Under the pieces are notes generated by a model. It did not search any database, had not been told where the DNA came from, and was given only the letters and a program-made list of their open reading frames with translations. 64,000 nucleotides of DNA, from positions 2,666,001-2,730,000 of the forward strand of contig NZ_CP146373.1 in the NCBI RefSeq assembly GCF_037055325.1, read 5' to 3'. Shown piece after piece: positions 1 to 64,000 of this stretch. Every line of letters begins with the position of its first letter. Positions within the stretch are counted from its first letter, which is position 1. The position numbers were made by a program, and so were the translations under genes. This DNA is from Arachnia propionica (GTDB taxonomy: Bacteria; Actinomycetota; Actinomycetes; Propionibacteriales; Propionibacteriaceae).

Positions 1-1037
1 AGGCCCTGGAGCGCGTCCCGGCAGAGTCCGCCGGTCCCGGCGACATCGTCGCCATCGCGGGCATCCCGGAGATCACCATCGGAGAGACCCTCTCTGATCC
101 GAACGACCCGAAACCGCTGCCGCTGATCCACGTCGACGAGCCGTCGATCTCCATGACCATCGGCATCAACACTTCCCCGCTGGCGGGCAGGTCGGGCAAG
201 CACCTGACTGCTCGGCTGGTGAAGGCGCGGCTGGAGCAGGAGCTGATCGGCAACGTCTCGATCCGGGTGAAACCGACCGACCGTCCCGACACCTGGGAGG
301 TGCAGGGCCGCGGTGAGCTGCAGCTGGCGGTGCTGGTGGAGATGATGCGGCGCGAGGGTTTCGAACTGACCGTGGGCAAACCGCAGGTGGTGACGAAGGT
401 CATCGACGGGAAGGTGCACGAACCGATCGAACGCCTCACCGTGGATGCCCCCGAGGAGTTCGTTGGCGTAACCACCCAGCTGATGGGGTTGCGTCGCGGT
501 CGCATGGAGCAGATGGTCAACCACGGCACCGGCTGGGTGCGCATGGAATTCCTGGTGCCGGCGCGCGGCCTGATCGGGTTCCGCACCGAGTTCCTGACTG
601 AAACCCGCGGGACCGGGATCATGAACCACGTCGCGGAGGGCTACGAACCGTGGGCCGGGGACTTCCGCACACGCCCGACGAGTTCCCTGGTGGCCGACCG
701 CACCGGCGTGGTCACCTCCTACGCGCTGTTCAACCTGCAGGAGCGGGGCACTTTGTTCGTCGGCCCGGGGGCCGAGGTGTACGAAGGCATGATCGTCGGC
801 GAGAATCCTCGCCCCGACGACATGGACGTCAACCCCACCAAGGAGAAGAAGCTCACCAACGTGCGTTCCTCCACCGGCGAGGAACTGGAGCGCCTCATCC
901 CGCCGCGCCTGATGTCGATGGAACAGCAACTCGAATTCTGCGCCGCCGACGAATGCCTGGAGGTCACCCCCGCGGTGGTGAGGATCCGCAAGGTGGTGCT
1001 GGGCCAGAAGGACCGAGCCCGCCTGAAACGCAGCTGA
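1..1037 (+). CDS. typA: Translational GTPase TypA/BipA, 3' part
   Basis: The reading frame is open from the left window edge (first whole codon at base 3), so the N-terminal GTPase domain lies outside the window. What is seen is the C-terminal two thirds: the end of the domain-II beta barrel, the EF-G-like domain III with SPLAGRSGKHLTARL, domain V, and the BipA-specific C-terminal domain containing ARGLIGFRTEFLTETRGTG and ENPRPDDMDVNPTKEKKLTN, both very characteristic of TypA. TypA is a ribosome-bound GTPase that assists ribosome assembly and translation under stress. The gene ends with TGA at 1035-1037 and the next gene is convergent, so it probably ends its operon here. Assignment is firm; only the missing start is uncertain. 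Confidence 0.96.
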   Translation, partial: ALERVPAESAGPGDIVAIAGIPEITIGETLSDPNDPKPLPLIHVDEPSISMTIGINTSPLAGRSGKHLTARLVKARLEQELIGNVSIRVKPTDRPDTWEVQGRGELQLAVLVEMMRREGFELTVGKPQVVTKVIDGKVHEPIERLTVDAPEEFVGVTTQLMGLRRGRMEQMVNHGTGWVRMEFLVPARGLIGFRTEFLTETRGTGIMNHVAEGYEPWAGDFRTRPTSSLVADRTGVVTSYALFNLQERGTLFVGPGAEVYEGMIVGENPRPDDMDVNPTKEKKLTNVRSSTGEELERLIPPRLMSMEQQLEFCAADECLEVTPAVVRIRKVVLGQKDRARLKRS

Positions 1038-1074
1038 CGCGTCTCTTCTCGAAGCCGGTTGAACCGCGCCGAGC

Positions 1075-1968
1075 TCAGTCCCGGGGTTTCAGCAGGTCGA
1101 CCACAGAGGCCACGACCTTGAGCCTGGTCTCGACGTTGGCCCCAGCCGGGGCCTTGACCCTTGCACCCAGGTAGGCAACCCGGTCGCCGGCGCTGGAGAC
1201 GCAGTCGGTCACACGCTGCGGGGTCATCAGCGAGGTCGGCTCGTCGATGGACAGAGGAAGGTGAAGATCCGTCCACGCCCTTCCCCAGCGGGTGTCGATG
1301 GCCGCAACACCGGAGAACACCAGGCCGCGCAGCCGTCCGGCCTCGGCGAGGATCTCGACGTGTTGGCGGGGGCGGTCGGGATTCTGCCATTCGAGGGCGG
1401 AACTGCCCCAGCTGATCGCGAATCCACAGTCATCGGCGACAGCAAGTTCGGTGATGAGGCTGAGGAATCTCTTGTCTCCGGGAAAGATCGGCGAGTAGGC
1501 GTCGCAGTGCTCGATCACAATCTCCGCCCGGAACCTGTCGTCGACCTCCAGGTCGGCGAGGGAACGATGGAAGGCGTCAGCAGATGCCCTCATCCCCGGG
1601 GCCGAATGGACGTGAACGAACGAGACGGTTTCTTCCCCGGTCAGCTGGTTCAGATCCTCAGCTGCCTGCCGCACCTCGGTGATCCACTCGACGGCGGCCC
1701 GCCTCCCCTGGTCGTCGGTGGAGGCCAGTCCGAAGGCAGGATCATCGGCGAGGCGTCTCACCGTGCCGGGAAGGGCCGTGACGACGCCATGCCGAAATCG
1801 GCCACGGACTTGGGTTGCAAACCAAGCCGGATCCTCATGAATGGAATCCGCATAGGGAATCTCGAGCGCCGTCGCAAGATCTCGCTCCGCCAGTCCCGCG
1901 TAGAAACTCTCCTGATCGCCCCGTTCACGCGGCATTGTGGCATGGGCACTGACGATGATTTCCGGCAT
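1075..1968 (-). CDS. DUF4862 family protein (TIM-barrel-like)
   Basis: A 297-residue soluble protein without signal peptide. Its pattern (an N-terminal Tyr-Ala-Gly-Leu segment, EIPYADSIHEDPAWF, then ALPGTVRRLADDPAFGLASTD, then EHCDAYSP and AISWGSSALEWQNP) matches my recollection of DUF4862 proteins, sugar-isomerase-like TIM barrels commonly found beside glycosidase and sugar-transport genes. Conserved His, Glu and Asp residues (EHCDAY) could bind metal, but no reaction is established. The start ATG at 1968 is preceded by GGGGGAGGAACC, a good ribosome binding site. It is transcribed towards typA and has a long upstream gap with a dyad at 2051-2067 that may control it. An uncharacterised xylose-isomerase-like protein is the alternative description. 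Confidence 0.62.
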   Translation of the reverse strand: MPEIIVSAHATMPRERGDQESFYAGLAERDLATALEIPYADSIHEDPAWFATQVRGRFRHGVVTALPGTVRRLADDPAFGLASTDDQGRRAAVEWITEVRQAAEDLNQLTGEETVSFVHVHSAPGMRASADAFHRSLADLEVDDRFRAEIVIEHCDAYSPIFPGDKRFLSLITELAVADDCGFAISWGSSALEWQNPDRPRQHVEILAEAGRLRGLVFSGVAAIDTRWGRAWTDLHLPLSIDEPTSLMTPQRVTDCVSSAGDRVAYLGARVKAPAGANVETRLKVVASVVDLLKPRD

Positions 1969-2746
1969 GGTTCCTCCCCCTCATAATGAACAGCCGAAGA
2001 GTACATTACACACTCGGTTCAGGGGTAGCGCCGAGGCGGTGTTCTCGCCTCATTGCACGATGCAATGGATCACACTTCCCGGAGCCACCAGCCGAACTTC
2101 CTCCTTCTGGAAGAAACACCACGAGACCGCGAAACAAAGAAGAGAATTAACGAAATGGAGTGTCACGCCTTTCAAGGACAGCGCAGAAGAGCAGAGGAAA
2201 GCCGACAGCGCGGGGTACAGTCCACGACACATCGACACTCACGCTCAGTAGAAATTTCAACCACCAGGCCGTGTGCACGCCTCCAGGAACCGGCGCTCGG
2301 ATTCCATGGACATGCCGCCGCCTGAAGGCGTTGCGTTCCGGATGCTACGCACAGCCGGGAAGGGGCGTACCAGAAACCCGGAAATGCCATGAAAAACTTG
2401 CTATCCCGGTGATGCAATGAAACCTTTTCACGGCCATCTTCACACCCTCCAACCCCACCCACACCGACCGTCATACCCCGTCAACAAAGTTCGGGGTTGA
2501 CCACACTTTTTGAGGCTCACGACACGTCTCAAAGAAAGTTCACGCGCACCGCTTGATCCATGATGAATACATTCTCACCCATACGAACACGCCTGCCATG
2601 GCATCGTGAGCGACACGAACACCTTTCGGTTTATTTCTGGCACATTTCAACACGGCTTGCCGAACCGCCGTGACAACTGTTGGACCTGGTTTCCCGAGGG
2701 CCCAACACATCAGACATCACGGATCAGCTCCACTCTCCGAGCCGAC
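1969..2746. other. Long intergenic region, about 780 bp, no gene seen
   Basis: Every open frame here is short, has poor codon bias and no good ribosome binding site, so I call no gene. Base composition is less GC-rich than its neighbours. It holds the presumed promoter of the DUF4862 gene, a perfect dyad (2051-2067), and an ACCCCG/CGGGGT inverted repeat near 2480-2503. It could be the remains of a lost gene. Confidence 0.5.
2051..2067. promoter_or_regulatory. Candidate operator (perfect dyad)
   Basis: CATTGCACGATGCAATG is a perfect 7-bp inverted repeat around CGA, about 85 bp upstream of the DUF4862 start. Size and symmetry suit a LacI- or GntR-type sugar regulator, but no such regulator is adjacent, so its owner is unknown. 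Confidence 0.35.
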
Positions 2747-3187
2747 TCAGCCCGCCGTGAAAGAGAAACCCACCACCACTGCCCCCGCCCACAGCGACGC
2801 CCACAGCAGACTGGCGAGGGTTCCTATGATGAACCGCTCGCTCTTGGCGGTGTCGGGGGTACGCAGCTCCGGGTAGCGACCGAATCCCTTGACCACCATC
2901 ACCACCCCGATCCCGGCGGGGAAACCCGCGACGATGCAGGCATAGGTTGCGGCGCGTTCGAGCAACCCAATCCAGCGCCCTCCGGGCAGCTCTTTCTCGG
3001 CCTTGACCAGCCGGAGATCTATCAGTTCCGGACCGCCCTCCCCCTCCTCGGCGGCCTCACGTCGTTGGGCCTCACGCCGGGTCTGCCAGTCCACCAGCCT
3101 GAAAAACCCGCGCACCACCGGTGTGCCCGCCGCCGTGGCCAGCAGAAAACCCAGCACCACCACCGCGACCCGCGAGTACGTCTCCAT
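2747..3187 (-). CDS. Small membrane protein of unknown function
   Basis: A 146-residue protein with one hydrophobic segment at the N-terminus (VAVVVLGFLLATAAG), a charged middle rich in Glu and Arg, and two more hydrophobic segments in the C-terminal half (ATYACIVAGFPAGIGVVMVV and IIGTLASLLWASLWAGAVVV). The charged middle probably faces the cytoplasm. I chose METYSRV at 3187 rather than the longer frame from 3238 because the upstream 17 residues are atypical. The pattern YPELRTPDTAKSERFIIG looks like a conserved actinobacterial membrane family, but I cannot name it. Its promoter region is shared with the divergent fucP-like gene. Confidence 0.6.
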   Translation of the reverse strand: METYSRVAVVVLGFLLATAAGTPVVRGFFRLVDWQTRREAQRREAAEEGEGGPELIDLRLVKAEKELPGGRWIGLLERAATYACIVAGFPAGIGVVMVVKGFGRYPELRTPDTAKSERFIIGTLASLLWASLWAGAVVVGFSFTAG

Positions 3188-3319
3188 GTCACCAGCTTCC
3201 CACCCAGCACCGACAATTTCATGGACCAGAATTTCCACCAGACCATGGGAAAACGTCCCTGACCGGAGTTAGACTGACGGAACCCTACAGGGCGACGACG
3301 CCCGGAAACAGGAGGTCAC

Positions 3320-4600
3320 ATGGCCGCCCCGTCAACCCAGCAACGCCCTGCGCTGGTAGCAAAGGAGTTGCGTGTTCCATTCCTGCTGCTTCTGCTGTGC
3401 TTCGCCGCCTGGGGCACGGCAGCCAACCTGACCGACGTGTTGGTGGGTGTGTTCCGGAGCATCTTCACCATGACCATCCTCGAGTCGTCGCTGGTGCAGT
3501 TCGCGTACTACGGCGCCTATTTCCTGCTGGCGATTCCGGCCGCGATGATCAACCAACGATTCGGCTTCAAGGCCGGCCTGCTGACCGGCCTCGGGCTGGC
3601 CGCGATCGGGGGGTTCCTGTTCCTCCCGGCGGCCAAGACCCTCACCTACGCCATGTTCCTGCTGGCGTTGTTCACCCTGGCGGCGGGGCTGTCCATCCTC
3701 GAGACCTCCGCGAACCCCTTGGTGATCGCGATGGGCGACGAGGCGACCTCCACCCGGAGACTCAACCTGGCACAGGCCTTCAACCCGATCGGCGCAAACC
3801 TCGGTGTGCTGATGGGCGCGGTGTTGATCCTGCCGCACCTGACTCCCGAGACCGCGAAGTCCATCATGAGCGAGGAGGAGGCCCTCGCCGCGCAGGAGGC
3901 CGACCTCGGTCTGGTGCTCGGCCCCTATCTCGGCATCGCGGTGGCGCTCGTGGTCATCTGGCTGCTGATCGCCTTCCGCCGACTTCCCCTGCCCCCGCAG
4001 GAAGCCGCCCCCGAGGGAGGCAGCGGGCGTTTCGGACGTCTGTGGGGCAACAAGCTGTACCGCTACGGCGTGGCCGCGCAGTTCTTCAACGTGGCCGCCC
4101 AGACCTGCGCTTGGACCTACACCATCATCTACGCGCAGGACGTGGTGGGCACATCCCCCGAGGCGGCCGGCTGGTGGCTGCAGGGCAGTCTGCTGCTGTT
4201 CCTGGTGGCCCGGTTCGTGATGGTCTTCGTGCTCGGCATCGTGCGGCCGGCGGTGCTGCTGCTCATCATGGCGCTCTTCGGGGTGGGGTGCTGCCTGACC
4301 TCGATTCTCGTGTTGAACATCGTCGGTTTGATCGCGGTGGTGTGTATCTCGGCGGCCCTGTCGCTGATGTTCCCCACCATCTACGGCATGGCCCTCAAGG
4401 GCCTCGGAGACGACGCGAAGTTCGGTTCCGCGGGCCTGGTGATGGCCATCCTCGGCGGCGCCCTGATCCCGATGGTCCAGGCCCGCGTGATGGACGTCGC
4501 CGGATCGGCTGTCGGCTTCGTCGTGCCAGCCGTGTGCCTGGCGTTCGTGGCCGCCTACGCCGCCTACGACATGCTCCGCACCCGGAAGGAGGCATCATGA
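3320..4600 (+). CDS. fucP: MFS sugar:proton symporter, FucP family
   Basis: A 426-residue permease with about twelve hydrophobic segments. The family signature is strong: an N-terminal helix ending FAAWGTAANLTDVL, then QFAYYGAYFLLAIPAA (the FucP first-half motif), RFGFKAGLLTGL as the helix 2-3 loop, and LETSANPLVIAMG with LNLAQAFNPIGANLG in helices 4 and 5. FucP-type symporters import L-fucose, glucose, galactose or related sugars with protons. The specific sugar cannot be told from sequence. The TGA stop overlaps the ATG of the next gene, a sugar-binding lipoprotein, as ATGA, so the two are translationally coupled. Start ATG at 3320 follows an AGGAGGT-type site (ACAGGAGGTCAC). Confidence 0.9.
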   Translation: MAAPSTQQRPALVAKELRVPFLLLLLCFAAWGTAANLTDVLVGVFRSIFTMTILESSLVQFAYYGAYFLLAIPAAMINQRFGFKAGLLTGLGLAAIGGFLFLPAAKTLTYAMFLLALFTLAAGLSILETSANPLVIAMGDEATSTRRLNLAQAFNPIGANLGVLMGAVLILPHLTPETAKSIMSEEEALAAQEADLGLVLGPYLGIAVALVVIWLLIAFRRLPLPPQEAAPEGGSGRFGRLWGNKLYRYGVAAQFFNVAAQTCAWTYTIIYAQDVVGTSPEAAGWWLQGSLLLFLVARFVMVFVLGIVRPAVLLLIMALFGVGCCLTSILVLNIVGLIAVVCISAALSLMFPTIYGMALKGLGDDAKFGSAGLVMAILGGALIPMVQARVMDVAGSAVGFVVPAVCLAFVAAYAAYDMLRTRKEAS

Positions 4601-5592
4601 AAACCCTGTCGAAGTGGCTGGCCGCCACCCTGGCCGTCGGCATCACTGCCGCCCTGGGGGCCTGCGCCGACAACCGGCCACCAGTCAGCATCGGGCTCAT
4701 CACGAAACAGGAGACGAATCCCTACTGGGTGACGTTGCGCACGGTGGCCGAGGATTCGGCCCGCAAGGCCGGGGCCACCCTCACCACTGCGACGGGCAGC
4801 AGCGACGTCGACGTTGAAGCGCAGCGCACGGCCCTGAAGGAGATGGTGGACAAGGGGGTCAACGGCATCCTCATCACCCCGACGAACTCGACCGCCCTGG
4901 CCGCCGAGATCCAGGCCGCACGCGACAAGGGCGTCACCGTGATCGCCCTCGACACCCCCATGGAGCCGCAGGAGACCACGAACGCCTACTTCGGCACCGA
5001 CAACAAGCGGGCCGGGGAACTGATCGGTCGCTACGCCCGGGCCAAGAGCGACGAACTCGGGTTGAGCCCGCAGATCATGATGCTGAACCTTTCACCCGGC
5101 ATCACCTCGGGTGAGAATCGAAGCGCCGGTTTCCAGGAGGGCTTCAACATCCCCGCCGACTCGGGCTGGGTGGTGGAACAGGCCAACATCGAAGGAGATC
5201 GGGGCCTGGCACAGCAGGCGATGACGGAGGCCCTGACGAAGAACCCGAACATCAACGTGGTCTACGCGGTCAACGAACCCGCCGCGCAGGGCGCCGTCGA
5301 CGCGTTGAAGTCGGCGGGCAAGGATCTGGCGAAGACCGTGGTGGTCGCCGTCGACGGTGGCTGCGAGGCCATGAAGAATTCGGTGCGCCCTGGAGACATC
5401 GACGCCACGGCCATGCAATTCCCGCAGAACATGGCACGCGAGGGTGTCGAGGCAATCGTTGCGAAGGTGCGGGAGGGACGCGAACCATCGGGCTACCTTG
5501 CTACTGGCACCGAATTGGTCACCGGCTCACCCGCACCGGGCATCACGGTGAAGAACGTCGAATACGGCGTGCGTACTTGCTGGGGCGGCTAG
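4597..5592 (+). CDS. Periplasmic sugar-binding lipoprotein (RbsB/FrcB type)
   Basis: A 331-residue type-I periplasmic binding protein. The N-terminus is a lipoprotein signal peptide (KWLAATLAVGITAALGAC) with lipobox LGAC, so it is probably anchored to the outer face of the membrane. It shows the two-lobed fold: GLITKQETNPYW, then GVNGILITPTNSTA, YFGTDNKRAG, VYAVNEPAAQGAV and VVVAVDGGCEA, closest to ABC binding proteins for ribose or fructose. It starts inside the fucP-like stop codon (ATGA), yet no ABC permease or ATPase follows. Either it feeds an ABC system elsewhere or it works with, or senses sugar for, the MFS permease. That pairing is unusual. Confidence 0.88.
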   Translation: MKTLSKWLAATLAVGITAALGACADNRPPVSIGLITKQETNPYWVTLRTVAEDSARKAGATLTTATGSSDVDVEAQRTALKEMVDKGVNGILITPTNSTALAAEIQAARDKGVTVIALDTPMEPQETTNAYFGTDNKRAGELIGRYARAKSDELGLSPQIMMLNLSPGITSGENRSAGFQEGFNIPADSGWVVEQANIEGDRGLAQQAMTEALTKNPNINVVYAVNEPAAQGAVDALKSAGKDLAKTVVVAVDGGCEAMKNSVRPGDIDATAMQFPQNMAREGVEAIVAKVREGREPSGYLATGTELVTGSPAPGITVKNVEYGVRTCWGG

Positions 5593-5743
5593 GAGGAGCC
5601 GCGAGTGCCGTGATCGGAGACGGCCCGTGTCGAATCCTTCGCGCGGGCCGCGCGCCCCTCACCGCCCGGCTCAACCAATCTCACACACAGCTGCGGGCCG
5701 GTTCGCATGTCACGATCCGGCCCGGCAGAGAAAAATCGAGGGG

Positions 5744-5926
5744 TCAGTGGGCGGTGGCCCAGTCACGTCCGGGCCAGCTCACCTCGGCGTGCTCGGAGGT
5801 CTCGGAGGTATGGATGATGGCGGGACGAGCCGTCAGGGTCGGCATCACGACCACAGCGCCGCGGGTGGCGGGGTAGACACCGAACTCGGAGTCGAGGAAA
5901 CGGTTGAGGAAGTTACGGATGCTCAT
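5744..5926 (-). CDS. Small protein of unknown function, divergent from LysR gene
   Basis: A possible 60-residue protein starting MSIRNFLNRFLDSEFGVYPA and ending before the sugar-binding gene. Composition is balanced and third positions are GC-rich, as in real genes here, but there is no recognised domain or membrane segment. It sits divergently to the LysR gene (6003), the usual place for a LysR target, which is the best argument that it is real. The ribosome binding site is weak and the call could be chance. Confidence 0.38.
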   Translation of the reverse strand: MSIRNFLNRFLDSEFGVYPATRGAVVVMPTLTARPAIIHTSETSEHAEVSWPGRDWATAH

Positions 5927-6002
5927 GACTCCATGCTGCGTCGTGATATCCCATGCGTCCAATACTTGTTTGTAAGATAATCCATGCGGCTAGGTTATAA
6001 AT

Positions 6003-6914
6003 ATGGATACGAACGTTCTCCGCTGGTTTCAGCTCGTTGCCGACGGCGCCACCGTCACCGAGGTGAGCGAGCTGGAGTGGACCTCCCAGCCCGGGGTCTC
6101 GCGGGCCCTGGCCAGGCTCTCCGAGGAGGTGGGCGCCCCCCTGCTGCGGCGCGAGGGGCGCGTCCTGCGCCTCACCCGCGCCGGAGCGACGTTCAAGCAC
6201 CACGTGGACGCGATGCTCCACCAGCTCGACGACGGCCTGGCCGAGGTTGCCCAGCTGATGGACCCGGAATCAGGAGTGGTCACCGTAGCCTTCCCACACT
6301 CGCTTGGGGAGTGGCTAGTGCCCGGGATCGCGGCTGGCTTCCTGAAGAAGCACCCCGACGTGCAGCTGGAGCTGAGCGCCAGGCATGACGAAACCACCCC
6401 GGCCACCGGGACCGGATCGGAGATCGACCTGGAACTGACCACGCTCAGGCCTCACGGACGAGCCCACCACTGGCGCGGACTGCTGCGCGAACCACTCCGC
6501 CTGTTGCTGCCCGAGGGACATCCACTCGCCGCCGACACCGCCCCCATCCCCCTCGCTCGGCTCGGCGGGGAATGCCTCATCACGATGCGCAAGACCTCAC
6601 AACTGTGGGTCGTCACCGACTCCCTGCTGTCTCGTCACGGAATCGAACCCACGGCGGGACTCGTCGCCGACGACCTCCCCACGCTCTACGGCTACGTCGC
6701 GGCAGGGCTCGGGGTGGCGCTGGCCCCTGGTCGCCTCAGAGCCGGGGTGCGGCTACAGCGCCTCGCGGAGGACGATGCCTTCCGGGAGATAGGGCTGAGC
6801 TGGGCGACCGGTCGACGCATGCTGCCGTCGGCCACGCTGTTGAGGGACCACATCCTGGGACTGGCGAAGTCGCGGCGCCTGCCACGCCCCCCAGAAGAGA
6901 GTAATGAAGGGTAG
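6003..6914 (+). CDS. LysR-family transcriptional regulator
   Basis: A 303-residue LysR regulator. Residues about 1-65 form the winged helix-turn-helix (LRWFQLVADGATVTEVSELE, with SQPGVSRALARLSEEVGAPLL), and residues about 90-290 form the periplasmic-binding-like inducer domain (VTVAFPHSLGEWLVPGIAAGF, YVAAGLGVALAPGRL). The effector is unknown. The upstream gap is AT-rich (around 5960-6002), fitting a promoter that also serves the divergent small gene. The start ATG at 6003 has little Shine-Dalgarno, so the mRNA may be nearly leaderless. Confidence 0.9.
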   Translation: MDTNVLRWFQLVADGATVTEVSELEWTSQPGVSRALARLSEEVGAPLLRREGRVLRLTRAGATFKHHVDAMLHQLDDGLAEVAQLMDPESGVVTVAFPHSLGEWLVPGIAAGFLKKHPDVQLELSARHDETTPATGTGSEIDLELTTLRPHGRAHHWRGLLREPLRLLLPEGHPLAADTAPIPLARLGGECLITMRKTSQLWVVTDSLLSRHGIEPTAGLVADDLPTLYGYVAAGLGVALAPGRLRAGVRLQRLAEDDAFREIGLSWATGRRMLPSATLLRDHILGLAKSRRLPRPPEESNEG

Positions 6915-6931
6915 CCCTTAAGATCTTTCAT

Positions 6932-7564
6932 ATGAAGGGTTTTCCTGAATGCGTGGCTCTCCTGGGAGACGTGGTGCGTTCCCGGGACTCCGACCGGGCG
7001 CGCGTTCACGAGGCCCTATTGAAAGCCATCGCCGCCTGCAACAAAGCCCATCCGCCCCTGGATCCGCTGCGCGTGACCGTCGGCGACGAGATCCAGGGCG
7101 TCTACGCCACCCTCGGGCAGGCCGTGGCGGCGATGTTGATGCTGCGCGACGAACTACTGGGAACCGCGGAGGTGCGCTGCGGCCTGGGCGGCGGGGACGT
7201 GCAGGTCATCGACGCGAAACGTGGCATCCAGGATGGGTCGGCCTGGTGGAAGGCCCGGGAGGCCATCGAACGCGCGGAGGCCTTGTCCCGGCAACCCGGG
7301 AACCGTACCTCCCGTACCGCGCTAATCGACACCCGCGCCGTCGCGAATCCCCTCACCGATCCCGCACTTCGCATGGTCGATGCCGCACTGGCCTCCCTCA
7401 ACCCGGGGGTCCGACGAAGTTGGGTGCATCTTCGGGCAGGCAAGGACAACGCCACAGCTGCGAAACTCGAAGGGATCACCCCGTCGGCCAACTCCCAGCG
7501 CATCAACGACCACGGGCTGCGTCCCCTGGCTTGCCTGGTCGAGACCCTGGTCGCTCTTCCCTGA
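6932..7564 (+). CDS. SatD-family protein
   Basis: A 210-residue soluble protein matching the SatD family: an N-terminal LLGDVVRSRDSDRARVHEAL, then VTVGDEIQGVYATLGQAV, RCGLGGGDVQVID and GSAWWKAREAIERA. SatD was named from a streptococcal acid-tolerance locus, and its biochemical role is not established. A C-terminal segment (ATAAKLEGITPSANSQRIN) looks like a short helix-turn-helix and may contact DNA. A short inverted repeat (AAGGGTAGCCCTT, 6906-6918) and a repeated ATGAAGGGT lie just upstream, so local control is possible. It lies 17 bp after the LysR gene and may be co-transcribed. Confidence 0.75.
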   Translation: MKGFPECVALLGDVVRSRDSDRARVHEALLKAIAACNKAHPPLDPLRVTVGDEIQGVYATLGQAVAAMLMLRDELLGTAEVRCGLGGGDVQVIDAKRGIQDGSAWWKAREAIERAEALSRQPGNRTSRTALIDTRAVANPLTDPALRMVDAALASLNPGVRRSWVHLRAGKDNATAAKLEGITPSANSQRINDHGLRPLACLVETLVALP

Positions 7565-7597
7565 CGCGAGTGTCCCCAGGTCTTGGGCCCGACCCGA

Positions 7598-8224
7598 TCA
7601 CTTCCAGGCTTCGTAGAAGGCCCTGCTGATCTCCGCCAATTCTTCCAGCGTTCCGCCCGGACCCATCGTGGTCCTCCCGACGCCGCCGTGCACCTGGGCG
7701 AAGCACTCGTATCCCTTGAATTCGTTGGTTCCGCAGACGGTCTTCCCGATGGTTCGCACTTCCTTCAGGTCCTTGGTCTGCGCTTCGACCGAGCCTCCCT
7801 GCATGTAGCCGATGATGAAGAATTTGTCCCTCTTCGCCGTCCAGTAGGTGACGAGGGAGTCCTTGCCATCCGCGGCATTCTTGGTCTCAAAATCGCCGAA
7901 CTTCCTCGGCATGACGGGGACCACCTGTTTGCTGCCCGTACGCGTCGGGATAGGCGTGCCGCTCGCCTGTGTGGGCATCGTCGCCGTTGCGCTGGAAGCG
8001 CTGGTCTCCGGAACGAGGGTGTGTTCTGTGTGCACAGGCGACTCCACAGGCGTGGTGGCCGCGGGGTCAGCGATACCCTGTCCCTCCCGGAGAATCCACC
8101 AGAACCCGAAAGCAAAGCCGCACCCCAGGATCAGGAAGAGGACGACGATCAGACCGACGTTGCTTCCCTTCGACGACTGCGGAGGCATTTCCTGACCCGC
8201 CGCGGGCCGCTGGTTGTCGCTCAT
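7598..8224 (-). CDS. Single-pass membrane-anchored protein, unknown function
   Basis: A 208-residue protein: short cytoplasmic N-terminus, one membrane segment (GLIVVLFLILGCGFAFGFWW), a low-complexity Thr/Ala/Pro linker, and an extracytoplasmic domain of about 110 residues (VMPRKFGDFETKNAADGKDS to the C-terminus) with two cysteines (TVCGTNEF and GYECFAQV) that could form a disulfide. This layout is typical of actinobacterial exported sensor or lipoprotein-like families, but I cannot name it. I chose ATG 8224 over GTG 8230 because GGAGGTGAAG gives better spacing to 8224. It converges on the SatD-family gene. Confidence 0.6.
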   Translation of the reverse strand: MSDNQRPAAGQEMPPQSSKGSNVGLIVVLFLILGCGFAFGFWWILREGQGIADPAATTPVESPVHTEHTLVPETSASSATATMPTQASGTPIPTRTGSKQVVPVMPRKFGDFETKNAADGKDSLVTYWTAKRDKFFIIGYMQGGSVEAQTKDLKEVRTIGKTVCGTNEFKGYECFAQVHGGVGRTTMGPGGTLEELAEISRAFYEAWK

Positions 8225-8325
8225 CTTCACCTCCTGCGACTCATGGTAGATGCCGGGCCGGGATCATTGCACTTTCGTGGGCGGTGGCCACTCCCGACGG
8301 CGATCGGAACCACCACCCGGAACCG

Positions 8326-9261
8326 TCAGTCCTCGTTCTCATCGGACTGGACTATCTCACCGTCGGCGTTCTTCTTCGCCCACTTCTTACGACCCCGCTG
8401 CACGATCAGCGGATCGGTGGGTTTGATCATCGACGGGTCCTTGCCGTCGTAGTCGTGAAGGTCGAGGAACAGGCGCATGGCGTTGAGACGGGCACGTTTC
8501 TTGTCGTTGGACTTGATCCGGTACCACGGTGCGATCTCGGTGTCGGTCTGTTTCAGCATGGCAGTTTTCGCCTGGGTGTAGTCCTCCCAGCGGTCGAGGG
8601 ATTCGAGATCCATGGGTGAGAGCTTCCACCGCCGCACCGGATCGAGCTGCCGGATCGCGAACCGGGTGCGCTGCTCCCGTTGAGTGACGGAGAACCACAG
8701 CTTCGTCACGGTGATCCCCGACTCGATGAGCATCCGTTCAAAGAGCGGCGCCTGCCTCATGAAAATGCGGTACTCCTCGTCGGTGCAAAAACCCATCACC
8801 CGCTCCACACCGGCACGGTTGTACCAGGAACGGTCGAACAGCACGATCTCCCCGGCGGTCGGGAGGTGTTCGATGTAACGCTGGAAGTACCACTGTCCAC
8901 GTTCCTTCTCCGTGGGTTTCGTCAAAGCAACGACCCGCGCTCCACGAGGGTTGAGGTGCTCGGTGAAACGTTTGATCGCCCCACCCTTGCCTGCGGCGTC
9001 ACGCCCCTCGAACAAGATGATGTGCTTGGTGCCATTGTCCTGAGCCGAGTACTGGAATTTCAACAGTTCGATCTGCAGCTGACGTTTCTCTGCCTCGTAC
9101 CTGTCGCGCCCGAGAAGGGTGTCGTAGGGGTATTTGTCGCGCCAGGTCTCGACGGCATCACCGAGCGGATCGATGAGGTACTGGTCCTCGCCGTGAACAT
9201 CACCAACGGTGTAGCCCTCGTTGCGCACCATGTCGATGAATTCACGCAGGTTCTGATTCAT
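8326..9261 (-). CDS. ppk2: Polyphosphate kinase 2 (PPK2 family)
   Basis: A 311-residue PPK2-class kinase, which transfers phosphate between polyphosphate and nucleotides. Key motifs are present: Walker A FEGRDAAGKGGAIKRF, the central RGQWYFQRYIEHLPTAGE, and Walker B/lid VLFDRSWYNRAGVERVMGFC. A C-terminal RRWKLSPMDLESLDRWEDY matches class I PPK2, which usually makes GTP or ATP from GDP or ADP. The start at 9261 (MNQNLREF) removes an unlikely 28-residue upstream extension. It is divergent from tpx, 86 bp away. Confidence 0.95.
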   Translation of the reverse strand: MNQNLREFIDMVRNEGYTVGDVHGEDQYLIDPLGDAVETWRDKYPYDTLLGRDRYEAEKRQLQIELLKFQYSAQDNGTKHIILFEGRDAAGKGGAIKRFTEHLNPRGARVVALTKPTEKERGQWYFQRYIEHLPTAGEIVLFDRSWYNRAGVERVMGFCTDEEYRIFMRQAPLFERMLIESGITVTKLWFSVTQREQRTRFAIRQLDPVRRWKLSPMDLESLDRWEDYTQAKTAMLKQTDTEIAPWYRIKSNDKKRARLNAMRLFLDLHDYDGKDPSMIKPTDPLIVQRGRKKWAKKNADGEIVQSDENED

Positions 9262-9347
9262 GCACCAAGCTTGGCACGTCGCCCACTCGGTCACCTCCCG
9301 CGTCCGTTTTCCTTTGAATCGGGGCCGGGATCGGCAATGATTCATGC

Positions 9348-9842
9348 ATGACTGATATCACCCTGAACGGCACCCCCGTTCACACCCACGGTTCGTTGCC
9401 CACCGTCGGCACCAAGGCCCCGGAGTTCTCGCTGGTGGGCAACGACCTGTCCCCCGTCACCCTCGCTGACTTCGCCGGCTCCCGGTTGATCCTCAACATC
9501 TTCCCCTCCGTCGACACGGGGGTCTGTGCCATGAGCGTGCGTACCTTCAACGAGCGTGCCGCGGGGCTGGAGAACACCACCGTGTTGTGCATCTCGCGTG
9601 ATCTGCCTTTCGCGCAGGCACGTTTCTGTGGCGCCGAGGGCATCGAGAATGTGGCGGTCGCATCCGATTTCCGCACCACCTTCGGCGAGGACTACGGGGT
9701 AACCATGATCAGCGGTCCCCTCGAGGGGCTCCTGGCCCGTGCCGTCATCGTCGTCGACGAGAAGGGCACCGTGGTTCACAGCCAGTTGGTTCCTGAGATC
9801 ACGACAGAACCCAATTACGAGGCGGCCATCGCCGCTCTCTGA
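9348..9842 (+). CDS. tpx: Thiol peroxidase Tpx
   Basis: A 164-residue atypical 2-Cys peroxiredoxin that reduces hydrogen and organic peroxides with thioredoxin. The peroxidatic cysteine is in [18 protein letters not shown] and the resolving cysteine in [11 protein letters not shown], the normal Tpx spacing. The N-terminal [10 protein letters not shown] and the Arg in [13 protein letters not shown] complete the active site. Length is normal for the family. It is a single gene, divergent from ppk2 and convergent with ribokinase. Confidence 0.96.
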
Positions 9843-9953
9843 CCCGTTCAGGGCGCCACGAGCAGAAAAATCGGTTGCCCCGAGACCTGTTCACGGACGC
9901 TCGTGGATCTGCTCAACCACCTTCGGAGAAACGCCCGCTCGCCGGCTGCTCGC

Positions 9954-10814
9954 TCAGTCGGCGGGTGGGCGGGCCCCCGACCACGTGACGGCCTTCGCGG
10001 CACACCTGTTCGCCGCAGAGGCCGCCGCCACCACCGCGTCGCCCCGAGCCAGACGAGCCGCCAGGACACCAACGAAGGTGTCCCCCGCTCCAGTGGCGTC
10101 GACGACCTGCTCCACGACCACCGGCGGGATCGCGTGCACCTCGGTTCCGTCGTCGACAAGAGCACCGCGTTCCCCGAGGGTCATCACGACGCTCCGGGCA
10201 CCGGTTCGTTCCCGCAGCCGGCGGAGCAGCTCGGCACCGGTCTCATCCGAGGTCGTCAGCTGCGCCGCCTCGTGTTCGTTGACGACGAGGGGATCCGCGG
10301 CGCCGTACCAGGGTGGCGGGCTCTCGGGCGCGGGGGCGGCGTTGATCACCAGCCGCGCCCCGGTGCGGGCGGCGAGTGCGACCGCTTCCTGCTGAGCAGC
10401 CGGTGGTATCTCGTTCTGCGTCACGACGACCCGGGGTTCGACGTCACCGACCGGAAGAGTGACGTGGGCGTTGGCTCCCTGGACGACGACTATCGTGTTC
10501 TCCCCCCGCGAATCCACCTGGATGAATGCGGTGCCGGTGGGAACGCCGGTCAGCCGCCGCAACCACCGGGTGTCCAGGCCCGCTCCGTCAAGGGCCGCAC
10601 CCTGGCGACCTCCTGCATCGTCATCGCCGACGGAACCGACCATTGCGACCCGAACCCCGTCGCGGGCCGCGGCGACGGCCTGATTGGCCCCCTTGCCGCC
10701 GCACGAGAGCGCGAACTCGGAGGCCAGGAGCGTCTCCCCGGGGCCCGGGAGCCGCTCCACGGACACCACGATGTCCTCGTTCACGGATCCCACGACCAGC
10801 ACATCGATACCCAT
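9954..10814 (-). CDS. rbsK: Ribokinase (PfkB family)
   Basis: A 286-residue sugar kinase. It has the PfkB N-terminal signature GGKGANQAVAAARDG and the C-terminal signature VDATGAGDTFVGVLAARLARG with the catalytic Asp. VVNEHEAAQL and NEIPPAAQ are typical of ribokinase rather than fructokinase or adenosine kinase. It would phosphorylate D-ribose to ribose 5-phosphate. No ribose transporter is adjacent; the nearest sugar-binding protein is at 4.6 kb. The ATG at 10814 is preceded by a GGAAGGTGGG-type site. Confidence 0.9.
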   Translation of the reverse strand: MGIDVLVVGSVNEDIVVSVERLPGPGETLLASEFALSCGGKGANQAVAAARDGVRVAMVGSVGDDDAGGRQGAALDGAGLDTRWLRRLTGVPTGTAFIQVDSRGENTIVVVQGANAHVTLPVGDVEPRVVVTQNEIPPAAQQEAVALAARTGARLVINAAPAPESPPPWYGAADPLVVNEHEAAQLTTSDETGAELLRRLRERTGARSVVMTLGERGALVDDGTEVHAIPPVVVEQVVDATGAGDTFVGVLAARLARGDAVVAAASAANRCAAKAVTWSGARPPAD

Positions 10815-10943
10815 GTCCCACCTTCCGTATCACCCTGTTGACCCGCTTCGCTGTCCCAGCATGTCACGAGAACCTCGTTCAGTCGTTTCGCTGCGCCCGG
10901 ATTCGAAACGCCGCGCGGGTGTCTCGTACGCGAGGCCTGAGCC

Positions 10944-11879
10944 TCAGCGCAGGGTGGCGCGGAAGTGCAGACCCACCTCCGGGTCGACGAGGACTTCCTG
11001 GGCCGCGGCGATCCCGTCGACGGTGAGGGTGGCATCGAGGGGGGTGGCCCGTTTCACCAGGGCCAAGGCGATCGGTCCCAGTTCATGATGGCGGGCGGAG
11101 GAGCCGACAAACCCCACCGACCTGCCGCCCACCTCCAGCGCGGACCCGACGGCGGGCAGCGCCTCAGCGGTGCCGTCGAGGTGCAGCAGCGTCAGACGAC
11201 GGGGCGGACGACCCAGGTTGTGGACGCGCGCCACCGTCTCCTGGCCGCGGTAGCAGCCCTTGTCCAGATGGGTGCCGAACAGGCCGATCTCGTTGGGAAT
11301 GGTGCGGGCGTCGGTGTCGACGAAGATCCTCGGTGTTCCCGAGGCAATCCGGTGCGCGTCGAAGGCCCAGGTCCCGGCGGGCCTACCCTCGGGCAGTGGC
11401 GCATCCGCGGGACGGAACACCTCGCGGCCCCCTAGCGCGGGGCGGTGAATCCACTCGCCGGGGATCTCCACGTCGTTGCCGACCCAGGCCAAGCGCAGGT
11501 CGTCGCGGGGACGCACCTCCACCCGCATCGTGAAACGCATTGAGGTCAGGAAATCCACCAGCGCGGCGGCGCGTCCCGGTTCGGTCCAGGCCAGCATCCG
11601 CGTCCCATCGTCCACGCCGGCCAGGACGTGTTCGACGTGCCCGTTCGGCGAGAGCACCAGCGCCTCGACGGAGCTGCCTGGTTCGAGGGATTCGAGGTGC
11701 TGCGAGGTGAGCGAGTGCAACCAGCCAAGCCGGTCCGCCCCGGTGATCTCCAGGACGTCGCGGTTGGACAGGTCCACCACCGCCTCCCCGGCCTCGATGG
11801 CGCGCGCCTCCGCGACCGGGTTGCCGTGGTGCCAGACGAGACCGGCATCCACACCGTCCTCGACGAGAATCGCGCTCAC
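10944..11879 (-). CDS. ygfZ: YgfZ/GcvT folate-binding protein
   Basis: A 311-residue GcvT-fold protein. The YgfZ signature KGCYRGQETVARVHNLG is intact, including its essential Cys. YgfZ helps make or repair certain iron-sulfur enzymes, using folate. The GTG at 11879 is preferred because GTGA overlaps the stop of the upstream nitrobindin gene, giving translational coupling; a start at 11900 is possible. It is the last gene of a three-gene operon (mini membrane protein, nitrobindin, ygfZ). Nitrobindin beside ygfZ is a recurring actinobacterial pair, which supports a shared link to heme or Fe-S redox chemistry. Confidence 0.9.
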   Translation of the reverse strand: MSAILVEDGVDAGLVWHHGNPVAEARAIEAGEAVVDLSNRDVLEITGADRLGWLHSLTSQHLESLEPGSSVEALVLSPNGHVEHVLAGVDDGTRMLAWTEPGRAAALVDFLTSMRFTMRVEVRPRDDLRLAWVGNDVEIPGEWIHRPALGGREVFRPADAPLPEGRPAGTWAFDAHRIASGTPRIFVDTDARTIPNEIGLFGTHLDKGCYRGQETVARVHNLGRPPRRLTLLHLDGTAEALPAVGSALEVGGRSVGFVGSSARHHELGPIALALVKRATPLDATLTVDGIAAAQEVLVDPEVGLHFRATLR

Positions 11880-12391
11880 TGTTTCGCCAGGCGCGCCCAC
11901 ATGTGGGGTCGCAGATCGTGGTCGGCGGTGGAGCGGTCGAGGGCGTACATCAGATCGCCCTCCACCTTGCCGTAGAGCCGCTGCCCGGAGGTGTGGCTGA
12001 CGGCGGCACCCTCGGTGCGCACGACGGCGTCGGTGAGCAGGTCGATGCGAGTCACCTGGATCTTGCCGACCAGCACCTCGGTCCAGCCGTCGGAGTTCGT
12101 GAGTGTCACCTCGAGGGATGCGTCGCGTTTCGGCCTCCAGAAACCGGTTTCCATGCCGAGCGGCTGATCGAACTTCCCGTCCTCACCCATGCCGAAGACC
12201 TGGGAGACGTAGAACAGATAGGCACCGCCGTTATGGGTGAACTCGATGCGCTGCTCGAAGGTGAAATCGTTGCCCTCGTGGTCGGTGCCGTTGCCGGAGC
12301 CCTCCCACACGCCGACGAGCCATCCGAGCGCCACCAGCTCCGGATTGAGACCCTCCGGCACCTCGATGTCGATGTTCTGGAAACCCTCCAC
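11876..12391 (-). CDS. Nitrobindin-like heme-binding FABP-family protein
   Basis: A 171-residue beta-barrel protein of the nitrobindin (THAP4/FABP-like) family. The hallmark VGVWEGSGNG is near the N-terminus, and the remainder alternates strands (FEQRIEFTHNGGAYLFYVSQ, LGMETGFWRPKRDASLEVTL). In the family a His near the C-terminal third binds ferric heme, and AAVSHTSGQRLYG is the likely place here. The start is GTG 12391 (VEGFQN), just downstream of the 35-residue membrane-protein gene. Its stop overlaps the ygfZ start. Confidence 0.87.
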   Translation of the reverse strand: MEGFQNIDIEVPEGLNPELVALGWLVGVWEGSGNGTDHEGNDFTFEQRIEFTHNGGAYLFYVSQVFGMGEDGKFDQPLGMETGFWRPKRDASLEVTLTNSDGWTEVLVGKIQVTRIDLLTDAVVRTEGAAVSHTSGQRLYGKVEGDLMYALDRSTADHDLRPHMWARLAKQ

Positions 12392-12393
12392 GC

Positions 12394-12501
12394 TCAGTCC
12401 TTTCGTCCCTTGAACCCGCGCAGCAGCTTGGTTGCAGCCAACGCCAGCGCGGCGACCGCGATCCCGGCGGCGGCCACCGCGAGCACCCACGCAGTGATCA
12501 T
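12394..12501 (-). CDS. 35-residue single-pass membrane protein
   Basis: A short frame reading MITAWVLAVAAAGIAVAALA followed by LAATKLLRGFKGRKD: one hydrophobic helix and a basic cytoplasmic tail (positive-inside). The stop at 12394-12396 is 2 bp before the GTG of the nitrobindin gene, so the pair must be co-transcribed. It is too short for family assignment. Placement, composition and coupling argue it is real; the function is unknown. Confidence 0.6.
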   Translation of the reverse strand: MITAWVLAVAAAGIAVAALALAATKLLRGFKGRKD

Positions 12502-12557
12502 TCCCACGAACCGCAACCCTACCTGTCACTCACCGGACAACGTGGTAGACAGCACCT

Positions 12558-12995
12558 ATGCGTGCTGTCATCACCCGGGTGTCCTCCGCCAGTGTTTCCG
12601 TTGACGGGGAGGTGGTGGGCGAGCTACCTCGCCCCGGTTTGCTGGTGCTGGCCGGCGTCGGTCGCGACGACGACGCCGCGGCGGCGAAGACCCTGGCCGC
12701 GAAGATCTGGGGGCTGCGGATCCTGCGCGACGAGCTCTCGGCCAGCGACGTCGACGCCCCGATTCTGGTGGTCAGCCAGTTCACGCTGTTCGCCAGCACC
12801 CGGAAGGGACGCCGTCCCGGCTGGTCGAAGGCCGCCCCGGGGCCGGTGTCTGAGCCGATCGTCGAGGCCCTCGCCAGCGAGCTGGAGGCTCTCGGCGCCA
12901 CCGTCGAACGCGGTCGGTTCGGGGCCGACATGCAGGTGACCTCGGTCAATGACGGCCCGGTCACCATCCTCATCGACACCGCGAACTGGGAGTGA
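12558..12995 (+). CDS. dtd: D-aminoacyl-tRNA deacylase Dtd
   Basis: A 145-residue Dtd, which hydrolyses D-amino acids from mischarged tRNA. It has the [15 protein letters not shown] motif and the C-terminal [11 protein letters not shown], whose Gly-cisPro enforces chirality. Length and the [13 protein letters not shown] start are exactly typical. It is divergent from the nitrobindin operon and convergent with the discoidin-like gene. Confidence 0.97.
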
Positions 12996-13056
12996 CCCCA
13001 CCGATAAAGCAGGCAGGGCACACGCGGGACCAGCGGGTCCGCTGACGTGACACCCC

Positions 13057-13770
13057 TCAGCCGCGGCCCAGGAACTCCACGCGGGAGACGACGACAGCGT
13101 TGGCCTCAGTTTCCGAACCTTCGGGGTCGGTGGTGGACAACACCGTCATGAGAACCTCGTCGGTGACGCTGGGTGGGAATCGCACTTCCTGGGCCCCCGG
13201 TTGGCTGATGTCGAGCGGCTGCACGGTCCAGGAGCCGTCGGAAAAGGTCCAGCGCACCGCCGTGATCTTGCGACCCCTCCGGTAGGCCTCATCGGTGGTG
13301 TCCCCGTTGATGATGCGCACCCCGACCAGTTCCGTTCCGGGCAGGAAACCGAAGGTGACCGCCTCCCCGACCCCACCACCGGGGCAGCGCCAGGCGGTCT
13401 CGGCCCGGGCGTCCACCAGCGCAGAGGCCCGGTCCTGTCGGTCCTGTGAGCACTCCCCGGTGGCTCGGGCGGCAGCGATGGAAACCACGGCCCCGTCATA
13501 CGGGGTCAGGTCGAGATTGCTGGTGACCGACGGACTGGGGCTCGGTAAGGAATTCTCGCTTTCCGGTTGCATGATCAGCCGCGTCCCTATGACCCCGACC
13601 AGCGCCGCCGCGACGCAGCTCACGATCACCAGGCGCAACGAGACCCAGTGGGGCCTGCGTTCCCCGCTGCCCATGGAAGCGGATGACCCGTCACCCGACG
13701 CGGTGGCACGCACGTCAGAGGATTCAGAGTTGGTCTGCCGGAAATACTCGTCGGGCAGGCGCTTTGACAT
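13057..13770 (-). CDS. Membrane-anchored discoidin-like domain protein
   Basis: A 237-residue protein: about 40 cytoplasmic residues, one membrane segment (VIVSCVAAALVGVIGTRLIM), a Ser/Pro linker, then an extracytoplasmic domain resembling the discoidin (F5/8-type) or NADase-associated glycan-binding domains. The supporting pattern is DARAETAWRCPGGG, GEAVTFGF, VGVRIINGDTTDEAYRRGRK, then a Trp-containing SDGSWTVQPLD strand. Two cysteines (ECSQDR and WRCPGG) could pair. It may bind cell-wall or surface glycans, which is inference. The neighbours give no functional clue. Confidence 0.6.
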   Translation of the reverse strand: MSKRLPDEYFRQTNSESSDVRATASGDGSSASMGSGERRPHWVSLRLVIVSCVAAALVGVIGTRLIMQPESENSLPSPSPSVTSNLDLTPYDGAVVSIAAARATGECSQDRQDRASALVDARAETAWRCPGGGVGEAVTFGFLPGTELVGVRIINGDTTDEAYRRGRKITAVRWTFSDGSWTVQPLDISQPGAQEVRFPPSVTDEVLMTVLSTTDPEGSETEANAVVVSRVEFLGRG

Positions 13771-14023
13771 GCGGTCATGCTACGCCGTCACACCGCACCA
13801 TCACGACACCCGACCAAAGCCGCTGATCCTGTTTCCCTGGCCGGAAAGCCACAGTGCGCTCTCCCTGCCCACTCACTGCAAGGCGTCAGGGACACCTCAC
13901 ACCATTCGCCGAATCTTCCACGAAACGCGACGAAAACTTCCATTTGACGGGAAAAATACGCAGGCGGAACGAACACCAGCGGTCGAGACATATCCAGAGA
14001 AAACCCTCACTTTAATTGTTTTC

Positions 14024-14053
14024 TTGACTATCTACCCCTCTCCCCTCTACCCT
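14024..14053 (+). promoter_or_regulatory. Candidate sigma-70 promoter of the ROK sugar operon
   Basis: TTGACT (14024-14029) is followed by an 18-bp spacer and TACCCT (14048-14053), a plausible -35/-10 pair 54 bp ahead of the ROK-fusion start. The surrounding 13.95-14.10 kb is AT-rich for this genome. Confidence 0.4.
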
Positions 14054-14068
14054 CGATTTGTTCAGCTT

Positions 14069-14086
14069 GATACTTACGAAAGTATC
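14069..14086. promoter_or_regulatory. Candidate ROK operator (inverted repeat)
   Basis: GATACTTACGAAAGTATC has 7-bp arms around ACGA, just downstream of the proposed -10 and 20 bp before the ATG. This is where a repressor would block transcription. The first gene encodes a ROK regulator with its own winged helix, so autoregulation released by a sugar is likely. Confidence 0.5.
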
Positions 14087-14106
14087 TTGAGAAAACGAGG
14101 TCATTG

Positions 14107-16392
14107 ATGCCCGCAAGCATTCACCACAGTAGGCAAGGCCGCCTGGCCGGCGTCTACGAGGCCCTCGTCGCACACCCGAACGCCACCGTCAGTTCGCTGA
14201 TGAAACGGACCCGCCTGTCGCGTCCCACCATCACCACCCTGCTCGATTCCCTCACGGAGCTGGGCCTGGTCGCCCCCCAGGGAGCGGAGGGCAACGTCGG
14301 TCGCCCCGCCGAAACCTGGGCTCCCCGCAAGGACGCCGGGGTGGTCATCGGCGTCGACCTCCTCCACCGCAGCGCGCTGCTGGCGGTCGCCCGCCTCGAC
14401 GGGGAGATCATCGATACCGACCACAGGTCCGATGTCAGCGTGGATTCCTCGGCCCGGTTCACCACCCTGCTGGACCTAATCAGCAAACACATCACCGAGG
14501 GCACCGCGGGCCCGCCGCTGGCGATTGTCGTCTCCACCACCGGCACCGTGGACCTCGACGGTCGCCTGATGCGCAGCGATGCTGTCCCCCAGTGGGAGGG
14601 TTTCGCCCTCGGTCGCGAACTCTCGCAACGCCTGCACCTGCCGGTGCGGATCGAGAACGACGTGAACGCCTCCGCCTTCGGGGAATTCGCCCTGCGCTGT
14701 GGCGATGGTTCCCTTCAGCCCACCGATGACCTCCTCCTGATCGCCCTGTCGCGGGCCATCGTCACCGGCCTCGTCATGGGAGGCGAGCTGCACCGGGGAA
14801 ACCGACACAACGCGGGCGAGGTGGGGTTGCGCATCATCGACGAGTCCGGTCCGGCATCGGGGAACCTGGCGCGCGCGGCGGAGAGCATCGGAACCGTCTC
14901 TGCGGTCCTCGATCCCGCATGCATCGTTTTGTCCCTGCCGAACCGCGAGTCTCCGGGCATCCTCGCCGAGATCATCGATCACCTGCGCATCAACCGCGAG
15001 TCGAGTGCAGCCGAGCTGAACCTCCAGGTTTCCCGGCTCGGGCAGGGAGCCGCAATCGTCGGTGCTCTGTCGCTCGCCCTCCGGGAGGCCAGGACCGCTC
15101 TTTTCGGCGAGTCCACCCGGCTGATTCCGATTCCCAAGGAAATCGGCCACATCACGAGAATCACAGCGAGAGGAATCCATTCGCCAATGTCCATGGCACA
15201 ACCGGCGGCCTCGGAGCGCGCCACGCTGCGTATCGGCGTGGTCGGGGTGGGAGCCCGGGCCGACATCGCCAAACATTTCGAGCTCCCGAGGCTCAACTGC
15301 CGCATCACCGCCGCCGCTGATCCGCACCCAGATGCGGAAGCACGTCTCCCACAGCGTCTCGGTCGCAGCGATATCAAACTGACGCGCAACGTCACGGAGC
15401 TGATCGCCGAGGGCATCGATGCGGCCCTGGTCACCTCCCCCGACGACACCCACGCGAAGATAACCTGCGAGCTGCTCCGGGCCGGGATTCCCGTCTACGT
15501 CGAGAAACCCCTGGCGACCCGCATGGACGACGCCATCGAGATCCTGCGCACCGCCTACGAGACCGGAACGAAGCTCTACGTGGGGCACAACATGCGGCAC
15601 ATGGACGTGGTGCGTTCGATGCGAGACCTGATCCGCCGCGGCGCCATCGGCGAGGTGAAGGCGATCTGGTGCCGTCACTTCGTCGGCAACGGCGGCGACT
15701 ACTACTTCAAGGACTGGCACGCCACCCGCGAACACGCCACGGGTCTGCTGCTGCAGAAGGCCGCCCACGACCTGGACGTGATGCACTGGCTGGCCGATTC
15801 TCACACCACACAGGTCACCGCCATGGGTGGCTTGACCCTCTACGACCGCATCACCGATCGCCAGGATCGTTCCGGGCAGCTGCTGGGCGACTGGTTCGAC
15901 ATGGAGAACTGGCCGCCGCTGTCGCAGAAGGGCCTCAACCCGGTGGTGGACGTCGAGGACATCTCGATGATGCTGATGCAGATGGAATCGGGTTTGTTCG
16001 CCTCCTACCAGCAGTGCCACTACACCCCCGACTACTGGCGCAACTACACCGTGATCGGCACGGAGGGTCGCATCGAGAACTTCGGTGATTACGAGGGTGG
16101 CCACATCAAGCTGTGGAATCGGCGCCACCTCTACGACCCTGAGGGCGACGCCCGGTTCCCGATCAAGGGCGACGACAAGGGACATGACGACGCCGACGTC
16201 CTGACGATCAGCGAGTTCGTCTCCTTCATCACCGACGGCACCCCGACCGACACGTCCCCGCTGGGCGCCTGGTATGCCGTCGCTGCGGCCATCACCGCCA
16301 CCGATTCCCTCCGCAACGGCTCTTCTCCCCGGGACATCCCGGAGCTGGACCCGGACATCGTCACCTACTTCACCAACAACCAGGTCAAGTGA
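14107..16392 (+). CDS. ROK regulator fused to Gfo/Idh/MocA oxidoreductase
   Basis: A continuous 761-residue frame holding two proteins that are normally separate. Residues about 10-75 are a winged helix-turn-helix (TVSSLMKRTRLSRPTITTLL) and about 80-345 a ROK sugar-kinase-like domain (VIGVDLL, VSTTGTVDLDG, RIENDVNASAFGE, HNAGEVGLR). The ROK zinc cysteines are absent. After a linker of about 30 residues, 365-760 form an NAD(P)-dependent Gfo/Idh/MocA dehydrogenase with GVVGVGARADIA, VTSPDDTHAK and the EKP motif (VYVEKPLATR). The start at 14107 has GAGG upstream. An internal ATG (15187, MSMAQPA) with GAGAGGA 12 bp upstream might allow separate translation of the oxidoreductase. It heads a sugar ABC operon, so it probably senses and oxidises the same sugar. 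Confidence 0.85.
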   Translation: MPASIHHSRQGRLAGVYEALVAHPNATVSSLMKRTRLSRPTITTLLDSLTELGLVAPQGAEGNVGRPAETWAPRKDAGVVIGVDLLHRSALLAVARLDGEIIDTDHRSDVSVDSSARFTTLLDLISKHITEGTAGPPLAIVVSTTGTVDLDGRLMRSDAVPQWEGFALGRELSQRLHLPVRIENDVNASAFGEFALRCGDGSLQPTDDLLLIALSRAIVTGLVMGGELHRGNRHNAGEVGLRIIDESGPASGNLARAAESIGTVSAVLDPACIVLSLPNRESPGILAEIIDHLRINRESSAAELNLQVSRLGQGAAIVGALSLALREARTALFGESTRLIPIPKEIGHITRITARGIHSPMSMAQPAASERATLRIGVVGVGARADIAKHFELPRLNCRITAAADPHPDAEARLPQRLGRSDIKLTRNVTELIAEGIDAALVTSPDDTHAKITCELLRAGIPVYVEKPLATRMDDAIEILRTAYETGTKLYVGHNMRHMDVVRSMRDLIRRGAIGEVKAIWCRHFVGNGGDYYFKDWHATREHATGLLLQKAAHDLDVMHWLADSHTTQVTAMGGLTLYDRITDRQDRSGQLLGDWFDMENWPPLSQKGLNPVVDVEDISMMLMQMESGLFASYQQCHYTPDYWRNYTVIGTEGRIENFGDYEGGHIKLWNRRHLYDPEGDARFPIKGDDKGHDDADVLTISEFVSFITDGTPTDTSPLGAWYAVAAAITATDSLRNGSSPRDIPELDPDIVTYFTNNQVK

Positions 16393-16417
16393 CCACTGAT
16401 CAAAAGGAGAGAATCCG

Positions 16418-17671
16418 ATGAAGCGTCGCACCTTTCTGGCAGCCGCCTCGGTGCTCGGAGCGGCGTCCACCCTGTCGGCCTGTTCTGGACAGGAGAAATC
16501 CGGCGAGGAGCTGAGCAAGGACACCAAAGCTGAGCTGACCCTGTTCTACTGGGACAAGAACCAGGCCCCCACCGTCGAGGCCAACATCCAGGCCTTCACC
16601 AAGGAGTACCCGAACATCACGATCACCCCCTCGGTGGCGGCCTACAAGGACTACTGGACCAAGCTGCGCACCCAGGCCGAGGGCGACCAGCTGCCCGACG
16701 TGTTCTGGATGAACGGACCCAACATCCAGCTCTACGCCTCCAATGGGATGCTCGCCGAGATCGACGACCTCAAGGACGTCGCCTGGGACAAGTACCCGAA
16801 GGCGCTGGTGGATCTCTACACGGTGGAGGGCAAGAAGTACGGCGTCCCGAAGGACTACGACACCATCGCCTGCTTCATCAACAAGGAGATCTTCGCCAAG
16901 GCCGGGGTGCAGGTGCCCACCGGGGAGTGGACGTGGGAAGAGCATCACGCCGCAGCCAAGGCCATCGCTGATGCCCAGGCCGGGTTTGGTGTGGTCGTGG
17001 GGCTCGACGACGCGCAGTCCAGCTACTACAACACCATCCACCAGGCCGGTGGATACGTCATCAAGGACGGCAAGTCGGGCTTCGACGATCCGAAGAGCAT
17101 TGAGGGCGTCCAGTACTGGGCGGATCTGGTCAAGGACGGCTCGATGCCTGACATGCAGGTTCTCGCCGACACCCCCGCGAAGCAGCAGTTCCTCAACGGT
17201 CAAGCCGGTATTTTCTGGTCAGGTTCCTGGATGGTGAAGGAACTGCGTCGACAGTTCACCGGCGACGAGGTCGTCGTGGTCCCGCTGCCGAAGAAAGAAA
17301 CCCAGGCCACCATCATCCATGGTCTGGCCTACGTCGCCTCGGCGAAGTCGAAGAACCTCGCTGCCGCCAAGGCGGTGGTCAGGGCGTTCAGCAGCCAGGC
17401 GGCGGCTGAGACCGAAGCGGCCAACGGCACCGCGATCCCGGCTTTCAGCGGCACCCAGGCCAAGTGGCTGGAACAGGCCCCCAGCTGGAACATCGACGTG
17501 TTCACCAAGGCCGCAGAGACCTACGCGGTGCCCTACCCGGTCTCGAAGAACACCTCCGCCTGGGCCGACAAGGAAACCAACCTCAGCGAGGTGTTCACCG
17601 GCAAGGTGACCGCCGAGGAGGGCTGCAAGAAACTGGCCGCCGAGATGAACACGGCGCTTGGCCAGGAGTGA
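16418..17671 (+). CDS. Sugar ABC transporter substrate-binding lipoprotein
   Basis: A 417-residue family-1 extracellular solute-binding protein. The signal peptide MKRRTFLAAASVLGAASTL ends in lipobox LSAC, and its twin Arg suggests possible Tat export. Typical features are LTLFYWDKNQAP, LPDVFWMNGPN, YGVPKDYDTIACFINKEIF and FWSGSWMVKE, close to binders of maltose-like or other oligosaccharides. It starts 25 bp after the ROK fusion gene with AAAAGGAGAG upstream. It should deliver sugar to the two permeases that follow. Confidence 0.92.
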   Translation: MKRRTFLAAASVLGAASTLSACSGQEKSGEELSKDTKAELTLFYWDKNQAPTVEANIQAFTKEYPNITITPSVAAYKDYWTKLRTQAEGDQLPDVFWMNGPNIQLYASNGMLAEIDDLKDVAWDKYPKALVDLYTVEGKKYGVPKDYDTIACFINKEIFAKAGVQVPTGEWTWEEHHAAAKAIADAQAGFGVVVGLDDAQSSYYNTIHQAGGYVIKDGKSGFDDPKSIEGVQYWADLVKDGSMPDMQVLADTPAKQQFLNGQAGIFWSGSWMVKELRRQFTGDEVVVVPLPKKETQATIIHGLAYVASAKSKNLAAAKAVVRAFSSQAAAETEAANGTAIPAFSGTQAKWLEQAPSWNIDVFTKAAETYAVPYPVSKNTSAWADKETNLSEVFTGKVTAEEGCKKLAAEMNTALGQE

Positions 17672-17685
17672 AGGAGTAAACGAAA

Positions 17686-18624
17686 ATGACCGTCGACAGG
17701 AGTGACGGAGCGAAGGCATCGTACTCCCGGCGACGTCGCGTCAACCCGATGTCGGCAGGGGCCTGGCCCCTGCTGTTCATCGGGCCCCTGATGCTCGGCG
17801 TCCTCATCTTCTACTATTTTCCGATCATCGGAAATTTGTACACGTCGCTGACCAGGAGCAATGCCTTCGGCGGCGATCAGAAGTTCGTCGGGCTGGACAA
17901 TTATTCCTCCCTTTTCTCCCGCCCTGATTTTCCCTCCGCGATGATCAACACCCTCTTCTACACAGCCGTGGTGCTGTTGGCTGTGCCGATCTCGGTGGTG
18001 ATCGCGTCGCTGCTGGAACTTCCGGGCTTGAAGGGACGCGCCGTCTACCGGGTGTTGTTCTTCATGCCCTACCTGGCGATGCCGGTAGCGATCGTGCAGG
18101 TGTGGCGGCTTTTCTACAACGGCAACTTCGGGTTGTTGAACCAGATGCTGAAGACCATCGGGATATCGGACCCGCCCTACTGGCTGTCAACCCCCGGGGT
18201 GGTCATGTTGGCTGTCGCGATCTTCGGGATCTGGGGGTCGATCGGGTTCAACGTCATCATCCTCTCGGCAGGCCTGAAGGCGATCCCGAAGGAACTTTAC
18301 GAGGCGGCTCAGATTGACGGGGCCAGTTCCTGGCACCAGTTCAAGAGCATCACGGTCCCGCTGCTGACGCCGTCGATCTTCTTCCTGACGATCATGCAGG
18401 CCATCGGCGGGTTCCAGCTGTTCGATGCCCTCTACGCGATGCTGGGCGCAGGCAATCCCGCCGCCAACTCGTCGCGGTCGCTGGTCTCGTTGTTCTACCA
18501 GGAGGCCTTCATCAACAACAACCGGGGGGCCGGGGCCGCGGTTTCTATCCTGATCCTCGCGCTCGTCGGCGTAGTGACGGCAATTCAGTTCTGGGGACAG
18601 AAGAAGTGGGTGCACTATGTCTGA
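17686..18624 (+). CDS. Sugar ABC transporter permease (MalF/UgpA type)
   Basis: A 312-residue permease with six hydrophobic segments. The EAA loop that docks the ATPase is clear: ELYEAAQIDGASSWHQFKSI, followed by TVPLLTPSIFF. A basic N-terminus precedes the first helix (LLFIGPLMLGVLIFYYFPII). It begins 15 bp after the binding-protein gene with AAGGAG and overlaps the next permease by 8 bp. Confidence 0.93.
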   Translation: MTVDRSDGAKASYSRRRRVNPMSAGAWPLLFIGPLMLGVLIFYYFPIIGNLYTSLTRSNAFGGDQKFVGLDNYSSLFSRPDFPSAMINTLFYTAVVLLAVPISVVIASLLELPGLKGRAVYRVLFFMPYLAMPVAIVQVWRLFYNGNFGLLNQMLKTIGISDPPYWLSTPGVVMLAVAIFGIWGSIGFNVIILSAGLKAIPKELYEAAQIDGASSWHQFKSITVPLLTPSIFFLTIMQAIGGFQLFDALYAMLGAGNPAANSSRSLVSLFYQEAFINNNRGAGAAVSILILALVGVVTAIQFWGQKKWVHYV

Positions 18625-19462
18625 TCGACCGCGCAAGGGCATGCACAAGCAGAGCCGCCTTCTGCCCGCCCACATCGTTTTGACCCTCGGCGGGTTGACC
18701 ATGGTCTTCCCGTTCGTGTGGCAGGTGCTGATGTCGCTGTCGACGAACGCCGAGATCCAGGCGGTGCCCCCGCAGTTCCTCCCGGCCTCACCGCAGTGGG
18801 GCAACTACGCGGAGGTCCTTGCCAGGATTCCTTTCCTGTCGCAGTTCTGGACGTCGTTCCTGATCACCGCGCTCCGCACGGGAGCCCAGCTGATCCTGTG
18901 CTCGATGGCCGGTTATGCCTTCGCCCGGATGCAGTTCAAGGGTCGCAACGTGCTGTTCGGGTTGCTGCTGGCGATCCTCATGATTCCCAGCCAGGCGTTC
19001 CTGATCGCCCAGTACCAGATCATCAAGGGCCTCAACCTGCTGGAGACCCCGTGGGGCATCGTGTTGCCGGGCCTGTTCTCGGCCTTCGGGACGTTCCTGA
19101 TGAGGCAGGCGTTCATGTCGCTGCCGAAGGAGCTGGAGGAGGCGGCACGCCTGGACGGCTGCAACCCCTGGCAGGTGTTCTGGAAGGTGATGTTCCCGCT
19201 GGTCAAGCCCAGCCTGTTCGCCGTCGCCATCACGACGGTGCTGTGGAGCTGGAACGACCTGTTGTGGCCGCTGATCGTGACCACCCGCGAGTCGAACATG
19301 CCGCTCAGCGCCGGCATCGCGACCTTCGCAGGCCAGCACACCTCCGATTGGAACCTCATGATGGCTGCCTCCGCCATGGCCATGGCGCCGATCTTCGTGT
19401 TGTTCTTCTCCATGCAGCGCAAGGTCATCGAGGGGCTCGCTACCTCCGGTTTGAAGGGCTGA
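18617..19462 (+). CDS. Sugar ABC transporter permease (MalG/UgpE type)
   Basis: A 281-residue permease with six hydrophobic segments and the EAA loop ELEEAARLDGCNPWQVFWKV followed by PLVKPSLF. It pairs with the preceding permease as a heterodimer. No ATPase gene follows, so a shared MsmK-type ATPase encoded elsewhere is expected, as is common for this transporter class in actinobacteria. It is the last gene of the operon before a hairpin at 19473-19491. Confidence 0.93.
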   Translation: MSDRPRKGMHKQSRLLPAHIVLTLGGLTMVFPFVWQVLMSLSTNAEIQAVPPQFLPASPQWGNYAEVLARIPFLSQFWTSFLITALRTGAQLILCSMAGYAFARMQFKGRNVLFGLLLAILMIPSQAFLIAQYQIIKGLNLLETPWGIVLPGLFSAFGTFLMRQAFMSLPKELEEAARLDGCNPWQVFWKVMFPLVKPSLFAVAITTVLWSWNDLLWPLIVTTRESNMPLSAGIATFAGQHTSDWNLMMAASAMAMAPIFVLFFSMQRKVIEGLATSGLKG

Positions 19463-19472
19463 GCTCTTTCCG

Positions 19473-19491
19473 AGGCCCACTCAGTGGGCCT
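19473..19491. terminator. Hairpin after the sugar operon
   Basis: AGGCCCACTCAGTGGGCCT forms a strong GC stem 10 bp after the permease stop. No T-run follows closely. It may act as an intrinsic or bidirectional terminator between the operon and the convergent vapC. Confidence 0.5.
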
Positions 19492-19512
19492 GTGAGGCAA
19501 TCCGCCGGGTTT

Positions 19513-19875
19513 TCACTCGAAGGCGATCTCCAGTTCCTCCGCGACCTTGTGGAGGCGCTTGTCGCGGGTCCACAGGCACGCCCCGGGCACCACGAGAACA
19601 GAGCCGATGAGACTGACGTCCACCAGGCTCAGGCCTCGGCCCCACAGTCGCCTGGAATCGACGAGGTGCAGCAGCTCATCGTCACGGAGGCTAGGGAATC
19701 GATACAGGTTGGACAGGTATGACGTGCGCACCGAACGGGCGGGCATGGAACTCAGCGACAGCTCCCCGATGACCATGGCGTGACAGCCCGCCTCGTCGCC
19801 GCGCAGCAGGCGCACCAGGCGCAGGTCGCTGCGACGGAAATGGTCGATCCAGACGGAGGTGTCGACGAGGATCAC
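19513..19875 (-). CDS. vapC: VapC toxin, PIN-domain RNase
   Basis: A 120-residue PIN-domain nuclease. The acidic catalytic residues are in place: Asp in MILVDTSVWIDHF, Glu in VIGELSLS, Asp in SLVDVSLIG and Asp in WTRDKRL. VapC toxins cleave tRNA or rRNA. Its ATG overlaps the vapB stop as ATGA, the classic order of antitoxin before toxin. It appears intact. Confidence 0.93.
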   Translation of the reverse strand: MILVDTSVWIDHFRRSDLRLVRLLRGDEAGCHAMVIGELSLSSMPARSVRTSYLSNLYRFPSLRDDELLHLVDSRRLWGRGLSLVDVSLIGSVLVVPGACLWTRDKRLHKVAEELEIAFE

Positions 19876-20078
19876 TTCGCGAGGTCCCCGATGTCCCGGG
19901 TCCGTGACGAAGCCTGTGCGTCTGGTTCAGTACCGCCGAGGGCGGCCAGCCGGCGGGCGCTCTCCACGCGGATCAACGTCTCCAGGCCTTCACGAAGCAG
20001 GACGGAGCGTTCCTTGACACCGGTCAGTTCCTGGGCGCGCGCCACCAGATCGTCGTCAATGGTAACGGTGGTTCTCAT
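19872..20078 (-). CDS. vapB: VapB antitoxin
   Basis: A 68-residue antitoxin starting MRTTVTIDDDLVARAQELTG, a ribbon-helix-helix DNA-binding segment of the DUF2191/VapB type. The C-terminal tail (GGTEPDAQASSRTRDIGDLA) would wrap VapC. It overlaps vapC by 4 bp and probably autoregulates the pair. Confidence 0.9.
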   Translation of the reverse strand: MRTTVTIDDDLVARAQELTGVKERSVLLREGLETLIRVESARRLAALGGTEPDAQASSRTRDIGDLAK

Positions 20079-20240
20079 GAGTCGTCCTCTCCGGCATCAA
20101 ACGTAGCATCAGCTGATGCACGCAATGGCTCCCCACCCACGATCGAAGCACACGACGGGGTCGCTTCGTGCGGTGTGAGTAAAAATCCTTCCGCCCACCC
20201 CCGAGACACGGGACATTCGCCTGAGCGCCTCCCCGTCGAC

Positions 20241-20804
20241 TCAGTCGGGCAGCGTCTCTGCGATCAGGTCCTCTAGGAGGTCGATGGCCGCCCGGGAGCC
20301 CAGTCCCCCGACCAGCACCCGGATGGCCAGCCCCTCGGCCAGGGCCATGAGGCGCAGCGCGACGGTGGGGGCGTCGGCGACTCCACATTCGTCGAGCAGC
20401 GCAGCCGCCTCCTGCACACCCCCCGCGTGCCCCTGCTGCACCAGTTCGGCGACGACGGGGTCGTCGACGCTTTTGGCTTCGTAGGCCAGCCAGATCGAGG
20501 TTCCGATCGCGAATTCGGGGGTGGTCGGGATCCGCCCCAGGACGAGCCGGCGCAGCCTCTCCGCGGGGGTGGCGTCGTCGGCGGCCTCGAACCGCTGGGG
20601 CGCCATTTTCAACAGCTCCCGGCAGCTGTCGCGAACGAGTTCCTCCCGCGAGGCGTGGTAATGCTGGATGCGACCCACGGAGATCCCGGCCTCGGCAGCG
20701 ACGGAACGCAGGGTCACGCCCTCGATCCCCCGTTCGGCAATGACCGCCCACACCGCCTTCGCTATCTCCCGGCGTCGCACGTCGTGATCCACTAATTTCG
20801 GCAC
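20241..20804 (-). CDS. TetR-family repressor
   Basis: A 187-residue TetR regulator. The N-terminal helix-turn-helix is RREIAKAVWAVIAERGIEGV followed by TLRSVAAEAGISVGRIQHYH; the C-terminal region is a helical ligand-binding domain. GTG 20804 gives the usual short N-terminus (VPKLVDHDVRRR). It is divergent from an alpha/beta hydrolase gene, and the shared 65-bp gap carries repeated TTGCA/TGCAA words, so it probably represses the hydrolase gene and itself. Confidence 0.9.
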   Translation of the reverse strand: MPKLVDHDVRRREIAKAVWAVIAERGIEGVTLRSVAAEAGISVGRIQHYHASREELVRDSCRELLKMAPQRFEAADDATPAERLRRLVLGRIPTTPEFAIGTSIWLAYEAKSVDDPVVAELVQQGHAGGVQEAAALLDECGVADAPTVALRLMALAEGLAIRVLVGGLGSRAAIDLLEDLIAETLPD

Positions 20805-20821
20805 GGGACAAGCATAGAACT

Positions 20822-20868
20822 TTTTGCGATGCACTTGCATTGCAAAGGAAACAGTGCAAATGTATTGC
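20822..20868. promoter_or_regulatory. Shared promoter/operator between TetR and hydrolase genes
   Basis: The gap contains several TTGCA/TGCAA half-sites, including TTGCATTGCAA (near 20837-20847) and GTGCAAAT with ATTGC downstream. Such imperfect dyads between divergent genes suit a TetR dimer. Confidence 0.45.
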
Positions 20869-20869
20869 T

Positions 20870-21886
20870 ATGGTCGCAGAAGTTTCCCCTGAACCCACGT
20901 CACGTCCTCCTCGTCGGAAACGCCGCCGGTTGCTGATCCTGACCCTGATCGTCTCGCTCGCCGCGAACGCTCTCCTGCTGGCCACGCGCGGCGGCCCGAA
21001 GGTCGGGCAGTGGCGCAGCACATCGGCCCGCGAGACCTACCTCGCCGCCTATCGGGAAGTGGCGGCGAGCATGCCCGCGGCGCAGGAGCACGACATCGCG
21101 ACCTCCTGGGGCACGGTGCACGTCGCGCTGTTCCCGGGGCCTGAAGGATCAACCAAAGCTCCCGTTCTGCTGCTGCCCGGCTGGGGTGCGGGCATCCCGA
21201 TGTGGCGCGACCTCCTGCCGGTCCTGACCCGCGAACGCCCCGTCTACGCCGTCGACGCGCTGGGGGACGCGGGCCTCAGCAGCCAGACGGTGCCGCTGGG
21301 AAACCCCGAGGCGAACGCCGGGTGGATCAGCGAGACCCTCACTGCGCTCGAGGCCCCGCCCGTGCATGTCGTCGGGCATTCCTTCGGCGGCTGGCTGGCC
21401 ACCAACTTCGCCCTGCACCATCCCGAACAGACGGCCTCGTTGAGCCTGTTCGATCCGGTGCAGACGTTCTCCACCTTGACATGGGAGGTCTACCTGTTGG
21501 CCATCCCTGCATCGATCCCGCTGCTACCGCAGTCGTGGCGCGACGCTGCCTTGGCACGGATCAGCGGCAACGAGACCATCGATCACAGCGACCCCCTGAC
21601 CCGCTTGATCGACGCGGGAACGAAGGGATACTCCTCCGCCCGCGACCTCCCACAGCAGTTCACCAGCACCCAACTCAGTTCCCTGAGCGTCCCGGTGTAC
21701 GCGGCGATGGCGGGAAACAGCACGGTTCTGGCCGATCCCCCGGGTGCGGTGCGTCGCGCCGAGGAGTTCGTTCCCACGGTGGAGGCGAGTCTTTGGGAGG
21801 GGGCCACGCACTCGCTACCCCTGGAGGAACCGGAGAAGGCCGGAGCTGCGGTTCTCGACTTCATGAACCGCCACGAGCACCCGTGA
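20870..21886 (+). CDS. Membrane-anchored alpha/beta hydrolase
   Basis: A 338-residue hydrolase. A basic N-terminus (RPPRRKRRRLLIL) and one membrane segment anchor it; the catalytic domain probably faces outside. The nucleophile elbow is VVGHSFGGWLA, the oxyanion/cap region LLLPGWGAGIPMWRDLL, and the C-terminal His is in LWEGATHSLPLEEP. The substrate is unknown. The start at 20870 (MVAEVSP) is preferred over 20840, which would place the start inside the operator region. It is probably controlled by the divergent TetR. Confidence 0.85.
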   Translation: MVAEVSPEPTSRPPRRKRRRLLILTLIVSLAANALLLATRGGPKVGQWRSTSARETYLAAYREVAASMPAAQEHDIATSWGTVHVALFPGPEGSTKAPVLLLPGWGAGIPMWRDLLPVLTRERPVYAVDALGDAGLSSQTVPLGNPEANAGWISETLTALEAPPVHVVGHSFGGWLATNFALHHPEQTASLSLFDPVQTFSTLTWEVYLLAIPASIPLLPQSWRDAALARISGNETIDHSDPLTRLIDAGTKGYSSARDLPQQFTSTQLSSLSVPVYAAMAGNSTVLADPPGAVRRAEEFVPTVEASLWEGATHSLPLEEPEKAGAAVLDFMNRHEHP

Positions 21887-21896
21887 GAGCCAGGAC

Positions 21897-22937
21897 TCAA
21901 GCGGTCAGGGCCGCTGCCGCCTCCATGAGCATCCATCCCGAAAGCTGCACCGACAGGTCGCGTTCCGTGGTCCACTGACGCCGTGCGGGTTTCTGCGCGG
22001 GTTGGTTCCACTCGGGCCCGAAGCTCGGCAACCCGTCCGCGTCCTTGGCCGCGTTGCGCCAGGCAGCGTCCGCGGAGGAACGCACCATGTGGGCGGCGAG
22101 CTGACGGGTGTCGTCGCCTCCCTCGAACCGGTTGGCCACGAGCGTCAGGTAGCGGGCCAGGATCCCAGCGAACAGACCGCCATCGCCCCCGCCCTGACCG
22201 GTGAGCACCCCGTCGGAGTCGCTGAGATGCCGCCACGTGGCGGAGACCAGGTCTGCGATCCGACGTGGGGAGTCCGGCCCCATCACCTCCAGCTCAGCAC
22301 CCAGCACGATTCCCTGGCAGTAGGTGTAGACGGTGGCGTCGAGACGCGCTCCTTCCTGGGAGGTCACCACCCCGTCGGCCACTAGCCCGCTGCCGAGCAT
22401 CAAATTTTCGGCGATCCAATCGGTGATCCGCATCGCTTCGTCGCGATATCCGGCGCGGGCCAGCATGATGGCGACCGGCCCGTTGGCGGGGGCGTTGAGG
22501 AAGTCGTCGCCGATCCGCCAGGGCACCACACCCTCGGGTCGGATCGCACCGCGGCAGGCCCGGATGATGGAGTCGACGCTGACCGAGGTCCCGAGGACGT
22601 CGTTGCCGCGCTGAAGGGCGAGCCCCCACCAGGCCATGTCGTCGTAGTAGCTGTTCGTGCGTTTGAAGCCGTTGCGGATCACACTGGCGCGCACCATTTT
22701 CCGCGCCAACCGGGCCCGGTTCTCTTCGGGGTGACGGATCTGGGCGTCGATGATGCAGTCGAACAGGTGCGCCTGCCACCAGTATTGCCATGCCAGGAAC
22801 AACCGGTGGGACAGCCTCACGGGATGGGATACCATCCCGAGTCGGGTCCCGGGAAGCGCCCAGAGACGTCGGATACTGCGGGCACATACGATACGTTCCG
22901 CCAGCGCGGCACGCTCAGCGGGACTGGAGATCTGCAT
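21897..22937 (-). CDS. GH76-like glycoside hydrolase (cytosolic)
   Basis: A 346-residue alpha/alpha-barrel protein resembling GH76 alpha-1,6-mannanases. The catalytic Asp pair is expected in RTNSYYDDMAWWGLALQRG, with DDFLNAPANGPVAIMLAR and ATVYTYCQGIVLGAELEV as the other family landmarks. There is no signal peptide, unlike secreted GH76 enzymes, so it should act inside the cell, perhaps on mannan or mannose-containing glycans. ATG 22937 is preceded by AGGAGGATGAA. It converges on the hydrolase gene. Confidence 0.72.
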   Translation of the reverse strand: MQISSPAERAALAERIVCARSIRRLWALPGTRLGMVSHPVRLSHRLFLAWQYWWQAHLFDCIIDAQIRHPEENRARLARKMVRASVIRNGFKRTNSYYDDMAWWGLALQRGNDVLGTSVSVDSIIRACRGAIRPEGVVPWRIGDDFLNAPANGPVAIMLARAGYRDEAMRITDWIAENLMLGSGLVADGVVTSQEGARLDATVYTYCQGIVLGAELEVMGPDSPRRIADLVSATWRHLSDSDGVLTGQGGGDGGLFAGILARYLTLVANRFEGGDDTRQLAAHMVRSSADAAWRNAAKDADGLPSFGPEWNQPAQKPARRQWTTERDLSVQLSGWMLMEAAAALTA

Positions 22938-23065
22938 TTCATCCTCCTGTTCCCCACGGGGATGGTCATGGCCCAGTTAACCAGCGAGCCCCGTCACACG
23001 ATGCCGGTTCGGAAGAAAATCATCGCACCCGAAGCGTCCACACCGATCAGATCGGTTACACAATC

Positions 23066-23114
23066 AAAAAATGCCGTGGCGACCGACCGTCCACAACGGG
23101 CAGCCGCCACGGCA
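23066..23114 (-). terminator. Rho-independent terminator of the Imm51 gene
   Basis: Arms TGCCGTGGCG (23072-23081) and CGCCACGGCA (23105-23114) form a 10-bp stem. On the minus strand it is followed by TTTTTT (23071-23066), a proper intrinsic terminator 24 bp after the Imm51 stop. Confidence 0.8.
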
Positions 23115-23137
23115 GCTTCTATGTCTCGACGGCGTGC

Positions 23138-23479
23138 TCAGTCATCGAAGTCGTGACCGGCAGCGTCCGCCTCCTCGATGAGAGTGGCCAATGTGTCGTC
23201 CTCCACCAGGTACGGGGCGAGGGCGGTCAGGAAGGCATCGAGCTCCGCTGGAGTGCCCTGGGCCGAGAACATGCTGCTCTCGGGGTCCATGCTGACCTCG
23301 GGAGCCAGGCCTTGGGAGACGAGCCAGTTCGCCACGCCTTCCCAGAAGTAGCCATTGGGTTCGTGATCGTGGGCCTCGACGACCTTCCACGTGGGTGGTG
23401 CGTCGCATTCGAAGAAAACGGAACGGCTGCCGTCGTCGAGATCGATGGACTTCACGAAATCCGGGATTGCCTCAGACAC
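23138..23479 (-). CDS. Imm51-family immunity protein, orphan
   Basis: A 113-residue acidic protein with the Imm51 layout: WKVVEAHDHEPNGYFWEGVA, then SMDPESSMFSAQGTPAELDA and the terminal EEADAAG. Imm51 proteins neutralise polymorphic toxins, but no toxin gene is adjacent, so this may protect against toxins of other strains or be a leftover. AGGAGTGAGC precedes ATG 23479. A clean terminator follows, so it is a single-gene unit. The family call rests on pattern recollection. Confidence 0.68.
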   Translation of the reverse strand: MSEAIPDFVKSIDLDDGSRSVFFECDAPPTWKVVEAHDHEPNGYFWEGVANWLVSQGLAPEVSMDPESSMFSAQGTPAELDAFLTALAPYLVEDDTLATLIEEADAAGHDFDD

Positions 23480-23791
23480 TGCTCACTCCTTGTCGCGTTG
23501 ATGATGGGACTGTTGTCCGTCGCACAGTGTGGCAGGTCACCGCCCGGCGGGCTCATGCTGGTTGATGTGCACGGTCTCACCCGTTCCGCCCATGCCGTTT
23601 ACTGGCAGCCTCCGCCCGGTAGATTGGTGTCCGGGAAATCCTGAGTGATCGTGTCGCAGCCACGACTTCCGGAAACGGACGCCGGGAGCCTGTCCTGTCT
23701 GGTGCAGGACCGTCTGCAGCGAGAACATGTCGTTCAGCGTTTCCCGGGTTCGTGGCCATTTGGAACCACACGAGGCGAGAGGCGCGTTGAC

Positions 23792-25492
23792 ATGCAGCAG
23801 TCGGGATTCACACTGGACACCGGTTCTCGGAAAACCGTTCTGGAGATCAGCGCCCGCGGTCGATTGGTGCTCACCAACCCGGTGTCGAACCGTGGCACCG
23901 CGTTCACCGACGCCGAGCGGGAACAGCTCAACCTGGCGGGGCTGCTGACCAACCGGGTCTCGAGCATCGAGGAGCAACTGCAACGCACCTACGGCCAGTT
24001 CAGCCGCTGCCCTTCTCCGCTGTCGAAGTTCATCTACCTGTCGCAGCTGCGGGACCGCAATGAGGTGCTGTACTACCGTCTGGTCAGCGAGCACCTGGAG
24101 GAGATGCTCCCCATCGTCTACACCCCCACCATCGGGGAGGCCATCGAGAGGTTCAGCCACGAGTACGTCGGCACCCGGGGCGTGTTTTTGTCCATCGACC
24201 ATCCCGAACGCATCGAGGAGTCGCTGCTCAACTTCGAACTGCCTCCCGAGAACGTCGATCTGGTGGTGGTCACCGACTCCGAGGGGATCCTCGGCATCGG
24301 TGATCAGGGGATCGGCGGCATTCAGATCGCCATCGGGAAGCTGGGGCTGTACACGGCAGCCGCGGGCATTCATCCGCAACGCGCCATTCCGGTGGTCTTG
24401 GACGTCGGCACCGACAACTTGGGGCTGCTGCACAGCGACCGCTATCTGGGGGAGCGTCACGCCCGGGTCCGTGGTGACCAGTACGACGAGTTCATCGACC
24501 GCTTCGTCCGGGTGGTCACCGAGGTGTTCCCCAACGCGATGATCCACTGGGAGGATTTCGGTGTCGCCAACGCCCACCGCATCCTGCAGCGCTACGCCAC
24601 GGAGGTCTGCACCTTCAACGACGACATCCAGGGCACCGCCGCCGTCGTCCTGGCCGCTGTGATCGCTGCTGTGCGACGCACCGGGATCCCGCTGCGCAAG
24701 CACCGGTTCGTGATCTACGGGGCCGGGACTGCGGGCATCGGGATCGCCGACATGATCCAGGGCGCGCTCAGCGCGGCGGGCCGTGAGCCGGGTCAGTTCT
24801 ACGCCTTCAACCACAACGGGTTGATCATCGAGGACAGCTCCGGGACGCGGGAGTTTCAGAAGCCCTACGCGCGGCCCCGCTCCGAGATCGATGGCTGGGA
24901 CGTCGCGGATCCGCATCGGGTGAACCTCCTGGAGACCGTCCGGAATGCCCAGCCCACCATTCTCATCGGCGCCTCCGCGCGCGCCGGGGCGTTCTCGGAG
25001 GAGGTGGTGCGGGAGATGCACTCGTACTGCGAACGTCCAGTGATCATGCCGCTGTCCAATCCCACCGACCGTTGCGAGGCCCGCCCCTCGGATCTGCTCG
25101 ACTGGACCGACGGCAAGGCCCTGATCGCGACGGGCAGCCCGTTCGAGCCGGTGCGGCGCGGTTCCGTGCATCACACGATCGCGCAGGCCAACAACGCCCT
25201 CATCTTCCCGGGCCTGGGGCTGGGGGTGTCGGTGGTGCGAGCCAGGCTGGTCAGCGAGGAGATGATTTACGCGGCGGCTCAGGCGTTGGCCGGGCTCGTC
25301 AACGAGCACCAGCCGGGCGCATCACTGCTGCCGACCATGCGCGACCTCCGGATGGTGGCGGCGACGGTGGCGAAGGCGGTCGCGGAGACCGCCGAGTCGC
25401 AGGGGCTGACCAGGCGTCCGTTGACCAACCCGATCCAGGACATCTACGAGCGCATGTGGAAACCGGAGTACCCGGAGTTGCGCATCGTGTGA
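23792..25492 (+). CDS. NAD-dependent malic enzyme
   Basis: A 566-residue enzyme of the large (MaeA/SfcA) malic-enzyme class, which decarboxylates malate to pyruvate. Landmarks are EEMLPIVYTPTIGEA (catalytic Tyr), VTDSEGILGIGDQGIGG with the catalytic Lys region IAIGKLGLYTAAAGI, the metal site HWEDFGVANA, FNDDIQGTAAVVLAA, and the Rossmann motif YGAGTAGIGIADM. The start at 23792 (MQQSGFTLDTG) is preferred over upstream starts because it has GAGAGG upstream and the usual family N-terminus. It stands alone between the Imm51 gene and a lipoprotein gene. Confidence 0.94.
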   Translation: MQQSGFTLDTGSRKTVLEISARGRLVLTNPVSNRGTAFTDAEREQLNLAGLLTNRVSSIEEQLQRTYGQFSRCPSPLSKFIYLSQLRDRNEVLYYRLVSEHLEEMLPIVYTPTIGEAIERFSHEYVGTRGVFLSIDHPERIEESLLNFELPPENVDLVVVTDSEGILGIGDQGIGGIQIAIGKLGLYTAAAGIHPQRAIPVVLDVGTDNLGLLHSDRYLGERHARVRGDQYDEFIDRFVRVVTEVFPNAMIHWEDFGVANAHRILQRYATEVCTFNDDIQGTAAVVLAAVIAAVRRTGIPLRKHRFVIYGAGTAGIGIADMIQGALSAAGREPGQFYAFNHNGLIIEDSSGTREFQKPYARPRSEIDGWDVADPHRVNLLETVRNAQPTILIGASARAGAFSEEVVREMHSYCERPVIMPLSNPTDRCEARPSDLLDWTDGKALIATGSPFEPVRRGSVHHTIAQANNALIFPGLGLGVSVVRARLVSEEMIYAAAQALAGLVNEHQPGASLLPTMRDLRMVAATVAKAVAETAESQGLTRRPLTNPIQDIYERMWKPEYPELRIV

Positions 25493-25679
25493 TCCGGCGC
25501 ATTCACGGGATTCCTGCCAGTCGGTTCAACTCCGAGCGTCAAGACCGCGGTTCCCCTGCGCACCGCACCGACTTTTCCAGTATTCAGTCATCCTGTTCAA
25601 ACCCGCATTCACGAATCAATTCGGGAGTATTCTGCGCTCACACCACCAGGTGGGCCATCACGAATCACAGGAGAACACG

Positions 25680-26369
25680 GTGTCTCGGATTTTATTCATT
25701 TCCCGACGGACTGCCGCGCTGGTCGCGACACTGATATCGACTTTTCTCCCACTGACCGGTTGCACGATCTACACCACCGCTCCCCCGCCCGCGACGACGA
25801 CCACCGCCGAGGGACGCAGAACGATCACCAGCACGGAAGGAATCGGGGACTCCGACGCCCACAATCCCGAAGCCCGCGACACTCGGACCCAGAAACCAGC
25901 TACCCCCACGGCCAAGGAGACGAAACCGAACAACCCAGGAATCTATCCCGGCGCCGGCGGTCCCCGACCAGCCCACGCCACTCTTATCACAGCGGTCTAC
26001 CCGGTGGAAGGTGTCGCATCCGTCCCCATCATGGCTGTCATCAAAACCCCTTCGGGAAACATCGGCTGCGAGATCACTCCGGATTACGCTGGTTGCGGAA
26101 TCCAGAGCTACAAATCAGACGAACCATATGGCAGCGTAAATGGCATACCACGGTGGTGGGTGCCCATCGATGGGTCCGTCGATAAAGTGGAGGCGGTACG
26201 CCACCATCTGTTCTCGAATCCCGACCGCGAACCCCAGGTTGTCCCCTATGGCACCGTCGTCTACTACGAGAGCTATGTGTGCGCCTCCGAGGAGAACGGG
26301 CTGACCTGCTGGAACAGCGATACCGGCCACGGCGCCTTCATGAATCGCGACGGAGTCACCACTTTCTGA
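25680..26369 (+). CDS. Secreted lipoprotein, unknown family (paralogue at 42.8 kb)
   Basis: A 229-residue lipoprotein: signal peptide ending in lipobox LTGC, then a Thr/Pro-rich linker, then a conserved domain starting GAGGPRPAHATLITAV. The domain has cysteines in IGCEITPDYAGCGIQ, YVCASEE and LTCWNSDTGHG, giving two likely disulfides, and ends AFMNRDGVTTF. The gene at 42753-43385 encodes the same domain with nearly the same end. GTG 25680 is chosen because ACAGGAGAACACG lies just upstream. The role is unknown. Confidence 0.7.
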   Translation: MSRILFISRRTAALVATLISTFLPLTGCTIYTTAPPPATTTTAEGRRTITSTEGIGDSDAHNPEARDTRTQKPATPTAKETKPNNPGIYPGAGGPRPAHATLITAVYPVEGVASVPIMAVIKTPSGNIGCEITPDYAGCGIQSYKSDEPYGSVNGIPRWWVPIDGSVDKVEAVRHHLFSNPDREPQVVPYGTVVYYESYVCASEENGLTCWNSDTGHGAFMNRDGVTTF

Positions 26370-26479
26370 CCAATACCACGACATCCCCTTGGGGAGCGTC
26401 GGCACCCACTCGCAGAAGCTCGCGTCTCATGCACACAGATGAAGCTTCTGGACGCCCCCACCCCACCGGCGAGCACCGT

Positions 26480-26703
26480 TATGCTTGGGGTACCGCGTAG
26501 ATTGCCCGACGAGGGACCCGTGGTGGTGTGAGCCGCTGCGAGACCTGTGGTCGTGTCGCATCCCCTAGGGAGCGCTCGCAGGGGTTTGACTAGGTGTTTT
26601 ACCCCGTGACAACTCAACAGAGTGATGGTGCCGGGGTCTGTGGGGCGCAGCGCTCGCAGACGTTGATAAAGTCCCTTGTCAGGACCGCCTTCCGAGGCGA
26701 GCC
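26480..26703 (+). promoter_or_regulatory. CRISPR leader
   Basis: The stretch left of the first repeat lacks genes and carries two copies of AGCGCTCGCAG (26571-26581, 26649-26659), GTTTTACCCC (26596-26605), CAACAGAG (26615-26622) and CTTGTCAGGACCGCCT (26675-26690). It is called leader because repeats decay towards the right end and because the repeat 3' end ATTGAGAC resembles the usual crRNA 5' tag, so transcription runs rightwards. Confidence 0.6.
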
Positions 26704-27030
26704 ATTGTTCCGGTCTCTAAGACCGGACTTCATTGAGACCCAACTGTTCGGGACGCACCGAGAGCCTCCGCGCCAGATTGTTCCGGTCTCTAAGACCGGA
26801 CTCCATTGAGACTGCCGGCGGCGTGGAGGATCCGTTCCAGTCGTACCGCAAATTGTTCCGGTCTCTAAGACCGGACTTCATTGAGACCTCGGGGCGGCAT
26901 ATTTCATCTGCTACCTGCCGAATTGTTCCGGTCTCCAAGACCGGACTTCATTGAGACTTGACGACTTCGGCCATTCCGCGGCCAACTTCGGCGAATTGTT
27001 CCGGTCTCTAGGACCGGACTCCTTTGCGAC
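26704..27030 (+). CRISPR. CRISPR array: five 36-nt repeats, four spacers
   Basis: Repeats lie at 26704-26739, 26777-26812, 26852-26887, 26922-26957 and 26995-27030, with spacers of 37, 39, 34 and 37 nt. Each repeat begins ATTGTTCCGG, holds the hairpin CCGGTCT-CTA-AGACCGG, and ends ATTGAGAC, a type I/III-like 8-nt tag. Repeats 1 and 3 are identical; 2 and 4 have single changes; 5 is degenerate at its 3' end (CCTTTGCGAC), marking the trailer. Its A-to-G change in the stem is a tolerated G-U pair. A sixth, half-decayed copy starts at 27067, one 36-nt spacer further on. No cas gene is within 29 kb; the nearest is the minus-strand operon at 56.5-64 kb. Confidence 0.95.
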
Positions 27031-27066
27031 TCGACCAGCCCCTCCGGGCTCAGAATCCGGGGCTCT

Positions 27067-27102
27067 ATTGCTCCGGTTTTCAGCGTGGTGTATGTATTGC
27101 TG
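27067..27102 (+). repeat. Decayed sixth CRISPR repeat
   Basis: ATTGCTCCGGTTTTCAG at 27067 matches the first half of the repeat and is separated from repeat 5 by exactly 36 nt, a normal spacer length. The second half is not recognisable. It looks like the eroding ancestral end of the array. Confidence 0.5.
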
Positions 27103-27569
27103 CTGAGCTGCTCAGACGGCGAGGTGGTGAGATATCTCTGAGGTCGATAGCGCTTCGGGCTTCCTGCGCGGCTATCGGTTTCTTGTCGGTTCCGGGATGG
27201 GGCTGCGGTGCTCTTTGTTCCCTGCGACACCACTCGAGCCCATCATTGGGTTTAGCGGGTTTGCGTCCTGCCCATGTTCGTGATGCAGCCTCGCCCCTTC
27301 ATGGCCGATGCCGGCACGGGTTCTTGTGCCACACCGCCGTCACGATTCGCGGGGCCTCGGCCATGCCCGCGCATCGCGTCCAGACGCCTAATTCTTCGCC
27401 TCCATCCCGCCCCGCAGGTGATGTCCTGCGGGGCGGTGCTGTGTCACGGGAACCACGCACGCATCCGTACTGAATCCACCCGACGATTGGGGACACCGAC
27501 AATCGCCTGCGGACCCTTCGCGAACTATGACGACGCATCCCCACCCCGGCTCACACCCGAGGATGCGGT
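27103..27569. other. Gene-poor stretch with a strong hairpin
   Basis: Open frames here have a poor composition and no ribosome binding site. The clearest structure is a perfect 12-bp stem, arms 27407-27418 (CCGCCCCGCAGG) and 27425-27436, with a 6-nt loop. It lies 134 bp past the stop of the minus-strand GNAT gene and might end that transcript, though no T-run follows. Confidence 0.4.
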
Positions 27570-28040
27570 TCACCCGCCAAGCGGTTTGACCATGATCAGG
27601 CAGGGGGTGTCCTCACCCCACAGGTCGGTTTCCTCCAGGGCCAGAAATCCCATTTTTTCGTAGAACCGACGGGTGCGGGCATAGCCAGGATCCGGATGCG
27701 ACGGGCCGAGGGTTTTGACCTCCAGCAACCGGACACCCCCTTCCCGGGCATCGCGCTCGATGGCCTCGAGCATCGCGCTCCCGACCCCGCGACCGTGATG
27801 AGCACGTTCAACCACCATCAGGTGCACCTCCGCGACGTGCGGGAAATGCCGAGTCACGAGGGTCACCCCGACGACCACTCCCCTGGCGTCACGGACCGTC
27901 CAGGTTTCCAACTCTCGGGCATCCACGACATATGCGGCATTCGCGTCCTCGCGACCGAACCATTCCGGGACACCGGCCAGCAACCGGGCAACGTCGCCGG
28001 GAACGGGAACATCACGCCGCGCACACAACTGATCGGTCAC
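27570..28040 (-). CDS. GNAT-family acetyltransferase
   Basis: A 156-residue N-acetyltransferase. The acetyl-CoA motif is VERAHHGRGVGSAMLEAIER, preceded by strand AEVHLMVV and followed by VRLLEVKTLGPSHPDPGYAR and RRFYEKMGFLALEE. The substrate is unknown. It is a single gene between the CRISPR trailer region and the SdpI-like gene. Confidence 0.85.
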   Translation of the reverse strand: MTDQLCARRDVPVPGDVARLLAGVPEWFGREDANAAYVVDARELETWTVRDARGVVVGVTLVTRHFPHVAEVHLMVVERAHHGRGVGSAMLEAIERDAREGGVRLLEVKTLGPSHPDPGYARTRRFYEKMGFLALEETDLWGEDTPCLIMVKPLGG

Positions 28041-28123
28041 GCACCGCCCCTGAGACGGCGGAGCACCAGCCCGGGGAGCGGGCGACTACGCGCCGTTCAA
28101 TTCGTCGGATCACGCGTGACACC

Positions 28124-28531
28124 TCATTCCGTCGGCTCATCCGCCTGATCGCGAAGATATTCCGTCGCCGCCTGGTCGCCGAGGTAGGCACCATACGCGA
28201 CGGTACCGACAACGGCCATGACAATCGTGTAGAAGCCCGTTGAAGCGGTTTGGTAAGAAAAATACGGAATCAACACCCACAGGGAGGAGAAGCAGGCTAT
28301 GAACCCTGATATATGGACATACTTGGCAGCCCGGACGTGCGCCACATGCCACGCCTCTCGGCTGGCCATGGTACTGATCGTCCGAATGCCAATCTTCTCC
28401 CCGCGTTTGAAGTTTCTACCGCGGATATAACGTGCCAGATAGAACATGAACCATCCCGCGAAGATCATGACCCCCGCCAGGACAACCCGACTCAGCCACT
28501 CCGCAATTGCCAGCTCCTCTTCTGGGGTCAC
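28124..28531 (-). CDS. SdpI-like membrane protein
   Basis: A 135-residue membrane protein with an N-terminal helix (VVLAGVMIFAGWFMFYLARY), the loop KIGIRTISTMASREAWHVAH, then two more hydrophobic segments. The loop (G-I-R-T...S-x-E-A-W-x-x-A/H) is the hallmark of SdpI, the immunity protein against the SdpC killing factor in Bacillus and its many homologues. No SdpC-like toxin is visible. GTG 28531 lies four bases after AGGAGG, which fixes the start. Confidence 0.65.
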   Translation of the reverse strand: MTPEEELAIAEWLSRVVLAGVMIFAGWFMFYLARYIRGRNFKRGEKIGIRTISTMASREAWHVAHVRAAKYVHISGFIACFSSLWVLIPYFSYQTASTGFYTIVMAVVGTVAYGAYLGDQAATEYLRDQADEPTE

Positions 28532-28732
28532 CACACCTCCTCTCACGCCGCCAGTTGGCGGTCTAGAACATCGGCCCACAGGGACGCCACCCCGGGACCA
28601 TGCCCGTCAGAAGCCCCAACGAACACTAGTTGATTGTTAAATTAAGTCGCGTTGCGCGTCGAAAAACGTGCATTCACCAAGGTACATACCCGCCACGAAG
28701 ACTCGTCTATACACCAAGGATCACGCCGCGTA

Positions 28733-28758
28733 GAACTTTCGTTTGTTAACGAAAGTTC
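28733..28758. promoter_or_regulatory. Perfect 11-bp inverted repeat
   Basis: Arms GAACTTTCGTT (28733-28743) and AACGAAAGTTC (28748-28758) with a 4-bp centre TGTT. It lies 50 bp upstream of a tiny reading frame with an excellent ribosome binding site, in an AT-rich gap. An operator is likelier than a terminator, as no T-run follows. Confidence 0.5.
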
Positions 28759-28808
28759 AGCCCCAGAGTCCCTATGTTAGTTTTTCAACTTCAGGAGGAG
28801 ACCAAAAA

Positions 28809-28868
28809 ATGATTCAGCCCCCTCCCAGGGATAGACTATCGGGCATCAGGTTCTCGCCACGAGGATAA
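28809..28868 (+). CDS. Possible 19-residue leader peptide or micro-protein
   Basis: ATG 28809 follows CAGGAGGAGACCAAAAA, a near-perfect Shine-Dalgarno with ideal spacing, and encodes MIQPPPRDRLSGIRFSPRG before TAA. No known peptide matches. It could be a regulatory leader for the MFS gene 260 bp downstream, or the remnant start of a lost gene. The strong ribosome binding site is the main evidence. Confidence 0.4.
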   Translation: MIQPPPRDRLSGIRFSPRG

Positions 28869-29098
28869 CGAGAAGGAAATTTTCGGAACCGGGCATCAGA
28901 ATTGCTGTGCCACGCCACCCGAGGCCTTCCCCACACTCCGACCGAGCACCTGAGGGTCGACCACAACGACCCCGGGCGGATCCGTTCGGCTCAAACCGGA
29001 TCCACCCGATTCCCACACGGCGATGCCCCGGCGGTTGGTCGACCTCCGGGGCATCGTGGCCCACACTCCGATCACCCGATCGACACATCGCCGCTTTG

Positions 29099-29120
29099 TT
29101 ACCGACCATTTGGTCGGTAA
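29099..29120. promoter_or_regulatory. TetR-type operator of the MFS pump
   Basis: Perfect 10-bp arms TTACCGACCA and TGGTCGGTAA around TT, ending 11 bp before the MFS start ATG. This is the classic form of a TetR-family operator, and a TetR gene lies at the other end of the pump gene. Binding here would block transcription or translation start. Confidence 0.75.
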
Positions 29121-29131
29121 TCTGTGTCGGC

Positions 29132-30670
29132 ATGACCACTTCCCGGAGCCCCCACGTCGCGACCGGTCGTTCCTGGGCGGCCCTTGGCATCCTCACCCTG
29201 GCCGTCATGCTGCTGGCGATCGACGGCACCGTGCTGACCCTGGCCGTTCCCGCCCTGACCGCCGACCTGACGCCAAGCGCGTCACAGATCCTGTGGATCG
29301 GCGACATCTACTCATTCACCCTGTCGGGCCTGCTCGTGGTGATGGGCAACCTCGCCGACCGCATCGGTCGCAAACGCCTCCTGATGATCGGGTCGGTCGG
29401 CTTCGGACTGTCCTCGCTGCTGGCGGCGTTCGCCACCTCCCCCGAGCTGCTGATCGCTGCCCGGGCCCTGCTGGGAATCAGCGGCGCGACGATCATGCCG
29501 TCAACGCTGGCCCTCATCCGTTCGGTGTTTCCCGACCGGCAGCAACGGACGCGGGCCATCGCCATCTGGTCGGCGGGCGCGACGGCTGGCGCCGCCATCG
29601 GGCCGATCGTCGGTGGGGCGCTCCTGGAACACTTCTGGTGGGGCAGCGTCTTCCTCATCAACGTCCCCGTCATGGTCGCGGTGGTCGCGGGCGGCTTGTG
29701 GTTGCTGCCGGAGTCGCGCAACCCCGGGAAGGGACGGATCGACCTGCTGTCGGCGGCGCTGTCGATGGTGGCCATCATCTCGCTGGTGCAGGCCGTCAAG
29801 GAGATCTTCTCCGCCGGTTTCACCGTCACCGCGGCCCTTGCCCTCGCCCTCGGGACGGCGACGGGCTGGTGGTTCCTGCGCCGACAGCGCACCCTCACCA
29901 CCCCGCTAATCGACATCTCCCTGTTCCGTAACCGTTCCTTCACCGCAGCCGTGACCGCCGACACCGTGACCGTCTTTGCCTTCGTCGGGCTGCTGTTCTT
30001 CTTCTCCCAGTACCTTCAGCTCGTGCGCGGACTCAGCCCGCTCCAGACCGGGCTGCTGGAACTCTCGGGAACGATGGCCGCGATCGTGGTGGTCGCGTTC
30101 ACGGGGATCGCTGTCCGCACACTCGGGACCGGCGGTGCGATCAGCGCCGGACTGGGGTTGGGCAGCGTCGGCCTGGTGATCCTGGCGTTCGCCGAATCCG
30201 CGACGGGGCTGGCAGGGATCGTCGTCGCCTTCGCGCTGGTGGGTTTCGGTATCGGATTGTCGACGACCCTCAACACCGACGCCATCGTCGGGGCGGTGCC
30301 CACAGAACGCGCCGGGGCGGCGTCGTCGATAGCCGAAACCGCCTATGAACTCGGCACGGCCCTGGGGATCGCGCTCCTCGGTTCCATCCACACCGCCCTA
30401 TACCGCGCGGCCCTGCCGTCAGGCACCGATCCCGTCATCCGCGAGTCGCTGGCCTCCGCGGTCTCCCTGCTGGATCCCGCCGATCCCGCCCTGCCCGGAG
30501 CGCGGCACGCCTTCACCACGGCCATGCAGTGGACCTCGGTGATGGCCGCGGTCCTGGCGGCGGCAACCGCCGTCCTCGCCTGGATCACCATCCCCCGCGC
30601 CGCCCCGACGGGCGAGAAAAACGCCCCCGCAGAGACACCCCGGGCCGACATGGAACACTCACTCCGGTAG
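29132..30670 (+). CDS. MFS multidrug efflux pump, DHA2 (14-helix) family
   Basis: A 512-residue transporter with about fourteen hydrophobic segments. Motif A is GNLADRIGRKRLLMIGSVGF, and motif C-like antiporter glycines are in AIWSAGATAGAAIGPIVGG. It resembles SmvA/QacA-type drug:proton antiporters (AIDGTVLTLAVPALTADL at the start). ATG 29132 is used; the frame runs open further upstream but crosses the operator. It converges with and overlaps its probable TetR repressor gene by 12 bp. Confidence 0.92.
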   Translation: MTTSRSPHVATGRSWAALGILTLAVMLLAIDGTVLTLAVPALTADLTPSASQILWIGDIYSFTLSGLLVVMGNLADRIGRKRLLMIGSVGFGLSSLLAAFATSPELLIAARALLGISGATIMPSTLALIRSVFPDRQQRTRAIAIWSAGATAGAAIGPIVGGALLEHFWWGSVFLINVPVMVAVVAGGLWLLPESRNPGKGRIDLLSAALSMVAIISLVQAVKEIFSAGFTVTAALALALGTATGWWFLRRQRTLTTPLIDISLFRNRSFTAAVTADTVTVFAFVGLLFFFSQYLQLVRGLSPLQTGLLELSGTMAAIVVVAFTGIAVRTLGTGGAISAGLGLGSVGLVILAFAESATGLAGIVVAFALVGFGIGLSTTLNTDAIVGAVPTERAGAASSIAETAYELGTALGIALLGSIHTALYRAALPSGTDPVIRESLASAVSLLDPADPALPGARHAFTTAMQWTSVMAAVLAAATAVLAWITIPRAAPTGEKNAPAETPRADMEHSLR

Positions 30671-31231
30671 CTCGCCGCCCTCGGTCAGCGACAGCAGCAG
30701 TTCCCTGCCCTCGGCAAGACTGGCCTGCGTCTCCTCGCCGAAGCAGGCGGCCATCGCGAGCCCCTCGGCGGCGCGGCGCACCACCACAACCCGCTGCGGG
30801 GACAGGCCGTCAGCCGCCAGATTCTCAGCCCACCATGCGGAATCTCGTTCCGCCACCTCGATGGCCTCCGGAAAGTCGAGCACTCCCGCCCGCACCGGGG
30901 TCGGGGAGAAATACCGCAGCACGTCCTGCGATCCCGTGCAGAGCGCCCTGATGTAGGCGCGCATCAACCTGCCAGGACGCTCATCCGAGGCATCGACCTG
31001 CTGCATCACGGCCTGACGGAAGGTGGTCACCACATCCTCCAGCAGGGCGACGATGAGCTGTTCCCGATTCGCGAAGTGATGCAGCAGACCGCTCTTGGAC
31101 ACCCCTGCCACCTCGGCGATCCGGGCCAGCGACGCGCCCGTTCCCCGCTCGGCGAGCACCTCGGCGGCGGCCTTGAGCACCGCAGCGCGGGTGCGTTCGG
31201 CGTTGCGGATGTGGTGGCCGTCCCGAGTCAT
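30659..31231 (-). CDS. TetR-family repressor of the MFS pump
   Basis: A 190-residue TetR regulator with helix-turn-helix AEVLAERGTGASLARIAEVA followed by GVSKSGLLHHFANREQLI, and a C-terminal ligand-binding domain with TFRQAVMQQVDAS. Its stop lies inside the end of the pump gene. The perfect operator before the pump supports a drug-inducible pair, which is inference. Confidence 0.9.
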   Translation of the reverse strand: MTRDGHHIRNAERTRAAVLKAAAEVLAERGTGASLARIAEVAGVSKSGLLHHFANREQLIVALLEDVVTTFRQAVMQQVDASDERPGRLMRAYIRALCTGSQDVLRYFSPTPVRAGVLDFPEAIEVAERDSAWWAENLAADGLSPQRVVVVRRAAEGLAMAACFGEETQASLAEGRELLLSLTEGGELPE

Positions 31232-31323
31232 GGGCTCACCCTACTGGAAGCCCTGGAAAACGCGGGCCGGGACGATATGCACGCCATCCCGACCCGCGAG
31301 GAGATCTCCCGGCGGAGAGGTCG

Positions 31324-32817
31324 TCAGCCGATGTGGAAGTACTGCGCCACCAGGTCCTCCACCAAGACCCGGTCGGCGGCGATGTCCTCGCGCAGGTTCT
31401 CGTCCCCGAGCGCGAACAGCTGCTCGGCCCAGGCGTCGATCAGGCCGGGCGGAAAGACGCCCAGGGCCTCGTAGTCGGCCCGCTGGTCCAGCAAACAACG
31501 GGCGGCCTGGGCGCAAGAGGAAGGCAGCTGATCGAGACCCTCGCGTGTGGACGCATCGCCGCTGACGTAGCGGGCCATCGCGTAGTCCAGCATCGACGGG
31601 TCACTCAGCCCGATCCTGGCGGCCACGGTGAGGCCAGCCAACAACAGATGGATGTTGGCTGCGCCATCGGGGGACCTGAGCTCGACGGTCTGGGAGTCGT
31701 TGGGAAGCTGCCCGACGGGGCCCTCCTGCGGGTTGGCGTCGCGGAACATGCGGTCGTCGAGGTTCTGCCAGCCGAGCGGCACCCGCACCAGCACGGAACG
31801 GTTGCGGTCCCCCCAGCAGATGGCGGTGGGGGCCTCCTGGTGCGGGACGAGTCGCAGGAAGGACGTGGGGACCGGGTTGCCGAAGGCCGTGAGGGAAGCG
31901 GCGTGCGAAAGATACCCACCGACGACGCGGCGCGCCACGTCGGTGAGCCCGGCACCCTCCGAGAACTGGTTGACACCGTCCTTCATCAACCGGGTGTGGA
32001 AGTGCATCCCCGACCCGGCCTGCCCGACAGCGATCTTCGGCGAGAACGACACCTCGATGCCGTAGGAATGCGCCACCTCTCGCACCACCCATTTCGCCAG
32101 GGCCATCTCGTCGGCGGCACGGCTGACGTCGGTGGGCAGGAACTCGATCTCCTGCTGCACCATCTGCAGGTCGTCGGCGATGAAATTCCCGACCTCGGCG
32201 TGGGCGTACTTGACGGAGCAGCCCATCCGCGTCAGATGGGCCAGGGATTCGACGCGCACCGCCTCCCACTTCGAGAACGGCCCGGCCTCGTGGTATCCGC
32301 GCTGGGGTTCGACGGGGAACAGGTCCTCGGCGGGCGAGAACAGGTAATATTCCAACTCACCGAGGGCCTCCAGTCGGCAGCCGGTCTCGTCCTCGAGGGC
32401 CTGTTGAGCCTTGCGGAGGATCTGCTGCGGGGAGCTGGTGAGGGGATTGCCCTCCACGTCGTAGAAGCCGCACATGATGTCGAGGGTGGGCAGCTCCGAG
32501 AAGGGGTTCAGGAACGCGGTGCGCAGCTGCGGCACCACGTAGAGGTCGGAGCTGTCGGCGTCGACGAAGTCGAACAGCGATGACCCGTCGACCCTCTCCC
32601 CCATCGTCAGGATCCTGTCCAGGTGCTCGGCCGACTGGATCGCGAAGTTCAGCACCTTCAGCCGCCCGTCACCGCCGAGGTATCGCAGGTTGAGCATGGG
32701 AATGCCCTGCTCGGCGACGAACCGAATGATGTCGGCGCGGGTGAACTCGTGCGGCTGTTTTCCGAGCACACGAACCAGCGGATTGGGGTTCAGGGCAAGG
32801 GTGTCGATCTCCGTCAT
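31324..32817 (-). CDS. Glutamine-synthetase family enzyme
   Basis: A 497-residue member of the GS fold. The N-terminal beta-grasp domain includes EFTRADIIRFVAEQGIPMLN; metal and substrate residues appear in GELEYYLF, HAEVGNFIADDLQMVQQEIE, then AGSGMHFHTRLMKDG and WGDRNRSVLVRVP. It differs from housekeeping actinobacterial GlnA, and I see no adenylylation-type tyrosine loop, so it may be the GS class seen in Thermotoga-like and Bacteroides-like bacteria or a gamma-glutamyl-amine synthetase. The activity is therefore not certain. It stands alone; GAGGAGAACCCCC precedes ATG 32817. Confidence 0.8.
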   Translation of the reverse strand: MTEIDTLALNPNPLVRVLGKQPHEFTRADIIRFVAEQGIPMLNLRYLGGDGRLKVLNFAIQSAEHLDRILTMGERVDGSSLFDFVDADSSDLYVVPQLRTAFLNPFSELPTLDIMCGFYDVEGNPLTSSPQQILRKAQQALEDETGCRLEALGELEYYLFSPAEDLFPVEPQRGYHEAGPFSKWEAVRVESLAHLTRMGCSVKYAHAEVGNFIADDLQMVQQEIEFLPTDVSRAADEMALAKWVVREVAHSYGIEVSFSPKIAVGQAGSGMHFHTRLMKDGVNQFSEGAGLTDVARRVVGGYLSHAASLTAFGNPVPTSFLRLVPHQEAPTAICWGDRNRSVLVRVPLGWQNLDDRMFRDANPQEGPVGQLPNDSQTVELRSPDGAANIHLLLAGLTVAARIGLSDPSMLDYAMARYVSGDASTREGLDQLPSSCAQAARCLLDQRADYEALGVFPPGLIDAWAEQLFALGDENLREDIAADRVLVEDLVAQYFHIG

Positions 32818-32981
32818 GGGGGTTCTCCTCTTCGAGCTGTCCCAAAAGTCTCAGCTGTTTCGGACATGCTACGGCACGGCCAACCCGGAATCCGTTCACC
32901 GGAGCGTGCCCGGTTGCGCAGCACTCGACGCCCGAAACCACCCCACGGGCGGCACAAACCGAGTTGAGTGCTGCGCAACCG

Positions 32982-33518
32982 TCATCCGCGACGGGTACCC
33001 CACTGTCTGGTCGCCACTCGGTAGTGTCGGAGCCCTTCCGCAATTTTCTCCAGCTCACCTCCGGCCGTTTCGATGACCCGGCGGGATCCCTCGTTGTCCT
33101 CGGCGCAGAGGATCAGGGCCTCCCCCACACCAATTCCGTTCAGCACCCCGAGGCCCACGCGGAGCAGGACGGTCGCGATGCCGCGGAGGCGCGCTGAGGG
33201 CCTGACAGCGTATCCAACGTGACCGCCGAAACGTACCAGGTGGTCGTTCAGTTCGTGACGGACGGACACCCGCCCCAGCCATCGGTCGCCATCGACGGCC
33301 CACAGCATCGTCGCTGGGACGAAACCCTCCGGCGGATCGGTTGCATCCAGGCGTCGACGAGCACACATCGCGGCAAACCCAGCGGCGGAGTCGCACTGCT
33401 GCCGGGTGAAACCGAATGCTCCGGTGCATTCGGCGCCCCGCTCGTCCTCCGCGTCGAACTCGTCCCACCCTTCCAGGAACGAAACCCTGAACCTTTCGTC
33501 TGGTTCGATGATCCGCAT
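32982..33518 (-). CDS. GNAT-family acetyltransferase
   Basis: A 178-residue acetyltransferase resembling the YE-type predicted acetyltransferases: MRIIEPDERFRVSFLEGWDEF at the start, a strand with MLWAVDGDRWLGRVSVRHEL, and the acetyl-CoA loop VRPSARLRGIATVLLRVGL followed by LILCAEDNEGSRRVIETAGG. The substrate is unknown. It is a single gene. Confidence 0.82.
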   Translation of the reverse strand: MRIIEPDERFRVSFLEGWDEFDAEDERGAECTGAFGFTRQQCDSAAGFAAMCARRRLDATDPPEGFVPATMLWAVDGDRWLGRVSVRHELNDHLVRFGGHVGYAVRPSARLRGIATVLLRVGLGVLNGIGVGEALILCAEDNEGSRRVIETAGGELEKIAEGLRHYRVATRQWGTRRG

Positions 33519-33762
33519 GCCGGGACTCTACCGAGATGTCCTGCGCCCCATACCCGAAAGGGCCTCGACACGACCCCCTCTTCACCGCGCCCCGGCACAA
33601 CCGACATCGCCCTCTCCAAGCTGGTTGAGCCGACCTGCGAGCCCCGCGAGCCAGTCGAGTCGAAACCACAACGAGGATGCCCGGCAACCGATGGCCGGGG
33701 CTACCAACCGGAGAACTGCTCCCTGGTTGAAACCCGGTGCAAAGAGCACTGGACAAGGCGGT
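33519..33762. other. Short gene-free gap
   Basis: No gene, repeat or clear hairpin was recognised between the GNAT start and the end of the phosphatase gene. Confidence 0.4.
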
Positions 33763-34480
33763 TCACGCATCCAGGAGGAGCGCCCGGAGTCGGTTCCGGG
33801 TGGTCTCGGGAAGCCCGATCACCTCCAGATGGGCCGGGATTCCCGACGCGAACCGCTCGACCAGGGGCCACGTCCTGTGAAGCCACGCCTTCACCTGCTC
33901 ATCCCTCCACGCGGTCTGCCGGTCGTGGGTCGGGGCGTGACTGGCGACCCCCACCATGGCCCGCACGGACTGCGCGTAGTCGTCGGCGACGACACCGGGC
34001 GCGACCCCCCGCGTTGGCGAGCAGGATGGCGGTCACCATGCCGGTGCGGTCACGCCCTGCGCTGCAGTGCACGAGGATCCCGGGTTCGGCTGCCGCCAGC
34101 GTCGTCAGGGCGGCGGCCACCAGGCCAGGGAGGATTCGCAGGTTGTGGGGCCAGTATTCGGGGGAATCAAGGATCGGGAAACAGGTTTCCCGGAACTCCG
34201 CGTTGTCGTGGTCCTCGGTGGGTGCGGAGAGGATCGTCACGTCCCGCAGGGCGTCCTCACCCACCCGGGGATCACCGTCGCGCCTGCCCCGCTCCTCGGC
34301 GCAGCGCAGATCCACCACGGTCCGCAGCCCCCAGCCGCGGGCGGCCCGCCAGCCCTGCTCCGGAATCAGCTCGCGGCGAGGTCCCCGCGCCACCCTTCCG
34401 TGTCGCGTGACGCCCCAGCGACCGGCCAGCCCGCCGAGGTCACGAATGTTGGGCACCCCGCCCCAGTCGAGTTCCCGCAC
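33763..34480 (-). pseudogene. Tyrosine phosphatase gene with a frameshift
   Basis: The N-terminal part, from GTG 34480 (VRELDWGGVPNIRDLGGLAG), encodes a DSP/PTP-like phosphatase with the active-site loop ILVHCSAGRDRTGMVTAILL. At a run of six C (34005-34010 on the plus strand) the frame is lost. Reading one base fewer restores NAGVAPGVVADDYAQSVRAM and continues to a natural end (RLRALLLDA, stop at 33763). So the gene needs a five-base run to be intact: either a one-base insertion or an assembly error. If repaired it is a normal bacterial tyrosine/serine phosphatase of about 240 residues. Confidence 0.8.
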
Positions 34481-34555
34481 CCGAGGGAGTCTACGTCCGG
34501 TGGACGGCACGATTCCGAACCGCAGATTGATTGACGGAGCAGGAAGGAGAACGCA

Positions 34556-34849
34556 ATGACCTTGGTCGAGATCTCGTGTCCCATCTGCGGTGCCACCACG
34601 AAAACCCTGCCGCGCTACCCGCGCAGGGTGTGTGGCACCTGCGCGGCGAAGGCCTCCGACGAGTCGGGGCGAGCCCTGGAGTTCTTCAACACGTCCATCG
34701 GGGGTGGTTTCATCGCCTACTACGCGGACTCGCACCAGACCGAGACCCATCCCGGTCACCTCTGCTTCATCGACGGCATCCGCTGCTACGCCGACGAGGC
34801 GCGTTTCGGCGGAATCGTCATACAGACGCTCACCGACCAGCCCGAGTAG
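34556..34849 (+). CDS. Zinc-ribbon protein, unknown function
   Basis: A 97-residue protein. An N-terminal zinc ribbon has Cys pairs in ISCPICGATTKTLP and RRVCGTCAAKAS; the C-terminal half (ALEFFNTSIGGGFIAYYADS, then HLCFIDGIRCYADEARFGG) is a small mixed domain with two more cysteines. No family is recognised. AGGAAGGAGAACGCA precedes ATG 34556. A truncated second copy of the first 40 codons lies at 37653, and both copies are followed by the same palindromic repeat. Confidence 0.65.
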   Translation: MTLVEISCPICGATTKTLPRYPRRVCGTCAAKASDESGRALEFFNTSIGGGFIAYYADSHQTETHPGHLCFIDGIRCYADEARFGGIVIQTLTDQPE

Positions 34850-34925
34850 TGACTCACGGTCCCCATTCACCCCTACATCCGAGGCCCTTTACGCGACCAC
34901 CCATTCCATTCGCCTGCCTCGACTT

Positions 34926-35060
34926 CCGCTGGCCTTGCTCCTTGTTTGCTGGCCTTGCTGTCTATGTGCTGGGCTTGTTCACGTTTGCTGGCCTCACAGC
35001 ACAGGCAAACGTGAACAAGCCCAGCACACCGCGAATAGGGCCAGCAAACCGGCGCCGCTT
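34926..35060. repeat. Palindromic repeat element, copy A
   Basis: The core is a perfect 23-bp inverted repeat, arms 34966-34988 and 35005-35027, with a 16-nt loop. Both sides are built from a module of about 19-20 nt containing GCAAAC, GAACAAG and GCCCAGC or GGCCAGC, in opposite orientations, with extra copies outside (35028-35051). Copy B is at 37795-37893 and a fragment near 36476-36500. It follows the intact zinc-ribbon gene. Confidence 0.75.
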
Positions 35061-35076
35061 GTGTAGACCGAAAACC

Positions 35077-36345
35077 TCAGGCACCCAGAAGGACCAAAGG
35101 AACCACAGCCACCCCGTCGGGGCGCCTGTAGGCGTGTTCACCGGTGTTGAGCAGCACCAGGTCAGCCACCTGGTCTCCCAGTTTTTCCCTCAGCCACAGG
35201 AGATGCCGCGCGTCTCTGTCCGAGGCGGCACGGTTCAGCTTGATCTCGAAAGCCACGATCCGCCCGTCCTCGCCCTCAACGATCAGGTCCACCTCCTGCT
35301 CGCCGCGTTTGGTGCGCAGGTGGAACACGTCGCCCCCCGACACCTGAGCGGCGCCTCGAACGGTGAGCATCGCCAGATTCTCGAAGAGTCCCCCGACCAA
35401 CGATCCGCGCGACCCGAGCCACCGTCCCTGCCCCTTGGCCAGTATTTCCGGGGTTGCGCGGAGGAGAACGGCGGCGAGCGCGGGATCGGCCAGGTGATGT
35501 TTGGGTGCCTGCACCAGGTTGCGGAGCGAGGTTCCGAGGGGACGCCACGCGGGCACGGGGTCCAGGAGCCACAGGGAGGTCAGCCAGTCACGGTAGCGGC
35601 TGACGGTTGCTTTGGTGGGTGGATCGGCATCACCCGGGGTGGCCGCGGTCCTGATGGTCTCCCAGGTTGCCGTCGTACCCACGGCCGAGGCATAGGCGCT
35701 CAACCACCCCATCAGAGAGGCAGGGCGACGAATCGAGACGCCGCGTTCGTCGGGGAGCTCGCGTTCGAAGATCCGGGTCGTGTAACTGCGCAGCTGCGCC
35801 GTCCGCACGCGAGGAGGAAGCCCGCGCAGCCCCGGGAAACCCGACGCGAGAATCTCCTCCAGGTAGTCACTCACTCCCATCGGGCTCGTTCCCGACACCT
35901 CTGCTCCCCCTCGGAGCAGGGCGGCCATGCTGACCGACGGTTCGACCAGATCACGTTCACAAAGCGCCATGGGCCGTATTCGCAGGGAAAGGATACGCCC
36001 GGCTCCACTGTGGATCGGGGCGTCCAGACATGGCGATGCGCTACCGGCCAGCAGGAAGCTCCCGGGGTCGGCAGCGTCGTCCACGGCTCTGCGCACCGCA
36101 TCCCAGACCGCGGGGACCCGCTGCTATTCGTCGATGAGCAGCGGCTTGGGAAGCCGGGTCACCAGTTCCGGATCCGCCCTGGCCATTCGCCAGTGCTGCT
36201 CAAGATCCAGGCGCAGCTCGTCGACGGCCCGACGGGAGGCGGTTGATGTCTTCCCCACCCCCTTGGGCCCGTCCAACGTGACCGCGGCGACGTGCGGCAT
36301 GAAGGCGTCCAGCTCCTGATCAACCAGCCTCGCAAGGTAACCCAC
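35077..36345 (-). pseudogene. AAA/DUF4143 ATPase gene broken by one stop codon
   Basis: The frame encodes an AAA_14/DUF4143 ATPase: Walker A LDGPKGVGKTSTA, Walker B LLIDE, then LLAGSASPCLDAP, a DUF4143 middle, and a nuclease-like C-terminus (EVDLIVEGEDGRIVAFEIKL). After LLIDE a TAG codon (36124-36126) interrupts the same frame, which then continues QRVPAVWDAVRRAVDD. In the intact paralogue (50828-52099) this position is the Trp of FIDEWQHVP, so a single TGG-to-TAG change inactivated it. Everything else looks undamaged, suggesting recent loss. Internal start at 36096 could still yield an ATPase-dead C-terminal product. Confidence 0.88.
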
Positions 36346-36475
36346 GCAGTCAACTATACCTCTGGGCGGAAAACTACTATCCTTTTGGGCGACTCCTCGC
36401 CATCCCTCTGGGCGCCGCGGTGATGTCAGCCAACCAACCGTTCGGGAAGGTCTACCGCTCCCCGCTCCTCTTGCT

Positions 36476-36500
36476 TCACGGTTTGCTGGCCTTGTTCGCG
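36476..36500. repeat. Fragment of the palindromic repeat (copy C)
   Basis: GGTTTGCTGGCCTTGTTCGC matches one module of the palindromic element found at 34.9 and 37.8 kb, but the opposing arm is absent. Confidence 0.5.
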
Positions 36501-36521
36501 ATTGCAGGCCCGACGACCCAC

Positions 36522-37040
36522 TCAGGTCAGGTTTTTCTCCATCGCCTGCCGGGGTCGGACATCCAGGCCGGCGGCCCCCTCACGTTTCCGGAGAGCCCTC
36601 AACTCCGGTGTCAGCCGGTCCTCCTCGACGACCTCCCAGCCCATTCGCCGATACCAAGGACCGTTCCACGGAACATCCCGATAGGTGATCAGAGTCATGC
36701 GCCGATACCCCCGCTTCCTGGCCCATTCCTCGGCGGCATCGAGCAGGCGGGCTCCGAGACCATGCCCTGCATACCCGGGAAGCACACTGACCTGCTCGAC
36801 GTGAGGGGTCGAGTCGACGATTTCAAGCCGGACGAAACCCACCGGCTCGTCCGCTCGGGTCACCGCGACCAGTACCCGTCCGGCCCGCTGGGCGGGCAGA
36901 AGGGATTCCGGATCCGCCGCAGCCATGTCGTTCATCCCGATCTCGGCGAACAGCGCATCCGCTTCCTGCTCGATGACACTCAGCACTCTCAGCTCGTCCT
37001 CGCGGGCCGGACGGATCACAGTCCCTGACACGATTCCCAC
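36522..37040 (-). CDS. GNAT-family acetyltransferase
   Basis: A 172-residue acetyltransferase: VIRPAREDELRVLSVIEQEA, then strand HVEQVSVLPGYAGHGLGARL with the acetyl-CoA loop GYAGHGLGARLLDAA, and the late MTLITYRDVPWNGPWYRRMG. This late motif is typical of a common actinobacterial GNAT subgroup. The substrate is unknown. Confidence 0.86.
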   Translation of the reverse strand: MGIVSGTVIRPAREDELRVLSVIEQEADALFAEIGMNDMAAADPESLLPAQRAGRVLVAVTRADEPVGFVRLEIVDSTPHVEQVSVLPGYAGHGLGARLLDAAEEWARKRGYRRMTLITYRDVPWNGPWYRRMGWEVVEEDRLTPELRALRKREGAAGLDVRPRQAMEKNLT

Positions 37041-37109
37041 CCGGCAGTACCGAACACCCGTAGGGGCTTCTCCTGGCGCCCCGGGTGAGCGCTCTGGACG
37101 GGGTGGAAC

Positions 37110-37508
37110 TCATTCTTCGCTGGAAACATCCCGTCCCAGTTTCCATTGCAACCAACCACAGGCACCGTCCAGAAGGGCGGTGGCAGCCACAAGTTGTCGA
37201 CCCGCCCGGGTCGGGGTGGATCGACGGGATGTGGTGCACGCCAGCACCCAGCCGAGATTGATCGCGGCAGCGCATCGCAGGTCCTTGGGCCTCGGTCGTT
37301 TCCTCGCCGCTCCCCGGAGCAGCAGGACACTCGTGGTGAGCAGCGCACCCGCCAGCGGGAGTCTCGACTTCAGCGATGGGTTGACCATCCCGAGAATCTT
37401 GTCGGAAGCCAGCACCACCCCAGCCGCCGCGAAACACCCGATCCCGTCAACCGTCAGCACTGTCCGCGCCCACCCGGCCCTCATGTCGTCCGAAACGTCA
37501 CATGTCAT
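37110..37508 (-). CDS. Small membrane protein of unknown function
   Basis: A 132-residue protein with four weakly hydrophobic segments (DGIGCFAAAGVVLASDKIL, RLPLAGALLTTSVLLLRGAA, AAAINLGWVLACTT, QLVAATALLDGACGWLQW). ATG 37508 follows AGGAGCCGAC, which excludes the longer frame. No family is recognised; similar four-helix proteins are common actinobacterial hypothetical membrane proteins. Confidence 0.55.
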   Translation of the reverse strand: MTCDVSDDMRAGWARTVLTVDGIGCFAAAGVVLASDKILGMVNPSLKSRLPLAGALLTTSVLLLRGAARKRPRPKDLRCAAAINLGWVLACTTSRRSTPTRAGRQLVAATALLDGACGWLQWKLGRDVSSEE

Positions 37509-37652
37509 GTCGGCTCCTAGTCGTCCTCGTCCACTTCCATGTCCAAGGGTTGCAGTCGGCCAGGCCACCGACGAAAGCGTCTCACGATGTCGCGGCATCG
37601 TCCGGGAGCCGCTGGCAGCATGGTTGATGGGATAAAGGCGAGGAGAATGCAC

Positions 37653-37784
37653 ATGCCCATGATCGAGATCTCGTGTCCCATCTGCGGTGCAGCCACGAAA
37701 ACCCTGCCACGCTACCCACGCAGGGTGTGTAGCACCTGCGCGGCGAAGGCTTCCGACAAGTCGGGGCGAGCCCTGGAGTTCTTC
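37653..37784 (+). pseudogene. Truncated copy of the zinc-ribbon gene
   Basis: Codons 2-42 repeat those of the gene at 34556 almost unchanged (IEISCPICGAATKTLPRYPR, then VCSTCAAKASDKSGRALEFF), after which the frame enters the palindromic repeat directly. Compared with copy A, the gene's 3' part and its spacer to the repeat are missing, as if deleted between GAGTTCTT and the repeat. Confidence 0.8.
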
Positions 37785-37794
37785 TTTTTGCTGG

Positions 37795-37893
37795 CCTTAC
37801 CCCTTGTGTGCTGGCCTTGTTCATGTTTGCTGGCCTCACAGCGCAGGCAAACGTGAACAAGGCCAGCAAACCGCGAATAGGGCCAGCAAACCG
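37795..37893. repeat. Palindromic repeat element, copy B
   Basis: Arms 37810-37830 and 37847-37867 form a 21-bp stem with one G-U pair and a 16-nt loop, nearly the same as copy A. Additional modules (GCAAACC..GAATAGGGCCA) follow to 37893. Confidence 0.75.
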
Positions 37894-38023
37894 GTGATAG
37901 GGACTTCTCGAAGAATCGGGCGGGCCAGTGAGCAAACCCACGGACGACAGGCCGATCCGACACCCCCGCCCCCGAGGCGGCACGCCGCGACGGCCCGCGT
38001 CGCGGACCTCAGGAGAAACCACG

Positions 38024-38557
38024 TCAGAAGCCGATGCTCCATTCCTCGATCTGGCCGCGGGCATAGGCCGCCTGCCCCAGGTGGGTGACCGCGTCGTCGA
38101 TGATGCTGACCAGCCGCACCCCGCGGGTGACCGGCGGGTTCCACTTGGTGTCGATCACCTCGTCCAGGTCGTCGGCGGACAGCCCCGAGACGTAGGTCGT
38201 GAACGTTTCGGCGCAGGCCTGGAAGTAGTCGAGCAGCAGGGCAGGATCCTCGACGCGCAGCGCGACGACGTCCTCGGCGGTGTCGCCAAAACCGATCGAC
38301 TTCGGGCCGCGGTCGATTCCGAGACGCTCACCCCAGCTATCGGTGATCCACAGCTGCTCCGAGATCTGCCCGGCATTGGCCAGCCACGCCACCTGGATGT
38401 CCATCTGCCGTGCGGCGTGCCACACCAGCCAGGCGATCGAGTTCGCCCGGCCGCCGGGCATCGCGTGGAGGGTTTCCTTGGAGATCTCCTTGAGCACCGT
38501 CCGGGCCGTCTCGACGGGCCGGTTGACCGAATCAATCAGAACTGCTTGAGCATCCAT
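38024..38557 (-). CDS. DinB-superfamily (DUF664-like) protein
   Basis: A 177-residue four-helix-bundle protein. The DinB metal-site histidines fit WLVWHAARQMDIQVAWLA and IDDAVTHLGQAAYARGQIEE, with ITDSWGERLGI in between, as in mycothiol-dependent DUF664 enzymes. Some members use mycothiol or bacillithiol as a thiol cofactor; the substrate here is unknown. The start at 38557 (MDAQAVLIDSV) is preferred to 38602. Confidence 0.8.
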   Translation of the reverse strand: MDAQAVLIDSVNRPVETARTVLKEISKETLHAMPGGRANSIAWLVWHAARQMDIQVAWLANAGQISEQLWITDSWGERLGIDRGPKSIGFGDTAEDVVALRVEDPALLLDYFQACAETFTTYVSGLSADDLDEVIDTKWNPPVTRGVRLVSIIDDAVTHLGQAAYARGQIEEWSIGF

Positions 38558-38642
38558 GAGTCGATCCTGCCACCGTCCGGCAAACCGCATCCCCGGCTCC
38601 ACGCACCGGACAACGTCGGTTCCTGCCCCACCGCGGCACCGT

Positions 38643-39566
38643 TCAGCGGGTGACGGAATCCACCGGCACCCGGTCGAGGTCCTCCAGGGCGATTACATCG
38701 TCGTGGATGCCGTTCGCCTCCCGCAGGTGGTCGTCGGTGGTGGTGTACCGGGTGGAGAAGTGGGTCATGGCCAGGCGGCGGGCCCCAGCTGCTGCGGCGA
38801 TGCGGGCCGTGTCCAGGGCGGTGCAGTGTCCGTGTTCGACCGCCAGCTCCCGCAGGTCGCTGGTGTAGGTGGCCTCCATGGCCAGCAGGTCGACGTTCTC
38901 GGCCAGTTTCTCCGCGGCCGGGCAGGGCCGGGTGTCCATGACGAACGCGAACGACCTCCCCCGTCGCGGACGCGACACCTCCTCCAGCCGGGTGACCACA
39001 CCGTCGATCTCCACCCGACCTTCGCGGTTCAGCTGCCCGACGGCGGGGCCGCAGATGCCGCGGGCGGCCAGGGCCTCCGGGTCGAAGCTGACCCCGGGCA
39101 GGTCCTCCACCCGGTATCCGATGGCGGGGACGCGGTGGTCGAGGCAGGCCGCCGAGAGGATGAAGTCCTTGGTCCGCAGCACCTCGCCGGGCTCCGGGCC
39201 CGCGTCGACGGGCAGGAACCGGATGTCGGCCTGGTCGTGGTAGATGCTGGCACGGTGGAGCCTCTCGACGTACTCCTGTCCCTGGGCCGGATAGACCACG
39301 GTGACCGGATGGGGCACCTGCTCCAGGGAGATGCGCTGCAACACCCCGGGCAACCCGAGGCAGTGGTCGCCGTGGAGGTGGGTGAGGCAGATGACGTCGA
39401 TGCTGCGCGCCGAGACCCCGGCCCGGGTCATCTGCCGCTGGGTGCCCTCACCGCAGTCGAACAGGACGCCGCTGGCTCCCCAGCGCAGCAGGTAGCCGTT
39501 GTGGTTCCGCGTCTTCGTGGGCACCAAGCTGGATGTTCCCAGCGCGACGAACTCGCGATCGCTCAT
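38643..39566 (-). CDS. rnz: Ribonuclease Z
   Basis: A 307-residue metallo-beta-lactamase-fold RNase that trims tRNA 3' ends. The zinc motif is CLTHLHGDHCLGLPG, with DCGEGTQRQM upstream, FVMDTRPC, MEATYTSDL and the final His in AMTHFSTRY. GAGGAGGAGAAG precedes ATG 39566, which fixes the start. It is divergent from the Ro60-like module 640 bp away; both concern RNA, though that may be coincidence. Confidence 0.95.
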   Translation of the reverse strand: MSDREFVALGTSSLVPTKTRNHNGYLLRWGASGVLFDCGEGTQRQMTRAGVSARSIDVICLTHLHGDHCLGLPGVLQRISLEQVPHPVTVVYPAQGQEYVERLHRASIYHDQADIRFLPVDAGPEPGEVLRTKDFILSAACLDHRVPAIGYRVEDLPGVSFDPEALAARGICGPAVGQLNREGRVEIDGVVTRLEEVSRPRRGRSFAFVMDTRPCPAAEKLAENVDLLAMEATYTSDLRELAVEHGHCTALDTARIAAAAGARRLAMTHFSTRYTTTDDHLREANGIHDDVIALEDLDRVPVDSVTR

Positions 39567-40208
39567 CTTCTCCTCCTCGTCCAGCCCCGGGGCCTGTTGC
39601 GAAAAACGCCACTCGGGCGAGGACTCACCGGGCGGGGTGAATCGCTCACCCGCCGTCGTGTTCCTGCACCAGCCGTGCCGGTCGCGACGGTGGGACGTCG
39701 GATCGCCCGATCCGGCATGCTGCATCCGGGCGTGGCCTGCCGCGACAGGACCCATACCCTACGGGATCGGGTCGGGCGCCATGTCCGGGGGGCCGCCTGC
39801 ACGCCTCCACCGCAACCTGCACCCTCCGTGAACGCGTCGCCCGGGGAAACTCCCGACCCGGAGTCTCTCGTCGGCAGGGCGGGTCCGGAATGGCGCCGGT
39901 GGCGGACGAGAAAACGACGTGACGGGGATGCAGGATCACGAGTCCGTCCCTCTCGAACATGAGCCGTCTTGATCGTCCCTGAACTCCTGAGCGGGAACGA
40001 TTGCCGATTCCGCTCCCGGGTTTCTCGATGTCGTGCCCTACCCATCCGCAGAAACGACGTCCCCGCCTGTCGCGGCGAAATGGGTGTCGCTACGATGACC
40101 GCGTGTCCGTGGGACCCAGGTGTGATTTCCGAGCTTCCCTGTACAGGAATTACTTCCACATCACACCGCTCTTCCCCAGACACACCCACCCTGCCCCCTG
40201 GAGAGTCG
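39567..40208. other. 642-bp gap upstream of the Ro60-like gene
   Basis: I see no convincing protein gene. I looked for a Y-RNA-like gene, since Ro proteins in bacteria can be encoded beside one, but found no tRNA-like T-loop motif or clear long pairing. The gap must hold promoters for rnz and the Ro60-like operon. Confidence 0.45.
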
Positions 40209-41600
40209 ATGCTGAGCGCAGACGAGGTCGCACGCGAGGACCTGTTGACCTTTCTCAACGCCGCATTCGTCTCCACCGGGCAGGCCGAATTCCTCACCGG
40301 AGGTGACGAGCAACGCCTGGGGCTCGGGTTCCTCCACGACTACGTGCGCGGCAACTATCGTCGCCTCTACGCCCGGCTGCTGGCGGTCGGGGTGAATCAT
40401 TTCAATGTCGCACAGATCATCATCGGACTGCTCAGCAGCGGTCGCGACACCCCCGACGACTTCCGCAGCGAGGAGAACGCCCTGCTGCGCGCGAGGCTGC
40501 GTTCCCTGCCCCCGCAGCGAGCCTGGAAGCTGATGGTCCGGCTGCGTCGGGAGGGCGTCAACAATCGTCGTACCCGCGCCCTGATCCGCGACTACATCGC
40601 CGAGCATCCCGACCTCGCCTTCCACGCGGTGAAGTACCGCCGCAAGATGTCGGGGGCGATGCGTCACGCGCACCTGCATCCCGGCGGCGAACTGGCCGAT
40701 TTCCTGTTCGGCAGCCACAAGGCCCCCTTCGACACCCCGATCCTGGAGCGCTACCGACAGGCGCGGTTCAGCAAGAGCGCGCTCCGCGAGCTGCCGTTCA
40801 GCGTCGCACAAGGCCTGGCCGCCAAGCACGGCATCAGCCCCGACGAGCTACTGAAGAGCATGGAACACCGCCTCACCGAACGGGAACGACTCCGCGTCGC
40901 CGGTCGCAGCGACACCGTCGAGGTGCGTCCCGAGAGGCTGTCGCTGACCGAACTGGCCAGCTACGTCCTGGGAGTCGACACGCCGCGCGACGAGATCGAC
41001 TGGCTGGCCGCCTCCGCTCGCGCAGTGCTGGCCCGCACCGGTCCCCTACCCCTGACCGGGAAGGTGGCCGCCGTGCTGGACAACTCGTTCTCCTCCTCGG
41101 GTTCACGCGAGAAACGTCGCCGACCGCTGGCCGTCGCCTGGGGCGTGGACCAGCTGCTGCGGGCAGGGCTCACCGACCACGACTACCGGGCTTTCTGGAC
41201 GCATCCCACCGCCGACGGCGAGGTGCCCCGACCGCGGGGGCAGACGAATCTCACGGAACGGTTGATCGATGCCCTCGAGTGGGGTGCGACGACGGTGCTG
41301 GTGGTCTCTGATGGCGCCGAGAACGACCCTCCCGGGGTTTTCCACGCCGCCCTCGACAGCGCGTCGCGGATCGTCCCAGAGCTGTACGTGCTCCACTTCA
41401 ATCCCGTCTTCGACCCGCAGGAATTGCAGGTGAGCAGCCTCAGCCCGCTGACCCGTTCTATCGGGTTGCGCAACGCCGAGGATCTGCCGACGGCGCTCGG
41501 TTTCGCACGCTACGTCACCGGCCACGGCGACCTGGCGGAGCTGGAGACCTATCTCGAACGCCGGGTGCAGGAGTTCCTGGGGGCATCAGCGCATGCGTGA
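40209..41600 (+). CDS. Ro60/TROVE-like protein with C-terminal vWA domain
   Basis: A 463-residue soluble protein. Residues about 1-260 are all-helical and repeat-like (YVRGNYRRLYARLLAVGVNH, FHAVKYRRKMSGAMRHAHLH), as in the HEAT-like TROVE ring. Residues about 280-450 form a von Willebrand A domain with a complete MIDAS: VLDNSFSSSGS (DxSxS), QTNLTERL (Thr) and VVSDGAENDP (Asp). Ro60 binds misfolded RNAs and Y RNA; that role here is inference from layout, as the helical part is divergent. ATG 40209 follows CTGGAGAGTCG. It overlaps the next gene by 8 bp, so they form a unit. A vWA partner of another system is the alternative. Confidence 0.6.
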   Translation: MLSADEVAREDLLTFLNAAFVSTGQAEFLTGGDEQRLGLGFLHDYVRGNYRRLYARLLAVGVNHFNVAQIIIGLLSSGRDTPDDFRSEENALLRARLRSLPPQRAWKLMVRLRREGVNNRRTRALIRDYIAEHPDLAFHAVKYRRKMSGAMRHAHLHPGGELADFLFGSHKAPFDTPILERYRQARFSKSALRELPFSVAQGLAAKHGISPDELLKSMEHRLTERERLRVAGRSDTVEVRPERLSLTELASYVLGVDTPRDEIDWLAASARAVLARTGPLPLTGKVAAVLDNSFSSSGSREKRRRPLAVAWGVDQLLRAGLTDHDYRAFWTHPTADGEVPRPRGQTNLTERLIDALEWGATTVLVVSDGAENDPPGVFHAALDSASRIVPELYVLHFNPVFDPQELQVSSLSPLTRSIGLRNAEDLPTALGFARYVTGHGDLAELETYLERRVQEFLGASAHA

Positions 41601-42756
41601 GATGGCACCACCCCTCGACCTGACGGGCCTGCGACCCGCCCCTGCACAGACCTTCGGGGCATTCCGGTTGATCCCGTTGCTGCGCGAAACCCCCTGCCAG
41701 GACGTTCGGTTGTCGCGTGCAGCCATCCCGCCCGGCGTGAAAATCGTCGACCTGCCCGGTCGGAAAAGCTACATCGCCTTCGTCCCCCACGGGTTGCGCC
41801 TGACCTGGGGCTCAGCCGCAGGCACTCAGGTGAAGAAGAAGGACACCCCCGACGACTGGCAGTTCCTCGAATCGGTGCATCGGCTGCGGAAGAAGGACGG
41901 TGAGGACGCGCTGCGTTTCCTGCCGCAGCACCTGGCCATCGAGGGTCTCCTCGAGCTGCACTTCAAACCCCCGACGATCGCGTGGCAGGAGTTGTCGCAG
42001 GGGTTCAGGAACCTCGGGATGACCCACCGTTCGGAGTCCTTCTTCTCCGGGCGGGAGATTCCCGGATACGCCACCGCCTTGCGGACCTTCGAACTCCACC
42101 GTGGTCAGGTCGGGATGCTGGTCCACACCTCCGACGCACTGATGGCGGCCTTCGTCGTGCCGACCGCCGAGGACTACAAGCTGCTGCACCGCACCCTCCT
42201 CGACGATCTCTACGGCGAACTGATGATGGCCTATGCCCTGAACCAACCCACCCGCTGGCTGGTGGATGCGGGCCCGCTCTTCGCCGAGGCCACGAGCATC
42301 AATGGGCTGCGTGGGGCGTTGGAGCGCGTGCGGCGCGACTGGTCCGAGACCACCACCGAAATTCTCCTGGGCGACTGGAAGGATCGTTGCTTGTTCACCG
42401 AGACGGTCTATCGCCCCGGAAGCATGCGCCTGGAACGCTTCGTGACCGACCTGGAGCTGCGCCGCCCCAACCACATCGGAGAACGCCTGGTCCGCGACGA
42501 CGGCGAGCTGCTCTACGTCAACACCCTGCGGTTGAGTTCGGCCCAGACCCGGCGCGCCCACCTGCTGCACCAGCTCTCCACGCACGACTGGAACCTGCAC
42601 GAAGCCGCCGCGGCGCTCGGCACCGACCTTCCCGGGCTTGTCGCACGAATCACCGCGCGGGGTTTCGGACACCTGATCAACAACGCCGTCCGGGAACAGG
42701 CAGCGAAGAAACTCCGGGAGCAGGGACGTCTCCCCGGTCACCTGCCCGGAGACTAG
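41593..42756 (+). CDS. ARPP-2-like protein, partner of the vWA gene
   Basis: A 387-residue soluble protein. The N-terminus (LDLTGLRPAPAQTFGAFRLI, then PLLRETPCQDVRLS) resembles, from memory, the ARPP-2 domain described in comparative studies of RNA-repair and conflict systems. The middle (TALRTFELHRGQVGMLVHTS, DALMAAFVVPTAEDYKLLH) seems a second globular domain. The C-terminus (HDWNLHEAAAALGTDLPGLV, ITARGFGHLIN) looks like a helix-turn-helix of Fis type. Start 41593 overlaps the upstream stop; ATG 41602 is possible. No activity is known. Coupling to a Ro60-like gene suggests RNA surveillance or repair. Confidence 0.5.
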   Translation: MREMAPPLDLTGLRPAPAQTFGAFRLIPLLRETPCQDVRLSRAAIPPGVKIVDLPGRKSYIAFVPHGLRLTWGSAAGTQVKKKDTPDDWQFLESVHRLRKKDGEDALRFLPQHLAIEGLLELHFKPPTIAWQELSQGFRNLGMTHRSESFFSGREIPGYATALRTFELHRGQVGMLVHTSDALMAAFVVPTAEDYKLLHRTLLDDLYGELMMAYALNQPTRWLVDAGPLFAEATSINGLRGALERVRRDWSETTTEILLGDWKDRCLFTETVYRPGSMRLERFVTDLELRRPNHIGERLVRDDGELLYVNTLRLSSAQTRRAHLLHQLSTHDWNLHEAAAALGTDLPGLVARITARGFGHLINNAVREQAAKKLREQGRLPGHLPGD

Positions 42757-43385
42757 AACGTCTTCGTCTCGTCGCGGTTCATGAACGCACCGTGACCAGT
42801 GGCGGTGTTCCAGCAGGTCAGGCCCGCATCCTCGGAGGCACACACGTAGTCCCCGTGGTAGACGACGGTTCCATATTCCACCTGCTGACCGGGGGTTCCC
42901 GGATTCTGGAACATGGGAGATTCGCTTCTCGACACGAGCTCGGGCTCCGCCTGACTCGCGGACGTGGAATTCTTCATCCTCACCCACCACTTGGCGCCGA
43001 GCTCATCCGAACCGTAGGGTTTGCTGTCCGTGTAGTTGATGATCCCGCAGCCCGCGCTCGTGTCCGAAAACTCGCAGGTGATGTTCTTCGACGGGGTGAC
43101 GATCACCGCGTACCCCGAATGGACGGCGGTGATCGGGGTGGCATTCGCGGGTCGCGGTCCGCCCGCTCCCGAATAGGCCCCCGGAATCGATACCGGCGAC
43201 CTCGTCGCGGACGGCGACCCCGCACCTGCGGAGGGGCGCGCCGTGGGCAGGGCGATGGCCGCCGAATCCTGGGCACTCGGCGATCCGGATTCAGAGGACG
43301 TGGAGGACGCGCAACCTGCCAGCAGACCTCCGGCAAGCACCGACGCGAGTAGCGGACGGAAGCGTCGACGGACGGAATCTGACAT
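42753..43385 (-). CDS. Secreted lipoprotein, paralogue of 25680 gene
   Basis: A 210-residue lipoprotein with signal peptide ending in lipobox LAGC, a Ser/Ala/Pro linker, and the same domain as the 25.7-kb lipoprotein: GAGGPRPANATPITAV, ITCEFSDTSAGCGII, YGTVVYHGDYVCASEDAGLT and CWNTATGHGAFMNRDETKTF. CAGGAGGAGACC precedes ATG 43385. Function unknown. It overlaps the end of the ARPP-2-like gene by 4 bp, tail to tail. Confidence 0.72.
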   Translation of the reverse strand: MSDSVRRRFRPLLASVLAGGLLAGCASSTSSESGSPSAQDSAAIALPTARPSAGAGSPSATRSPVSIPGAYSGAGGPRPANATPITAVHSGYAVIVTPSKNITCEFSDTSAGCGIINYTDSKPYGSDELGAKWWVRMKNSTSASQAEPELVSRSESPMFQNPGTPGQQVEYGTVVYHGDYVCASEDAGLTCWNTATGHGAFMNRDETKTF

Positions 43386-43594
43386 GGTCTCCTCCTGGTT
43401 CTCTGACAACCCGCTGGGACACGAACGCTCCCACCCTGCCACGAAGATTCTCCTGCCAAAGATACTTCCAAGAAATTCCAGGGCGGTCTGCGACGGTCGG
43501 CCCGACCTCCGAAAAGAGCCAAAAGCTACGGCACGATGTCCTAAATCCCACCTTCCCTGCCCGCGTGGCCGGCGCGTGGGGCAAGATTATCCCT

Positions 43595-46500
43595 GTGAGC
43601 AACGTGACCAACCAAGCATTGACGGACAAGGCTGTGCGCACCGCACGACGCTGGGCGCAGCGCTCCCTCGCCCACCCGGAACCCCGCGCAGCAAAGCTGC
43701 TGGCAAGCGCGCTCGACCATCCAGATGGGCTCCGCTTCACCCTTGAATTCGTTGACGGCGTTCTGCGCCCCGAGGACCCGGCGGTGGCAGCCAAGAATCT
43801 GGCGCGTCTGGCCCGGCAGTCCGTCCCCTTCCTGCCCCCCTACCTGCGCGCCGGCCTCGGTCTCGGCGTCGCCCCCGCGCCCCGGACGATGCTGCCCGCG
43901 GTGCGTCGTGCCTTCTCCCTGCTGCTGGGCGACCTCGTCGTCGACATCGGTCGCGATCTCGGGCCGGCGTTGGCCAGGTTGCGCAGGAGCGGTGCGAGCC
44001 TGAACATCAACCTCCTCGGTGAGGCCGTGCTGGGCGACGAGCACGCGTCCTCCCGACTCAACCGCACCATTGAACTGCTCAACCGACCCGACGTCGACTA
44101 CGTCTCCATCAAGGTGTCCTCGGTGATGGGTCCCCATTCGCCGTGGGCCCACGACGCGACGGTGGAGGAGGCCGTGGTTCGTCTCGGCCCGCTCATGGAG
44201 GCCGCGAACAGGTCGGGCAAGCTCGTCAACCTCGACATGGAGGAGTACCGCGACCTCCACCTCACCCTTGAGGTGTTCGAGCGGTTCGCCATGAAACTGC
44301 CGAACCTGAGGATGGGCCTGGCAGTCCAGGCCTACCTGCGCGAGTCGCCGCTGATGATCGAGCACATCCAGAAACTGGCACGACGCCGCTGCGAGGCGGG
44401 CGGCATTCCGCTGCGGGTGCGTCTGGTCAAGGGCGCCAACCTGGCGATGGAACGCACCCAGGCGGAGCTGCGCGGCTGGCCAAACCCGATCCTGCCGTCG
44501 AAGGTCGAGACCGACGCCAGCTACCTCAGCGCCCTCGACCGGCTCCTGACCCCCGACTCCATCAAGACCCTCTACGTCGGTTCGGCCAGCCACAACATCT
44601 ACAGCCTCGCCACCGCCGTCGAACTGGCGAAGGCCCGCGGCATCACGTCGGGCTTCGACATCGAGATGCTGGCAGGCATGGCGGTGCCGTTGCAGCGGGT
44701 GATCCTCGACGAAATGGGTTCGTTGCGGCTCTACGTTCCCGTGGTGCCGCGCAGCGAGTTCGATTCCGCGATCACCTACCTGGTGCGACGCCTGGAGGAA
44801 AACGCCGCACCGGAGAACTTCATGTCCGGGGCGGCCTCCCTCGGCCACGACATCGCCTTCCTCGACAAGGAGGAGGGACGCTACCGCGACGCCGTCGCGC
44901 TGATCGGTTCCCCCACCCCGAGCGCCTGGGCGGTCCAGGAACGCAGCGAACCGACGTCCGTGTTCACCAATACCTCCGACACCGACCCCGCGCTGCTCAG
45001 CAACCAGCGGTGGGCCGATTCCATCCGCGAGTCGCTGCCCGCCCCCGATCTCGGCGGCGACACCGTGACCAAGGGCACCCTGACATCCGCCAAAGCCCTC
45101 GACGAGGTGCTGACAACAGCCGTCGCCGCAGGGAAGCGCTGGGCCGCGACCCCGGCTACGGAACGCGCCACCGCGCTGCACCGGCTGGGTGTCGAACTGG
45201 AGGCGATGCGCACCGAACTGATCACGGTCGCCGCCGACGAGGTGGGCAAGCTCATCGACCAGGCGGACGTCGAGGTCTCCGAAGCCTGCGACTTCGCCCA
45301 CTACTACGCCTCCCTCGCTGGGGAGGAGGTCGACGGCGCCGCGCACCGTCCCCCGCAGGTCACCGCGGTCATTCCGCCGTGGAACTTCCCGATCGCGATT
45401 CCGCTGGGCGGGGTTGCCTCCGCACTGGCCGCGGGGTCGGCGGTGCTGTTGAAGCCCGCCTCCCCGTCGCGTCGCTGCGCGGCGCTGCTGGCCGAGGCGT
45501 GCTGGCGGGCGGGCCTGCCGCGCGACCTGGTGCAGTACGTCGTCATGGGTGATCGTGCGCTCGGCGAGAAGCTGGTGCGTGACGAACGTGTCGAACTGGT
45601 CGTGCTGACCGGGTCGGCGGAGACCGCCGAGATGTTCCGTTCCTGGCGGCCCAACCTGTCGTTGCTGGCCGAAACCTCTGGCAAGAACGCGCTGATCATC
45701 ACCCCGTCGGCTGACCTGGACCTCGCAGCCGCCGACCTGGTGGCGTCCGCTTTCGGGCACGCGGGGCAGAAGTGTTCCGCCGCGTCGCTGGGCATCCTGG
45801 TCGGATCGGTGGCCAAGTCGCGGCGTCTCCTGGATCAGATCGTCGACGCCGCATCGTCGTTGACCGTGGCATGGCCGGAGGATCCGGCTGCCCAGATGGG
45901 TCCGCTCACAGAGGTGCCGGGCGAGAAACTGAGGCGCGGTCTCACCGAGCTGGAGCACGGGCAGACGTGGCTGCTGAAACCGCAACGCATTGATGACCGG
46001 CTGTGGCGTCCGGGCATCCGGACCGGAGTGCGACCGGGCAGCGCCTTCCACCAGGTGGAGTACTTCGGGCCGGTGCTCGGCTTGATGGCGGCCCGCGACC
46101 TGGCACAGGCCGTGGAGTGGCAAAACGGCACCGAGTACGGCCTGACAGCTGGTCTGCACTCCCTCGATGCCGAGGAGATCCAGTTCTGGCTGGACCGCGT
46201 GAAGGCCGGCAACCTGTACGTGAACCGCGGGATCACCGGGGCCATCGTGCGGCGTCAGCCCTTCGGCGGGTGGAAGCGTTCCGCGGTCGGCACCGGGGGC
46301 AAGGCCGGTGGCCCAAACTACGTGGTGGGCTTCGGTTCCTGGGAGCCGAAGGACCTCGGCCCCTCCGGCGCCCTCACCGATCCGAAACTTGTGCATCTCT
46401 TCCGGGCCGCCGCCCGGGTGCTCGACGAGCAGCAGCTCGAACAGCTCAACGTCGCGGCTACCTCGGATCAGGCGGCCTGGCGGACCCTGTTCGGGGTCTC

Positions 46501-46942
46501 GCACGACCCGTCGGCTCTGAAGGCGGAGATCAACGCGTTCCGGTACCGTCCCACGCCGGTGACGGTCCGGGTGGAGGTCGACGACCCGCTGCGTGTGCTG
46601 CGGGAGGCCTCGGCGGCCCTGGTTACCGGTTCCGCAGCGACCTTCTCGTTCCGCGACGCCCCGTCGGGGGAGCTGTCGGAGGTGCTGACCGGTCTCGGCC
46701 TGACGGTCGAGGTGAAGAGCGACGACCGGTTCGACCGGAACGTCCGGGGCCGGGTGCGGCACCTGGGTGAGCGGGACCTGCTGACCGCGGTGGGCGGTTC
46801 CATCGACGTCAGTGTCCACGCGGGCCCGACCCTCTACCCGGGTCGCCTGGCGCTGCTGCCCTACGTGCACGAGCAGGCGGTGTCGGTGACCAACCATCGC
46901 TTCGGACACCCGACGCCACTGACCGACGACCTGCGCATCTGA
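43595..46942 (+). CDS. putA: Bifunctional proline dehydrogenase / P5C dehydrogenase PutA
   Basis: A 1115-residue enzyme that oxidises proline to glutamate in two steps. Residues about 1-430 are the FAD proline dehydrogenase barrel (YVSIKVSSVMGPHSPWAHDA, VNLDMEEYRDL, RVRLVKGANLAMER, FDIEMLAGMAVPLQR). Residues about 480-960 are the aldehyde dehydrogenase (VTAVIPPWNFPIAIPLGGVA, LLAETSGKNALII, and catalytic Cys in GHAGQKCSAASLG). About 160 further residues follow. No ribbon-helix-helix domain is present, so it is not a repressor. GTG 43595 is chosen over 43565, with weak confidence. A strong terminator follows. Confidence 0.95.
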   Translation: MSNVTNQALTDKAVRTARRWAQRSLAHPEPRAAKLLASALDHPDGLRFTLEFVDGVLRPEDPAVAAKNLARLARQSVPFLPPYLRAGLGLGVAPAPRTMLPAVRRAFSLLLGDLVVDIGRDLGPALARLRRSGASLNINLLGEAVLGDEHASSRLNRTIELLNRPDVDYVSIKVSSVMGPHSPWAHDATVEEAVVRLGPLMEAANRSGKLVNLDMEEYRDLHLTLEVFERFAMKLPNLRMGLAVQAYLRESPLMIEHIQKLARRRCEAGGIPLRVRLVKGANLAMERTQAELRGWPNPILPSKVETDASYLSALDRLLTPDSIKTLYVGSASHNIYSLATAVELAKARGITSGFDIEMLAGMAVPLQRVILDEMGSLRLYVPVVPRSEFDSAITYLVRRLEENAAPENFMSGAASLGHDIAFLDKEEGRYRDAVALIGSPTPSAWAVQERSEPTSVFTNTSDTDPALLSNQRWADSIRESLPAPDLGGDTVTKGTLTSAKALDEVLTTAVAAGKRWAATPATERATALHRLGVELEAMRTELITVAADEVGKLIDQADVEVSEACDFAHYYASLAGEEVDGAAHRPPQVTAVIPPWNFPIAIPLGGVASALAAGSAVLLKPASPSRRCAALLAEACWRAGLPRDLVQYVVMGDRALGEKLVRDERVELVVLTGSAETAEMFRSWRPNLSLLAETSGKNALIITPSADLDLAAADLVASAFGHAGQKCSAASLGILVGSVAKSRRLLDQIVDAASSLTVAWPEDPAAQMGPLTEVPGEKLRRGLTELEHGQTWLLKPQRIDDRLWRPGIRTGVRPGSAFHQVEYFGPVLGLMAARDLAQAVEWQNGTEYGLTAGLHSLDAEEIQFWLDRVKAGNLYVNRGITGAIVRRQPFGGWKRSAVGTGGKAGGPNYVVGFGSWEPKDLGPSGALTDPKLVHLFRAAARVLDEQQLEQLNVAATSDQAAWRTLFGVSHDPSALKAEINAFRYRPTPVTVRVEVDDPLRVLREASAALVTGSAATFSFRDAPSGELSEVLTGLGLTVEVKSDDRFDRNVRGRVRHLGERDLLTAVGGSIDVSVHAGPTLYPGRLALLPYVHEQAVSVTNHRFGHPTPLTDDLRI

Positions 46943-46973
46943 AGATCCGCACCGGTCGTCAGCGAACAGACCT

Positions 46974-47007
46974 CAGGGGTCTCCCGGTGTATTCCGGGAG
47001 ACCCCTG
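46974..47007 (+). terminator. Terminator hairpin after putA
   Basis: Arms CAGGGGTCTCCCGG (46974-46987) and CCGGGAGACCCCTG (46994-47007) form a perfect 14-bp stem with loop TGTATT, 32 bp after the putA stop. There is no long T-run, as is common for actinobacterial terminators. Confidence 0.75.
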
Positions 47008-47086
47008 TCACGTGAGCGCCCCGGCAGGGAAGGGTACGGTGATAGTGACGACAACCCGGGGGGCAGCAACTAGAAAGGCAACAAGG

Positions 47087-47302
47087 ATGCGCATGATTGT
47101 CCGGCTGATACTCTCGATTTTGCTCTACTTTTTTCTCCTGGGGCTGTTCGTCATTCTTCTTTCTGCCCTGGGAGGGGCCGCAATCGGCCTATTCGAGCTC
47201 ATACTTCTCAACATCGTTACGCTGGGCTGCGTGATCTTTTTCTGGCGGCGCACCGATCGCACGAGAAAGAAGGACCACTCACAGAAGAAAACCACGGCCT
47301 GA
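47087..47302 (+). CDS. Small two-helix membrane protein, copy 1
   Basis: A 71-residue protein: MRMIVRLILSILLYFFLLGL forms the first helix, LFELILLNIVTLGCVIFFW the second, and the C-terminal tail is strongly basic (RRTDRTRKKDHSQKKTT). GAAAGGCAACAAGG precedes ATG 47087. Copy 2 at 47676 has the same layout. The function is unknown. Confidence 0.6.
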   Translation: MRMIVRLILSILLYFFLLGLFVILLSALGGAAIGLFELILLNIVTLGCVIFFWRRTDRTRKKDHSQKKTTA

Positions 47303-47446
47303 CTGCAGCGAGCATCAATCGCCCATTGAACTCAGCTGATCCGGGACGCTAGGAACAAACGACCCGCACCGAAGCCGCTCCTGACACCCGGACAGCAGCC
47401 CGGCCACGCGCCCCAGCCTGCCCGGGCAGGACATAGAGTTGACGGC

Positions 47447-47515
47447 ATGATCCTGATCGTCGTGAAATTTCCCGCGATGTCCGAGCAGGGTAATGACTCC
47501 ATCGAGGCGATGCGC
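47447..47515 (+). pseudogene. 5' fragment of the monooxygenase gene
   Basis: MILIVVKFPAMSEQGNDSIE is the counterpart of the first residues of the intact ABM gene (48025), after which similarity ends. It keeps the same upstream sequence, so it is the truncated end of the first duplication unit. Confidence 0.7.
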
Positions 47516-47675
47516 CTTCCAGCTCTTGAGTTCAGCTCAGGGTCAAGTACTGCATCCTCAAATATCGCTGCACTTAGAACTACTACCCGCCGGAACAGCA
47601 GCGGCATCGACAAACGAAACAGCACAAATTTCAACGATTTCGGATTGACGCAAGCAGAAAGAAGGACGACAGGCA

Positions 47676-47888
47676 ATGCGCGTGATTGTTCGACTGATAC
47701 TCTCGATTCTGATCTGCCTTCTCCTTCCGCCCCTGCTCGCTTCCTTTATTTCCCTCGGAGGGGCCAACATCGGAGTGGTAGAAATAACACTCCTCTACAT
47801 CATCGTCACTGGATGCGTGAGCTACAGCTGGCGATACGCCAAGCGGAAGAAAAAACGCCGCCTCGCACGAGAGAAAACCGACGCCTGA
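47676..47888 (+). CDS. Small two-helix membrane protein, copy 2
   Basis: A 70-residue paralogue of the 47087 protein: MRVIVRLILSILICLLLPPL, a second helix VVEITLLYIIVTGCVSYSW, and a basic tail (RYAKRKKKRRLAREKTDA). AAGAAGGACGACAGGCA precedes the ATG. The sequences of the two copies differ at many positions while the helices and charge are kept, so both may be maintained by selection. Confidence 0.6.
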   Translation: MRVIVRLILSILICLLLPPLLASFISLGGANIGVVEITLLYIIVTGCVSYSWRYAKRKKKRRLAREKTDA

Positions 47889-48024
47889 TGACGACGAGCA
47901 TCATTGACATCAGCTGATCCGCGACGCAAGGAACGAACGACCCGAGTCGAAGCCGCTCCTGACACCCGGACAGCAGCCCGGCCACGCGCCCCAGCCTGCC
48001 CGGGCAGGACATAGAGTTGACGGC

Positions 48025-48345
48025 ATGATCCTGATCGTCGTGAAATTTCCCGTGAAACCCGAGCTGGCTGATGATTTCATCGAGGCGGTGGGACCGTTCA
48101 CCTCCGCCACCCGTGCCGAGCCCGGCAACAAGTGGTTCGAATGGTCCCGCAGCGTGGAGGACCCGAACGAGTTCGTCCTCGTCGAGGCCTTCAACGACGA
48201 CGCCGCCGAAGCCCACGTCACCTCCGACCACTTCAAGGCCGGACTCAACACCATGCGCCCCTTCCTGACCGCCACCCCCAAGATCATCTCGCGCACCGTC
48301 GACGGTGATGACTGGGGCGCCATGGGTGAACTCCGAATCGATTGA
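48025..48345 (+). CDS. Antibiotic-biosynthesis-monooxygenase (ABM) domain protein
   Basis: A 106-residue ferredoxin-like ABM-fold protein: MILIVVKFPVKPELADDFIE, WFEWSRSVEDPNEFVLVEAF, AHVTSDHFKAGLNTMRPF. Such YgiN/ABM proteins act as small monooxygenases or quinone-related enzymes; the substrate is unknown. It is the only full copy after the tandem duplication. Confidence 0.85.
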   Translation: MILIVVKFPVKPELADDFIEAVGPFTSATRAEPGNKWFEWSRSVEDPNEFVLVEAFNDDAAEAHVTSDHFKAGLNTMRPFLTATPKIISRTVDGDDWGAMGELRID

Positions 48346-48462
48346 GCCCACCGCAGTGAACCCGCCCGGACTTCTCACCGGAATGGATAGAAACGCGGCG
48401 CGAGCATCTCAGCGAGTGGGCTGAGCCGAAGCGAGTCGACTACGACCGCATGAAGGAAAACG

Positions 48463-48568
48463 AAAAACCGGACCGCGAGGGAATCACACCACCGGGAGCG
48501 AGGGGAATGCCCCGCGGTGGTGGTTCCCAGCTTCGAGGCTACCCGCCCGGAAGCACGCGGTCCGGTTT
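48463..48568 (-). terminator. Large branched terminator after the LPXTG CAP gene
   Basis: Arms 48465-48477 and 48556-48568 (AAACCGGACCGCG and its complement) form a perfect 13-bp stem enclosing 78 nt. Inside is a second hairpin (CACCACCG 48487-48494 with CGGTGGTG 48515-48522) topped by GGGG/CCCC. On the minus strand the outer stem is followed by TTTTTCGTTTTCC, a proper termination tail. The size and inner branch are unusual for a terminator. Confidence 0.65.
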
Positions 48569-48577
48569 CCCGCACGT

Positions 48578-49363
48578 TCACATGAGGGCCTGAGCACCAG
48601 TCTTCGGCAGTCCGGCCTTGCGGGGGATCGAGGCCTCCGTGGCCTCGGCGCTTTGGGTCTCCTTCGTCGGAGTGGCGGACGTCGTCGCTTCAACGGGCTT
48701 CCGCTCCCCGCCCCTGGACGTCCTCTTCTCACCGGAGTCGGCGGCCTCGTTGGCCGAGACAGCGTTGACACCGCGGGCGTTCTCCGCGTTTTCTGCTCCT
48801 GCTCGTCCGGCTCCCCCATCGCTCACAGTCAGTCCTGCGGCCTGCGGGTCACCGTACGTTGCGAAGTTCTGGGTGGCGTACCAGCTTCCACTTCCCGCAC
48901 TGTAGGCGATTCCGATCCCCAAGGAGTCCGCATTGGGGTCGGTCATGTTGGTGTAGTGGCCCGGCGAGTTCCGCCACTGCTCGAACAGCAACGCGCCGAC
49001 GTCACCGCCGTCGCTGCGCCACGCGACGTTCTCGGAGCCTCCCTTCCAGCCCTGCGGGTAGTGGTCAGTGAAGTTCGGACGGTGCTCCATTGAATTCCGG
49101 GAGGCCATCTGCTCGGACCAGTCCTGTGCGACCGCATCCAGCTCAGCGATCCGGGTCACAGGCTTCAGCCCCAGGCCGGTTCGCAGTTCGTTGACCTTGT
49201 TCAGGATTGTCCCGGCGTACTCCGCGCCCTTGCTGTTGACGTCCGCTGGGAGAACGGCGGGCCGTTGTGAGGTCGCCTCGGCGTGAGCAGCCAAGGAGAA
49301 AAACGAAATCACAGCGGCCAGCAGCGCCACCAGAGACAGACGAGCCATCTTCATCGGCTTCAT
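48578..49363 (-). CDS. Secreted CAP-domain protein with truncated LPXTG tail
   Basis: A 261-residue protein with signal peptide (LSLVALLAAVISFFSLAAHA), a CAP/SCP domain (ILNKVNELRTGLGLKPVTR, WSEQMASRNSMEHRP, GSENVAWRSDGGDVG, NSPGHYTNM, SWYATQNFATYGDP) and a long Ala/Thr/Glu-rich linker. It ends LPKTGAQALM: a sortase signal LPKTG without the hydrophobic segment and basic tail needed for anchoring. So it is probably secreted, or was once cell-wall anchored. CAP proteins vary in role. ATG 49363 follows GAGAGGACTGCTG. It is paralogous to the genes at 52212 and 53111. Confidence 0.85.
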   Translation of the reverse strand: MKPMKMARLSLVALLAAVISFFSLAAHAEATSQRPAVLPADVNSKGAEYAGTILNKVNELRTGLGLKPVTRIAELDAVAQDWSEQMASRNSMEHRPNFTDHYPQGWKGGSENVAWRSDGGDVGALLFEQWRNSPGHYTNMTDPNADSLGIGIAYSAGSGSWYATQNFATYGDPQAAGLTVSDGGAGRAGAENAENARGVNAVSANEAADSGEKRTSRGGERKPVEATTSATPTKETQSAEATEASIPRKAGLPKTGAQALM

Positions 49364-49403
49364 CAGCAGTCCTCTCAGTTGGGGGGCAAACACCCATTCA
49401 TCC

Positions 49404-49430
49404 AATCACTTCCCTGATTTTTTTTCAGGT
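49404..49430. promoter_or_regulatory. Dyad shared by two CAP genes (site 1)
   Basis: Read on the minus strand: ACCTGA, 8 nt, TCAGG, 2 nt, AGTGATT, about 41-67 bp upstream of the CAP start at 49363. The same arrangement occurs upstream of the CAP gene at 52769. A common operator is likely. Confidence 0.45.
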
Positions 49431-49705
49431 TCCGATACGTAACTTTCAGGCAGGAACGAGCGCCAAACCCCCTTTACATGGGCTTTTAACCCCTCCAACC
49501 GGCACCTGAGAAGCCCCAAGAAAATCTCAGGATATGGGTGTTTTGAACATCCGAGATGCTCATCTGGCCGAAAGGCTGACAGGCGGAAATGGCATTTTCC
49601 AGCGCACGAACCCGCGGTTTCCGCGGAGAAACCCTCCACATCCGATTGCTGCGCGTCATGCACCCAGGAATCACCCACGAGGTCCTGGTTGCCGGGTTCG
49701 ACACA

Positions 49706-50137
49706 TCACGGAATGAAACGGACGAACGACCTGCACCCCTGCCCGGGGAGGTCGCGGATCTCGGTGAAACCGATCGACTCGTAGAACGCCCGCTGTCCCG
49801 GCTCGGCGTCGGTCAGGAGCACGTGCTGGCGCACCCGACTGAAGGGAGCGAAGGCCCGGTTGACGAGCGCTGTCGCGATTCCGCGACGCTGGAAGGAGGG
49901 ATGGACGAGAACGTCCTGCAGGTAGGCGATGGTGGCCCGGTCGGAGACAATGCGCGCCAGGCCGATCAGTTCGCCGCCCGATCGCGCGGTGACCACGACC
50001 GCTGAGTTCTCCAGCCCGCGGATCAGCGCATCCAGGTCGTCGGTGTAGGCGGCCCATCCCACGGAGTCGTAGAGCGTCCGCGTCTCGTCGCGGGACGGGA
50101 GCCGGTCGGCGTCGTAGCTCACCTCGTCGTCACACAT
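49706..50137 (-). CDS. GNAT-family acetyltransferase
   Basis: A 143-residue acetyltransferase: AAYTDDLDALIRGLENSAVV, LIGLARIVSDRATIAYLQDV, the acetyl-CoA loop HPSFQRRGIATALVNRAF and ERAFYESIGF-like GQRAFYESIGFTEIRD. It resembles the small aminoglycoside-like or YjaB-like GNATs. ATG 50137 (MCDDEVSYDAD) follows GAAAGGGCGCGTG. Confidence 0.85.
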   Translation of the reverse strand: MCDDEVSYDADRLPSRDETRTLYDSVGWAAYTDDLDALIRGLENSAVVVTARSGGELIGLARIVSDRATIAYLQDVLVHPSFQRRGIATALVNRAFAPFSRVRQHVLLTDAEPGQRAFYESIGFTEIRDLPGQGCRSFVRFIP

Positions 50138-50200
50138 CACGCGCCCTTTCTTCTCCACATCCACAGCCTGCACGATCTGTACCGCAGGGGCTGGACTTTG

Positions 50201-50233
50201 TGTATCACAGGGCGCGTTCCATCTGCATCACAG
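50201..50233 (+). promoter_or_regulatory. Direct-repeat element, diverged copy
   Basis: TGTATCACAG (50201-50210) and TGCATCACAG (50224-50233) with GCGTTCCATC between them mirror the pair upstream of the AAA gene at 50.8 kb. It is probably a duplicated and diverging copy of that control element. Confidence 0.4.
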
Positions 50234-50273
50234 GAACATCTGTGGGCACCGCGACCAGCCGCTCACCCCCTTG

Positions 50274-50669
50274 TCAAAGCACTATTTCGTCGGCCTCTTC
50301 CTGTCCCCTCCTACAGATGAGGGATCTGCCGTTCCAGTCGGCGCCACGCCCCAGCAGGAACTCCCATTCCCGGCGGATCAGACCATCCTCGAACTCAAAG
50401 ATGTCCAGTGAGCGCCTGCCATCCGTATCCACGAGTAGCGTGGCAATGCGTCTATGGTCTTCGGCTTCAAGCATCTGGTGCATCCTGAAACGGGAGGCCG
50501 ACTGCGCATAGGCAGCGATGATGGTTTCGCAGTAGCACTCACGCCCTTTGATGACGTCTTCCCCCAGGACCCATTCGACCTGTGGGTGCAGGAACTCCCG
50601 GTAGCTGTCCCAGTCCCGCCGGTTCTCCGCATCGAAGAAGTCCGCCAGTTTCCTTCGGAAATCACTCAT
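50274..50669 (-). CDS. NTF2/SnoaL-like protein
   Basis: A 131-residue NTF2-fold protein: RKLADFFDAENRRDWDSYRE, FLHPQVEWVLGEDVIKG, then DIFEFEDGLIRREWEFLLGR. The conical fold often binds small molecules, but no active residues can be assigned. GAAAGGGTGAGCG precedes ATG 50669. It lies between two copies of a direct-repeat element and beside a CAP remnant, in an area with signs of rearrangement. Confidence 0.75.
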   Translation of the reverse strand: MSDFRRKLADFFDAENRRDWDSYREFLHPQVEWVLGEDVIKGRECYCETIIAAYAQSASRFRMHQMLEAEDHRRIATLLVDTDGRRSLDIFEFEDGLIRREWEFLLGRGADWNGRSLICRRGQEEADEIVL

Positions 50670-50713
50670 CGCTCACCCTTTCGGGGCCAGTCAACCATTC
50701 ATTGCTCACAGCA

Positions 50714-50770
50714 TCAGGCGACCACGTTGGCGTAGCCGCCCGGCACGTTCCACCACTGCCCAAAGAGCCG
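50714..50770 (-). pseudogene. Remnant of a CAP-domain gene
   Basis: The minus strand reads RLFGQWWNVPGGYANVVA then a stop. It matches the CAP segment RLFEQWQKSPGHYANMVA in the gene at 53111-53665. Only this piece of about 18 codons remains. Confidence 0.65.
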
Positions 50771-50790
50771 AACAAAGACTGTACTTTTTG

Positions 50791-50822
50791 TATCATAGAA
50801 GATGTTCCATCTGTATCATAGG
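50791..50822 (+). promoter_or_regulatory. Direct repeats upstream of the AAA ATPase gene
   Basis: TATCATAG occurs at 50791-50798 and 50813-50820 (TGTATCATAG each), 22 bp apart, i.e. two helical turns, ending 8 bp before the ATG. A dimeric regulator bound to one face of DNA is likely, perhaps autoregulation. Confidence 0.5.
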
Positions 50823-50827
50823 ATTTC

Positions 50828-52099
50828 ATGGAGTACCGTCCGCGAGTCCTTGACATGGTCCTGGACGATTTGATGCCCGGGCTTCCCGCAATCGCCCTTG
50901 ATGGCCCAAAGGGCGTCGGCAAAACTGCGACCGCTTCCCGCCGCGCCAGCCGCACCTGGGCCCTGGACTCCGAATCGCAGCGGGCAATAATCGCGGCCGA
51001 ACCCTCCCGAGTGGCCGGGCCAGGCACCACGTTCATCGACGAATGGCAGCACGTGCCCACCGTCTGGGACGTGGTTCGCCGGGCAGTCGACGACGGCGCT
51101 CAGCCGGCCTCTTTCCTGCTGGCGGGAAGTACCACCCCCAATCCCCGGGCCCCCATCCACTCCGGGGCGGGCCGGATCGTGTCGCTTCGCATGAGACCCA
51201 TGGCCCTGTGTGAACGGGTGGGCGCACATCCCACGGTCTCCCTGAACGCCTTATTGCGGGGAGATGCTGGGGCACTGAGCGGGGATACCCCCGCCGACCT
51301 AAATCACTATGCCCACGAAATAGCCGCCTCGGGCTTCCCTGGAATCCATGGCCTACCGGAACGCTTGCGCAGAATGCAGCTGGACGGCTACCTGCAGCGA
51401 CTGGCTTCGAAAGAATTGAGGACGGAGGACGATCCGGTCCTGCGACGCCCTGAAACCCTCATGTCCTGGTTGCGTTCCTATGCGTCAGCCGAGTCCACCA
51501 CGACCACGTATGAGAAAATCCGCAACACCGCGGCAATCGGCGACGGCACCCCTCCGAATCGACCCACCACGCTTCGTTACCGCGACTGGCTCACGAGCAT
51601 GTTGCTCCTGGACCCCGTCCCCCCATGGCAGCCATTGGGAATCAACCTCGGGGCGCTGGCTTCCTCCCCGCGTCACCAGTTGGCGGATCCAGCATTGTCG
51701 TTGCGTTTGCTGAATGGTTCAGCGAGAGCCCTCCTGCAGGGTCGTGACGACGTGATCTTCCCCGGCTGCGCTCCTTTGTTCGGGCGTTTGTTCGAGGCTT
51801 TGACGACACTGACCGTTCGCGTGTGTGCACAGGTCTCAGATGCCGTGGTCTCACATCTGAGGACGAAACGTGGTGATCACGAGATCGACCTGATCGTCGA
51901 GGGCCCCGAGAGGGAGCTGCTCGCGATCGAGGTAAAACTCACCTCTGCGATAGGCGACGACGATGTTCGTCACCTGAACTGGCTGCGCGGCAAGCTGGGC
52001 AGTCGGCTCACAGATACGCTCGTCGTGACCACAGGGCCCGCCGCATATCGTCGCAGGGATGGGATAGGCGTCGTGCCACTCGCTCTTCTAGGGCCCTGA
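50828..52099 (+). CDS. AAA/DUF4143 ATPase (intact paralogue)
   Basis: A 423-residue ATPase: Walker A ALDGPKGVGKTATA, Walker B TTFIDEWQHVP, sensor region SFLLAGSTTPNPRAP, DUF4143 middle (RPTTLRYRDWLTSMLLLDPV), and C-terminal PD-(D/E)XK-like KRGDHEIDLIVEGPERELLA with AIEVKL. Such proteins are widespread orphan ATPases of unclear role, suspected to act in stress, mobile-element or toxin-antitoxin-like functions. Its close relative at 35077-36345 is dead. The direct repeats just upstream suggest self-control. Confidence 0.85.
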   Translation: MEYRPRVLDMVLDDLMPGLPAIALDGPKGVGKTATASRRASRTWALDSESQRAIIAAEPSRVAGPGTTFIDEWQHVPTVWDVVRRAVDDGAQPASFLLAGSTTPNPRAPIHSGAGRIVSLRMRPMALCERVGAHPTVSLNALLRGDAGALSGDTPADLNHYAHEIAASGFPGIHGLPERLRRMQLDGYLQRLASKELRTEDDPVLRRPETLMSWLRSYASAESTTTTYEKIRNTAAIGDGTPPNRPTTLRYRDWLTSMLLLDPVPPWQPLGINLGALASSPRHQLADPALSLRLLNGSARALLQGRDDVIFPGCAPLFGRLFEALTTLTVRVCAQVSDAVVSHLRTKRGDHEIDLIVEGPERELLAIEVKLTSAIGDDDVRHLNWLRGKLGSRLTDTLVVTTGPAAYRRRDGIGVVPLALLGP

Positions 52100-52139
52100 C
52101 ACCTTGGCGCTCTTCCCCGAGCGGTCGCGACTCCACAGC

Positions 52140-52188
52140 ATCGGGGCGGTCCCGATGACCGGCTGAACCGATCAGGGACCGCCCCGAT
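52140..52188 (-). terminator. Hairpin after CAP gene 2
   Basis: Arms ATCGGGGCGGTCCC (52140-52153) and GGGACCGCCCCGAT (52175-52188), a perfect 14-bp stem 24 bp past the CAP stop. It lies between convergent genes and could end both transcripts. A near-copy follows CAP gene 3. Confidence 0.7.
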
Positions 52189-52211
52189 TCACGAGCGTCG
52201 GATTGCTCTCG

Positions 52212-52769
52212 TCAGGATTCGACGAGACCCGCCCCAGCAGGATCCTGATACGTGGCGAAGTTCTGGGTTGCGTACCAGGAATTGGTGGCGGAGTTGTAAG
52301 CCAGGCCGATTCCCAAGGCGTTCAGATCCCGATTCACCATGTTGTCGTAATGGCGCGGCGAGTGCAGCCACTGCTCGAAGATCTTGGTGCCGATGTCCTC
52401 ACCGGGAGCATCGCCGCTGCGCATGGCGACATTCTCCGCAGCGCCACTCGCTCCTGCCGGGTAATGGCTGCCAGGATCCGGTCGGTGGGACATGAAGTTC
52501 CTCGCTGCCATCTGCTCGGACCAGTCCTGGGCGACCGCATCCAGCTGGACGTAACGGGTCAAGGGTTTCAGTCCATGGCTGGCACGCAGCTCATTGACCT
52601 TGGTCAGGATGGTCTGGGCATACGCAGCACTGCTTTGAGTGACTCCCGCAGGGGCTTCAATGACCTGGGCAGGCACATCCGATCCAACGACGGCGCCCTG
52701 GGCAGCCGGGGCCGCGACAAGGGGCACGGCAGCCAGTAGGGCACCTGCGAACAAACGCGTCATTTTCAT
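52212..52769 (-). CDS. Secreted CAP-domain protein 2
   Basis: A 185-residue protein: signal peptide MKMTRLFAGALLAAVPLVAA and a CAP domain (ILTKVNELRASHGLKPLTRY, WSEQMAARNFMSHRPD, AENVAMRSGDAPG, HSPRHYDNM, SWYATQNFATYQDPAG). In this copy HSPRHYDNM replaces the usual SPGHYxNM, so a conserved Gly is Arg. No wall anchor. It is closely related to the next CAP gene, including signal peptide and terminator, so the pair arose by duplication. Confidence 0.9.
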   Translation of the reverse strand: MKMTRLFAGALLAAVPLVAAPAAQGAVVGSDVPAQVIEAPAGVTQSSAAYAQTILTKVNELRASHGLKPLTRYVQLDAVAQDWSEQMAARNFMSHRPDPGSHYPAGASGAAENVAMRSGDAPGEDIGTKIFEQWLHSPRHYDNMVNRDLNALGIGLAYNSATNSWYATQNFATYQDPAGAGLVES

Positions 52770-52919
52770 GAAACAGTCCTCTCGTGGCTAGGGAAAATGG
52801 ACTGCCTCCACCACAACACAACCACGGAGGCCCGCAGAGCCGTGACGAACCAGGCACCCACCGACCGAACGACGACTAACTATGGTTAAGTACGACTTGA
52901 CTAGGGGTTTCATTAATCT

Positions 52920-52945
52920 GAATCACTACCTGAAAAATTCTCAGG
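52920..52945. promoter_or_regulatory. Dyad shared by two CAP genes (site 2)
   Basis: On the minus strand: ACCTGA, 8 nt, TTCAGGT, then AGTGATT, about 150 bp upstream of the CAP 2 start. The layout and words match site 1 at 49404-49430. Confidence 0.45.
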
Positions 52946-53039
52946 TTATGTGACTTTCCGGGCGTGTCGCGGCCATCGTCGGCCTCTTGACTACCGAGAA
53001 GAAGCTGCGATGAGCCTGGTCACTCGCGATGACCCACGC

Positions 53040-53086
53040 ATCGGGGCGGCCCGATGATCGGCTGAGCCGATCCGGACCGCCCCGAT
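53040..53086 (-). terminator. Hairpin after CAP gene 3
   Basis: ATCGGGGCGG at 53040 pairs with CCGCCCCGAT ending at 53086, with an imperfect inner part. It lies 25 bp past the CAP 3 stop and resembles the hairpin after CAP 2. Confidence 0.65.
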
Positions 53087-53110
53087 GTCGCAGACGTTGA
53101 TTCGGCCTCG

Positions 53111-53665
53111 TCAGGAGGCGACGAGACCAGAACCGCCCGGGTTCTTGTAGTTGGCGAAGTTCTGGGTGCCGTACCAGGACTTGGTGGACGAGTTGTAGGC
53201 CAGGCCGATGCCCAGCGCGTTCGCGTCGGGGGCGACCATGTTGGCGTAGTGGCCCGGCGACTTCTGCCACTGTTCGAAGAGTCGGGCGCCGATGTCACCG
53301 CCCCCGGAGCCGCCTCGCATGGCGACGTTCTCCGAGGCCGTGCTCCACCCTTGCGGGTATTTGCTGGAGAACTGTGGCCGATGCGACATCGAGTTCCTCG
53401 ATGCCATCTGCTGAGACCAGTCCTGGGCGATTGAGTCCAGCTGGACGTAGCGCGTCACGGGTTTCAGCCCGAGGCTGGCGCGCAGCTCATTGACCTTGAC
53501 CAGGATGGTGCGGGAGTATGCGGCACTGCTTTGCACGACCACCGCGGGGGCACCCTGCACGGCGGCCTGAGGCGCATCCGATACGGCGGAGGCCTGACTT
53601 ACCGGAGCCGCGACGAGCGGCACGACGGCCAGCAGGGCACCCGCGAACAAACGCGTCATCTTCAT
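53111..53665 (-). CDS. Secreted CAP-domain protein 3
   Basis: A 184-residue protein: signal peptide MKMTRLFAGALLAVVPLVAA, then a CAP domain with WSQQMASRNSMSHRP, SENVAMRGGSGGGDIGARLF, KSPGHYANM and SWYGTQNFANYKNP. It is nearest to CAP 2, with which it shares signal peptide and terminator. AGAGAGGACTGCTTC precedes ATG 53665. Confidence 0.9.
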   Translation of the reverse strand: MKMTRLFAGALLAVVPLVAAPVSQASAVSDAPQAAVQGAPAVVVQSSAAYSRTILVKVNELRASLGLKPVTRYVQLDSIAQDWSQQMASRNSMSHRPQFSSKYPQGWSTASENVAMRGGSGGGDIGARLFEQWQKSPGHYANMVAPDANALGIGLAYNSSTKSWYGTQNFANYKNPGGSGLVAS

Positions 53666-54190
53666 GAAGCAGTCCTCTCTTGGTGAGGGAATTTGGACCG
53701 CGGAACACTCCAGCACACGATCGCGAGCCTCGTCAGCGCTTTGGCACGACAGGCCCGGAGGTTGACAAATACGCCATCGCGGGCCATTCACCGTTTGACT
53801 GGCCCTTTTGCCCGGTCGTTGGACGCATTTGAAAATTCGTCACCCCACTCGGCTCCTCGGGCGCGTCAATAGAGACGACACCCACGCGGAATCTGTCGCA
53901 GCTCTAAAGCGATAAAACCATTTATATTTCTGATGTCGCAGGCTCATCACCGAGCAGCGGGATCACGCGAATCACCGTTGTTTCCGACCCTCGGCGCCGT
54001 CACCACTGACCAACTTCTTGGACGAAAGTGAGCTGACTCTCCGCCAGGGAGGTGCGATTCTGGGGGCTGCGGCATTCTGATGTCGTCAGGCCCGTGGCGA
54101 AGGACTTCACGTGCGCGAGATGGAGCGCCGTAACGTGGTGTTTCTCGCGTATCGAGAACACCGAGAGGCGTGATCCAAGGAGGTGATCCG
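53666..54190. other. 525-bp gap, no gene seen
   Basis: The gap contains the CAP 3 promoter and, near 53900-53935, an AT-rich patch. Frames here have poor composition and no good starts. No repeat was recognised. Confidence 0.4.
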
Positions 54191-55189
54191 ATGGCGGAGG
54201 AAAGGCGAGAACTGCAAGAGGCGGGATACGCAACTCTGGGGCAGGCCATGGCGGGGCATGTGATGATCTCTGTGGTCATTGCACCTCTGGTCGTGGGGGT
54301 GTTGTGGCTGCTTGGCCTGATCATGCAGCCGGGAACCGACGTCGGCGCCATTGTGGTGCTGGGGCTGGTGACGACCGTGGCCAGTGAGATCCTGATGGCT
54401 CTGGGTGAGCGACCTGCGGTGGTGCGCGCCCGGCATTCGACTCCCGGTGGCTGGGCCTACGCCATGTGGATTTTCGTGGTGCCGCCGCTGGTGGGTTTCG
54501 TCGTCGGGTGGTGGGAGTCGCCCCGCGTCGCGTTGCCGACGGCCCTCGCCGCTCTCATTGTGTTCTGGGTCGTTGGTCTGTGGTCACAGCCGTGGGAACG
54601 GGGCGACAGCCAGGCCGAGGTGCGCGCCAAGTGGGAAGCCGCGAAAGAGATGACCGCGGAAACGTTCGGAGAGGACAAGCTCAGCGACGGCTGGGTGATT
54701 CGCAGGGATGACCAGGGCCACGATGACTTCCAGGAGGACATACCGCTGTGGGCGAGCGTGCTCAGTCGGCTGCTGTCGTCGCTGGTCGGGGTTCCGTTTC
54801 TCGTCGGCGCGCTGTATCTCCTCAGTTGGCTGCTGCACCTGGATCTTGGTTTCGGGACCGCGATCCTGATCGGCTTTGCGACGACAACGACGAGCAGCGT
54901 GCTTGTCGCATTGGCGGAGCATCCGGCGGTGGTGCGGGCCCGGAATCCGAGGCCCGGCGGCTGGGCCTATGCCGTCTGGATTTTCGTTTTTCCTCCCATT
55001 GTTGGGGTCGCTATCGGCTGGTGGCAAGAACCCGTACTGGCGCTGCCGTCGGGGCTGGCCGCTCTCGTCGTGTTCTGGGCGTCGGCGTGTGCCGTCAAAC
55101 CGTGGCGAAGGGCTTTGCGCAAGGCCGATTACCAGGCCACTTGGGAAGCGACCAGGAAATGGTTGCAGGAAACCGAGGAGAACAGCTGA
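54191..55189 (+). CDS. Membrane protein with internal duplication
   Basis: A 332-residue membrane protein of two similar halves. Each half has helices followed by a repeated block: first GERPAVVRARHSTPGGWAYA with MWIFVVPPLVGFVVGWWESP, second AEHPAVVRARNPRPGGWAYA with VWIFVFPPIVGVAIGWWQEP. A charged loop (EAAKEMTAETFGEDKLSDGW) joins the halves. About eight hydrophobic segments in all. AAGGAGGTGATCCG precedes ATG 54191. Function unknown. Confidence 0.75.
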   Translation: MAEERRELQEAGYATLGQAMAGHVMISVVIAPLVVGVLWLLGLIMQPGTDVGAIVVLGLVTTVASEILMALGERPAVVRARHSTPGGWAYAMWIFVVPPLVGFVVGWWESPRVALPTALAALIVFWVVGLWSQPWERGDSQAEVRAKWEAAKEMTAETFGEDKLSDGWVIRRDDQGHDDFQEDIPLWASVLSRLLSSLVGVPFLVGALYLLSWLLHLDLGFGTAILIGFATTTTSSVLVALAEHPAVVRARNPRPGGWAYAVWIFVFPPIVGVAIGWWQEPVLALPSGLAALVVFWASACAVKPWRRALRKADYQATWEATRKWLQETEENS

Positions 55190-55325
55190 TCCATGATCGG
55201 TTTCGACACTCACGGCCTCTGCCGATGGCTTCTTGGCTCATCAGCGTGACACCCAGTCGGGGCGACGACGCGTGACAGTTCCCAGGAATCTGGGCGTCCG
55301 GTATCCGCACACAGCGCCGCCGTCA

Positions 55326-55742
55326 TCAGTGATCCTTGATTTTCTTGATGTCGGGAGGCAGCGTGTCCCAGTCCCACTCCTTGACCCACTTCCCGTCCTT
55401 TTCCACCACACGGGATGTGCCAATATCACCAGACAGCAACCACAGCACGTCGGCACCCTCCTGCCACACCACCCCCACCGGGTGCGCGCTCAGGAGATAG
55501 CGCTGATCGTCGCTCCATACCACCTCGCCCGCCGAATTCTTGATCACCGGATACACATTGCGCTTCCCGTCGATCTCCTCCGAGAGAAACTCTGATGTGT
55601 ACCGCCCCGACGATGATGCCCGCGTCTCCCCGTCACGCAACACAGGTGGTTCCACAGCAAACACCACACTCCACACCCACCAGAGCACCAATGCCGCCAC
55701 CCCGACGGCACCTGCCACCAAGACCCACGTCCTCGCCTTCAT
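55326..55742 (-). CDS. Signal-anchored small protein, unknown function
   Basis: A 138-residue protein with one N-terminal membrane segment (WVLVAGAVGVAALVLWWVWS) and an extracytoplasmic domain rich in beta-type residues (RYTSEFLSEEIDGKRNVYPV, VVWQEGADVLWLLSGDIGTS), ending in a basic tail. No cysteines and no family recognised. It is convergent with the duplicated membrane-protein gene. Confidence 0.6.
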   Translation of the reverse strand: MKARTWVLVAGAVGVAALVLWWVWSVVFAVEPPVLRDGETRASSSGRYTSEFLSEEIDGKRNVYPVIKNSAGEVVWSDDQRYLLSAHPVGVVWQEGADVLWLLSGDIGTSRVVEKDGKWVKEWDWDTLPPDIKKIKDH

Positions 55743-56330
55743 CGCTACGGCCAGTCCTTCCTACTCATCGCGACACCTCGATCATCAACGATCACCGCGC
55801 TGTTCCCTTCTCACCCGATCTGGATACCTAGCATGTCCCAACGCCACGGCCCCGGTAGAAGCCCTCGTCACGGGCAGCTCCTGCGCTGCGGCCCGGTGCA
55901 CCCAGACGCCATCCCCTTCCGGCAATCCGTAGGTGAGCGTGGCGGGTCGTTGACATAAGGGCTCGCGGCCCCGCGATGGGATGGGTGGTGTGAGACATCC
56001 CCTCAAGCAGGGGCCACGAGCTGTGGTCAAGTCTACGTGTTCACGGTGCACGGTGGCGAGTGTGAGCACCAACTTGTCCGACTTTGACGCGATCAGCCTG
56101 CACTGATCGACGACGGATGATGGTAGAAAGCGACGAGGCCCCTCGCCGGCCACCCCGACTGCAGGGTCGCGTCACGCCCGCTATCCGCCCGGCCTCGGCA
56201 GCAGGTCAAGAACACCCACCGGACGCGGCAACACAACGCGACCACCCAAGACATCACGCCCAACTACGAAGAGCAACTTGAGGGTTCGCGGTGGTTTCAG
56301 ACCCGCCCCACATCCCTATCCTCTTGGCAC
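55743..56330. other. Gene-poor stretch between 55.7 and 56.3 kb
   Basis: No open frame here has convincing codon bias or a ribosome binding site. GC skew and composition are uneven, as in decayed mobile DNA, but I recognise no transposase motif or terminal repeats. Confidence 0.4.
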
Positions 56331-56425
56331 GCCGTCCTGACAAGCTCTGTTGCGGCGGTTTTACACACCACCACTCCTCACCCCCTCCAAGTAGCGGACA
56401 GATCCTGTCCTCAATGGGGTAAAAC
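56331..56425 (-). other. CRISPR-leader-like sequence downstream of the cas operon
   Basis: Read on the minus strand, GTTTTACCCC (56425-56416) is followed by CAACAGAGCTTGTCAGGAC (56352-56334). The leader at 26.6 kb has GTTTTACCCC, CAACAGAG and CTTGTCAGGAC in the same order. No repeat follows, so it may be a leader left by a lost array. Confidence 0.35.
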
Positions 56426-56554
56426 CCCTCGTCACGTGCCATACACACCTGAGGCTGTTTTTGGTCGTTCTCCAACACCCCTGCCTGAGGGTGTCTCCAC
56501 GATGCTGAGTCGCAGGAAGCTGGGCCTCTTTATCACGTCCTGGCTCAACCGGAT

Positions 56555-56995
56555 TTAGGAAGGGTTTTCTTCTTGTATGAATGTCACCGGGTTTTCTCCT
56601 AGCACCTCCACTGATTGCATTGTTTCGGGCCAGTGTGCTTTTTCGCCTGCGAAGTTGATTTTTAGGCGTTCGTGGTCGGGTTTCCAGGTGAGGACCTGCC
56701 GGGTTATCGTGGGCACCTCCTTTTCTTTCTTCCCGCCGCTCGGGGTTTTCCGTAGCCATCCTGCTATCACCTTGCCCGCGTCGATTCGACCGCGCAGCAG
56801 CACCTCGCCGTCGCGGCTCCAGCCCCAGATGTGGCTGTATGGGGGTGCTTTGTCGGGGCAGGGGCCGATGTGGAAGCCGTCGTAGTTGGCCCAGGCGCAG
56901 GTGAGTTCGCTCGCTTCCTCCCGCAGTTGGGACCATTCCACCTCGCCTTGTCCGGAAAGGTAGCGGGTTTCGGTGGTTCGTTTCTGCTCAGGCAT
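56555..56995 (-). CDS. csx19: Csx19-like small type III-D protein
   Basis: A 146-residue soluble protein, last gene of the cas operon, overlapping the double-Cas7 gene by 8 bp. Trp-rich and acidic: LTCAWANYDGFHIGPCPD, SHIWGWSRDGEVLLRGRIDA, then LTWKPDHERLKINFAGEKAH. Size, tail position and company (Csx10, HD-less Cas10, fused Cas7) fit Csx19 (TIGR03984), a type III-D component, but similarity is judged by memory only. If not Csx19 it is a subtype-specific small subunit of unknown role. Confidence 0.5.
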   Translation of the reverse strand: MPEQKRTTETRYLSGQGEVEWSQLREEASELTCAWANYDGFHIGPCPDKAPPYSHIWGWSRDGEVLLRGRIDAGKVIAGWLRKTPSGGKKEKEVPTITRQVLTWKPDHERLKINFAGEKAHWPETMQSVEVLGENPVTFIQEENPS

Positions 56996-58298
56996 GCTGC
57001 GTCTCCTTCTCCTCTTTCTCCTTCAGTGAGCGGTGGGTTCTTTCCAGTTCGATGTCGGCTTCGGTGATGCCCTCGATGTCCTTCAGGGTGGTGGTCATTG
57101 CGAAACGCTGGAATTCTTCGCCGAGCTTCAGCTTTTTGAACTGCACCGAACCGAGCCCCGTCGAGGTCCGGCCTCCGATTCCGAGGTATCCCTCCTGCAG
57201 GTCTCGCAGCGCCAGCAGCAGGGCCTTCAGCACCCAGGCGTGATGTTCCTCGACGTCGCGCAGTTGTCCGATCACCAGCCGCGCCTGGCAGGTCACCGTC
57301 TTTTCGGGGAAGAGTTTCTTCTCCGCCACTCCTCCGGTGAAACGGTCGATGGCGTTGCGGGTTCGTCCCGCCGGGTGGTCGGGTTTCAGTGGGGTGAAGT
57401 GGAAACTCCACCTGCCCACCCCGGTTTCTCCGGACCCGAAGACCTCGCAGACGGCGCACTTCCCGCAGCCGCGCCACTGCTGGTCCTCCGCGCCGCAGAT
57501 GTCCAGGCCGAGGCTGCGTCCGATGTATTCCACCCTTCCCCGGAGGATTCCCTTCCACCGGGTGCCGTGGAACCAGTGGTCCTCTGGTCTCAGCTGATCC
57601 TTCAGGTTTTGGGTGGGAAGGTTCAGTCCGTCGATGCGGATCGTCGCTTCCAGGAGGGTGGGTGATTCCTCGGCGGTCACCTTGTGGTCGGTGCCGCCTT
57701 GCAGCAGGGCGTCGAGGGCGTCCGGTCCGGCGTCTCGCAGTGAGACCCGGGCCAGCAGGTCGGCGGGGTGCGACAGATCCAGGGTGCGGTACGAGATGGC
57801 CGTCACCTTGGCGTGCCCGAGGCCTGTGCTGATTCCGCCTCCGATGGTGACCTGCCACTGTCCGAGTAGCTGTAGCGCCTTGGCGGGGTCGCCCTCGTGC
57901 CGCAGGTAGAGCTGGATGGTTTCGGTGTCGTAGACCTCCTCGACGTCGTGCGACCCGTGGTTGCGGGCCGCGTGACGGTTCCGGTCGACGGCGGTGGCGG
58001 TGCGGCGTCTGATCTCGGGCTGTCCTTCCTCGCCGCCGGTGAGCCGGGTGCCGAGGAACCACAGCGTAGAGGCCTGGAAGTCTGGTTTTCCGTCCTTCGT
58101 TTTCTCCTGACCCATGAGGAGTTCCCGGGCTGCCTCGTCGATGCCGGCCCGGAAGGAACCGGCCAGGCTCGACGGCGGCAACGCCGGCCTTCCGGCGTTA
58201 TCGCGCAGCGTTTCGAGCGCGGCCTGGTCCTGTCCGACCGCTCCGACGCGCCACGGTCCCAACGGGCGGATCGTCACTCGAATGTAGGTGAGAATCAT
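56988..58298 (-). CDS. Tandem double-Cas7 (RAMP) protein
   Basis: A 436-residue protein with two Cas7/Csm3-like RAMP domains. Domain 1: residues 33-52 (DNAGRPALPPSSLAGSFRAG) and Gly-rich loop 153-161 (GGGISTGLG). Domain 2: 244-256 (HGTRWKGILRGRV), cysteines 268, 278, 281 and 284 as a likely zinc site, GRTRNAIDRFTGG, and Gly-rich loop 373-383 (GIGGRTSTGLG). It resembles the Cas7-2x subunit of type III-Dv complexes, giving two backbone units that hold crRNA. Whether either has the catalytic Asp is unclear. It begins 1 bp after csx10. Confidence 0.82.
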   Translation of the reverse strand: MILTYIRVTIRPLGPWRVGAVGQDQAALETLRDNAGRPALPPSSLAGSFRAGIDEAARELLMGQEKTKDGKPDFQASTLWFLGTRLTGGEEGQPEIRRRTATAVDRNRHAARNHGSHDVEEVYDTETIQLYLRHEGDPAKALQLLGQWQVTIGGGISTGLGHAKVTAISYRTLDLSHPADLLARVSLRDAGPDALDALLQGGTDHKVTAEESPTLLEATIRIDGLNLPTQNLKDQLRPEDHWFHGTRWKGILRGRVEYIGRSLGLDICGAEDQQWRGCGKCAVCEVFGSGETGVGRWSFHFTPLKPDHPAGRTRNAIDRFTGGVAEKKLFPEKTVTCQARLVIGQLRDVEEHHAWVLKALLLALRDLQEGYLGIGGRTSTGLGSVQFKKLKLGEEFQRFAMTTTLKDIEGITEADIELERTHRSLKEKEEKETQHA

Positions 58299-58299
58299 G

Positions 58300-59496
58300 T
58301 CAGTTCCGTCCCTCTCGTAGCCTCGATGCCCACGGGTTGCGCTGCGCCTGTGGGGTGTCGCGGATCACGCGCCGGGCCGCCGCCCGCCGGCCCTCCGTCA
58401 GGTTCAGCCAGGCGCGCCTGCCCTCCAGGGTCTTGGTGTAGTCGCCCTCCCGCAGTTCCTGCAGCCAGCCCGCCACCGCCTTGCGGTCCTCTAGCGGCCA
58501 GCCGAGCATGGCGTCGAGATCCGGGGTCGCGACTCCCCCGGTGTGTTCCTCGCCGGGTTTCCCGCCGGGTGGCCGCCAGGGTGTCGTCACCTGTTCGAGC
58601 CATCCGAATCCCTCGGCCCTGCGGGTCCCGAGGCCGCGTTCCAGCAGTTTCAGCACCTTGTTCCGGTCGGGTTCCCGCAGTTTCACGACGGCCCCGGGTG
58701 CGATGGCGATGTCCCCGGGTTTCGGGGTGCCCGACGCCAGATGCCAACCGCTGATCCCCTCGCCCGCGACCCTGCCACCCCAGGCATCCACGACCTCAAA
58801 GCCCTCGAAGGTTTTCATTCCTTTCCATTCGAGGGTGGGTGCGCCGGCCTCATTCAGGCGGATCGTCGGCGACAGGGTGCGCAGCACCACATCCCCCGAT
58901 GCGGGCAGCTCGGGTGGTGGTGTCGGTTCGATCCGGATCCGGGCACGTCCCATGACGCTTCTGCGACCCCCGATGCTGGCGGATTCCAGCTCCACCAACC
59001 TCCCCACCAGATTCTCGTCGCCGTGGATCAGGCCGTGGTAGGTCTGCCGGCGACGGTGGGCCTCGCGGGAGAACAGGTTCCCGTCGAGAGCGGTGCGTTT
59101 CTCGGGGTCAATGGCGGTGGTGGTCACCACCTTCAATGCGTTCTTATCGCCCCAGATCACATCGCCCTTGAGGTGTTCTCCCACGGCATCCCCCGCATCC
59201 TCGAAGGCGCAGTCGACGTATTCGCCGTCGCCGGGGGCGTACTTGCGGCGCAGCACGGACTGGCTGGCGACGTCCCCCGTCACGGCCAGCAGGGGCCCGA
59301 ACCGCACCGAGTGGTCGAAGGTTTTCCGGAAGACAGAATCCGGGTCGCCGTACCGGATCCGCCAGGCGGTGGCCAGTGCCCCGCGCAGCGTGGAACCGGG
59401 AATGTATCCGAGGCTTGGGGTGTGGAAGGCCCGGGTGGCCCCGGTGCCGATGACGATCGCCTGTTCGCTTGTCACAGTTACCCGCCACCAGCTCAT
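58300..59496 (-). CDS. csx10: Csx10, Cas5-like RAMP of type III-D
   Basis: A 398-residue RAMP protein. N-terminal VTSEQAIVIGTGATRAFHTP followed by the RAMP helix YIPGSTLRGALATAW (31-45), a middle with NLFSREAHRRRQTYHGLIHG, and a C-terminal Gly-rich loop LERGLGTRRAEGFGWLEQ. This is the layout of Csx10, which caps the crRNA 5' tag like Cas5/Csm4. Start at 59496 overlaps the previous stop as ATGA. The C-terminal 80 residues are extra helices of unknown role. Confidence 0.8.
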   Translation of the reverse strand: MSWWRVTVTSEQAIVIGTGATRAFHTPSLGYIPGSTLRGALATAWRIRYGDPDSVFRKTFDHSVRFGPLLAVTGDVASQSVLRRKYAPGDGEYVDCAFEDAGDAVGEHLKGDVIWGDKNALKVVTTTAIDPEKRTALDGNLFSREAHRRRQTYHGLIHGDENLVGRLVELESASIGGRRSVMGRARIRIEPTPPPELPASGDVVLRTLSPTIRLNEAGAPTLEWKGMKTFEGFEVVDAWGGRVAGEGISGWHLASGTPKPGDIAIAPGAVVKLREPDRNKVLKLLERGLGTRRAEGFGWLEQVTTPWRPPGGKPGEEHTGGVATPDLDAMLGWPLEDRKAVAGWLQELREGDYTKTLEGRRAWLNLTEGRRAAARRVIRDTPQAQRNPWASRLREGRN

Positions 59497-60119
59497 GATG
59501 CGCTCCTGACCTGCTCGTTTCCGGCCTGCCCGTTCCTGGCCCGCTCGATCCTGGTGAGCATTGCCTCGATGTCGTCGGTGTCGGTGGTGATGCTCACCCA
59601 TCCCAGGCCGCGACGCCGGTCGGCGCCGATCCCATCGACCAGTCGCGCGGCGACGTGCAGCAGCGCGACGTGTGTCTCCAGCTCCTCCGGGGGCAGGGGC
59701 TGGGTCAGGGAGATCGTCGCGGTGGCCCGATCCGCGTGCAGCTCCTCCGCGAAAAGCAACGCCCCGTCCCGGGCGCGACGCCGCTCGTCGATGGCCACCC
59801 GGGAGCGCACCCGGATCCGTTCCCGAAGCTCATCCGTGTGGTCAAGTTTCCCGTCCGAGAAGTTCCACGGAGAGCTGCCGCTGCCGCGTTTCCCGAACAC
59901 GGCATCCACCAGGTGATGGTCGACGTATGTCGTGCCTCGTCGTTTTCCCGGCAGGACCATGCGGGCGGCGTCCCGCATGACGCCTTTCAGCGACGTGGCT
60001 GGCAGCGGATTCTCCTCGTCGATCACGTCGTCGACCTCCCCCTGCCCGTATCCCTGGGAGATGCGGAAGGCGGTGTTGAAACGGATGTCCAGCTCGATCG
60101 TGGTCTTGGTCGTCGTCAT
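59493..60119 (-). CDS. cas7: Cas7 (Csm3-like) backbone RAMP
   Basis: A 208-residue single-domain RAMP. Residues 29-45 (VDDVIDEENPLPATSLK) correspond to the Csm3 loop that carries the RNA-cleaving Asp followed by the xxGSSLKG helix; several Asp are candidates. Gly-rich loop GIGADRRRGLGW at 163-174. VDHHLVDAVFGKRGSGSSPW is the metal/structural region. ATG 60119 overlaps the cas10 stop as ATGA, with GAGGTGG upstream. Confidence 0.85.
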   Translation of the reverse strand: MTTTKTTIELDIRFNTAFRISQGYGQGEVDDVIDEENPLPATSLKGVMRDAARMVLPGKRRGTTYVDHHLVDAVFGKRGSGSSPWNFSDGKLDHTDELRERIRVRSRVAIDERRRARDGALLFAEELHADRATATISLTQPLPPEELETHVALLHVAARLVDGIGADRRRGLGWVSITTDTDDIEAMLTRIERARNGQAGNEQVRSAS

Positions 60120-61630
60120 GCGTACCACCTCATGATGTTCAGTACCGTCAAGAGTTCCTCGGTGCCCTGGTTCGTGGCCCGCTCCCAGTTCCTTCCGAAC
60201 ACCGCGTCCAGGAGGTCCGCGGCCCCGGACAGCCTGCTGGCCCGGTGTCTCAGGTGCAGGGTACGGTCCTTCTCGTCCCTGATCCGTAGTTCCTGGCGCA
60301 GGGTGGCGCGCGCCGCGTTGCCGCGTTCGTCGTCGCCGAGCCGACGCGCCAGGTCTCGCAGTTCCTCAATCCGCCCCCAGTCATCGAGGGTGCGGAATCG
60401 TCTCGACGGTGTGGGGCCCTCGTTGGTGACATCCAGCCAGGCGAATGACCAGTCGTTGCCCCTCACCGCTTCCTTGGCGGTGCGCAGCAAGGTGGTGGCC
60501 AGTTCCACCTGGTCGCCGATGGGGTAGGCGAGTTTGCAGATCACCATGCCCGCGGAGAAGCTGACCTTCCCCGCCCCCAGCCCGAAGGTGTCGCTGCCCG
60601 CTTCCTGTTCCAGGTGTTTCAGGAATGTGGTTAGGAAGGGCCATGCCTTGGTGGCGGGCACGGTCACCAGCACGTCGTCGCCGCCGAGGATGTGCGGGAC
60701 GGCGGGCATGGGGTTCGCCGCGGCGCCCCGGTCGTCTGTGATCTCCTCGATGGCTTTGCGCAGCGCCAGTTTCGTGGCGTCCTTGACGGCCTTGGACACC
60801 CTCCGCAACTCCTGCAGACCGTCCTCCGAATCCGCAGCAGCCGCCCTCAGCTCCCGGAACAGCTTCCCGAAGCCGTTGCCGTCGGCGAAGATGGTGGCGA
60901 CGTGGTTACCGGTGTGGGTGCGCGACCCCTCGGAGCCGAGATCACCGAGCCGCGCCAACTCCTTGAAATGCTCCACCTGTGTGAGATGTCCGAATTTCTC
61001 CTGCTTCCGGAGCTCGCGAAGCATGACCTGCTCCACCATGAATCCCTGCTGGACCCCGCCCAGCAGGGACCAGTTCAGGAGCCTGTTGCGGCCCTTCCGC
61101 GGAGCACGGGAGGCGCAGTCGCCGCACAGCCGCGTCGTCTCGTCCCCCACCGAGGTTTCCTCCGAGGCCATACCCGAGGAGCATTCGTCGCAGTGATGGG
61201 CCAGGGGAAACTCGATCATCGACGGCGGGTACTGCCTGGTTTCGGCAGGAATGTCGTCGTCCTCGGCGCGGATGACATCGCCGTACCCGGCAACCTCCCG
61301 GAAGGTGGTGTGGACGTGTGCGGCGGGCAGGTGCAGTTTGATGTTGAGCGCGAGGGCCTCGGCGGCTTTGCGGACCTCGCCAGGATCCTCGCCCCGGATG
61401 TTCAGCACCGAGTCGACGTCAACGGCGTCATCGTTGACCGTCACCCCGGGGAAACCCTGCAGGATCTCCCCCGCGGTCTCGAAACTGCGTTCCTCGATGC
61501 AGTCGGCGGCCCCGCTGGTGTCGGTGAGGTAGGCCAGCATGTCGGAGGCGCCGCGGCGTCCCCACAGGCGGCGGGACCGGGCGAGATACCCCTGGATTTG
61601 ACTGACCCCGATGGATGCGAAACACGTCAT
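60116..61630 (-). CDS. cas10: Cas10, HD-less, with intact GGDD
   Basis: A 504-residue Cas10. It begins directly with the first palm-like domain (ASIGVSQIQGYLARSRRLWG), without an N-terminal HD nuclease. A zinc finger uses Cys147/150/169/172 (HHCDECS and RLCGDCAS). The second palm has FADGNGFGKLF (248-258) and GGDD at 316-319 (HILGGDDVLVTV), so cyclic-oligoadenylate synthesis is expected, while DNase activity is not. The C-terminal helical domain ends LLTVLNIMRWYA. ATG 61630 follows AAAGGACCGGAG; a GTG at 61645 is possible. Confidence 0.92.
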   Translation of the reverse strand: MTCFASIGVSQIQGYLARSRRLWGRRGASDMLAYLTDTSGAADCIEERSFETAGEILQGFPGVTVNDDAVDVDSVLNIRGEDPGEVRKAAEALALNIKLHLPAAHVHTTFREVAGYGDVIRAEDDDIPAETRQYPPSMIEFPLAHHCDECSSGMASEETSVGDETTRLCGDCASRAPRKGRNRLLNWSLLGGVQQGFMVEQVMLRELRKQEKFGHLTQVEHFKELARLGDLGSEGSRTHTGNHVATIFADGNGFGKLFRELRAAAADSEDGLQELRRVSKAVKDATKLALRKAIEEITDDRGAAANPMPAVPHILGGDDVLVTVPATKAWPFLTTFLKHLEQEAGSDTFGLGAGKVSFSAGMVICKLAYPIGDQVELATTLLRTAKEAVRGNDWSFAWLDVTNEGPTPSRRFRTLDDWGRIEELRDLARRLGDDERGNAARATLRQELRIRDEKDRTLHLRHRASRLSGAADLLDAVFGRNWERATNQGTEELLTVLNIMRWYA

Positions 61631-61641
61631 CTCCGGTCCTT

Positions 61642-64000
61642 TCACTTCTCGTTGCTCATGTACTGGATCGGGTCGTCGATCCTGGGAAGGGTGCGCATCC
61701 TGATCTGGTTGTTCTTGCCTCCGGAGAACTCGGCGTAGTACTTGAAGCTCTTGTCGAACTCCTTCTGCTCCGCCTCGCTGCCCCGCCGTGTGAAGTTGCC
61801 CATGGTCGGGTACCAGATGCGATCAGCGGGGACGCTGCTGGTGCCGAGCGCCCTGACGAGTCCGGTGATCCACGGCGCCTCCGGGTCGATGACCTGCATG
61901 GCGGCGCTGCACGGATCCACCTCCACCGTCCCTGCACCTGCCCGGTACCTGCCCGCGGCGTCCTGGATGCAAGTATCGGTGATGCGACCGACGGCGGTGC
62001 CGAAACCCAGGCCCTTGCCGCCACCGAGGTGGATGGCAAGGTCACCTTTGACGGTGATACCGGCACGTTCTGCGAGTTCCTGGGGTTCCAGCGCGAACAT
62101 GAGGAACCCGAGCTGGCAGGCGTCGATGTTCTCGAAGTGGATCCGTCCCTTCAGGACGGGGGTTCCCTCGGTGATCCAGCGCCTGGTCTCCTGGCAGTCG
62201 GGGGCGCCTTCCTTCGGGTAGTGAGCACGACGCACCTGGCGGGGCGTGAGGCTCGTGCCCTCGGGCTCCTGGCCGTGCCAGTAGAACTTGCGGCCAGCGA
62301 TCCTCCGCATCCCGGAGCGGCTCCGCAGACCGCCCCAGTGGGACGCCGGTTTCCCTCGCTCGGCCACACCCGCCTCCCGGTTCTCACCCTCCGCTGTGGG
62401 GTGTTCCAGGTAGAACGCCCCGGCGCTCGGGCGCGGGGAACGGGTCGGCGGGGGCAGCACCAGCCGCAGCGACACCGGCGCGTCGGTTTCGAAGGCCCCG
62501 AACCGCAGATGGGAGGCGTAGGCGTTGTGTTCCGCCTGGTCGCCTCGCTGACCCTCGGTGCGGGCCTCGATGAAACCGAAGGTCGCGCAGGCCGGGCACA
62601 GCTCATCCGGATCTCGGCACGGCAGCAGGGACTCGTCGGGAAGCCGCTCGCGGATCGGGCCCTCCCCGAGCTTCCGCCAGCTCGACGACATCGTGAGCCC
62701 GGTGACCACACTCTCGCCACCCTTGCTCATGGTGATCCACACCGAATCGCCCGGGGCCAGGGCGCCGTCGCTCCTGCGTCGTTTCCCGATCGTGGTGCCG
62801 TTCTTGTGCTTGACCAGCACCTCCGGCCAGTCCTTTGCATCCCATGCGGGCGCCTTGGGGGCGAGCTCACCGCCGGTGACGTCCACCGAGCGCCTGCACA
62901 GCTCCCGGTAGCCCTCCCAGGTCCTCTCGCCCAGCCTGACCGGGGTGGTTTCGAGTTTCCCCGCGGCCACATAGATGTGGTCGGCGGGATGGCTGCTCTT
63001 CGCCCCGGCGTCGGCGACGTGCACCACCCAGTCGCCGCCCTTCGTGAGCGTGGATTCCCCCTTTGATGTGAGCTGGTCACGAGTTACCTGGTTCGCTTCG
63101 TTACCGAAGTTCACTTTGTTACCGCAGCTACGCGGACAGGTGCATTTTTTATCAAAATCATCAAAGGAGATCCGCACCCCGGAGCGCAGCCCCTCCGCCC
63201 CGCCGAACAGGCGCCACAGCGCCTTGGCTCGGATCCACACCACCTTGCTGGTGGGCAGTACCGAGATCACTTTCCCGTCGGAATCGACCTCGTCCACCAC
63301 AGCCAACTGTTTTTCGAGGTGCATGCCCAGGTGTTCTCGATGCACTGGTAGGTAGTCGGGGTCGAGTATGGACAGGCAGCTGCTGCTGATCACCTCGAAC
63401 AGCGACCGGACGGCGCCTCGCACGGAGGATCCCGGCACGGTGACGCATTCCTCGATCCGGGTGTCGGTGGCGGTTTTCCAGTCCACCGGCATCATGAGCG
63501 GGGAACGGAAAGCGAACTCCACATCGAGATATCCGGTCAGCCCGCCCTCGACGGCATTCGCGTGGCCGCGGGGTTTGTCCCGTTTCACTGTGTCGGGCAG
63601 CGGAACGAAGGTGTAGGGATTGATGAAGGCGTTTCCACCATCGTGGAACTCGTCCAGTCTCTCCTGAATCTTTCGCTCTTTTTTTCTCGGCCTCTCTGCG
63701 CTCCTTTTTGGCCTTTCTGCATTGGCTCTCCTCCGTGGCTGCCTTGACCCAGGCTCGTACACCCTCTTTGCCCCAGCACAACCGCTCCGGATCGGTCCCC
63801 AGGATCTCGAATTCGCGCCCGTAGGCCATGTCGCGGAGGCTTTGCGTCCACTCTTTCCCCTTGGGTATCTCCAGTTCGCGTTCCCGGATCCGGCGTTTCT
63901 TGTTGGGTTTCGCGATGTCCACGGAGATCCGTTCACCGAGCTGACACATCTCGAGCGATTCGCCTTTGACGATATCGACCAGGCGGTAATACCCCGGATT
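61642..64000 (-). CDS. Large RAMP protein (TIGR03986-like), frameshifted and incomplete
   Basis: The 5' end lies beyond 64000. Upstream of 63685 the frame reads YYRLVDIVKGESLEMCQLGE, EIPKGKEWTQSLRDMAYGRE and a Lys/Glu-rich stretch; downstream a different frame (one base on) carries NPYTFVPLPDTVKR, VPGSSVRGAVRSLFEVI, cysteines CTCPRSCG and CPACATFG, and Gly-rich loop HLGGGKGLGFGTAVG. The frames meet in a run of seven A (63679-63685). Six A would join them as one protein of more than 870 residues. No start codon lies just after the run, so two separate genes are unlikely. The RAMP part matches the TIGR03986 family of type III systems (Cas7 with large insertion). Confidence 0.78.
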   Translation of the reverse strand, partial: IRGITAWSISSKANRSRCVSSVNGSPWTSRNPTRNAGSGNANWRYPRGKSGRKASATWPTGANSRSWGPIRSGCAGAKRVYEPGSRQPRRRANAERPKRSAERPRKKERKIQERLDEFHDGGNAFINPYTFVPLPDTVKRDKPRGHANAVEGGLTGYLDVEFAFRSPLMMPVDWKTATDTRIEECVTVPGSSVRGAVRSLFEVISSSCLSILDPDYLPVHREHLGMHLEKQLAVVDEVDSDGKVISVLPTSKVVWIRAKALWRLFGGAEGLRSGVRISFDDFDKKCTCPRSCGNKVNFGNEANQVTRDQLTSKGESTLTKGGDWVVHVADAGAKSSHPADHIYVAAGKLETTPVRLGERTWEGYRELCRRSVDVTGGELAPKAPAWDAKDWPEVLVKHKNGTTIGKRRRSDGALAPGDSVWITMSKGGESVVTGLTMSSSWRKLGEGPIRERLPDESLLPCRDPDELCPACATFGFIEARTEGQRGDQAEHNAYASHLRFGAFETDAPVSLRLVLPPPTRSPRPSAGAFYLEHPTAEGENREAGVAERGKPASHWGGLRSRSGMRRIAGRKFYWHGQEPEGTSLTPRQVRRAHYPKEGAPDCQETRRWITEGTPVLKGRIHFENIDACQLGFLMFALEPQELAERAGITVKGDLAIHLGGGKGLGFGTAVGRITDTCIQDAAGRYRAGAGTVEVDPCSAAMQVIDPEAPWITGLVRALGTSSVPADRIWYPTMGNFTRRGSEAEQKEFDKSFKYYAEFSGGKNNQIRMRTLPRIDDPIQYMSNEK
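63679..63685 (-). other. A7 homopolymer at the frame change
   Basis: Seven T on the plus strand (A7 on the coding strand) sit exactly where the reading frame changes in the large RAMP gene. The context is GCCGAG-A7-GAGCG. Candidates are an assembly indel, a slippage-switchable tract, or transcriptional slippage. Confidence 0.85.

Follow-up and report, generated by a model that had tools for sequence, protein, structure and literature searches.

A conserved structured RNA upstream of a Ro60-fold protein and ARPP-2 gene pair points to a possible new RNA-protein machine akin to Ro60 and Y RNA

Organization of the locus

The window, a 64,000-nucleotide stretch of the Arachnia propionica genome (NZ_CP146373.1, positions 2,666,001 to 2,730,000), carries on its forward strand a pair of genes preceded by a conserved structured element. 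The first gene (40209-41600, +) encodes a protein of 463 aa composed of a helical domain followed by a C-terminal vWA domain, and is referred to below as the Ro60-fold or Ro-like gene. The second (41593-42756, +) encodes a protein of 387 aa that belongs to the ARPP-2 family (PF22549). Both reading frames are present where the earlier note on this DNA had placed them, and they share 8 bp, as that note had also claimed. This overlap geometry is kept in relatives, and translation of ARPP-2 is probably coupled to that of the Ro-like gene. A possible ribosome-binding site, read from the sequence as GGAG (40200-40203, +), lies 5 nt before the ATG of the first gene. No conserved third gene was found around the pair, and none of the 70 loci in which the upstream gene could be called has a same-strand gene less than 100 bp upstream of it.

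Structural prediction of the vWA protein

Searches of Pfam, NCBIfam, PADLOC and the PDB sequences with the product of the first gene gave no match, so that a family search alone would label it unknown. Its AlphaFold2 model, built from a 38-row alignment, has a mean pLDDT of 89.6 and a pTM of 0.89, and the helical half is predicted with confidence. When this model is searched against the PDB with Foldseek, ranks 1 to 13 go exclusively to Ro60/TROVE structures (probability 1.00, identity 10-14%, E 8.6e-6 to 2.4e-4), and rank 14 stands at E 0.058. VIA-align superposes the model on Ro60 (2i91) with a Z of 18.0 over 401 residues (model range 9-440), versus a Z of 12.9 over 182 residues for the best vWA-only chain, which indicates that the helical half adds to the Ro60 match. 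A fold search of BFVD gives the same picture as the PDB, with matches to viral Ro-like proteins, one named match being a Ro-like RNA-binding protein of Gordonia phage VanLee. In its predicted structure, the vWA protein has the Ro60 fold, that is, a helical-repeat domain and a C-terminal vWA domain. The earlier note had called this protein Ro60-like and had regarded a helical half unlike TROVE as grounds for abandoning the idea; the helical half does match TROVE structures.

The helical domain (40209-41048, +; approximately residues 1-280, as delimited by the secondary structure of the model) contains the motifs NNRR (residues 118-121) and KYR (residues 142-144), both invariant as columns of the 38-row alignment. 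The vWA domain (41055-41597, +; approximately residues 283-463) carries a complete MIDAS formed by D291, S293, S295, T346 and D368. All 38 aligned rows share the D291-x-S293-x-S295 signature and D368, while position 346 is T in 33 rows and S in 5, in agreement with the complete MIDAS noted earlier. At the sequence level, none of the 38 members matches the Pfam families TROVE or vWA_Ro60 at E <= 1. Comparison of the Ro-like profile with a rough TROVE alignment by hhalign found no link (probability 0.3%), a weak test given that the TROVE alignment mixes partial frames, and a search of the PDB sequences with profile A3 returned chance matches only. Because sequence membership fails, the protein is named here a Ro60-fold protein and not a member of the TROVE family. 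It probably works like Ro60.

The ARPP-2 partner

The second protein matches PF22549 over the whole domain (E 1.1e-84, 284 bits, profile positions 1-277 of 278), which turns the earlier ARPP-2-like label into a firm family assignment. In the structural model (pLDDT 83.6), two regions rich in strands accompany a helical middle part, and the C-terminus forms a helical bundle. The model matches nothing in the PDB at E <= 0.001, and its VIA-align Z is at most 3.0; this missing fold match does not show that the fold is new. Eight residues are invariant across 44 aligned rows (H66, R146, E148, E167, Q172, D194, Y195 and H199), a pattern that would fit an enzyme but is no proof of one. Two ARPP-1 proteins are also picked up by the ARPP-2 profile (E 4e-5 and 1.5e-4), with scores under the ARPP-2 cut-off, and ARPP-2 appears from this sequence similarity to be a distant relative of ARPP-1 (PF20208). 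A published study (PMC9503650) proposes the ribose moieties of ADP-ribose as the target of ARPP and reports an invariant Cys and Gln in it. In ARPP-2, Q172 is likewise invariant, but the adjacent position 173 is mostly V (34 of the 44 rows, with C in 9 rows and I in the remaining one).

The earlier note had also placed a helix-turn-helix at the C-terminus of ARPP-2. A Fis/NtrC-like helix-turn-helix may indeed occupy residues 316-376 (42538-42720, +), although support for it is weak: the model predicts four helices there, and the sequence matches to known domains stay marginal (HTH_8 at E 0.079, NtrC DNA-binding domains at E ~1). Three chains of helix-turn-helix regulators align at ARPP-2 residues 315-362 with a Z of 2.2-2.7.

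Distribution and genomic neighborhood of the pair

Searched with the ARPP-2 profile at the family cut-off, 394 genomes of the class and 60 close relatives yielded 19 and 5 ARPP-2 genomes, respectively. Of 25 ARPP-2 loci examined, the window included, 24 have a vWA gene directly upstream, counting one (L058) whose vWA gene is split into two frames and leaving out a locus with a partial ARPP-2 match of ~50 bits (L051); the two genes overlap by 4 bp in 15 loci and by 8 bp in 5. A genome scan with the single Ro60-fold protein as query gave no match. A search of the genome collection with a 23-row vWA alignment (A1) recovered 384 relatives, the best 80 of which were studied as public vWA loci. ARPP-2 lies downstream in 77 of these best 80; the exceptions are L068, L112 and L093, the last of which stops at a contig edge. 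The two genes are within 30 bp of each other in 56 of the 77. The pairing of vWA and ARPP-2 is therefore far above chance.

The pair recurs in at least six phyla, and from the record titles we take the hosts to be Cyanobacteria, Myxococcota, Actinomycetota, Planctomycetota, Armatimonadota and Gammaproteobacteria, many of them presumably filamentous, colonial or fruiting-body formers. Within the genus of the window, only 5 of 36 genomes have it, which marks it as an accessory cassette. On mobile elements, tblastn of ARPP-2 matched 3 of 72,556 plasmid records, all from Nostoc; no ARPP-2 was found in the phage records, and the viral contigs held neither a relative of either protein nor an exact match to the core of the upstream RNA. 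Genomic neighborhood analysis of 106 flanking proteins found no Pfam family in more than 5 of them, and neither MoxR nor the ARG, rhodanese-phosphatase and Nudix families are among the 25 commonest of the 171 families present. Neighbors pointing to MoxR, which the earlier note had said would speak against a Ro-type role, are thus not recurrent. That note's observation that RtcB is not adjacent also stands, as the sole RtcB match of the genome (G000:C1:341834-342949) is separated from the window by over 900 kb, also when measured round a circle. A literature search by title returned no paper on the upstream RNA or on the vWA and ARPP-2 pair.

A covarying RNA structure upstream of the Ro-like gene

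The earlier note had reported no visible Y RNA at this locus, a claim that has to be withdrawn in the face of a conserved, Y-like structured RNA of ~85 nt just upstream of the Ro-like gene (40101-40185, +). It comprises a basal helix P1, an internal loop, a helix P2, a conserved UUCCG and an apical hairpin P3, and in the window its 3' end lies ~25 nt upstream of the Ro-like start codon. When the upstream regions are compared by blastn, 77 of 79 fall into one group and the remaining two match each other. In most cases the conserved core lies between ~110 and ~25 nt ahead of the start codon, and conservation mostly ends before the ribosome-binding site. RNAalifold, applied to 59 non-redundant sequences, gives a P1 of 12 pairs with a one-base bulge, formed by the 5' and 3' ends of the element, a P2 of 7 pairs and a P3 of 4 pairs, with an internal loop of ~5 and 6 nt.

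This structure is backed by covariation. Compensatory changes occur in 20 of the 23 pairs across the 59 sequences; 92.9% of cells are paired versus 74.2% after shuffling, 293 cells are changed on both sides versus 81.7 in the shuffles, and the covariation score is 0.586 versus 0.224. None of 500 shuffles reaches any of the five observed measures of RNA structure, and sliding the structure by 1-3 columns lowers the covariation score to 0.172 or less. G-U cells outnumber A-C cells (93 versus 32), which places the RNA on the gene strand. Folded alone, the copy in the window has an MFE of -29.4 kcal/mol (z ~ -3.5). The covariance model R1, of whose 59 rows the window is one, matches it at 40093-40193 with 67.9 bits (E 3.1e-16).

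In architecture, the element resembles Y RNA and YrlA: it is ~85 nt long, its ends are paired in a stem with a single bulged pyrimidine, and it lies upstream of a Ro-like gene. All six sequences that were folded singly show a P1 broken by one bulged base before GGGA/UCCC, and this base is C in 60 of 79 elements and T in the other 19. A helix with a single bulged cytidine is part of the vertebrate Ro60 site, according to a review (PMC4726728), and the one-base P1 bulge in 6 of 6 folded sequences reproduces this lower-stem feature of Y RNA. Unlike Y RNA and YrlA, the element has no Rfam Y RNA match and no tRNA-like arm was found in it. At the gathering scores of Rfam 15, neither the window nor the loci of 12 relatives gave any match; permissive Rfam scans of 38500-43600 and of one relative's element returned no Y RNA family; and in the window ARAGORN detected no tRNA-like module and no YrlA match was obtained. 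The likeness to Y RNA is thus one of architecture, not of sequence.

A probable -10 promoter box, read by consensus as TACGAT (40091-40096, +), lies 4 nt before P1. Of 79 elements, 64 have a TANNNT hexamer whose end lies 4-9 nt before P1, and the counts in 19 control windows further upstream are 0-14; in several of the tandem cyanobacterial copies the box is unclear. From this placement, the base of P1 is the probable start of transcription, and P1, as far as the -10 box allows it to be read, looks like a helix that pairs the transcript's own ends.

Linkage of the RNA to the Ro-like gene

Searches with R1 across the 394 class genomes and the 60 relatives, run under stricter filters, show that the RNA follows the locus closely. 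It is present in 18 of the 394 class genomes, always as one copy, and these carriers are 17 genomes with an intact pair and one with an insertion-broken vWA gene. All 17 intact pairs have the RNA, and no class genome without the locus has it. In the broken case (G553), the RNA is kept, an IS605-type (TnpB) insertion interrupts the vWA gene, and ARPP-2 is reduced to its end. One genome (G577) has ARPP-2 with neither the vWA gene nor the RNA, and another (G423) has only a partial 50-bit ARPP-2 match. Among the 60 relatives, the RNA was found in 4 of the 5 genomes with the pair and in none of the 55 others; in the fifth, it is cut by the contig end, the visible half scoring 15.4 bits (E 0.23).

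The RNA occurs in 77 of the 80 public loci (the best 80 of 384 relatives), from which 58 of the 59 rows of R1 were drawn. Of the other three, L081 has an intact pair without the RNA, and L059 and L065 lie at contig edges. Two loci (L068 and L112) keep both the RNA and the Ro-like gene with no ARPP-2 nearby, and an ARPP-2 locus, L049, has neither of them; the RNA thus goes with the Ro-like gene and not with ARPP-2. It is, in other words, linked in cis to the Ro-like gene. Two tandem copies are found in 8 loci, all from Nostocales, where they lie 118-206 nt apart and are 52-80% identical without gaps. Occasional double copies are a further likeness to Y RNAs, as in Salmonella rsr-yrlBA (PMC7790460).

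A candidate Ro-type ribonucleoprotein cassette

Y RNAs and Ro60 occur in animals and in a minority of bacteria, and the role of the particle is still debated. The reading of the present locus that we find most likely, with moderate confidence, is a Ro-type ribonucleoprotein cassette made of a cis-encoded Y-like RNA, a Ro60-fold protein and ARPP-2. The promoter would produce a small structured RNA with its 5' and 3' ends paired in a bulged stem. The Ro60-fold protein would most likely bind this stem through its helical domain, as Ro60 does with Y RNA, and ARPP-2 would most likely join the particle via the MIDAS of the vWA domain. ARPP-2 might then act on the ends of RNA or on ribose or nucleotide moieties, or it might report through its C-terminal helix-turn-helix. 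The RNA would provide both the scaffold and the gate of an accessory system for RNA metabolism or stress. We infer that the RNA is a stable transcript and that, by analogy with Y RNA, it would bind the Ro-like protein; the contact between ARPP-2 and the vWA domain and the activity of ARPP-2 are supposed likewise.

The main rival is that the element is a cis-acting mRNA leader which starts at P1, yields no free small RNA and controls expression of the pair, for instance through autoregulation by the Ro-like protein or through sensing of a ligand or stress; we hold this to be possible, if doubtful. Since most copies end ~12-50 nt before the start codon and a T-rich stretch (>= 5 T in 8) follows P1 in only 8 of 79 elements, the RNA could be just a leader, and the same idea fits the class survey, in which each carrier genome has the RNA once and invariably ahead of the gene. 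Against it, the tandem duplication in 8 loci and distances to the start codon of up to ~330 nt, mostly where there are two tandem copies, would be odd for a leader switch; P1 pairs the apparent ends of the transcript, as in Y RNAs; and conservation mostly ceases ahead of the ribosome-binding site. The leader and the Ro-type cassette are not exclusive readings, because, if the Ro-like protein were to bind its own leader, that leader would still count as a Ro-type RNA.

Two further explanations are unlikely. The vWA protein could be a MoxR-type peptide-binding co-chaperone for ARPP-2 that has no RNA role, like the vWA parts of published conflict systems. In ARG neighborhoods, some of which also contain ARPP, vWA proteins were proposed to be peptide-binding chaperones (PMC9503650), and the bias of the present hosts toward multicellular bacteria resembles that of MoxR-vWA systems (PMC7159879). 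We consider this quite unlikely, as the predicted fold outside the vWA domain is that of Ro60, the 106 flanking proteins include no recurrent AAA+ chaperone partner, and the conserved RNA would be left without explanation. The pair differs from the MoxR-vWA ternary conflict systems in its Ro60-type helical domain and in that MoxR is not among the commonest families of its neighbors, and from the ARPP-1/ARG systems, to which ARPP-2 looks distantly related, in that the ARG, rhodanese-phosphatase and Nudix families are not among the commonest flanking ones. It is hardly credible that the upstream element works as DNA and not as RNA, for instance as an operator recognized by the helix-turn-helix of ARPP-2, even though its inverted repeats lie beside a box that resembles a promoter and a Fis-like helix-turn-helix may be present in ARPP-2. 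Three nested helices covary around a conserved bulge and internal loops, the excess of G-U over A-C cells points to RNA, and the element persists in the two loci with no ARPP-2 nearby.

Returning to the Ro-type cassette, a broader proposition, on which we are evenly divided, is that it represents a second, independent class of Ro-type ribonucleoprotein. This class would have no recognizable TROVE sequence, a new structured RNA family as its dedicated scaffold and ARPP-2 as a dedicated effector on RNA ends or ribose. It would spread among multicellular and other complex bacteria as an accessory cassette, and in the same genome it would work beside the classical Ro60/YrlA. A second Ro-like system with the same architecture and another sequence would be an independent natural experiment on which features of the Ro particle matter. 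The locus also adds a covariation-supported RNA that occurs in six phyla and that Rfam 15 did not match at any locus scanned, and it sets ARPP-2 in an RNA-linked context open to tests in tractable hosts (Streptomyces, Myxococcus and Nostoc).

The classical Ro60 of the same genome

The genome of the window also encodes a true Ro60 of 523 aa (L010, 8501-10069, -), with matches to TROVE (E 2.3e-44) and vWA_Ro60 (E 1.2e-66). A YrlA-like RNA lies just upstream of it (29.9 bits where the gathering score is 69; E 0.0011); it differs from the upstream RNA of the pair, and R1 has no match at the true Ro60 locus. The Ro60-fold protein resembles Ro60/Rsr in its helical domain followed by a C-terminal vWA with MIDAS, in the fold match over its whole length and in the structured RNA encoded directly upstream. 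Unlike Ro60/Rsr, it has no TROVE or vWA_Ro60 sequence match, its chain is shorter (463 aa versus the 523 of the genome's own Ro60), and its partner is ARPP-2, with no RtcB nearby. RtcB is near neither the true Ro60 nor the Ro60-fold/ARPP-2 pair. Co-occurrence with TROVE, which is confounded by phylogeny and genome size and for that reason does not serve as main evidence, is seen in 12 of the 19 ARPP-2 genomes of the class versus 42 of the 375 others (Fisher p 3e-7). Within the genus, TROVE is present in 5 of 5 ARPP-2 genomes versus 8 of 36 overall (hypergeometric p 1.5e-4).

Genomic neighborhood of the Ro-like/ARPP-2 pair

In the window, the upstream neighbor of the pair (38643-39755, minus strand) looks like a ribonuclease Z, with a metallo-beta-lactamase fold and a weak match to the tRNase Z profile. 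Its link to the pair is not conserved, since a CbiJ/CobK gene occupies the same place in L060, another Arachnia propionica locus. Several Nostocales have a conserved ORF, about 120 aa long, 5' of the structured RNA (L067, 8312-8677, with similar ORFs in the loci L071, L075, L083, L085, L111 and L129). A Pfam search with the L067 copy gave no match.

Genes are also found between the Ro-like gene and ARPP-2. The two are separated by annotated XisH and XisI genes in the Nostoc loci L056 and L058 (7204-7943 in both) and by two ORFs of the same sizes as XisH and XisI in L073 (2542-3281). In L078 an FAD oxidoreductase and a second ORF, which looks like an acetyltransferase, intervene.

L208 holds a decaying copy of the cassette (5652-8458, minus strand), in which the Ro-like gene is interrupted by an IS605-type TnpB gene and the end of the split gene continues into the ARPP-2 C-terminus. 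Despite the broken Ro-like gene, the RNA is intact. The contig of L117, labelled Comamonas sp. KCTC 72670, carries flanking genes common to Myxococcus loci and may therefore be mislabelled or contaminated.

Classical Ro60 in the same genome

The window's genome also encodes a classical Ro60, separate from the pair, with a YrlA-like RNA directly 5' of the gene (L010, 8501-10252, corresponding to about 1433500-1435251 of the window's contig, G000:C1; minus strand). A possible second tRNA-like RNA lies at 10345-10424 of L010, on the minus strand.

Follow-up and report, generated by a model that had tools for sequence, protein, structure and literature searches.

The DNA analysed here, referred to as the window, is a stretch of 64,000 nucleotides from Arachnia propionica taken from a genome assembled as one contig of 3.31 Mb (bases 2666001-2730000). 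An operon on the minus strand crosses its right end and is described with extended coordinates that run on beyond 64000 (genome position = coordinate + 2666000; the numbering of locus L005 is the extended coordinate minus 52000). In the order of transcription, this operon encodes a TIR-SAVED-Crn4 protein, Cas6, a large TIGR03986 Cas7 with an N-terminal domain, an HD-less Cas10 with a GGDD motif, a single Cas7, Csx10, a double Cas7 and Cas11. The features are as follows:

65099-66916 (extended coordinates, beyond the window), minus strand: TIR-SAVED-Crn4 effector
64149-65183 (extended coordinates, beyond the window), minus strand: cas6
63686-64000, minus strand: N-terminal domain of the large Cas7, its GTG start lying outside the window, at 64156 in extended coordinates (codon-position GC; continuous with the Cas7 reading frame in two related species)
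63679-63685, minus strand: A7 tract (T7 on the plus strand), point of frame change from the N-terminal domain to the Cas7 core
61642-63678, minus strand: core of the large Cas7, TIGR03986 family (NCBIfam TIGR03986)
60116-61645, minus strand: cas10, 509 aa, LGGDDV, without HD domain
59493-60128, minus strand: single cas7 (PADLOC Csm3, 2.9e-30)
58300-59505, minus strand: csx10 (Cas5), probable true extent (PADLOC Cas5_IIId, 8.9e-15; RAMPs match at 58957-59457)
56988-58298, minus strand: double Cas7, 436 aa (PADLOC Cas7_IIId, 1.7e-30; two RAMPs domains in one frame)
56555-56995, minus strand: cas11, small subunit, 146 aa (PADLOC Cas11, 3.5e-14)
56303-56530, minus strand: conserved leader that belonged to the III-D array, now lost (about 85% identity to the leaders of L021 and L023)
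56277-56302, minus strand: remnant of the first III-D repeat, GTCTGAAACCACCGCGAACC, divergent beyond

All the proteins encoded within 56555-64000 match type III profiles, and the genes, their order from the large RAMP to the small last protein, and their tight packing, with junctions that overlap or abut, are those of the original prediction. The codon-position GC tracks each operon frame in turn. In a genome-wide search, matches to the RAMPs profile were confined to this operon, two of them lying separately in the double Cas7 (57144-57575 and 57813-58274). The large Cas7 frame (801 aa) scores 165.7 bits against TIGR03986 (cut-off 161.35); at the level of profiles, both the large RAMP and the fusion of two Cas7 units, as originally proposed, are supported. 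Cas10 matches PADLOC (3.7e-45) and Pfam Cas10-Cmr2_palm2 (43.8 bits, cut-off 27), and its relatives, with 92-94% identity, are found in genomes of the same genus, including [Pseudopropionibacterium] massiliense NZ_LR027842. The product of csx10 matches NCBIfam TIGR02674 with an E-value of 4.2e-10, although its 39.4 bits are far under the cut-off of 177.3; the coding signal of this gene (codon-position GC) begins near 59505, and the listed ATG at 59601 is probably too early. Since dN/dS is 0.12-0.46 in every operon gene, these genes appear to have been under constraint until recently.

According to these profiles, the operon is a genuine type III-D CRISPR system, as predicted, rather than a member of an ordinary III-A or III-B branch; it is ordinary in kind, and its identity is well supported by the sequence. 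It encodes the Csx10 variant of Cas5, a Cas10 with a GGDD palm and without the HD domain that is usually missing in this subtype, and, given the frame break in its gene, a large Cas7 of the TIGR03986 type. The small protein had been proposed to be Csx19-like, an identity that was dropped because it matches Cas11, while PADLOC and NCBIfam searches returned no Csx19 match. As Csx19 is often present in III-D but optional, membership in this subtype stands without it.

A resemblance to type III-Dv had also been put forward, and a bolder reading would make the operon a III-Dv system and a direct intermediate toward the single-protein effectors of type III-E. The profiles do identify both a double Cas7 and a large Cas7 of the insertion type (the insertion domain being judged from sequence), and among PDB entries Cas10 is best matched by a III-Dv Cas10 (8s9t_C, 6.6e-9); nevertheless, the similarity to III-Dv chains is weak, Csx19 is unmatched, and the Cas7-Cas5-Cas11 fusion of III-Dv is missing, its parts being encoded by three separate genes. 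The III-Dv label was dropped on account of this missing fusion, and the intermediate reading is considered very unlikely. The closeness to III-E that had been suggested stands only in part: the gRAMP profile matches the double and the large Cas7 at about 2e-11, which also speaks for the bolder reading, but this kinship is weak and common to III-D generally, and a single gRAMP effector without Cas10 is not what the operon encodes, since Cas10 and separate subunits are present. Compared with the III-Dv complex of Synechocystis PCC 6803 (PDB 8s9t, PMC11026444), the Arachnia operon shares a GGDD Cas10, a double Cas7 and a large TIGR03986-family Cas7 extended by an additional domain at the N-terminus. 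In contrast, it carries Cas7, Csx10 and Cas11 as separate genes and no matched Csx19, and the first half of its double Cas7 aligns without the catalytic Asp.

This last difference bears on the cutting of RNA. The single Cas7 holds an Asp that aligns with the catalytic D26 of the III-Dv Cas7-Cas5-Cas11 protein, but the first half of the double Cas7 shows no Asp at the corresponding place, either in this locus or in most related loci, for which reason this half may be unable to cut RNA. Cas10, as had been proposed, holds LGGDDV and no HD motif, which agrees with the rarity of HD domains (3%) reported for III-D Cas10s (PMC11229360). The original prediction of a signalling rather than a DNA-cutting complex is supported, and the expected effector, TIR-SAVED-Crn4, is encoded just outside the window. 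Sequence beyond 64 kb, where further CRISPR genes had been anticipated, indeed contains cas6 and this effector directly upstream, but Cas1 appears only at other loci.

The effector is a protein of 605 aa, the residues 4-462 of which match TIR-SAVED (PADLOC, 4.5e-107); the protein also matches the solved TIR-SAVED 7qqk (4.6e-29), and both domains are present. A conserved Glu in its TIR domain aligns with E84 of 7qqk, which we take to be the catalytic Glu. Residues 474-586 match the ring nuclease Crn4b (9r7b, 7.1e-15), and alignments against the residues named in PMC12830947 show that the Crn4 His (NLTPHDV) and Arg (EVR) are kept; a His and an Arg have been demonstrated to be essential in Crn4a. 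According to the same study, Crn4a cuts cA3, cA4 and cA6, and Crn4b cuts cA3 and cA4 only. As Crn4b cuts both, we infer that the messenger would be cA3 or cA4. The TIR-SAVED of CBASS is a cA3-activated NADase that is protective when placed in a type III system, and CRISPR-specific TIR-SAVED proteins have been suggested to sense cA4 instead (PMC11229360).

As output, the operon is predicted to deploy a TIR NADase that is gated by SAVED and made self-limiting by its built-in Crn4 off-switch. When intact, the system would bind foreign RNA with a complex guided by crRNA and composed of Cas10, Csx10, Cas11 and four Cas7 units (the single one, the two fused ones and the large one). Once bound to the target, the HD-less Cas10 would make cyclic oligoadenylate, whose binding to SAVED would lead the TIR domains to assemble and destroy NAD+, until the fused Crn4 cuts the messenger and ends the response. 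Both the NADase activity and its switching-off by Crn4 are deduced from the domains and residues described above.

TIR-SAVED proteins were first known from CBASS (PMC11229360), and it could be argued that this effector is a CRISPR-independent, CBASS-type protein fired by another cyclase, its proximity to the cas genes being coincidental. This is highly improbable, given that the effector gene overlaps cas6 within one operon and that its relatives in many genomes adjoin the Cas10 of two type III subtypes. The CBASS protein 7qqk, which shares the TIR and SAVED domains and the conserved Glu, is a 433-aa chain without Crn4 from a system other than type III CRISPR. A parallel in design is the Csx1-Crn2 fusion (PMC12409355), in which a messenger-activated effector is also joined to a ring nuclease; in that case, an RNase is combined with Crn2, whereas the Arachnia protein is predicted to combine a TIR NADase with Crn4.

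The TIR-SAVED-Crn4 architecture itself is already known, because Chi et al. (2025; PMC12830947) reported one such fusion, in a type III locus, with the same domain order, the C-terminal Crn4 and a type III CRISPR neighbourhood. The Arachnia protein does not differ from it in kind, but the fusion recurs in 12 Propionibacteriaceae genomes and also beside III-B genes. A Crn4 profile (PADLOC Unk_01) was searched in 198 genomes of the family and, separately, in 396 genomes drawn from the phylum, both sets including the genome under study; it matched in 21 of the 198 and in 3 of the 396. Reading of the frames revealed 14 TIR-SAVED-Crn4 proteins in 12 genomes, the Arachnia one included (G000, G002, G004, G005 with two, G008, G009, G015 with two, G023, G034, G125, G127 and G129). 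A Cas10 relative lies close by at 11 of these loci besides the one described here, and two others, on short contigs, have other III-D genes. The neighbours in G034 are Cmr2, Cmr3, Cmr4 and Cmr6, that is, III-B genes, and the Cas10s of G009 and G023 are about as distant as that of G034. At the level of sequence, the protein families, the catalytic residues, the effector fusion and its recurrence beside Cas10 can be regarded as established.

In a tree of Crn4 domains, 13 fused domains grouped together with support of 90/94, which falls below the 95/80 mark, with one G015 copy outside, and on this grouping one main fusion event is likely but unproven. The number of Crn4 domains varies: a second locus of G004 encodes a TIR-SAVED without Crn4, and in G127 and G129 (L034 and L035) each TIR-SAVED carries two copies, the second of which keeps the His and the Arg. 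The first copy is without the Arg in both genomes and without the His in G129. It was also observed that the second domain at these two loci comes from another Crn4 branch. Since proteins with zero, one and two Crn4 domains occur naturally, the consequences of attaching a ring nuclease to a toxic effector can be tested directly, and a fusion published from one locus can now be followed across a bacterial family, in which it accompanies two type III subtypes.

The large Cas7 gene is interrupted by a change of frame. The N-terminal domain begins at the GTG mentioned above, the Cas7 core lies one frame on, and the A7 tract is located at the hinge, whereas in L021 and L023 the domain and the core form one open frame. 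This tract, one of only two A/T runs of at least seven in the window, sits in a stretch 22 bases longer than in relatives. As no stop of the first frame was found close to the break, re-initiation appears unlikely, and the cause could be a mutation, a sequencing error or slippage. The break is seen in a single assembly at a homopolymer site, and if it were a sequencing error, the complex may be intact. The N-terminal domain is divergent (52% identity), yet its dN/dS is 0.35-0.39. It had no Pfam or PDB match above chance, and a single-sequence AlphaFold2 model of the domain from L021 reached a mean pLDDT of 32.7, too low to be of use.

The downstream end of the operon is also altered. In the relatives, the sequence after cas11 comprises a leader and an array, then RT-Cas1, cas2 and more repeats; of all this, the Arachnia copy retains only the leader and some 26 nt belonging to the first repeat. 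A genome-wide search found no full III-D repeat anywhere, and Cas1 is encoded only at a I-E locus and a I-G-like locus, 111-122 kb off. With the array and adaptation genes lost and the large Cas7 out of frame, neither of which formed part of the original prediction, the operon is probably impaired in this genome. Effector complexes can draw crRNAs from other arrays, so that the loss of the array alone is no proof of inactivity.

Candidate donors are five repeats within the window (26703-27031), the last of them degenerate, and three more at L006:4636-4902, all with the same repeat and the same leader. The latter three adjoin a Csb2 fragment and a Cas4/Cas1 fusion, the remnant of a type I-G system. 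This I-G-type fusion (L006:5362-6708, minus strand, next to the truncated Csb2) is probably dead, because Cas1 profile positions 62-217 are missing in frame. Any supply of guides from these eight repeats to the III-D complex is speculative. For three spacers of the array within the window, viral_contigs contained no exact 24-base match. The strain probably keeps its main CRISPR memory in an array of type I-E style with about 120 repeats (L006:7840 to ~15150).

It is conceivable, though we regard it as doubtful, that the operon is fully functional, the frame change being a sequencing error or bridged by slippage on A7 (or by +1 frameshifting at AAA AAA AGA), with crRNAs provided in trans by the eight repeats. 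Every other gene is intact with dN/dS below 0.5, the A7 lies exactly at the break, AGA is the rarest Arg codon in the operon genes (4%), and the other arrays of the genome include repeats whose end, ATTGAGAC, differs by one base from the ATTGAAAC end of III-D repeats. Nonetheless, the A7 tract is missing from the two nearest relatives and is not a conserved slippage site, and the hairpin of the surviving repeats differs from that of the repeat found by the III-D operon in relatives. A more elaborate version, in which A7 would be a reversible switch (phase variation or slippage) setting the amount of complete complex, with guides from the I-G-like arrays and with TIR-SAVED-Crn4 keeping leaky signalling harmless, strikes us as scarcely credible. 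We hold with good confidence to the reading of a III-D complex with a self-limiting TIR-SAVED-Crn4 output that is probably impaired in this genome.

A search of titles and abstracts for Arachnia and CRISPR returned no paper on these systems. The operon links a III-D complex of the actinobacteria, as yet little studied, to a named predicted output, an NADase with its own off-switch, and illustrates how a signalling CRISPR system can be dismantled. Two other III-D loci of the same genus show frame breaks, L027 (G015) in cas10 and L025 (G010) in a further TIR-SAVED-Crn4 gene split by the change, hinting that the III-D systems of the genus decay often. The RT-Cas1-Cas2 genes of relatives (L023:15130-17058 and L024:15110-17038) lack about positions 70-178 of Cas1 and, in both species, change frame at that point, which curiously mirrors the Cas4/Cas1 deletion in the Arachnia genome. 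Elsewhere in the window, CAP-domain genes (cysteine-rich secretory family) at 48578-49405 and 53111-53791 lie among 70-80% identical repeats at 48.8-53.7 kb and probably form a cluster of paralogues.
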